DNA from: a virus
IMG/VR virus record: IMGVR_UViG_3300037324_000014
Location: 1 to 22,005 of that record
Direction: 5' to 3' (one strand)
DNA length: 22,005 nucleotides
Both the position numbers and the translations under genes were made by a program. A model generated the notes under the pieces. The model was not told where the DNA came from, searched no databases, and worked only from the letters and a program-made list of their open reading frames with translations. Positions 1 to 22,005 of the stretch are shown one piece after another (the first letter of the stretch is position 1; every line of letters begins with the position of its first letter).

Positions 1-523
1 CTCCAGAATAAAAAGTGGACCATCCAAATACCGGTATTCCATCTGCTGCGCTTTCTGATTTTATTCCACCAATTACTGACCCCTTAAATTGTAGGTTTAT
101 GATTTCGCCCTCTGGAGTCATGCAATAGACTGACCGGTGGTAAACGCCTCCTGCGTTCACTATTTGCCCTTTTATCTCGTTATAAATACCCTTTGCAATT
201 GTTCCGTTAGAGTTTTTTACTTCGACTTCTTCGTTTCTTACGGAATAAACTTCATTAGACCAAATACCACTCTGTGCGCTATCGCTCCATCCTTTTACTG
301 TATGGTAGTGTTCAAGAAATAAAACCTTTAAAGGAAGCTCTACCTTTACGTTTGCAAGTTTCCCCGCTTTTATTTCTTCCTGTGTTTTTCCTTCCGCTAA
401 AAGTTTCTCTTTTAATTCTTTGTCATAGTATTGAAAACATTTGTCATTTGATTTCCACTCTAAAAACTTTTTACAAGGGTTTGGGTTTTCATTTACGTTA
501 CTAGGTCTTGATAATCTGCTCAT
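1..523 (-). CDS. Early phage protein, partial (3' end beyond window), possibly nucleic-acid-binding
   Basis: The minus-strand frame is open from the ATG at 521-523 to the left edge, giving about 174 residues with no stop. It begins MSRLSRPSNVNENPNPCKKF, then has an aromatic stretch (FLEWKSNDKCFQYYDKE, about residues 20-36), and later EHYHTVKGWS and a run of beta-strand-like segments. I do not recognise the family firmly. A short acidic/aromatic N-terminus followed by a beta-rich body is compatible with a phage single-stranded-DNA-binding protein, but that is only a guess. It is the last visible gene of the early operon. An in-frame ATG exists 17 codons upstream (572-574), but it would add a peptide overlapping the inter-gene spacer. 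The ATG at 523 has an A-rich leader (aaaaataagtaaa) typical of Bacteroidota starts, so I prefer it. Confidence 0.7.
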   Translation of the reverse strand, partial: MSRLSRPSNVNENPNPCKKFLEWKSNDKCFQYYDKELKEKLLAEGKTQEEIKAGKLANVKVELPLKVLFLEHYHTVKGWSDSAQSGIWSNEVYSVRNEEVEVKNSNGTIAKGIYNEIKGQIVNAGGVYHRSVYCMTPEGEIINLQFKGSVIGGIKSESAADGIPVFGWSTFYSG

Positions 524-575
524 TTTACTTATTTTTATAATTACGGCTAAAGTCTGTGGTAGCCGCATCCACATT

Positions 576-737
576 TTATTTAAATAGTGATTTAACCATT
601 TTTCTTTTTGCGTGTGTATTGTCGGGCCTCTTCTTGGGTGCTGCCCTTAGTGGCCCTAGCTCCTTTTTTGCCAGCTCCTTTCCCTCGTTTGATAAAGAGG
701 TAAGGCTTGAAATAATATGCTGGTCTAAAGGGTTCAT
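576..737 (-). CDS. Small basic early protein, 53 aa
   Basis: A short minus-strand reading frame starting MNPLDQHIISSLTSLSNEGK and ending in a lysine/arginine-rich tail (KKRPDNTHAKRKMVKSLFK). It sits between the small membrane peptide upstream (stop at 746) and the partial gene downstream, with gaps of 8 and 52 bases, and is co-directional with the whole early operon. The amphipathic first half and very basic second half suggest a nucleic-acid-associated or regulatory peptide, but no family is recognised. It is supported by its fit into the operon and by complete coverage of an otherwise empty stretch. An overlapping plus-strand frame in the same place has no gene context. Confidence 0.5.
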   Translation of the reverse strand: MNPLDQHIISSLTSLSNEGKELAKKELGPLRAAPKKRPDNTHAKRKMVKSLFK

Positions 738-745
738 TTCTGTAT

Positions 746-844
746 TTATAATTTTGCTCCGTTAATTAAAACGTCATTTAAAATCAAAATAAGTAGTGAA
801 AACACAAATATTAAACACGCTACTTTTACCGCTTTTTCAATCAT
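746..844 (-). CDS. Tiny single-pass membrane peptide, 32 aa
   Basis: The minus-strand frame starts at 842-844 and ends at a TAA at 746-748. It encodes MIEKAVKVACLIFVFSLLIL followed by ILNDVLINGAKL: two charged residues, then one hydrophobic helix of about 18 residues (roughly 7-25), then a short polar tail. It lies ten bases downstream of the preceding early gene and eight bases before the next. A small early membrane peptide could act in superinfection exclusion or host take-over, but nothing in the sequence settles that. It is below the size that gene finders usually call; the consistent operon spacing is the main support. Confidence 0.5.
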   Translation of the reverse strand: MIEKAVKVACLIFVFSLLILILNDVLINGAKL

Positions 845-854
845 AACTTTTTTT

Positions 855-1082
855 TTAGTATTTATTAGAAATATATTTCTGCATTAAATTCACAAGGTTT
901 TCTTGTACGTTATAAAGCGAGGGAATTTCAAACCTGGTAAACCAATTTATACGCACAGTTGATTCTTTAAGCTGGAAATGATTTGCTACCAACTTTATAA
1001 AATCCTTTTTATCTTTTTTTTCAACCTTTGCAAAAAGGTGCTTGATGTTGTCTGTTAGTGTCAATTCTTTACTTTTCTGCAT
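855..1082 (-). CDS. Small helix-turn-helix-like early regulator, 75 aa
   Basis: The 75-residue product is wholly helical by eye and contains FIKLVANHFQLKESTVRINW (about residues 29-48), a plausible helix-turn-helix in which KESTVRINW would be the recognition helix, followed by IPSLYNVQENLVNLMQKYI. Small proteins of this layout occur in early regions of Bacteroidota phages and elements, where they are presumed DNA-binding. Its ATG overlaps the stop of the gene before it as TAATG, indicating translational coupling. Whether it acts as a Cro-like protein, an activator or a replication accessory is unknown. HTH assignment is moderate; gene reality is high. Confidence 0.75.
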   Translation of the reverse strand: MQKSKELTLTDNIKHLFAKVEKKDKKDFIKLVANHFQLKESTVRINWFTRFEIPSLYNVQENLVNLMQKYISNKY

Positions 1083-1342
1083 TAGGCTAGTTTTAACTGT
1101 CTCATTTCTCCGGAAACTCTATACATTTCCTTATTTGATGCCGTTTGTATATTCTCCAAAAGGCGGTATCTCATTTTTAAAACCCTATCGGTAAGTTTTA
1201 CGTTTTCGGCTAAATCCTTTTTTTTCTCTTCCAAGTCGCCAAAAATTTCGTAGTACTCATTAGTACAAATATTTTTATACCTCCTTTTAAGGTTTTCAAG
1301 TGCCGCAGTATTTTTGTCTAAACTTTCAAATATTTCTTTCAT
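1082..1342 (-). CDS. Hypothetical coiled-coil early protein, 86 aa
   Basis: A highly charged, helical 86-residue protein (MKEIFESLDKNTAALENLKR...LEEKKKDLAENVKLTDRVLKM...) with heptad-like spacing of leucine and isoleucine through residues 5-70, suggesting a coiled coil. No family is recognised. Both ends are coupled: its ATG overlaps the stop of the 103-residue gene upstream as TAATG, and its own stop overlaps the ATG of the HTH-like gene in the same way. It is therefore the second gene of the early operon transcribed from the promoter near 1700. Confidence 0.75.
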   Translation of the reverse strand: MKEIFESLDKNTAALENLKRRYKNICTNEYYEIFGDLEEKKKDLAENVKLTDRVLKMRYRLLENIQTASNKEMYRVSGEMRQLKLA

Positions 1343-1653
1343 TATAGCATTGTTTCAAGGTTATAACTTACTATTTCTCTAACTTCTTCGTTCTCAATTT
1401 CGTTGCCATCTTGGTCGCAAATTGTAACGCTAGAGGCGGTTATTTTCTCCACTTTATACTCTCCATCTCTTGACCATTCAAAAGAGATACACCCTTCAAT
1501 ATCTATCCAGAAATTTTCTGTTTTATAGCTATGTGTAAAAAGTTCATCGCTATATCTTTCCCCCTCATATTCAGGCGTATTGTTTTCCATTGGTTGCAAG
1601 CCGTTAAAAATTTCTTGTTTATCTGAAAGAGTGAGCAGTTGTATTGTATTCAT
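1342..1653 (-). CDS. First gene of early lytic operon, hypothetical acidic protein, 103 aa
   Basis: The 103-residue acidic protein (MNTIQLLTLSDKQEIFNGLQ...EYEGERYSDELFTHSYKTEN...) lacks a motif I can name. The central FWIDIEGCISFEWSRDGEYKVEKI region (about 48-71) looks like beta strands. It is the promoter-proximal gene of the early operon: the predicted start of transcription lies roughly 40 bases upstream of its ATG and is controlled by the palindromic operator. Genes in this position are often expressed immediately after induction. The start codon is the first ATG after the promoter, with an A/T-rich leader and no Shine-Dalgarno sequence. Confidence 0.75.
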   Translation of the reverse strand: MNTIQLLTLSDKQEIFNGLQPMENNTPEYEGERYSDELFTHSYKTENFWIDIEGCISFEWSRDGEYKVEKITASSVTICDQDGNEIENEEVREIVSYNLETML

Positions 1654-1698
1654 ATCCTTTTATATTGTTTTTTTTTGTAGCTTTGTTGTAATACACCA

Positions 1699-1728
1699 CA
1701 AATATACTAAACTTATTTAGTATTACAA
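1699..1728 (-). promoter_or_regulatory. Early promoter (Bacteroidota -33/-7 type)
   Basis: On the minus strand, TTG (1726-1728) is followed after exactly 19 bases by TATATTTG (1699-1706), matching the Bacteroidota sigma-ABfr consensus TTG-N19-TAnnTTTG at every fixed base. It points at the 103-residue early gene, whose ATG is about 45 bases downstream. The region between the boxes is filled by a palindrome, so repressor binding would directly block RNA polymerase. Confidence 0.75.
1704..1723. promoter_or_regulatory. Palindromic operator of the lysis-lysogeny switch
   Basis: ATACTAAA-CTTA-TTTAGTAT is a perfect palindrome with 8-base arms and a 4-base centre, lying between the -33 and -7 boxes of the early promoter. 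A second, wider inverted repeat, TTGTAATAC (1686-1694) and GTATTACAA (1720-1728), overlaps it. These are the expected positions for binding by the divergently encoded repressor; the binding itself is inferred. Confidence 0.65.
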
Positions 1729-1781
1729 TACTTGTATAGTAAAAAAAAGAAATAAAAAAAACTATCTAAAAAAACAACAAA

Positions 1782-2441
1782 ATGAACAAGGAGAAGGAGA
1801 ATAGGATAGATCAGATCATATCAGAGGTTAAGAACAAGAAAATTTCCGCATACCTAATCGCACAAAACACGAAATTAACAGAGGCGGGAGTCGGAAAAGT
1901 ACTTAACAAGTTTAGTAAAAATCCTAGAGACCTTACCGTAGACGCTATTTATGCGTATTTGTTTTTGAATAAAAAACAAAATGAAAATGAAAAAGAAAAA
2001 GAAAAAGAAATAATAATTAATGAAAAAAGAGGAAAAGTGCCATATTTTGATATAGACGTAACAAGTCATATCACGCATAGTTTTAATGACGTACACGAAA
2101 CACCTTCTTTTTACGTAGACTACAAGCCTTTCAACGACTGTGCGGCTTATGTAAACAACTACGGAGACTCCATGTTTCCGAAGTATAAAAACGGAGAAAG
2201 ATTAGCAGTAAAACAAATATTTAATTTAGACGTAATTAATTGGGGAGAAACCTATTTAATAATAACAAATGAAAATGCAAATGATTTAAAAACAGTAAAA
2301 GATATACACCCGCATAGAGATTTAGATAAAATAATTTTAAGGGCATCAAATCCAGCCTATGCCGGAGATACAATAATAAATAAAGAGGACGTTCTTAGTC
2401 TTTTCGCCATAAAAGGAAAAATCTCGCAAAATTTTATATAA
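1782..2441 (+). CDS. Phage repressor: HTH plus S24/LexA-type domain
   Basis: The 219-residue protein is the likely master repressor. Residues 1-62 form an N-terminal DNA-binding region (ISAYLIAQNTKLTEAGVGKV at about 21-40 as helix-turn-helix). Residues 63-85 are a charged linker rich in NENEKEKEKE. The C-terminal half is an S24 peptidase fold: VPYFDIDV at 86-93, then YGDSMFP at 127-133 with Ser130 as nucleophile, and TVKDI with Lys173 (or Lys170) as general base. The family either self-cleaves on RecA activation or only dimerises; I see no Ala-Gly or Cys-Gly in the linker, so cleavage is uncertain. It is divergent from the early operon across 128 bases holding the operator, and is followed one base later by a second HTH gene. 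Confidence 0.9.
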   Translation: MNKEKENRIDQIISEVKNKKISAYLIAQNTKLTEAGVGKVLNKFSKNPRDLTVDAIYAYLFLNKKQNENEKEKEKEIIINEKRGKVPYFDIDVTSHITHSFNDVHETPSFYVDYKPFNDCAAYVNNYGDSMFPKYKNGERLAVKQIFNLDVINWGETYLIITNENANDLKTVKDIHPHRDLDKIILRASNPAYAGDTIINKEDVLSLFAIKGKISQNFI

Positions 2442-2442
2442 T

Positions 2443-2721
2443 ATGAAATACTTAAAAGCAATTGAAATTATAAAAAATAGAGGTTTTAAGGCTTATGAAA
2501 TTCACAAGGCTACTGGATTAAATGAATCTGGAATTAGGAGGGTTTTAAATAATGAAGTAGAGTCTCCCCAGCGAAAAACAAAAGAAGTTTTAATAAAATT
2601 TGCTATTGAAATAACAGGAGAAAAAGAAGTAAATTCCGAAGAACTGCAATGTTTGGAATTTAACAAACTTAAAAGTGATGAAAAATTGAATATGCTTTTT
2701 AAAATGCTTTTAAATAAATAA
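2443..2721 (+). CDS. Second small HTH protein, paralogue of the repressor N-terminus
   Basis: A 92-residue protein whose first 55 residues align with the repressor DNA-binding domain: IIKNRGFKAYEIHKATGLNE here against ISEVKNKKISAYLIAQNTKL there, followed by the shared pattern ESGIRRVLN / EAGVGKVLN. It has no peptidase or dimerisation domain, only a short helical tail. It begins one base after the repressor stop, so both are made from one transcript. It could bind the same operators with different affinity, act as a dominant-negative partner, or regulate attP-proximal functions; the sequence does not decide. HTH assignment is good, role unknown. Confidence 0.8.
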   Translation: MKYLKAIEIIKNRGFKAYEIHKATGLNESGIRRVLNNEVESPQRKTKEVLIKFAIEITGEKEVNSEELQCLEFNKLKSDEKLNMLFKMLLNK

Positions 2722-2741
2722 ATACCTTTACAAAAAAAACT

Positions 2742-3281
2742 ATGAAAAAAATTATAACTTTTACCGCCATTTTTTTAGTGGCCTTTACATTACAATCTCA
2801 AAATATTTTTACATACGATAAAAATGGGTTGGCACCAGAATACATCGTTTTGGAATTAGATACAATACCGCAGGAGGAATTGTATTCTAAAACAATTAAC
2901 TGGATAAAGGAAACCTATAAAAATGCGGACGAAGTAATTAACAATAAAATTGAAAACCAAAAAATATTTATTGAAGGTATTAACTCTAGTGTTTTGACTA
3001 TTGGAGGCGGTGCAAAAATGGATGCTAGATATACCATTGAAATAGCTTTCAAAGAAGGTAAAATTAAATTTGAACCAACAAGATTAGAGTACTACCACAG
3101 TGTGCATGGATGGAACAATATGGCCCTAGGCGAAAAGGCTAAAAACTTTTATAAAAGAAGCGGATCGATAAGAGGTTTGTATGAAAATTTACCAAATCAA
3201 ATTCCAGGCTTGTTTAACGATCTTGCACAAAGCTTAAAAGATTACATTTTAGAAAAAAATGTAGTAAAAGAGGATTGGTAA
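2742..3281 (+). CDS. Secreted DUF4468-like protein, probable lysogenic cargo
   Basis: The 179-residue product begins MKKIITFTAIFLVAFTLQSQ, a signal peptide with a likely cleavage site around residue 19-20, so it should reach the periplasm or envelope. The mature part has the pattern I associate with DUF4468 (TBP-like fold, common in Bacteroidota): ELYSKTINWIKETYKNADEV (about 45-64), then IENQKIFIEGI, and a beta hairpin YTIEIAFKEGKIKF. The function of that family is unknown. It follows the two HTH genes by 20 bases in the same direction and is the last gene before attP, so after integration it would sit at the prophage edge, the usual place for cargo genes expressed in the lysogen. Family call moderate, secretion good. 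Confidence 0.7.
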   Translation: MKKIITFTAIFLVAFTLQSQNIFTYDKNGLAPEYIVLELDTIPQEELYSKTINWIKETYKNADEVINNKIENQKIFIEGINSSVLTIGGGAKMDARYTIEIAFKEGKIKFEPTRLEYYHSVHGWNNMALGEKAKNFYKRSGSIRGLYENLPNQIPGLFNDLAQSLKDYILEKNVVKEDW

Positions 3282-3319
3282 AAAAGTACATCGAAAAATA
3301 CACTAAAAAGTACACTATT
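3281..3319 (+). repeat. Left arm: three direct repeats, integrase arm-site type
   Basis: Three near-identical units in tandem: AAAAAGTACA (3281-3290), AAAAATACACT (3294-3304) and AAAAAGTACACTATT (3305-3319). The same unit occurs twice on the other side of the tRNA fragment, in the same orientation. Short direct repeats on both sides of a core are typical of arm-type binding sites of phage tyrosine recombinases. Confidence 0.7.
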
Positions 3320-3371
3320 AAGGGGTAAGGTAAAAAACTAAATTATTGAAAACCAATGTATTGATGTTTAA

Positions 3372-3460
3372 AAATCGTTTGTTCTGCTATTCATAACCCT
3401 GAGGTCACGGGTTCAAATCCCGTTCTCGCTACTATTTAAGGAACTGAAAACAAACGATTT
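3372..3460. repeat. Inverted repeat flanking the att core
   Basis: AAATCGTTTGTT at 3372-3383 and its exact reverse complement AACAAACGATTT at 3449-3460 bracket the tRNA fragment. Nine bases of the motif (AAATCGTTT) recur in direct orientation at 3471-3479. These could be sites for an excision or host accessory factor. The right copy also forms one arm of the terminator-like hairpin before the integrase. Confidence 0.65.
3390..3434 (+). other. attP: attP core: 3' part of a CAU-anticodon tRNA gene
   Basis: The sequence reads as a tRNA from the anticodon loop to the 3' end: loop TTCATAA (3390-3396, anticodon CAT), 3' anticodon strand CCCTG (3397-3401), variable loop AGGTC, T-stem ACGGG pairing with CCCGT around TTCAAAT (3407-3423), acceptor strand TCTCGCT (3424-3430) and ACTA. 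The matching 5' anticodon strand, D-arm and 5' acceptor are absent upstream, so it is not a tRNA gene. It is the identity block that restores the 3' end of the host tRNA (probably tRNA-Met) when the phage integrates. Confidence 0.8.
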
Positions 3461-3484
3461 AAGCAATTTTAAATCGTTTTTTTT
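3452..3484 (+). terminator. Hairpin with T-run before the integrase
   Basis: AAACGATTTAA (3452-3462) pairs perfectly with TTAAATCGTTT (3469-3479) around a 6-base loop, followed by eight T (3477-3484). The stem is AT-rich, so strength is moderate. It would stop transcripts coming from the lysogeny operon and suggests the integrase has its own promoter nearby. Confidence 0.55.
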
Positions 3485-3496
3485 ATGTTTAAAAAT

Positions 3497-3523
3497 AAAA
3501 AGTACACTGAAAAGTACACTATT
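3497..3523 (+). repeat. Right arm: two direct repeats, integrase arm-site type
   Basis: AAAAAGTACACT (3497-3508) and AAAAGTACACTATT (3510-3523) repeat the left-arm units with 12-base spacing. They lie just before the preferred integrase start at 3539, so integrase binding here could also regulate its own gene. Confidence 0.7.
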
Positions 3524-3538
3524 GTAAAATCTGACTTT

Positions 3539-4786
3539 ATGGCCAAGAATTACTCTATCGGGTTCTACACCGGAGGCGTAAAAATTGCAGAATGGGATAA
3601 TTTAAAAAAGCACGAAAAAACCAAGGCTTTGCAAAAAAGTTGGTATGTGCGCTGGTCTTTCCGAAATCCTGAAACAGGTCTTTTGGAACGCCAAAAAAAT
3701 TATAAGGGTGGTGTAAATTATTTGAAAACCAAAGGCGAAAGATTTAAGGCCCTTCAAGAATTAAAGAAACTTTTATCTGATTTTATAAAAGAAGGGTATT
3801 CCCCATTTAAAGAGGATGAACAAATAAATATCGACAATCAAGAAATTGAAAAAGATAAAACAGTAAAAGAGGCTTTCGATCTGGCCCTCGAACAAATCAA
3901 ACTAACTGTTTCCGCCTCCACATATTCAGGCTATAAAAAAACTTCGCTTAGTTTTCTGGAGTTCTTAGGAAACCAAAATAAAAACAAAAGTATAAAATTA
4001 ATTACTCGTCTAATTGTAATAAAATATCTTAACGAGATTCTGAAAAAAACATCGGCAAGAACTCGGAACAATTATAAAGCCGATTTATCCTCTCTTTTTT
4101 CTGTTATGGAAAAGAGGCTTTTAATTTTAGATTTTAATTTTATAAAAAACATAGAGAAGGAAAGAACGCAAGAAAAAAGAAACAGAACTTTATCAAATAA
4201 CCAGCTAAAACAAGTAACCGATTTTTTAAGGGAAAACGATCCTTTGCTTTTATTGGTGGTTAAATTTGTGTCCTATAATTTTCTTCGTCCTGTCGAAGTT
4301 TGCCGGCTTCAAATAAAAGATTTGAATTTAGAAGATGCGCTCCTTTATTATCAAGCAAAAAATAAACCTCTGAAAACCAAACGCATTCCTAAAATATTAT
4401 TGAATGATTTAAAAGGAATGAATTTGGATGCCTACGAGGGTAGCTCCTATTTAATAACTCCCTCCGGTATTCCCAGCGATTGGGAGGCTACCGATATGCA
4501 AAGAAGATCAACAATTACTCGAAGGTTTACACGTCTTAAGGTTAAAATGTCGGAAGCTGGTATAAAATTGGAGAAGGGAGACAATATTTACTCTTTTCGC
4601 CATTCCTATATTACAAATTTATTTAGGCATTTAAGAACACAAGAAAATCTATCTTTTCACGAGGCTATCCAGCAACTGATGCCAATTACAGGCCACGATT
4701 CCGAAAGCGGTTTAATGAATTACATTCATAAAATAGATGCCGATATTCCTAAAGATTGGAGTGAAAAAATAGATATTATTATCTAG
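3539..4786 (+). CDS. int: Tyrosine recombinase, phage integrase
   Basis: The 415-residue enzyme inserts and excises the phage genome at the adjacent attP. The N-terminus (KNYSIGFYTGGVKI, then WYVRWSFRNPETG) is the arm-binding region common in flavobacterial integrases; residues about 110-200 form the SAM-like core-binding domain; the rest is catalytic. Visible catalytic residues are Arg250 (LRPVEVCRL), a lysine in KTKR (about 279-281), Arg354 (YSFRHSY), His386 (TGHDS) and nucleophile Tyr395 (MNYIHK). The first residue of the HxxR box is Tyr351 rather than His. An upstream in-frame ATG at 3485 would add 18 codons made of the arm repeats; I prefer 3539 because the protein there matches the usual family start. 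It converges on the metallophosphoesterase, their ends overlapping by 8 bases. Confidence 0.92.
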   Translation: MAKNYSIGFYTGGVKIAEWDNLKKHEKTKALQKSWYVRWSFRNPETGLLERQKNYKGGVNYLKTKGERFKALQELKKLLSDFIKEGYSPFKEDEQINIDNQEIEKDKTVKEAFDLALEQIKLTVSASTYSGYKKTSLSFLEFLGNQNKNKSIKLITRLIVIKYLNEILKKTSARTRNNYKADLSSLFSVMEKRLLILDFNFIKNIEKERTQEKRNRTLSNNQLKQVTDFLRENDPLLLLVVKFVSYNFLRPVEVCRLQIKDLNLEDALLYYQAKNKPLKTKRIPKILLNDLKGMNLDAYEGSSYLITPSGIPSDWEATDMQRRSTITRRFTRLKVKMSEAGIKLEKGDNIYSFRHSYITNLFRHLRTQENLSFHEAIQQLMPITGHDSESGLMNYIHKIDADIPKDWSEKIDIII

Positions 4787-6005
4787 TGGCGTTTAAGTGT
4801 TTAGGTTTTCCCTTTCCATTATCCCAAAAAATAGAATATCCGGCATTTGTCGTAAATCCTAGACTTTCGCTATAAAAATTTCCTGTAAAGAAACTTTGTA
4901 AATGCATTCTCCGATAGTCTATACTATCATCCGACACCATTTTAAAAACGCTCCTTTGTTTTATAGAAAGTTTTTCGATAATACTGTGCAAATGAGCCTC
5001 ACAAATTAAATTATAAGTACCTTGAATACCATAATTTAAAATTATGTATTCTGTGGATTGCTTGCTTAAACCTAAATGGCCATGCAAATTTATGTGATTT
5101 ATACCATTTACTAAATGAGTTATTACCATAGGATTAAATTCAACATCAAAGCCTTTTAAAGTAAGGCCCCACGCTATTAATTCAGCGGCTCCCCCTTTTA
5201 CGTCCTCCTTATTGTTGCTCGTAAGCCTGTCATGGTTTCCAGCCACAATTTTAACGCTTCCTAAATTTTCAATTTTATTAAGTGCTTGTTCCAAAAGATT
5301 GCAGCATAACATTATCGAGTTTGCGCCTATCTGGTTTTTGTCTAAACTCATCCAGCTATTTATATGGCTCAAACCGGTAAAACTTTCTATTAAATCTCCG
5401 TTTATGTGAACGTGTGTTTTTTTAAAACCGAGTTCGTTTGCATCTTCTACGCTTTCCATAAGTCCTTTTAATAGAACGTTCGAATCGTAATCTGGAGACT
5501 TTATAAGGTTTCGAATATGCGCTCCGAAATGCAAATCTGACCATTTTAAAACACCATCTATGTTTTTTACAGTTTTTTTGTATTGATATTTGTATGTTTT
5601 TTTTATTTGATCATTTAAGATACCCCTTATATGGTCTAAATTGAAATCGTTTTTAGCTTCTTTTTCATTAAAAGCAATATTATAGTAAGGCGTTCCGGTA
5701 TGTGATACGAGTTTATAGCTGGCTATATCGTTTCGAGGTAGTGAGTAATGTAAACAATAGGTATTTATATCCATCATTTGTCCGGTGGACTGGTTCCATG
5801 CTGAAAGAACAAACTTTTTTTTATATTGGTTCGTTTTGGTGGTTGTTTCGGTTTCGATTTTAAAACTTTCTTTGTATTCTTTTATTTGTTTTGTTTGATC
5901 TTGTGAAAGTTTATATTTTGCGGTTTTTCTGCCTGCCTCGTTTTTCTTTAAATCCAATTTTAAAAAAGTCGCTTCTTCGTGTGTTAAGCGTTTTAATTTT
6001 TCCAA
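4779..6005 (-). CDS. Calcineurin-like metallophosphoesterase, phage-encoded
   Basis: The 408-residue protein has the complete metallophosphoesterase signature: WSDLHFGAH (Asp157, His159), INGDLIES (Gly203-Asp204), VAGNHDR (Asn257, His258, Asp259), NLHGHLG (His308, His310) and CEAHLHS (His338, His340). These bind two metal ions in the fold. The first 150 residues lie outside the catalytic domain; residues 1-50 are basic and helical (LTHEEATFLKLDLKKNEAGRKT) and may form a DNA-binding or docking region. Proteins of this kind occur in flavobacterial phages with no known substrate; nuclease (Mre11/SbcD-like) or phosphodiesterase activity are both possible. It is the last gene of the late transcript, 17 bases after the candidate spanin, and overlaps the integrase end. 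Confidence 0.85.
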   Translation of the reverse strand: MEKLKRLTHEEATFLKLDLKKNEAGRKTAKYKLSQDQTKQIKEYKESFKIETETTTKTNQYKKKFVLSAWNQSTGQMMDINTYCLHYSLPRNDIASYKLVSHTGTPYYNIAFNEKEAKNDFNLDHIRGILNDQIKKTYKYQYKKTVKNIDGVLKWSDLHFGAHIRNLIKSPDYDSNVLLKGLMESVEDANELGFKKTHVHINGDLIESFTGLSHINSWMSLDKNQIGANSIMLCCNLLEQALNKIENLGSVKIVAGNHDRLTSNNKEDVKGGAAELIAWGLTLKGFDVEFNPMVITHLVNGINHINLHGHLGLSKQSTEYIILNYGIQGTYNLICEAHLHSIIEKLSIKQRSVFKMVSDDSIDYRRMHLQSFFTGNFYSESLGFTTNAGYSIFWDNGKGKPKHLNATR

Positions 6006-6022
6006 ATCTTTAAATTTTTAAA

Positions 6023-6463
6023 TTAAAATATTTTTGATTTTAGTAAAATAAAATTAATTAGTACCGAAATTATGGCGGTCCATATTAGCCATGTTGGATA
6101 TTTGTATCTAAGTTCATCCTCTTTTTTACTCTCGAAAATCCTTTCGTTTTTTATTTTATATTCCTTAATAAACACGTGTTTTAAGCTATCTATATTTATT
6201 TCCGTTTGAATATTACCGCCCTTGCTAAATACTCTAACAGAAGCCAGCGGAGTCTTTATCTGCCTATCAAAATCCTTTAATTTTCCTAAAGAATCGCAAG
6301 GCTTTTCGATGGTTATAATTTCCTTGATTGGCTTAATAATAGTCTTAACAATCTCCACCTTAACAGTATCAATAATAATTTTTTCTTTGTACTCAATAGT
6401 TGATTTTTTGGCTATGCATGAAGCAAAAAGCAGTAATAAAAAAAGGTATTTTATGTTTTTCAT
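6023..6463 (-). CDS. Lipoprotein with C-terminal membrane helix, candidate unimolecular spanin
   Basis: The 146-residue protein starts MKNIKYLFLLLLFASC, a lipoprotein signal with Cys16 as lipidation site. The middle (about 20-120) is charged and beta-strand-rich, including repeated IIIDTVKVEIVKTII-type strands, and the end carries a membrane helix WLIWTAIISVLINFILL. An outer-membrane lipid anchor plus an inner-membrane helix in one chain is the layout of unimolecular spanins such as T1 gp11, which fuse the inner and outer membranes in the last step of lysis. Position supports this: it starts one base after the endolysin stop. A longer frame from 6550 lies within the amidase gene and would bury the signal peptide, so the start at 6463 is preferred. 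Function is inferred. Confidence 0.75.
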   Translation of the reverse strand: MKNIKYLFLLLLFASCIAKKSTIEYKEKIIIDTVKVEIVKTIIKPIKEIITIEKPCDSLGKLKDFDRQIKTPLASVRVFSKGGNIQTEINIDSLKHVFIKEYKIKNERIFESKKEDELRYKYPTWLIWTAIISVLINFILLKSKIF

Positions 6464-6464
6464 T

Positions 6465-6872
6465 TTATATTGTTTGATATTCTTTTTTGGCGTTAAAACT
6501 TGGGCATTCCTTTTTACTGAAATCTCTATGGCCGTAAATGGTGCCTCCATATTTGTCCTTTAATTCAGATAATAAATTAATTAGCGATTCTTTTTGGCAC
6601 TCTGTCCTAGTGTCTTTGGCTTTCATTTGGGCATCAACACCACCAATATAACAAACCCCTATACTGTCGTGGTTTTGGCCCGAAACGTGAGCGCCTTTTA
6701 TTTCGATCGGCCTGCCAATTCTTACAGATCCATCTAATTCGATTACAAAGTGGTAGCCAATATCAGTCCATCCCCTCTCTTGAACGTGCCATCTTTTTAC
6801 CTCTGAAATTAAAACATTTCTTCCCTCTGGCGTTGCCGAACAATGAACTATGATTTTATTTATTATCCTCAT
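6465..6872 (-). CDS. Endolysin: T7 lysozyme-type N-acetylmuramoyl-L-alanine amidase
   Basis: The 135-residue amidase_2 domain protein cleaves the bond between muramic acid and the peptide stem of peptidoglycan. Key residues match T7 lysozyme spacing: His10 (IIVHCSAT), Tyr40 (IGYHF), His62 (GAHVSGQN), His115 (GHRDF), Lys121 and Cys123 (KKECPSF); His10, His115 and Cys123 would bind zinc. It is a single domain without a cell-wall-binding module or signal peptide, so it needs a holin for export. The start overlaps the end of a small membrane protein by 17 bases, and the candidate spanin follows one base after its stop. Confidence 0.93.
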   Translation of the reverse strand: MRIINKIIVHCSATPEGRNVLISEVKRWHVQERGWTDIGYHFVIELDGSVRIGRPIEIKGAHVSGQNHDSIGVCYIGGVDAQMKAKDTRTECQKESLINLLSELKDKYGGTIYGHRDFSKKECPSFNAKKEYQTI

Positions 6873-7032
6873 TTTTATTATTCTTATCGCGGTTCATTAA
6901 ATACCATTTTTGCATGGTATATCCAATAACTGTAATCGTCAGAATTAGCTTTAATCCTACTTCGGCACTTGAAAAATTCAAGGCCATGGCAATTCCATTC
7001 AATCCGTATATTTTTAAGTCTGTTATTGTCAT
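6856..7032 (-). CDS. Small membrane protein of lysis cassette, 58 aa (possible holin or antiholin)
   Basis: The frame runs from the ATG at 7030-7032 to a TAA at 6856-6858. It encodes MTITDLKIYGLNGIAMALNF, then one clear membrane helix (LKLILTITVIGYTMQKWYL, about 27-45) and a highly charged tail NRDKNNKNEDNK. Its ATG overlaps the stop of the other small membrane gene as TAATG and its end overlaps the amidase start by 17 bases, so the three genes are translationally coupled. Holins are short, with one to three helices and a charged C-terminus, and lie directly before endolysins. Which of the two small proteins is the holin cannot be told from the sequence. Confidence 0.65.
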   Translation of the reverse strand: MTITDLKIYGLNGIAMALNFSSAEVGLKLILTITVIGYTMQKWYLMNRDKNNKNEDNK

Positions 7033-7205
7033 TATTCTTCTTTTTTATCTCTTTTATCTTTGGAAAAAATAAAACCTATCGAAACAAATCCAAAAATTGA
7101 GTCTTGGATAGAAAATCCAACTGTAAAGGCTTTGAACAACATTCCGCAAATTATTATCAAACCAATTAAGCTGGTTTTCCAATTTTTTAAAACTAACTCT
7201 TTCAT
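7032..7205 (-). CDS. Small two-helix membrane protein of lysis cassette, 57 aa (probable holin)
   Basis: The frame runs from the ATG at 7203-7205 to a TAA at 7032-7034. It encodes MKELVLKNWKTSLIGLIIIC, continuing with hydrophobic segments at about 12-26 and 35-48 separated by a short turn, then a lysine/glutamate-rich end (SKDKRDKKEE). Two short helices with a charged cytoplasmic tail are the layout of small class II-type holins. It begins the lysis cassette and is coupled to the next small membrane gene by a TAATG overlap. No family name can be assigned safely; a holin role rests on size, topology and position. Confidence 0.65.
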   Translation of the reverse strand: MKELVLKNWKTSLIGLIIICGMLFKAFTVGFSIQDSIFGFVSIGFIFSKDKRDKKEE

Positions 7206-7223
7206 ATTTTTTTTTAAAATAAA

Positions 7224-7664
7224 TTAATTACATAAACTCGCTTGAATAACTTTTCCATTGTTTACGTTTATAACATAGTCTGGATTTCCGTTTTGAGGAA
7301 AAACTTTATAATATCCGTTTTGAACATTTTGCGAATGTGATTGATTTACCCATACACTATCCCCTTCTAATGGAGTCGACTCGTTTCCGTTATGCCATTG
7401 GGTGTCTCCATCTAATCCGGAAGCGCAAGCATAAGAAAGGCTTGCTTTTCTTAACGAAACAAGGTAAGACGTATTTGGATCTGGCGTATTTGGTTTGTGG
7501 TTGTACCCTTTAAAATTGGATAACCTGTCCTTATTTCCTACAAAATTTGAGTTAAAAACTCCGTTCGCTGCTGCAAAGCATTGCTTTAAAGTTCTTTGAT
7601 TTGTATTGCCGAATATTTCTTGCATTACTTGCTTTTGTCTAATATCTCCTATTGGTAGTGCCAT
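7224..7664 (-). CDS. Tail-fibre accessory or receptor-binding protein, 146 aa
   Basis: Residues 1-55 (MALPIGDIRQKQVMQEIFGN ... NKDRLSNFKGYNH) resemble the short N-terminal module ending in LxxFKGY or FRxY that I associate with Bacteroidota phage fibre proteins. The C-terminal 70 residues form a separate compact domain bracketed by cysteines (SYACASG at about 83 and the final SLCN) and rich in aromatic and asparagine residues (TQWHNGN, NGYYKVFPQNG). Similar small Cys-bracketed domains end some flavobacterial surface and phage proteins; that comparison is from memory. Coupled to the fibre gene by a TAATG overlap, it probably decorates or completes the fibre tip and may contribute to receptor recognition. 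Confidence 0.65.
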   Translation of the reverse strand: MALPIGDIRQKQVMQEIFGNTNQRTLKQCFAAANGVFNSNFVGNKDRLSNFKGYNHKPNTPDPNTSYLVSLRKASLSYACASGLDGDTQWHNGNESTPLEGDSVWVNQSHSQNVQNGYYKVFPQNGNPDYVINVNNGKVIQASLCN

Positions 7665-8965
7665 TATATCCCTAAATGTTTTTTGATTAATTCAATTTCA
7701 TTTCTTAGACTGATATTTTGGTTTTTCAAAAATTTAACCTGATCGTCTAAAAAATTTATACCTGCCGAATTAATAGCGGTAATTTTGTGATAAGAAACCC
7801 TTTTTATCGAGTCTTCTCCAATGTTTACTATTTCAGGGAAGAGTACCATTAATTGATCCGCGACAAAACCAATATCTTTTTTTCCCGATTTCTTCCATGT
7901 GAATCTAACTGGTTGTAGCCTTTTTGGTTTTAATTCTGTAATATCTTTTTTAAGTCTAATATCTGAACCTGTATCAAAATCGTCAGCGCTTACTACACCA
8001 ATAAACCTAGCTCTGTCTCCGTAATAAAGCTCTCCATTTTCTCTAAGTTGAAGGTTTTTCCCACTAACATCGTTAACAATAAAAAAAGTTGAATTCGAAG
8101 AAGATCCAAAACCTACATAACCCTGTCTGGTTACACTGTCAGATTCATAAAAGCTAAAAACGGCAATATTTGAATTACCAACAGAATCACCCCTTATTCC
8201 ACTTGACAAAGGCATATATATTTTACCCGACAATTGACCCCCTGACTTTTTCAAGTAATCGTTTAAATCTTCGGTGGAGTCATTTCCTCTAGGTCCTGTA
8301 TCGCCTTTTAATCCTTGTGGTCCTGTAATACTTTTGGCATCGTTTAAATTCACCCTATACTCTAAAGCCTCAAAAGCTGAAAGTATAGACGTGCTTGGTA
8401 CTATATTAATTTTTGTTGTAGCCTTTGAAAATCCAGATAGAACTTTCGCCACAACTTCTAAACCGCTTAATTGAGTATCTGTAAAAACCGCATTTGATGG
8501 AACCGCTTTGCTAACGATTGGATGGTCTACATTTGAAACTTTATCATTGTTTGCATTAATTTGCCCTTGTTGCGTGTTTGTTTTTTCGTTTAAAATCCTC
8601 CCTTGTTTAGCACTTAAAGAAGTTGTATTGTCATTACTATCTAAACCATCGTAAACGTCTCTTTGTGCTATGGTAGTGTCTACTTTTACTCCGTTAAAAG
8701 TAGGAGAACCCTCCGCATCTTGACCAAAATTATCTAAAACACTTTTGTTTGTGTGATTGTGCCTTTGTGCCGTATTTTGAAAAATTTTATTATCTAAATT
8801 TGTGTCCGCAGCCTTTCTACCTTGTACCTCTAAAATATGCTCGTCATCGTTTGCGTTGATAGTCTCAACCAAATGATTAATATCCTCCGAAACTATTTTA
8901 TTTGCAATTGGAACGTTTCTTACAACTACATCCGCCTTAGTTACTATGTTTGTAATTTTTGCCAT
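7664..8965 (-). CDS. Tail fibre with C-terminal S74 intramolecular chaperone domain
   Basis: The 433-residue protein is the host-recognition fibre. Its N-terminus is repeat-like (LVETINANDDEHI, DGLDSNDNTTSLSAKQGRIL, AVPSNAVFTDTQ), followed by five collagen-like triplets (GPQGLKGDTGPRGND, 215-229) and a beta-rich receptor region (about 245-330). The last 100 residues are a peptidase S74 chaperone: SDIRLKKDI with Ser334 and Lys339 (the +5 spacing of the Ser-Lys dyad), FTWKKSGKKDIGFVADQL and FPEIV, then a leucine-rich coiled coil. In this family the domain trimerises the fibre and cuts itself off just before the serine. Starts directly after the upstream stop (TAAATG). Confidence 0.88.
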   Translation of the reverse strand: MAKITNIVTKADVVVRNVPIANKIVSEDINHLVETINANDDEHILEVQGRKAADTNLDNKIFQNTAQRHNHTNKSVLDNFGQDAEGSPTFNGVKVDTTIAQRDVYDGLDSNDNTTSLSAKQGRILNEKTNTQQGQINANNDKVSNVDHPIVSKAVPSNAVFTDTQLSGLEVVAKVLSGFSKATTKINIVPSTSILSAFEALEYRVNLNDAKSITGPQGLKGDTGPRGNDSTEDLNDYLKKSGGQLSGKIYMPLSSGIRGDSVGNSNIAVFSFYESDSVTRQGYVGFGSSSNSTFFIVNDVSGKNLQLRENGELYYGDRARFIGVVSADDFDTGSDIRLKKDITELKPKRLQPVRFTWKKSGKKDIGFVADQLMVLFPEIVNIGEDSIKRVSYHKITAINSAGINFLDDQVKFLKNQNISLRNEIELIKKHLGI

Positions 8966-9457
8966 TTATAATTTATATTGTGTTAATTGTTGCAAGTAAT
9001 TATTTTCTTCAAACCTTGATAAATTATTTAAAAAAGGTGCTGATATTTCCTCCTTGGTTTCAAAAGTGAAATTGTAACCATTAAAATCCGCCCTATTGGC
9101 TCCTAGTGATTTTGAAAATTTACCCCTTAAGCCTGTGTAAAGGCCCAACATTCTTAAAAATCCGTTATTGTCTTTTATTATTATTCGCCAATCCTTTGCA
9201 GCAAATTCTTTGAAATTATCGGTATCTAAAATTTTCTTTAGTTGAAATGATATTTTTTGCTCGTAGCTTTCGTCTACTTCCTCGTTAAAATCAATATTAA
9301 AAGCCTTTAGCTCATAAATTTCTTGTGCTGGAAATTCAACTAAATAATTATCCGCAACCAAAATAGTTGCCGGAGAATATTCCTCGAACGGAAATACATA
9401 TATTTTCTCCGCCCCTCCTTGACTGTTGTCAATATTATTTATTCTAGTGTAATCCAT
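8966..9457 (-). CDS. Paralogue of the major tail protein, 163 aa
   Basis: The 163-residue protein shares the fold signature of the major tail protein encoded at 12069-12581: GGAEKIYVFPFEEY near the N-terminus matches GGVREIYFFTY, KDNNGFLR matches KDYNGQYR, and ANRADFNGYNFTFETKEEIS followed by APFL matches the end of the other (DFNGYNVTL ... APSL). It is therefore tail-tube-like, but it lies in the portal/fibre module between the connector and the tail fibre. It may be a minor tube, a neck or a distal-tail component that copies the tube ring. Adjacent to its neighbours with no spacing (TAAATG on both sides). Confidence 0.7.
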   Translation of the reverse strand: MDYTRINNIDNSQGGAEKIYVFPFEEYSPATILVADNYLVEFPAQEIYELKAFNIDFNEEVDESYEQKISFQLKKILDTDNFKEFAAKDWRIIIKDNNGFLRMLGLYTGLRGKFSKSLGANRADFNGYNFTFETKEEISAPFLNNLSRFEENNYLQQLTQYKL

Positions 9458-9949
9458 TTAAAATCGCCAGCCGTTATTTAAGTTTATATCCATTGCATCT
9501 ACTTCGTCTTGATGCACTTTGTACTCTGGTAACTCGTTTAATTTTATCCACTTATTAAACCTATTTACATACATTTGCGCCATTGAGCTATATCTATCGC
9601 TTAACCCTTCCACCTCTTTTTTATCTACAATTTCCACGTTTTCTGGTTTGTTTTTAAAAAGGCCTGCATTTGTCAAAGAGTATTGAGAAATGGCGATATA
9701 GTCTGCGCAGCTCTCATACTTTGTAATTGGTTTTATAAAATCATTAAAAATTTTTAAATAATTATCCTTTAAATCTCCATCCTTTAAACCTTTTTTAATT
9801 TTGTTGTAAAGGATAGAACCCAAAAGAGGCTCGATGGTGCTTATTTGTGTATTTAAAATGCACATTGTGTATCTGTCAACATCTACATTACCCCCTATTA
9901 TGGTGGTTTCTGTCATTTCTTGCGGTGTAATGAATAGTATCTCGGCCAT
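9458..9949 (-). CDS. Putative head-tail connector protein, 163 aa
   Basis: A mostly helical 163-residue protein directly downstream of the portal and coupled to it by a TAATG overlap, which is the position of head-completion/connector proteins. Its sequence (IEPLLGSILYNKIKKGLKDG, IKPITKYESCADYIAISQYS, NAGLFKNKPENVE) resembles the Bacteroidota phage connector-type proteins I know as DUF6712; this is a recollection, not a search. It would dock below the portal ring and join the tail. Ends NNGWRF. Confidence 0.65.
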   Translation of the reverse strand: MAEILFITPQEMTETTIIGGNVDVDRYTMCILNTQISTIEPLLGSILYNKIKKGLKDGDLKDNYLKIFNDFIKPITKYESCADYIAISQYSLTNAGLFKNKPENVEIVDKKEVEGLSDRYSSMAQMYVNRFNKWIKLNELPEYKVHQDEVDAMDINLNNGWRF

Positions 9950-11679
9950 TATTTTAAACTTCCTTTGTTTGGTTTGTCAATTTCTGCGATTGCCACATCT
10001 TTATCGTTTTTTTGTGGTGTAAAACCTTGCCTTTTTGCCTGCCCTACGTTTACAGGAGATACATTTTGCATTGCGTTTCCTCCCAAAGCCTTGCCATCTT
10101 CTCGCCTTTTCTTTTTGTATATTCTTCGCTCCCATCTGTGGTGGCAATTAACGCCACCGCCATAAAAGAAGATGTTATATTTACCCCCTTCATGCGCAAA
10201 TTGTCCGTTTACGCCCTCCGCACTCATTTTATCTATATCCTCTTTTCTAAAAACTTTTCCGGCCTTAGATAGCTTCATCATTTTATCACAAAAGGCCCTA
10301 CCTTGCCCTTTTGGCTTTTTTGATGTTCCGATATTGTAGGCATATCTTACCTTCCAGAACTCCGTATCTTGTTCACTTTTGGCAGTTGAGGCCAATTTTA
10401 TTTCTTTATCTAAATCGTAGTCTATCGCCTCCAGCTCATATCCTTCTGGCTCGTTTTCCGCATACTGCTCTATAAAATCAAAGTTTTTTTTTTGGCAATT
10501 ACATTCACTTGCAAGTGCTAAATTTTTATCCTCATCATTTACTTTTGCCTCTTCCTCTTTTTCGCCCTCAATTTCTGTAAGTGGTCTCAAATAAATATCC
10601 AAAACAATTTTAAAAAATTCTAAAACTTCGCTAATAGAACCCAAAACAAAATCCTGCTTGGGAGAAATTACCCTTTTCATTAATTGCTGCTCCATCATAT
10701 CCATCTCATCCGCAACCGAAGAAAATCCGGTGGATGCGCTTAATCCAACAAGTACAGGACTAACGCACTTATGCCCAGAAAGTATTTTATTGCTTGCCTC
10801 GTTACCTAAAAAATCCCATTGCTTGTGAGCTGTGTTATTTTCTACGTTTGTTATGGTGGTAGGGTCTGTATCGGAGGCCATAAAATTAAAGGCTTTGGCT
10901 CCAGCGTTTGAGCTTCCAGAAAGTCGGTTATTTGTATCTTTTATAAAAGAATCTTTTTGCCCTTCTGTCCATGCTTTGGAATTTGGAACGTTTACAATTG
11001 ATCCAAACGACAATCCGTTCACAATATGAGAAAGGTAATAATTGCTTAATTCTTCCTCAATTTGTGCGTATTGCAAAGAGGCGTCATAGTCTGGTTGCTC
11101 AAAATATTGTTGCCCTATTTGGTAAGGCTTACCTACAAATATCTCTGGTTTTTCAAAATTAAAATCCTTCCCAAATCCAAACGCTGGATATTCAACAGGC
11201 CTATATTTTGCCTGGTTCCTTTTCTTCCAATCTGAACTATACCAATAAGAGTGAACCAGTCCATCGTCTTCGTTTTCGATTGATGGAATTACATTTGATT
11301 TTGTTAAATGCTCAATTTTTGCAATCTTATTTTTATCTCCTTTTTGTCTGTGGATCTGGAAGGAATGAGCGCCAAAAACTTGGTTGTCTGTTAGTATTGC
11401 CTTTATATCTTTTTTACTAATTATTTTTATAAGGTCCTTATACTCTTGGCTATCCTCTCCTAATTTATGAATGGAAAGGCCTCGCCCATAGGCCAAATCA
11501 ATGTAGGAATTGTTTACTGCCTTGTTTGTAGTGCTGCCATTATATCGCTCAATTATATAAGTATAATTAATATTATTTTCGCCATTCATTACCCAATTTT
11601 TGGCGGTGCTTTCCTGTATTGGCTTTCTCGTATATTTGTTAAAACCAACAAAACGAATATCTCCTTTATTATCCTGCAT
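9949..11679 (-). CDS. Portal protein with C-terminal MuF-like domain
   Basis: The 576-residue protein has portal character in its first about 380 residues: NGENNINYTYIIERYNGSTT (33-52), GRGLSIHKLGED, then DNQVFGAHSFQIHRQKGDK, PEYPAFG-type strands and a long helical segment ISPKQDFVLGSISEVLEFFK. After an acidic hinge (about 385-450) comes a distinct domain: GRAFCDKMMKLSKAGKVFR (460-478) and FFYGGGVNCHHRWERRIYKK (503-522). The arrangement of a conserved Cys, a glycine patch and NCxHxW resembles the C-terminal motif of MuF-type minor head proteins, here fused to the portal. It forms the DNA gate at the capsid vertex. Its start overlaps the preceding 102-residue gene by 11 bases. Confidence 0.78.
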   Translation of the reverse strand: MQDNKGDIRFVGFNKYTRKPIQESTAKNWVMNGENNINYTYIIERYNGSTTNKAVNNSYIDLAYGRGLSIHKLGEDSQEYKDLIKIISKKDIKAILTDNQVFGAHSFQIHRQKGDKNKIAKIEHLTKSNVIPSIENEDDGLVHSYWYSSDWKKRNQAKYRPVEYPAFGFGKDFNFEKPEIFVGKPYQIGQQYFEQPDYDASLQYAQIEEELSNYYLSHIVNGLSFGSIVNVPNSKAWTEGQKDSFIKDTNNRLSGSSNAGAKAFNFMASDTDPTTITNVENNTAHKQWDFLGNEASNKILSGHKCVSPVLVGLSASTGFSSVADEMDMMEQQLMKRVISPKQDFVLGSISEVLEFFKIVLDIYLRPLTEIEGEKEEEAKVNDEDKNLALASECNCQKKNFDFIEQYAENEPEGYELEAIDYDLDKEIKLASTAKSEQDTEFWKVRYAYNIGTSKKPKGQGRAFCDKMMKLSKAGKVFRKEDIDKMSAEGVNGQFAHEGGKYNIFFYGGGVNCHHRWERRIYKKKRREDGKALGGNAMQNVSPVNVGQAKRQGFTPQKNDKDVAIAEIDKPNKGSLK

Positions 11680-11977
11680 AAATATACTTTTGATTTGTTG
11701 ATTTATAGTCTTGTGGTTTCTGGCTAGTAAACAACAACCTACCCCGGTAAACTATTTGTTCGTTTTCAGTTAATTTTAAAGTGTATTTATCGCCCTCTGA
11801 TCCTTTTAATTCAAAAGCCAAACTCATAACACCATTTAAAACTGAATACGTAGCTACTAAATCGGTAAACGTGTGATCGCCATCCTTTGAAAACTTACAA
11901 TTTAACACGCCAGAAGGATAAAACCTTGGGTGTAATTTTATTGTATGGCTTTCGTTTGTGGGCAGTAATACCTTCAT
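11669..11977 (-). CDS. Small virion-module protein, first gene of portal module, 102 aa
   Basis: The 102-residue protein is beta-rich (NESHTIKLHPRFYPSGVLNC, then NGVMSLAFELKGSEGDKYTL and IVYRGRLLFTSQ), with an Ig-like alternation of strands. Comparable small proteins lie next to portal genes in flavobacterial phages, without a defined function. Its ATG directly follows one copy of the 34-bp late element and its 3' end overlaps the portal start by 11 bases, so it opens the third late transcription unit. A head-decoration or neck role is possible. Confidence 0.65.
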   Translation of the reverse strand: MKVLLPTNESHTIKLHPRFYPSGVLNCKFSKDGDHTFTDLVATYSVLNGVMSLAFELKGSEGDKYTLKLTENEQIVYRGRLLFTSQKPQDYKSTNQKYIYAG

Positions 11978-12011
11978 ACTTATATAACCTGAAAATGGCG
12001 ATATTGTAACA
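11978..12011 (-). promoter_or_regulatory. Late element, copy 1 (portal module)
   Basis: On the minus strand TGTTACAA is followed by 13 bases and AGGTTATATAAGT, which abuts the ATG of the 102-residue gene with no gap. Identical blocks with identical spacing occur at 14660-14693 and 21362-21395. The upstream block touches the T-run of the preceding terminator. Confidence 0.75.
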
Positions 12012-12047
12012 AAAAAAAACCTCTCTAATTAATTAGAAAGGTTTTTT
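12011..12047 (-). terminator. Rho-independent terminator after the major tail protein
   Basis: A palindrome with 17-base arms and one mismatch (12014-12030 with 12031-12047, centred on CTAATTAATTAG), followed on the minus strand by nine T (12011-12019). It ends the head/tail-tube transcription unit 22 bases after the stop of the tail gene. Because T-runs flank both sides it may also work in the other direction. Confidence 0.8.
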
Positions 12048-12068
12048 AAAAGAAAATATGAAACTATT

Positions 12069-12581
12069 TTATTTAGCCAAAGCCAAAAATGCTGCGACTG
12101 TTTCCGTATCTAAACTCGGTGCTAAGTCTCTGGTTTCTGCCACCAAAGTAACATTATAACCATTAAAGTCTCCTCTTGCTCCACCGGTATCGGTGTCCGC
12201 AGTCGATGTTACGTTGAAAGAACGATCTGCTACCCATCTATATTGGCCGTTGTAATCTTTGTAAACTGCGGAAACTTCGGTCTCTAACAATTTATCCAGC
12301 TCCACGTTTGTTTCGCTATTTATTTGGCTTAATTGTGCCACCAAGGTTTGAGTGTTTACTTTTGTACCTGCTTTTTTATCAACTACAACATTTTCACTCA
12401 ATTTATTAACATCGCCTTTTATTTCGTATTTATAACAAGCCGTAATACTTGAATTTATGGCGGTTGCTATACTTGCGGAAACTGTAAAGGCATCCGCAAC
12501 ATAGGTAAAGAAATAAATTTCTCTAACTCCACCCTGCAAAAAGTCTCTTGTTTTTGCACGTCCTGCGCTAATATCTGACAT
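12069..12581 (-). CDS. Major tail (tube) protein, 170 aa
   Basis: The 170-residue protein lies directly after the major capsid gene and before a strong terminator, as expected for an abundant structural protein. It is rich in Ala, Thr and beta strands: GGVREIYFFTYVADAFTV near the N-terminus, VVDKKAGTKVNTQTL in the middle, and RGDFNGYNVTLVAETRDLAP near the end. It should form the rings of the tail tube. It shares several motifs with the 163-residue protein at 8966-9457. Identification rests on composition, position and the paralogue; a head-decoration role is less likely. Confidence 0.75.
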   Translation of the reverse strand: MSDISAGRAKTRDFLQGGVREIYFFTYVADAFTVSASIATAINSSITACYKYEIKGDVNKLSENVVVDKKAGTKVNTQTLVAQLSQINSETNVELDKLLETEVSAVYKDYNGQYRWVADRSFNVTSTADTDTGGARGDFNGYNVTLVAETRDLAPSLDTETVAAFLALAK

Positions 12582-12595
12582 ACTTTTTTATGATT

Positions 12596-12624
12596 TTAAA
12601 AAGGGGTGCTTTTATACACCCCTT
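12596..12624 (-). terminator. Hairpin terminator after the major capsid gene
   Basis: AAGGGGTG (12601-12608) pairs perfectly with CACCCCTT (12617-12624) around an 8-base loop; on the minus strand the stem is followed by a short U-tract. It sits between the capsid and tail-tube genes, so partial termination would raise the capsid-to-tail-tube transcript ratio. Confidence 0.75.
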
Positions 12625-12636
12625 AAATTAATTTTA

Positions 12637-13638
12637 TTATCCTACGTATAAAACGTTAAATTTCTGGTTTACTACGTGCGCAAAAATTGTAAAGATTACA
12701 TCGTAGAAATAGTCTTTTCTAGGTGCTGGATAAGGAGCAATAGAAATATTTGCATAGTCATCCAATAAATCGGTACACCACATATAATTCAAAGGAACTG
12801 CCGCGTGCAATACATTTGGAGCCAATGGAATAAAAACGATTTCTACGTCTAAATAGAAATATTTATCTGCTGCCAAATCAACTGTGAAAGTATCTCTGTG
12901 AGTTTGAGCTAAATTAAAGTTGTTAATTAATTTTTTCACTCCTCTAGGCGCATAAATGTAAGGCTTTTCAACACCGCTTAAAACTTCGTCAGGAATTGCA
13001 TCGTAAACTTTCCCAATTTCTGTTGCAATATTGGTAACGGTTAGCGCAACACCAGCAACTTTAATTCTTTTACCTACTGCGCCCTTGTTAAAAATTACTT
13101 TGGTAGTCAAAGAATCGAATAACGTTACAGGCATTGCAGCAACTAAAGCCTTTTCTTTTGTTCCAATTGCATCGTTTGCAGTTCCAGCGGTAAGCGCAGC
13201 AACTAAAACCTTTGTAGCTGCGGAAGCTCCGTTCCAGTATTTTTTCTCTGCATCTAAAGAAATTAGCGGAGCCACGCCATTTAAAACCAATCTGTTAAAT
13301 TCGTCTGAAACGTCATTAATTGCGCCCGCTTTTATATCTCTACTAAAACGAGTAGAACGCAAATCGTCTGGCGTAAATTTGTCTATGTATTCAACCTTTA
13401 CCGGCGTTACTGTTGTATCTTCTAAACCAACTTCGCCAGATTCGTTTCCCTCTGGATTTACGGACCACGCTTGCATTTCTACGGAGTTAATATTTTCCGT
13501 AATTATTCGCCCAGCCTTGATTCCTGTTTCAAAAGAAACTAAGTTTTTTTCTACTGTATCATTTCTGAATAAAATTTCAGCTATGATCTCTTGTTTGAAA
13601 TCTGTTGGTAATTGCGACCCTGTATATTGTATGCTCAT
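12637..13638 (-). CDS. Major capsid protein (HK97-fold type)
   Basis: The 333-residue protein is the capsid shell subunit. It follows the protease/scaffold gene by nine bases and is followed by a hairpin terminator. Features fitting the HK97-fold group are an N-terminal segment of about 60 residues (FKQEIIAEILFRNDTVEKNL), a beta-hairpin region NPEGNESGEVGLEDTTVTPV (about 62-81), a spine helix with DVSDEFNRLV, and a C-terminal beta-rich P-domain ending YDVIFTIFAHVVNQKFNVLY. It has no long N-terminal delta domain, consistent with a separate scaffold encoded upstream. The alanine-rich middle (ASAATKVLVAALTAGTANDA) is a likely surface insertion or loop. Identification is mainly from position, size and composition. 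Confidence 0.82.
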   Translation of the reverse strand: MSIQYTGSQLPTDFKQEIIAEILFRNDTVEKNLVSFETGIKAGRIITENINSVEMQAWSVNPEGNESGEVGLEDTTVTPVKVEYIDKFTPDDLRSTRFSRDIKAGAINDVSDEFNRLVLNGVAPLISLDAEKKYWNGASAATKVLVAALTAGTANDAIGTKEKALVAAMPVTLFDSLTTKVIFNKGAVGKRIKVAGVALTVTNIATEIGKVYDAIPDEVLSGVEKPYIYAPRGVKKLINNFNLAQTHRDTFTVDLAADKYFYLDVEIVFIPLAPNVLHAAVPLNYMWCTDLLDDYANISIAPYPAPRKDYFYDVIFTIFAHVVNQKFNVLYVG

Positions 13639-13647
13639 TTTGTATAA

Positions 13648-14118
13648 TTATTTGTTTCTGTTTCTAAATTTTTCGTATGCGGTTAAATTTTCTTTAGCCT
13701 CTAAATTCACTCGTCTAACTGATGGGGTAGCCGGTGCCTTTCCTAATTGGATAAGCTCCTCCGATTGTGTGGAAACTTTAAGCTCTAAAGCCTTGATTTC
13801 TTTTGACATTGCCACCGCTTCCTCTTGCATAGGTGCAATCATTTCTTGCATAGGTGCAATCATTTCTTGGATTTTTGTAAGAAAATTAGCTAAAACAGTT
13901 TCGATACTGTCCTCCCCTTCAAGTTTTAACTTTTCAGCGTCCGCTTTCTTTTTCTCCTCTTCCGTTTCTTCGGCTAATTTTAATTTATCAGCCTCCTCTT
14001 TTTCGAGTTTTTCTTTTTCAAGCTCTACTTTTTCAGGTGCTTTTAATAAAGTACCAAGTTTTGTAAAGCCCTCTTTTAATGCTAAAAGAATTGCGCTCTC
14101 GTCCTTTTTTTCTGCCAT
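13648..14118 (-). CDS. Possible internally started scaffold protein (nested in protease gene), 156 aa
   Basis: An in-frame ATG at 14116-14118 (Met181 of the protease) is preceded by an uninterrupted A/T leader (attaaattaaataaa) exactly like the start regions between separate genes in this genome. It begins MAEKKDESAILLALKEGFTK and contains the whole coiled-coil scaffold. Phage lambda makes its scaffold Nu3 from inside the protease gene C in the same way. This is an inference from base composition and domain boundary. Confidence 0.5.
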   Translation of the reverse strand: MAEKKDESAILLALKEGFTKLGTLLKAPEKVELEKEKLEKEEADKLKLAEETEEEKKKADAEKLKLEGEDSIETVLANFLTKIQEMIAPMQEMIAPMQEEAVAMSKEIKALELKVSTQSEELIQLGKAPATPSVRRVNLEAKENLTAYEKFRNRNK

Positions 14119-14658
14119 TTTATTTAATTTATTTAATTTAATTTCTTCAAATTGCATAAAAGCGTCTATTGAAAAGCCTTTATATTTTCCCAGCCTTACA
14201 TCTTCTAAAACCTCTGGATTTTTAATATCCATGATCCCAACCCAACTACCAACAGGATAATTAAGTCCAAAAAATGCGGATTGGTCTTGCTTGGAATCCT
14301 TGACCAACCAAGTTTCCGCAAAACTTACGTGTTCAATATTAATACCATCGTGTTGCCTTGTCGAATTGTTTTGGTTCCCTTGGGCCTGAAAATTGTAGGC
14401 TACATTTTTAACGTCTTCCTCGGTAAAAAAAATCTCATATTCTTCCTTATTTACAGAATCGTATCTTAAAACTGATTTATTAGGCTCTAAGATTAAACCT
14501 ATAATTCTGTTTTTATCTTTTCCTAGTATTGCAAATTCTAACGGCTTTTTTTGCTCGCTAAATTGCAAAAAGTCTTCCTCCATTGCGCCAGCGCTAACAA
14601 GTGAAACGGCATACACGCCCTTTTTATCTGGATTAAATTTTGCTCGGTATTTCTTCAT
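13648..14658 (-). CDS. Prohead maturation protease (XkdF-like) fused to scaffold
   Basis: The 336-residue protein has two parts. Residues 1-175 look like the XkdF/serine-protease group: HDGINIEHVSFAETWLVKDS (103-122) with candidate His103 or His110, PVGSWVGIMDI (135-145), and GKYKGFSIDAFM (157-168) with candidate nucleophile Ser163. Residues 180-336 are highly charged and helical (KVELEKEKLEKEEADKLKLA and following), typical of an internal scaffold. Protease plus scaffold before the capsid gene is the standard head-assembly order; the protease would trim the scaffold after assembly. It opens the second late unit, its ATG lying one base after the 34-bp element. A 7-residue duplication (EMIAPMQ twice) lies at about 265-278. 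Confidence 0.8.
   Translation of the reverse strand: MKKYRAKFNPDKKGVYAVSLVSAGAMEEDFLQFSEQKKPLEFAILGKDKNRIIGLILEPNKSVLRYDSVNKEEYEIFFTEEDVKNVAYNFQAQGNQNNSTRQHDGINIEHVSFAETWLVKDSKQDQSAFFGLNYPVGSWVGIMDIKNPEVLEDVRLGKYKGFSIDAFMQFEEIKLNKLNKMAEKKDESAILLALKEGFTKLGTLLKAPEKVELEKEKLEKEEADKLKLAEETEEEKKKADAEKLKLEGEDSIETVLANFLTKIQEMIAPMQEMIAPMQEEAVAMSKEIKALELKVSTQSEELIQLGKAPATPSVRRVNLEAKENLTAYEKFRNRNK
13823..13867. repeat. Tandem 21-bp duplication in the scaffold region
   Basis: TCTTGCATAGGTGCAATCAT occurs twice with a 21-base period, giving the in-frame protein repeat EMIAPMQ-EMIAPMQ. The near identity at DNA level points to a recent slippage duplication that keeps the coiled-coil heptad register (7 residues). 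Confidence 0.8.
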
Positions 14659-14659
14659 T

Positions 14660-14693
14660 ACTTATATAACCTCTTTAAATGCTTTTTGTAACA
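14660..14693 (-). promoter_or_regulatory. Late element, copy 2 (head module)
   Basis: Minus-strand TGTTACAA, 13 bases, AGGTTATATAAGT, then one base and the ATG of the protease/scaffold gene. The two blocks and their spacing equal those of the other two copies, while the 13 inner bases differ, which argues that the blocks are conserved sites rather than a recent duplication. Confidence 0.75.
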
Positions 14694-14701
14694 CTTTATT
14701 T

Positions 14702-16555
14702 TTATAGGCTGCCCAATGCTAACTTATTTCTTTCCATTTCTGCCTGCGTGCTAATTTCGGAGCTAAGAACAAAGGCCTGAATAGGTTTACTATTTCCTTT
14801 GTTTATGCTCTGCGCTATTTGGTTGGAATCTGTGCCTTGAACCAAATTAAAAGAAGGTGCGGAGGCTCTGGGCCCACTAGATGAACCTTGAACACCACCA
14901 CCTCCAGCTCCAGCCGTTTTTGTCGATAGTATTTTTTTAATTTGTATTGCACTAAACGCTCCTGCAAGTCCTGCCTGAATTGCTGGGTACGCTGGAAAAA
15001 CTGCGGCAATTGCCGAACCTTGTGCGGTTGTATATGCGTTTTGCACTCCTTGTATTCCTGAAATTGTAGCCTGCGCGACCGCCACGCCTTTACCAATTGC
15101 GCTGCCCTCTTTTGCCAATGCACCAACTAAGGCAAGACCTTGCTGGGCAAATGCTACTTTGGCATTTTTTAAAAGCTGCGCATCTTTTATCTGTTCTTCG
15201 TTTGAAAGTTTTTCATTGTGTAAAATTTCGTTGTTAATTTTATTGTTATAGAATAAAATTATATCCTCTTTTTGTTGTTCGGTTGCCTTTAGTTCTGTGA
15301 GTTCTATTATTTTTCTTTCTTTTTCTAGTTCTAGCTTTTCTATTTCCGTATTAGCTAATTGCTCCTCTCTTTTTTTCTTAAATTCATCTTGTATATCTGC
15401 AATTTTTTGCAGCCTTTCGCCCTCCGTTTTTGCCTCTAGTTTTACTTTATCAACTCTAATTTTTTCTATATCTGCTAAAACTTTTTCTCTTTCCTTTACC
15501 TTTTCAATTCTAATTGCATCCTCCTCATTTTGTGCTGCGGTTAGCTCTCTAGCGAGTTGCCTTTTAAAATTTACTCGACCGGTTTCTGCTCGTATTACTG
15601 CTGCTGCTGCCTCGGCCTCTGCGTTTAAATTTTCTTTATTTGATCTAGCGAATGTATTTTCCAATGCAATAGCGTTGGCACGTAAAACTAAAACCTCTTT
15701 TTCTCTTGCGATTAATCCATCTTGTATATCTCCGGCCTCCATTAACGCCTCTTTTCTTTCCTTAGCGCTAAATTTATTTTGCTCTTTTGCTATTAAACGA
15801 AGTTTTGCAATATCATTCTCGGCTTTGGCCTTGTCAATAATTAAATCTCTTTCTATTTTATCAGCTCTCGCCCTATCGTCTGCAACTTTTGCAGCGGCTT
15901 TTCCCTCGCTTATATTTTGTTTTGCAAAATCTGCCGTTTCTTTTGCCAACTTTTCAACCAATTGCAAGGCTGGGTTTCCCTCTATTACTAATTTTTTAAA
16001 TCCTTTCCCTGCATCTTCTAAGGCTCCGCTAAAGTCTCCAGAAAAAGCCTTTTTTATTGCGCTACCCAATAGACCTAGGCCATCCAATACAACCTCTATT
16101 TGATTCGTTACGTACTTAGTGATTGAATCGCCTATATCCTTAATTACCTTTTGTGGCTCTGTGAATACTTTTATAATTAATTCGCCAAAATCAGCCAACA
16201 AGTCTATTAAGTTTCCGGTAACGGCTCCAATAACTGCCATTATTTTCGCAAACTTGTTTTGTCCTTCCTCGGAGCCTTTAAAAGCAGCAGAAACCGCAGC
16301 GATTGCAACAATTAAAAGACCTATTCCCGTAGCAGCGATGGCAAACTTTAAAGATTTAAAACCGCCAACAACGCTAACAATGCCAGATTTCATTTTATTA
16401 AATGCGCTCAATGCCCCCCCACTCATTTTGTCAAGGCTTGAATTTAGTCCGGTCGTGCTTTTATCTACGTCTTTGATTTCTTTATCAAGTCCTTTTATAT
16501 TTTTGTCTGCACCCTCTTTTTTTACTACTATATTTATTACTTTTTCTATTGCCAT
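14702..16555 (-). CDS. Tail tape measure protein, 617 aa
   Basis: The 617-residue protein sets tail length and passes through the tail on DNA ejection. Its layout is typical: a short structured start (KVINIVVKKEGADKNIKGLD), hydrophobic segments at about 68-90 (FAIAATGIGLLIVAIAAVSA) and 105-125, a long charged coiled-coil zone (about 215-460), an alanine-rich membrane-active stretch (QGLALVGALAKEGSAIGKGV, about 470-490), a glycine-rich hinge (GAGGGGVQGSSSG) and a C-terminal motif AFVLSSEISTQAEMERNK. Using the common rule of about 1.5 angstrom per residue, the tail would be near 90 nm. It overlaps the 45-residue gene before it by 10 bases. Confidence 0.88.
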   Translation of the reverse strand: MAIEKVINIVVKKEGADKNIKGLDKEIKDVDKSTTGLNSSLDKMSGGALSAFNKMKSGIVSVVGGFKSLKFAIAATGIGLLIVAIAAVSAAFKGSEEGQNKFAKIMAVIGAVTGNLIDLLADFGELIIKVFTEPQKVIKDIGDSITKYVTNQIEVVLDGLGLLGSAIKKAFSGDFSGALEDAGKGFKKLVIEGNPALQLVEKLAKETADFAKQNISEGKAAAKVADDRARADKIERDLIIDKAKAENDIAKLRLIAKEQNKFSAKERKEALMEAGDIQDGLIAREKEVLVLRANAIALENTFARSNKENLNAEAEAAAAVIRAETGRVNFKRQLARELTAAQNEEDAIRIEKVKEREKVLADIEKIRVDKVKLEAKTEGERLQKIADIQDEFKKKREEQLANTEIEKLELEKERKIIELTELKATEQQKEDIILFYNNKINNEILHNEKLSNEEQIKDAQLLKNAKVAFAQQGLALVGALAKEGSAIGKGVAVAQATISGIQGVQNAYTTAQGSAIAAVFPAYPAIQAGLAGAFSAIQIKKILSTKTAGAGGGGVQGSSSGPRASAPSFNLVQGTDSNQIAQSINKGNSKPIQAFVLSSEISTQAEMERNKLALGSL

Positions 16556-16683
16556 CCTCTTTTAATTTTTGTTCTAATATCTTTGAAACTACTTACAAGC
16601 TCATGCTTTCCCTTTGCAATATCCACGCTTTCAGATACGCCTATCAATTCATTTTTTAGCAAATAGTCTAGTACTTCTTTCAT
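16546..16683 (-). CDS. Small coupled protein before tape measure, 45 aa
   Basis: The frame starts at 16681-16683, overlapping the stop of the large tail gene as ATGA, and ends at a TAG at 16546-16548, inside the start of the tape measure gene. It encodes MKEVLDYLLKNELIGVSESV followed by DIAKGKHELVSSFKDIRTKI and a basic end KRGWQ. Overlap at both ends means it is translated with its neighbours and fills what would otherwise be a gap of 124 bases. Two amphipathic helices are visible; a tape-measure chaperone or cap is possible, but no family is recognised. Confidence 0.6.
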   Translation of the reverse strand: MKEVLDYLLKNELIGVSESVDIAKGKHELVSSFKDIRTKIKRGWQ

Positions 16684-18599
16684 AAATTTATTAGGTTAAA
16701 TTTTATTTCTTTGGTGGTTATATTTGTATCAAAACTATCTATCCGGTGCGCTCTGCCTTTCACAATTATATTATCATTTAACTTCAAATTAATTATCAAA
16801 TCCAAAGACACATTTTTAGCGGTATAGGTGTAAAACCTTTTATTTTTATTAAACACGCTTTCAATAAAATCTTTGTGAAAATTTGAGTACAAAGTTTTTG
16901 AAATTATTTGCCCTGTGTGCTCGTCAATTTCTTCCCCAAACGTGGTGCTATTGTTCGCCCTTTTATGTGATGGCATACAAAGGCTTGAAATTATTTGCCT
17001 CTGGCTCGAATCGTCCAATATTTTTACGTTCGAGTTTAATTCTTTTGTAATTATATAATGTAAATGAGGTTTTATTTTTACCGCATTTAAACTACTATCG
17101 GCCATCAGTCCATAAACAACATTCGAGTTTTGCAAACGATTAATATCTGTTATTTTTTCATAGGCCATATTCTCAAACGGCAAATCAAAACTTAGGCTTT
17201 CGCCCTCTATCAGTTCTCCGCTTTCATCTGTTATTTTTAATTCTAAATCTCCATAAAAAGAGCCTGTTTGCTTTTTAAATTGTTTCGCTATAATGGTTTC
17301 CGATTCTTGGAATTTGTAGCTAATTTCATTTAACAATTTACCGCCCGAAATATGAACCTCTGTAAAATCTATAAATTCGGTAATATCTCTATTTTTTCCG
17401 CTGGCGTAATAATTTTTATAGGTATCAACAAATAAATTATTTTCTGAATTTGGAAGAACTACAAGTTTAAACATTTTGAAAATGCCCTTTAAAAACTCCA
17501 ATATTGTAATATCTGGAAGGTTCTCGGAAACACTAAAATTTGAATTAATAACCCCTAGACCTTTGTTTGTTTTTATACTTATTGTTTCGTCATTATTATT
17601 AAATCCTGTCATTGAAATTACAGAGGAAAACTGTACAGGAATCGAAGAAGAAATCTCGTATTTTAAACCGCTAAAATTATAGTTTACGTCTACGGCATTT
17701 ATTAAAATATTATTTGTTCCCGTTAAATTTTCCTTTACAGATATTTGTTTATTGTTTTTGTAAACTGCAATTTTATAAACCTTATCATTTGGCACAACCA
17801 CGCTAAAATCTATGTAAGAAATTTCTACAATTTCTCCCTGTGATCTGGAGAATAAAAATTCAGAAAAAACACGCTCTAAACTGCCACCATTTAAAAGCAA
17901 ATACAGAAAGCTAAAATCTCCGGTGCCAAAGAAATCTCTGCTAAAGGTTAAATTATATTTTTGCTCTATGGCCTCAATTATTTTAATTGCTTTTATACTG
18001 CTACTAGAATCTTGGTAAACCATTCCGCTTTGATTGCTCGTATTATTATTTGCTAAATTTCTTGTAAATTCTGTGTTATTGGTATCTGGGTTCGTGTCAT
18101 AGATATACCGCTTATAACTTAGCAAAGTATTTAAAACATCGGTATTGCTTAAATTATCATTTGTAAGTCTATTTCTTACATTCTCAAAATTGTAAGTAAA
18201 ATCTAAACCGCTAAAATCTAAATCGCTTAATTTGTCTTTGCCTGTGATCTTTTTTAGTTCTGTTAAAAGTCCGTAGAAATCTAAACTATAACTGTCCGCT
18301 TTTTGCCCCTTTTCCGTAACTCTGTTTAACTTAAAGTTTCCAGTCTTATAATGCAAGCCATCCAAATAAATAGCTCCTAAAACGAGCTTTCTTCCATCAA
18401 AAGAATTTACAATTGAGGCATTGTAATAATGTTTAAAAATTCGGTTATTATTATCTGATGCTGGAACGCTAAAAGAGTTTGATGTTTCCGTAAATACCTT
18501 GGTAATATCTTCAATTTTTGCAACTGAATTTTTGATAAAAATATTATCGTCTTGAAACAAGTCCAGCCTTTCGCCCCCTATGTATAGTGCCGTTCTCAT
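16680..18599 (-). CDS. Large tail/baseplate protein, 639 aa (conserved in Bacteroidota phages)
   Basis: The 639-residue protein begins with a motif I recognise from many Bacteroidota phages: RTALYIGGERLDLFQDDNIF, KIEDITKVFTETSNSFSVPA (about 28-47) and IFKHYYNASIV, followed by mixed alpha/beta structure and a C-terminal part with IKFNLINL. No enzymatic motif is visible. Its location directly before the tape measure (in transcription order) with other tail genes suggests a baseplate or distal-tail hub component. The ATG follows the stop of the preceding gene directly; its own stop overlaps the next small gene. Confidence 0.65.
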   Translation of the reverse strand: MRTALYIGGERLDLFQDDNIFIKNSVAKIEDITKVFTETSNSFSVPASDNNNRIFKHYYNASIVNSFDGRKLVLGAIYLDGLHYKTGNFKLNRVTEKGQKADSYSLDFYGLLTELKKITGKDKLSDLDFSGLDFTYNFENVRNRLTNDNLSNTDVLNTLLSYKRYIYDTNPDTNNTEFTRNLANNNTSNQSGMVYQDSSSSIKAIKIIEAIEQKYNLTFSRDFFGTGDFSFLYLLLNGGSLERVFSEFLFSRSQGEIVEISYIDFSVVVPNDKVYKIAVYKNNKQISVKENLTGTNNILINAVDVNYNFSGLKYEISSSIPVQFSSVISMTGFNNNDETISIKTNKGLGVINSNFSVSENLPDITILEFLKGIFKMFKLVVLPNSENNLFVDTYKNYYASGKNRDITEFIDFTEVHISGGKLLNEISYKFQESETIIAKQFKKQTGSFYGDLELKITDESGELIEGESLSFDLPFENMAYEKITDINRLQNSNVVYGLMADSSLNAVKIKPHLHYIITKELNSNVKILDDSSQRQIISSLCMPSHKRANNSTTFGEEIDEHTGQIISKTLYSNFHKDFIESVFNKNKRFYTYTAKNVSLDLIINLKLNDNIIVKGRAHRIDSFDTNITTKEIKFNLINL

Positions 18600-19670
18600 T
18601 TATATATCGTTAATTTCGTTATACGCATACTCGAAAGAAAGTTCATAGTTTAAAAGCCTATCTTTTTGCCTTGTTTGCTCCTCTAGTGAACTTGTTGTAA
18701 CATTTACAGGGTTGAAAAGGCCACCCTCCAATATCCAAACCTTATCAGAAAGTAAAAGCTGGCTAATTATTTCGTTGTTTTCTTCCAAAATAAAACCTGT
18801 TTTTGCCTTAAATTCTCTGTTTGCCTTTTTGTTGTACGTTGTTATTTGGTGGAATCCATCTTTTGCCTGACCTCTGGAGCTTAAATATTTGTCATCGCTA
18901 ACCTTTAGCGTGTTTATCTTTTCTTTAAAGAATGTAATCGGGTACAATTGTCCGTATTTATTCAAAAAATAAACATCAAAAGGGGTGTATCTTTGCTCTT
19001 GAACCACGTTCAAAGAGTGAATTAAAACATTATTTTTTTTAATTTCTATCCTGTTATCTGATCCAGCCTGCGCAACTACAATAAAAATATTTCTTATAAT
19101 TGAGGTCGAAGAATTTCCGGTAAAAGCTGAAAAAGTAGAAACAAATTTTAAGTTTTGATCGGGGTAAGATGTAACTTTTATAGCCGTTTGTTCTGTGGAC
19201 GAAAATTTAACAGGCAAAGAAAACTGTGAAAATCTGCTAACGTTTACAAAGCTCCCAAATGCCAAAACATCATTTGCTGGTGTGGTCGTGTTTCTGCCCT
19301 CTATTCCATAGCCGTAACCTCTAACCGCTAAATCTATTGTTATGAGTTCTGGAGCCTCTGGTGTTGCTCCATTGTAATAAATTACTTGCGTTTTTACCCA
19401 TACCGCAGAATTTGCTGCTATTATATCGGTGGAATTTGATTTGGTAAGGTTGAATTTTAAAACATCATTTATGTAAGGAGAAATATTAACGTCCATACTT
19501 CCAACTAAACCCAAAGGATTAATATTTTTTATTTCGTGTGTTGGCAAATCTGGGATAGAATCCTGTGGTCCGCTCCAAATATAAATTTGTAAAATATATT
19601 TTGGTGGGGTTTGCCCTGCTGGATTATTCCAAGGGATTGTTTTATAATATGGCGATCTGGTAAGTATCAT
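18600..19670 (-). CDS. Tail protein, 356 aa, conserved hypothetical
   Basis: The 356-residue protein begins MILTRSPYYKTIPWNNPAGQ and has beta-rich segments (KYILQIYIWSGPQDSIP, GLVGSMDVNISPYINDVLKF, VYFLNKYGQLYPITFFKEKI), a composition typical of tail-tip or baseplate proteins. The start RSPYY and the IYIWSG strand recall a protein usually paired with the large tail protein in flavobacterial phages. Function is unknown. Its ATG overlaps the end of the gp10-like gene by four bases (ATGA), and the large tail gene starts directly after its stop, so the two are probably made in fixed proportion. Confidence 0.6.
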   Translation of the reverse strand: MILTRSPYYKTIPWNNPAGQTPPKYILQIYIWSGPQDSIPDLPTHEIKNINPLGLVGSMDVNISPYINDVLKFNLTKSNSTDIIAANSAVWVKTQVIYYNGATPEAPELITIDLAVRGYGYGIEGRNTTTPANDVLAFGSFVNVSRFSQFSLPVKFSSTEQTAIKVTSYPDQNLKFVSTFSAFTGNSSTSIIRNIFIVVAQAGSDNRIEIKKNNVLIHSLNVVQEQRYTPFDVYFLNKYGQLYPITFFKEKINTLKVSDDKYLSSRGQAKDGFHQITTYNKKANREFKAKTGFILEENNEIISQLLLSDKVWILEGGLFNPVNVTTSSLEEQTRQKDRLLNYELSFEYAYNEINDI

Positions 19671-20182
19671 TTAAAAGAGTTTTTTAATAGTTTATCAACT
19701 TGCAATCCATAGGCATCGACTAAATCATCGGGCAACTTTTTAAAAGCAGCCTCAAAAGGTTTCGTTATAAAATTAGTGGGAGCCGTTCCGTTCAGATAAA
19801 TACTTCTCGTAATTAAAGAGGCGGTTTGTTCGTAGCTCATAAATTTGCCGGTCTCTCTATTCTTAAATTGAAACCTTCTTTTCTTTACCCATTCAAATAT
19901 CCCATCGCTTAATCCTCCCTCTTTTCCTTTTCCCGATCCAAACTGAAAAGGCGAATCTGGAGACTTCAAAGAGCTAATTTTTCCCTTAACTCCTTTATCC
20001 AAAAACTTTCCATGATCGGCCATTAAAAAAGCTAACTCGAACGAGTTTTTGCTTTCCTTGGCTTTGTATTGAATGGAATTATAAAGCTCTTTAGATACGT
20101 TCCTTTTCTGTTTTGTAAGTGCGGTTTTCGCCTCCTTTACGACTACCCTTCCAAATTTATCGAGTGTATCTTGAACTGACAT
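19667..20182 (-). CDS. Tail completion/neck protein (HK97 gp10-like), 171 aa
   Basis: The 171-residue protein has an N-terminal helix, basic strands (KRNVSKELYNSIQYKAKESK), ELAFLMADHGKFLDKGVKGK with the DHGKFLDKG motif that is common in HK97-gp10-like neck and tail-completion proteins, and a C-terminal helical domain after FITKPFEAAFKKLP. It lies between the tail terminator and the large tail proteins, matching its usual position. Its start overlaps the preceding stop as TAATG. Confidence 0.7.
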   Translation of the reverse strand: MSVQDTLDKFGRVVVKEAKTALTKQKRNVSKELYNSIQYKAKESKNSFELAFLMADHGKFLDKGVKGKISSLKSPDSPFQFGSGKGKEGGLSDGIFEWVKKRRFQFKNRETGKFMSYEQTASLITRSIYLNGTAPTNFITKPFEAAFKKLPDDLVDAYGLQVDKLLKNSFK

Positions 20183-20637
20183 TATGATAATATCATTTCA
20201 CTATTTGGAAGCTCTACTGTAAAAGTTAAAACATAACCCACCGCACTATCTTTATCGCTTAACCATTGGCGAAGGGTGCAATTATCTGGGGCCTTTATTC
20301 CCTTATCTTCAAAGTCATGGTTTATACTCGTCCAGAATCTATTTAGGACCGCCAGCGTTTCATTATAAACATCAACCTCGTTGTTGTTATTGAAAAAATT
20401 ATCTTCTTTATTGTCTAAATTTGTTAGAACTGCATCAATTACGGCCACCTCTAAATTAAAACCAACTGTTTGCCCATTTGTAAAAAAAGGATCTCCAATA
20501 ACAATGTGAGCAAGCGTATAAATATTTGTTTTATTTAATGCGACCTTGCTAAAATCTCCCTGCGTGATGGTATTCACTAAAGAATCACTTTTTAAAAGTT
20601 CTCTTAAATAAAGTAAAAGGCTTGTATAATGGTTCAT
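20182..20637 (-). CDS. Putative tail terminator protein, 151 aa
   Basis: The 151-residue protein has an N-terminal helix (YTSLLLYLRELLKSDSLVNT), then IYTLAHIVIGDPFFTNGQTV and FNLEVAVIDAVL, a central helix (EVDVYNETLAVLNRFWTSIN), and a final strand pair (AVGYVLTFTVELPNSE). Alpha/beta/helix/beta order, length and position next to the gp10-like gene fit the tail-terminator (gpU-like) group that caps the tail tube. The gene has start-to-stop coupling with the gp10-like gene downstream (TAATG) and starts one base after the chaperone extension ends. Confidence 0.6.
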   Translation of the reverse strand: MNHYTSLLLYLRELLKSDSLVNTITQGDFSKVALNKTNIYTLAHIVIGDPFFTNGQTVGFNLEVAVIDAVLTNLDNKEDNFFNNNNEVDVYNETLAVLNRFWTSINHDFEDKGIKAPDNCTLRQWLSDKDSAVGYVLTFTVELPNSEMILS

Positions 20638-20638
20638 T

Positions 20639-20884
20639 TTAATTCTGTGTCTGTATTGAATGTTTTACTTTCATGGTGTCATTTCTGCAAGCTAGCAATG
20701 TGTGTATTTCGTGTATTTTTGTTTGCATTAAAATATCCAATTCTGATTTATTGCCATTTGCCAAATCAAAAAGCGTAGCATAAAAACCCCACTTATTAAA
20801 ATATTCTAGTGCGCTATTTCCTTCGCTCGTTCCTCCGCCATAGACTTCTGGATAGAGGCCTCTAAAGTTTTCGATAAACTCCAA
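20639..20884 (-). CDS. Frameshift extension of tail assembly chaperone (T part of G-T), 81 codons
   Basis: This frame has no ATG at its start; it opens at the T-run with TTG and lies in the -1 frame relative to the 184-residue gene. It encodes EFIENFRGLYPEVYGGGTSE and GNSALEYFNKWGFYATLFDL ... LMQTKIHEIHTLL, the conserved C-terminal part seen in GT-type tail chaperones of long-tailed phages. It should be made as a fusion: 159 codons of the upstream frame, then 81 here, about 240 residues. The extension binds tail-tube subunits while the shared part coats the tape measure. Independent initiation at TTG is unlikely. Confidence 0.75.
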   Translation of the reverse strand: MEFIENFRGLYPEVYGGGTSEGNSALEYFNKWGFYATLFDLANGNKSELDILMQTKIHEIHTLLACRNDTMKVKHSIQTQN

Positions 20885-21360
20885 AAAAAAACATTGAAAC
20901 CTTTTGCAATTGCGATGGGTGTCTGTTTCATAATTTCAGAAAGTTCGCTTGTACCGCTATAATTTACTATCTGATAATTTTTAAAATTGTCTTTTAATTT
21001 TATGGGCCTAAATCCTACCGCCATAAATAAGTGTAGAAACTCATCTTTGCCAAAGTATCTAATAAGGTCATCGTATTCGCTGCCGGTTATTTTATCAAAG
21101 TTTGGAATCATGCCAAACTCGATACCATTTAAAACAAACCTTTGTTTAAATTCCCCCTCTTTTAAAAGTGCTTTTTCGATGGTATCAGTTAAAAATATTC
21201 TATCCAATTGGGTAATATCTCCAGCGTTTTTTATGCCTGTAAAAACTTCTATAATTTCATTATCCATTTCAAAACCAGAAAGATTGGATTTGCTGATAGC
21301 ATCAATTTTTTGAAATTGGTCTATTGTGATTTCGTCTGGAATTGTGATTTTTACTTTCAT
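20806..21360 (-). CDS. Tail assembly chaperone (G part), 184 aa
   Basis: The 184-residue helical protein (MKVKITIPDEITIDQFQKID, EVFTGIKNAGDITQLDRIFL, KDNFKNYQIVNYSGTSELSE, ending KSMAEERAKEIAH) is the first gene of the tail module, with terminase just upstream. The order chaperone, overlapping -1 extension, tail terminator and tape measure is the standard tail set. It coats the tape measure protein before tube assembly. The ATG lies one base after the 34-bp late element. Confidence 0.78.
   Translation of the reverse strand: MKVKITIPDEITIDQFQKIDAISKSNLSGFEMDNEIIEVFTGIKNAGDITQLDRIFLTDTIEKALLKEGEFKQRFVLNGIEFGMIPNFDKITGSEYDDLIRYFGKDEFLHLFMAVGFRPIKLKDNFKNYQIVNYSGTSELSEIMKQTPIAIAKGFNVFFWSLSKTLEASIQKSMAEERAKEIAH
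20882..20891 (-). promoter_or_regulatory. Programmed -1 frameshift slippery site
   Basis: On the minus strand nine T followed by G read GTT TTT TTT TGG in the first frame. The final seven T before the G fit the slippery heptamer T TTT TTT; slipping back one base gives TTG GAG, entering the extension frame. Confidence 0.75.
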
Positions 21361-21361
21361 T

Positions 21362-21395
21362 ACTTATATAACCTAAGAATGGCCATTTTGTAACA
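21362..21395 (-). promoter_or_regulatory. Late element, copy 3 (tail module)
   Basis: Minus-strand TGTTACAA, 13 bases, AGGTTATATAAGT, then one base and the ATG of the tail chaperone. It fills nearly all of the 42-base gap after the terminase gene. Confidence 0.75.
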
Positions 21396-21402
21396 AAAGA
21401 AT

Positions 21403-22005
21403 TTAGCGCATTAATTCAAAGTCTGAATTTCCCTGCAAGTGATAATACACATTGTATCGGAGCGCATCAATTAAATGATTCCAATCATCCTTGTATGTTT
21501 TTGAGCCTTTATCTGCGTACACGTGATTATTAAATTCTTTCACTAAGTTTATACTTATCGGGTCTACTATTATTTCGTAGTCCTGCAAAAACATTATTCC
21601 GGCGGTTATACTTCCAGCACCTTTTTTGACTCCTTCAATATTACAATCAACTGCCAGCTCTGAAATTAAACGAGGCTCTGCACTATCCGCAATAATTAAT
21701 TTGTTACCGCAAAATGTTTTGTTTATTTCGGCTATCTGCGAAGTTTTTAAACTAGGCTTATATAATAATTCTTTTGCGTATATTTTTTTTAGTTTCTTAT
21801 CAATGGCAACTTCTACTAGGGTAGTTGGATCGCTTGAAAATCCATAATCTTGCCCGAAGGAAGTCTGTAAATTGTCAGGATTAAATGGTCCATATTTCCA
21901 ATTTTCAATAACAACGCCCTCCGCTTTGTTAAGCCATCCACCCAAATACTTGTGCTTATATTTTTTAAAGTCTGTTTTTTTTACACCTTCTATTTTGTTT
22001 AAAAA
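21403..22005 (-). CDS. terL: Terminase large subunit, C-terminal nuclease part (5' end beyond window)
   Basis: The minus-strand frame stays open from the right edge to the stop at 21403 (200 residues), so only the C-terminal part is present. It shows the RNase H-like nuclease of large terminases: FGQDYGFSSDPTTLVEV with a catalytic Asp, LIIADSAEPRLISEL with a second Asp, and DDWNHLIDALRY with the third, the acidic triad that binds metal and cuts packaged DNA. The pattern GxDYGF ... ADSAEP ... HxxDAxRY is that of PBSX-type terminases. The ATPase half lies to the right of the window. The tail module follows after 42 bases. Confidence 0.9.
   Translation of the reverse strand, partial: FLNKIEGVKKTDFKKYKHKYLGGWLNKAEGVVIENWKYGPFNPDNLQTSFGQDYGFSSDPTTLVEVAIDKKLKKIYAKELLYKPSLKTSQIAEINKTFCGNKLIIADSAEPRLISELAVDCNIEGVKKGAGSITAGIMFLQDYEIIVDPISINLVKEFNNHVYADKGSKTYKDDWNHLIDALRYNVYYHLQGNSDFELMR

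Follow-up and report, generated by a model that had tools for sequence, protein, structure and literature searches.

A three-copy element ahead of the late gene units of a temperate flavobacterial phage as a candidate promoter for a phage-encoded ECF sigma factor

Introduction

In Bacillus subtilis, the PBSX prophage protein Xpf controls the late operon, and the bacterial sigma factors SigX and SigW read promoters of the types TGTAAC-N17-CGAC and TGAAAC-N16-CGTA. Xpf has been called sigma-like (PMC4243946). In phages phiEco32 and 7-11, a phage sigma factor distant from the host's own family redirects the host RNA polymerase, and the promoters driven by it precede structural genes (PMC4331800). 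The motifs recognized by ECF sigmas are in general AAC in the −35 and CGT in the −10 (PMC4153023), and Flavobacterium has a CGT-type class of ECF promoters (PMC9723704). For the control of late genes in flavobacterial phages we found no account in open-access full texts, a scope outside which most of the subscription papers lie.

Here, we describe a two-block element that stands against the start codons of three late genes in a window of 22,005 bases, and that recurs ahead of the same three genes in related phages, many of which encode an ECF-like sigma factor near terL. We consider it probable (roughly 0.8) that these elements are late promoters from which an ECF sigma encoded by the phage starts transcription, at the AUG or right beside it.

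Results and discussion

The window is a whole IMG/VR record, a fragment that ends inside terL. With an integrase and a CI-like repressor on the plus strand, it belongs to a temperate tailed phage, and its hosts are flavobacteria. The minus strand carries the end of terL, tail genes, a tape measure gene, a protease-like gene, a presumed capsid gene, a portal gene, and an endolysin gene. The capsid label (MCP, 12637-13638) was given by position only, as its family, phrog_11320, has no known function.

The window has exactly 3 exact copies of the pattern TGTTACAA-N13-AGGTTATATAAGT, where 0 are expected by chance, and each is on the minus strand. Copy 1 (21362..21395) is separated by 1 base from the ATG at 21360, which opens the first gene after terL; copy 2 (14660..14693) lies 1 base from the start codon of the protease/scaffold-like gene (ATG at 14658); and copy 3 (11978..12011) abuts the ATG at 11977 of a small gene preceding the portal gene. 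The 13 inner bases of the three copies are unrelated to each other. No fourth copy of the two-block element was found in the window at up to 3 mismatches, and none of 100 dinucleotide shuffles of the window yielded any. Either half alone was rejected as a motif, not being clearly over chance in this AT-rich genome (at up to 3 mismatches, the window has 18 occurrences of AGGTTATATAAGT against 13.8 expected), so the signal is carried by the spacing of the two blocks. No copy stands ahead of the other late genes of the window; a loose match ahead of the gene at 9458-9949 is without the ATATA part and was treated as chance. An earlier note, made from the sequence alone, had claimed these three positions and their strand, the constant 13-base separation with varying inner bases, the distance of 0 to 1 base to an ATG, and the lack of copies before other genes, and all of this holds; the motif search that it had proposed as a check returned, within the window, these three copies only.

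The note had also placed each copy before the first gene of a functional module, and the three genes do open late modules. Presumably, copy 1 governs 20806..21360, the first gene of the tail unit (phrog_32199, function not known), copy 2 governs 13648..14658, the protease-like first gene of the head unit (phrog_15223, 1e-6; phrog_24921, 4e-41), and copy 3 governs 11669..11977, the small first gene of the portal unit, which matches no PHROG and has orthologues in relatives. All three are on the minus strand, as are the C-terminal part of terL cut by the record end (21403..22005) and the portal gene itself (9949..11679; phrog_33693, 3e-90), which is second in its unit and has no element of its own. 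The names that had been given to these genes fared differently: portal and protease are both borne out, protease by a weak PHROG match. Tail chaperone finds no backing in the family search, which returned only the phrog_32199 match, and is compatible with a conserved overlapping frame. That frame (20639-20884, minus strand) overlaps the end of 20806-21360 in another reading frame and starts at a run of T; the arrangement is conserved in relatives, and the two frames look like a programmed-frameshift pair of tail-assembly chaperones. Elsewhere in the strand, the proteins of 12069-12581 and 8966-9457 both match phrog_19091, which suggests a duplicated virion gene flanking the portal unit.

A strong intrinsic terminator hairpin of 15 pairs with a T tract (12014..12047, minus strand; −15.2 kcal/mol, z −4.9) closes the head unit just upstream of copy 3, and terminator-like hairpins occupy the same place in several relatives; a terminator immediately before copy 3 is expected if the transcription units are separate. 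A second hairpin with a T tract (12601-12624, −14.8 kcal/mol) lies between the presumed capsid gene and 12069-12581, at a junction with no new promoter, and a similar hairpin is found there in nearly all relatives; it is probably an attenuator that reduces expression after the capsid gene.

The terminator also bears on whether the element could act in translation, as a conserved 5′ leader, Kozak-like or structured, by which ribosomes would be recruited to each module's first gene. The element always abuts the ATG, as such a leader would, and flavobacteria, having no Shine-Dalgarno sequences, rely on the context upstream of the start (PMC6847099). The element is nevertheless missing from the remaining start codons of these operons, its constrained outer block lies ~30 nt upstream at a fixed spacing, and copies 1 and 2 fold no better than shuffled sequences, while copy 3 has a terminator directly upstream. 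Furthermore, the A that F. johnsoniae favors at −3 is present in 0/3 window copies, with G at −3 in both copies that have one base before the ATG. We regard a translation signal as the least probable of the explanations considered here.

Relatives with the same gene order were collected by portal-based and other searches; the protease protein used as a single-sequence query found no relatives by that route. The exact 34-bp pattern has no match in IMG/VR and GTDB genomes because its spelling varies between phages. Protein identity to the relatives is often no more than 25-60%, yet at all three positions the same two blocks are kept ahead of the orthologues, and the element there reads GTNACAA-N13/14-[A/C]GTTATAnnan-ATG. 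With one fixed pattern it was found at 82 of 158 orthologue starts overall; by gene, the counts are 19/57 for the one after copy 1 (labelled chap), 27/45 for the one after copy 2 (prot), and 36/56 for the one after copy 3 (g11669), where shuffled sequence gives 0.16-0.22 each. Eleven other late genes served for comparison, and among their 403 starts the element was found once. Among the distant orthologues, about half of the starts have no recognizable element under the pattern used. The spacing ACAA-N15-GTT holds in 77 of 83 cases, with 7-11 nt (mode 8) from GTT to the ATG, and a matrix fitted to 116 sites reads GTAACAAA-N13-CGTTATATAA-n2-ATG. The search of related phages suggested in the earlier note thus places the element before the same three genes, and this comparative evidence supports its proposal of a phage-specific late promoter.

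As an independent test, a strict pattern was scanned over 2.9 million IMG/VR contigs with no protein criterion. It matched 12 places in 11 contigs, of which 11 sit exactly ahead of an orthologue of one of the three genes; the twelfth, before a frame of 9 aa, is a chance match. Whole or long records were also scanned with the matrix, and hits were kept only if they had an ATG no more than a few bases away and an ORF of at least 30 codons; this returned mainly the three-gene sites and close to nothing in shuffles. Scanning GTDB with a portal profile led to a single prophage, in Flavobacterium sp. MFBS3-15. This prophage (NZ_JAPCHV010000022.1) has an ECF-like sigma of its own, and a CATTA-type variant of the −10 at all three genes.

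As far as sequence can tell, the element is laid out like a promoter for an ECF sigma and not like a host TTTG/TAnnTTTG promoter. The distance from the −35 (TGTAAC/TGTTAC) to the −10 (NGTT) is ~16 bp, within the 16-17 bp of ECF promoters. In the matrix, the −35 has A at its third position with a frequency of 0.59, followed by ACA at 0.93/0.82/0.89, and its core is AAC in close relatives and TAC in the window (GTTACAA). In the −10, GTT is near-invariant (0.90-0.93); it is preceded by a C in 0.61 of sites, by an A in most close relatives, and by a G in the window, and CATT stands here in the Flavobacterium prophage. Across the relatives, the consensus broadly agrees with the ECF rule, and the window departs from it with TAC for AAC and GGTT for CGTT. 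Neither the window copies nor the matrix have a TTTG after the TA of the inner block, as TAnnTTTG at −12 to −5 would require, in keeping with the earlier remark that the element does not match this host consensus. A scan for sigma-70 sites of E. coli type gave 66 against 65.4 expected, a number in line with chance.

The earlier note had left a choice between a late promoter and an activator site, and here the evidence favors the former. In an activator-dependent arrangement, TGTTACAA would be bound by a phage activator as its operator, and the host primary sigma would use AGGTTATATAAGT as a weak −10. Many phages use late activators, and the near-palindrome noted in TTGTTACAA is real in two of the three window copies; it is broken in the 14.7-kb copy, which reads GTGTTACAA, and it is not kept in relatives (GTAACAA, GTGACAA, GGGACAA, GTCACAA). 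The −10 moreover co-varies as well and is not TAnnTTTG, and the conserved factor near terL is a protein of sigma type. The promoter half of the proposal stands, and with the palindrome unconserved, blocks and spacing that are ECF-like, and a sigma in the relatives, an activator is improbable.

An argument for a dedicated recognition protein comes from the way in which the spelling varies between phages and agrees within one. The window spells the blocks GTTACAA/GGTTATA, its close relatives GTAACAA/AGTTATA, and other phages GTGACAA, GGGACAA, GTCACAA, ATAACAA, or GCAAAA with CGTT, or CATT in the Flavobacterium prophage. At the variable −35 and −10 positions, copies within one phage agree in 95 of 104 comparisons, against 56.7 ± 4.5 with permuted partners and a maximum of 75 in 5,000 permutations; the representatives were hand-picked and are unequally distant, making the significance only indicative. 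A coarser version of the test with 15 clusters was in support, and the spacer, used as a control, shows no concordance (84/208 against 80.4 expected). Blocks that are concordant around a spacer that is not point to co-evolution with one recognizing protein, as expected if a single trans-acting factor reads all copies in a phage. Had the element been duplicated recently, the spacer would have been preserved as well. Such agreement within a genome would also arise with a co-evolving activator.

The concordance further informs the question of whether a host ECF sigma, induced by infection or stress, might read the promoter in place of a phage sigma. F. psychrophilum has 7 ECF sigmas besides its CGT-type class of ECF promoters (PMC9723704), and the window record itself holds no sigma gene. 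A spelling that differs between phages and agrees within each, in contrast, speaks for a factor that travels with the phage, and a sigma is encoded in most records that contain terL together with upstream sequence. A host ECF sigma is thus highly improbable, and a sigma encoded by the phage is the reading that we follow.

The relatives carry ORFs of 137-200 aa for ECF-like sigma factors, which were found with PF04542 in 24 of 51 records and with a profile of the family itself in 34 of 52, many of these records being fragments. The region 4 model PF08281 was too weak as a marker (5/51). All 18 aligned proteins match TIGR02937 (sigma70-ECF), the member shown falling under the curated cut-off of that model, and 16 of 18 match Sigma70_r2 (PF04542); a few have matches to region 4 models. 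The best matches in a profile search of PDB sequences are ECF sigmas. The predicted structure has two helical domains with moderate confidence (pLDDT 75.7, pTM 0.41), and Foldseek with this model puts ECF sigmas on top. With only sigma-2 and sigma-4 domains at ~140-200 aa, the protein has the make-up of an ECF sigma.

Both genes are present in 23 records, and in 18 of these the sigma gene is encoded on the same strand as terL and 0.5-1.5 kb upstream of it, 2 of the distances being taken across the ends of records assumed to be circular; the remaining distances are one of 2.1 kb and four of 5.5-8.6 kb. No sigma was found in G011, G037, and G038, three records in which the sequence upstream of terL exceeds 3 kb. 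Neither PF04542 nor the family profile found a sigma gene in the window record, because it is cut at terL, short of that locus, and we assume that the window phage carries its own. Sigma and promoters occur in the same genome in several relatives (G002, G003, G006, G015, G020, and P12024S). In the last of these, a cultured Nonlabens phage, a gene matching Sigma-70 region 2 lies upstream of the terminase, and the element occurs in the phage's own spelling, AAAACAA-N15-CGTTAATA, in 6-7 copies directly ahead of annotated ORFs; with N14 the pattern has a single copy, the spacer there being mostly one base longer. The gene P12024S_33 (20595-21074) belongs to phrog_31712, which is listed as of unknown function and has a member in this sigma family.

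Taken together, promoter function of the elements is well supported by these comparisons, and we infer that the phage sigma reads them. In the model we favor, the host sigma would drive early and middle transcription, through which the phage sigma is made; host core RNA polymerase with the ECF-like phage sigma would then recognize the three elements, with the outer block TGTTACAA (GTNACAA in relatives) as the −35 and the inner GGTTATA ([C/A]GTTATA in relatives) as the −10. This would yield three separate late transcripts, for the tail, for the head, and from the portal unit onward. A −10 ~8 nt before the ATG implies, from geometry, a start at or next to the A of the AUG (at or within ~3 nt), and in each unit the mRNA would have no leader, or almost none, ahead of its first cistron. 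Leaderless late mRNAs are thereby predicted in a group where such mRNAs are a small minority: they make up only 5.5% in F. psychrophilum (PMC9723704), and in F. johnsoniae the predicted leaders are longer than 10 nt in 87% of cases (PMC6847099).

Conclusions

Through the element, late transcription in dozens of uncultured phages becomes accessible from sequence, and it points to a sigma family listed as of unknown function in PHROGs as the switch. Its lineage-specific spellings could yield orthogonal pairs of promoter and sigma for Bacteroidota genetics.

Phage sigmas that switch on structural genes are already known from phiEco32, 7-11, and PBSX Xpf, and the strategy is not new. Like phiEco32 and 7-11, the system proposed here would use a phage sigma distant from the host family, with promoters ahead of structural genes; those are lytic enterobacterial phages, however, with the consensus TAATGTATA and no two-block AAC/CGT promoter. 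Xpf shares with it a small, prophage-encoded, sigma-like protein acting on late genes; PBSX is a Firmicute prophage, and we know of no multi-copy, start-abutting promoters in PBSX. The Flavobacterium ECF class SM6 differs in serving host genes (T9SS, Band-7) with host ECF sigmas, and the text of the paper describing it makes no mention of phages (PMC9723704). Promoters of the SigX/SigW type resemble the element of the relatives in the AAC core of the −35, the CG of the −10, their separation by 16-17 bp, and a two-domain sigma, but belong to bacterial envelope-stress regulons with anti-sigma factors. Set against these systems, what may be particular here, though we put it at somewhat below even odds, is a whole family of Bacteroidota phages with phage-ECF-sigma promoters for their virion genes placed against the start codon, leaderless late operons, and a lineage-specific match of promoter and sigma that would amount to many orthogonal pairs.
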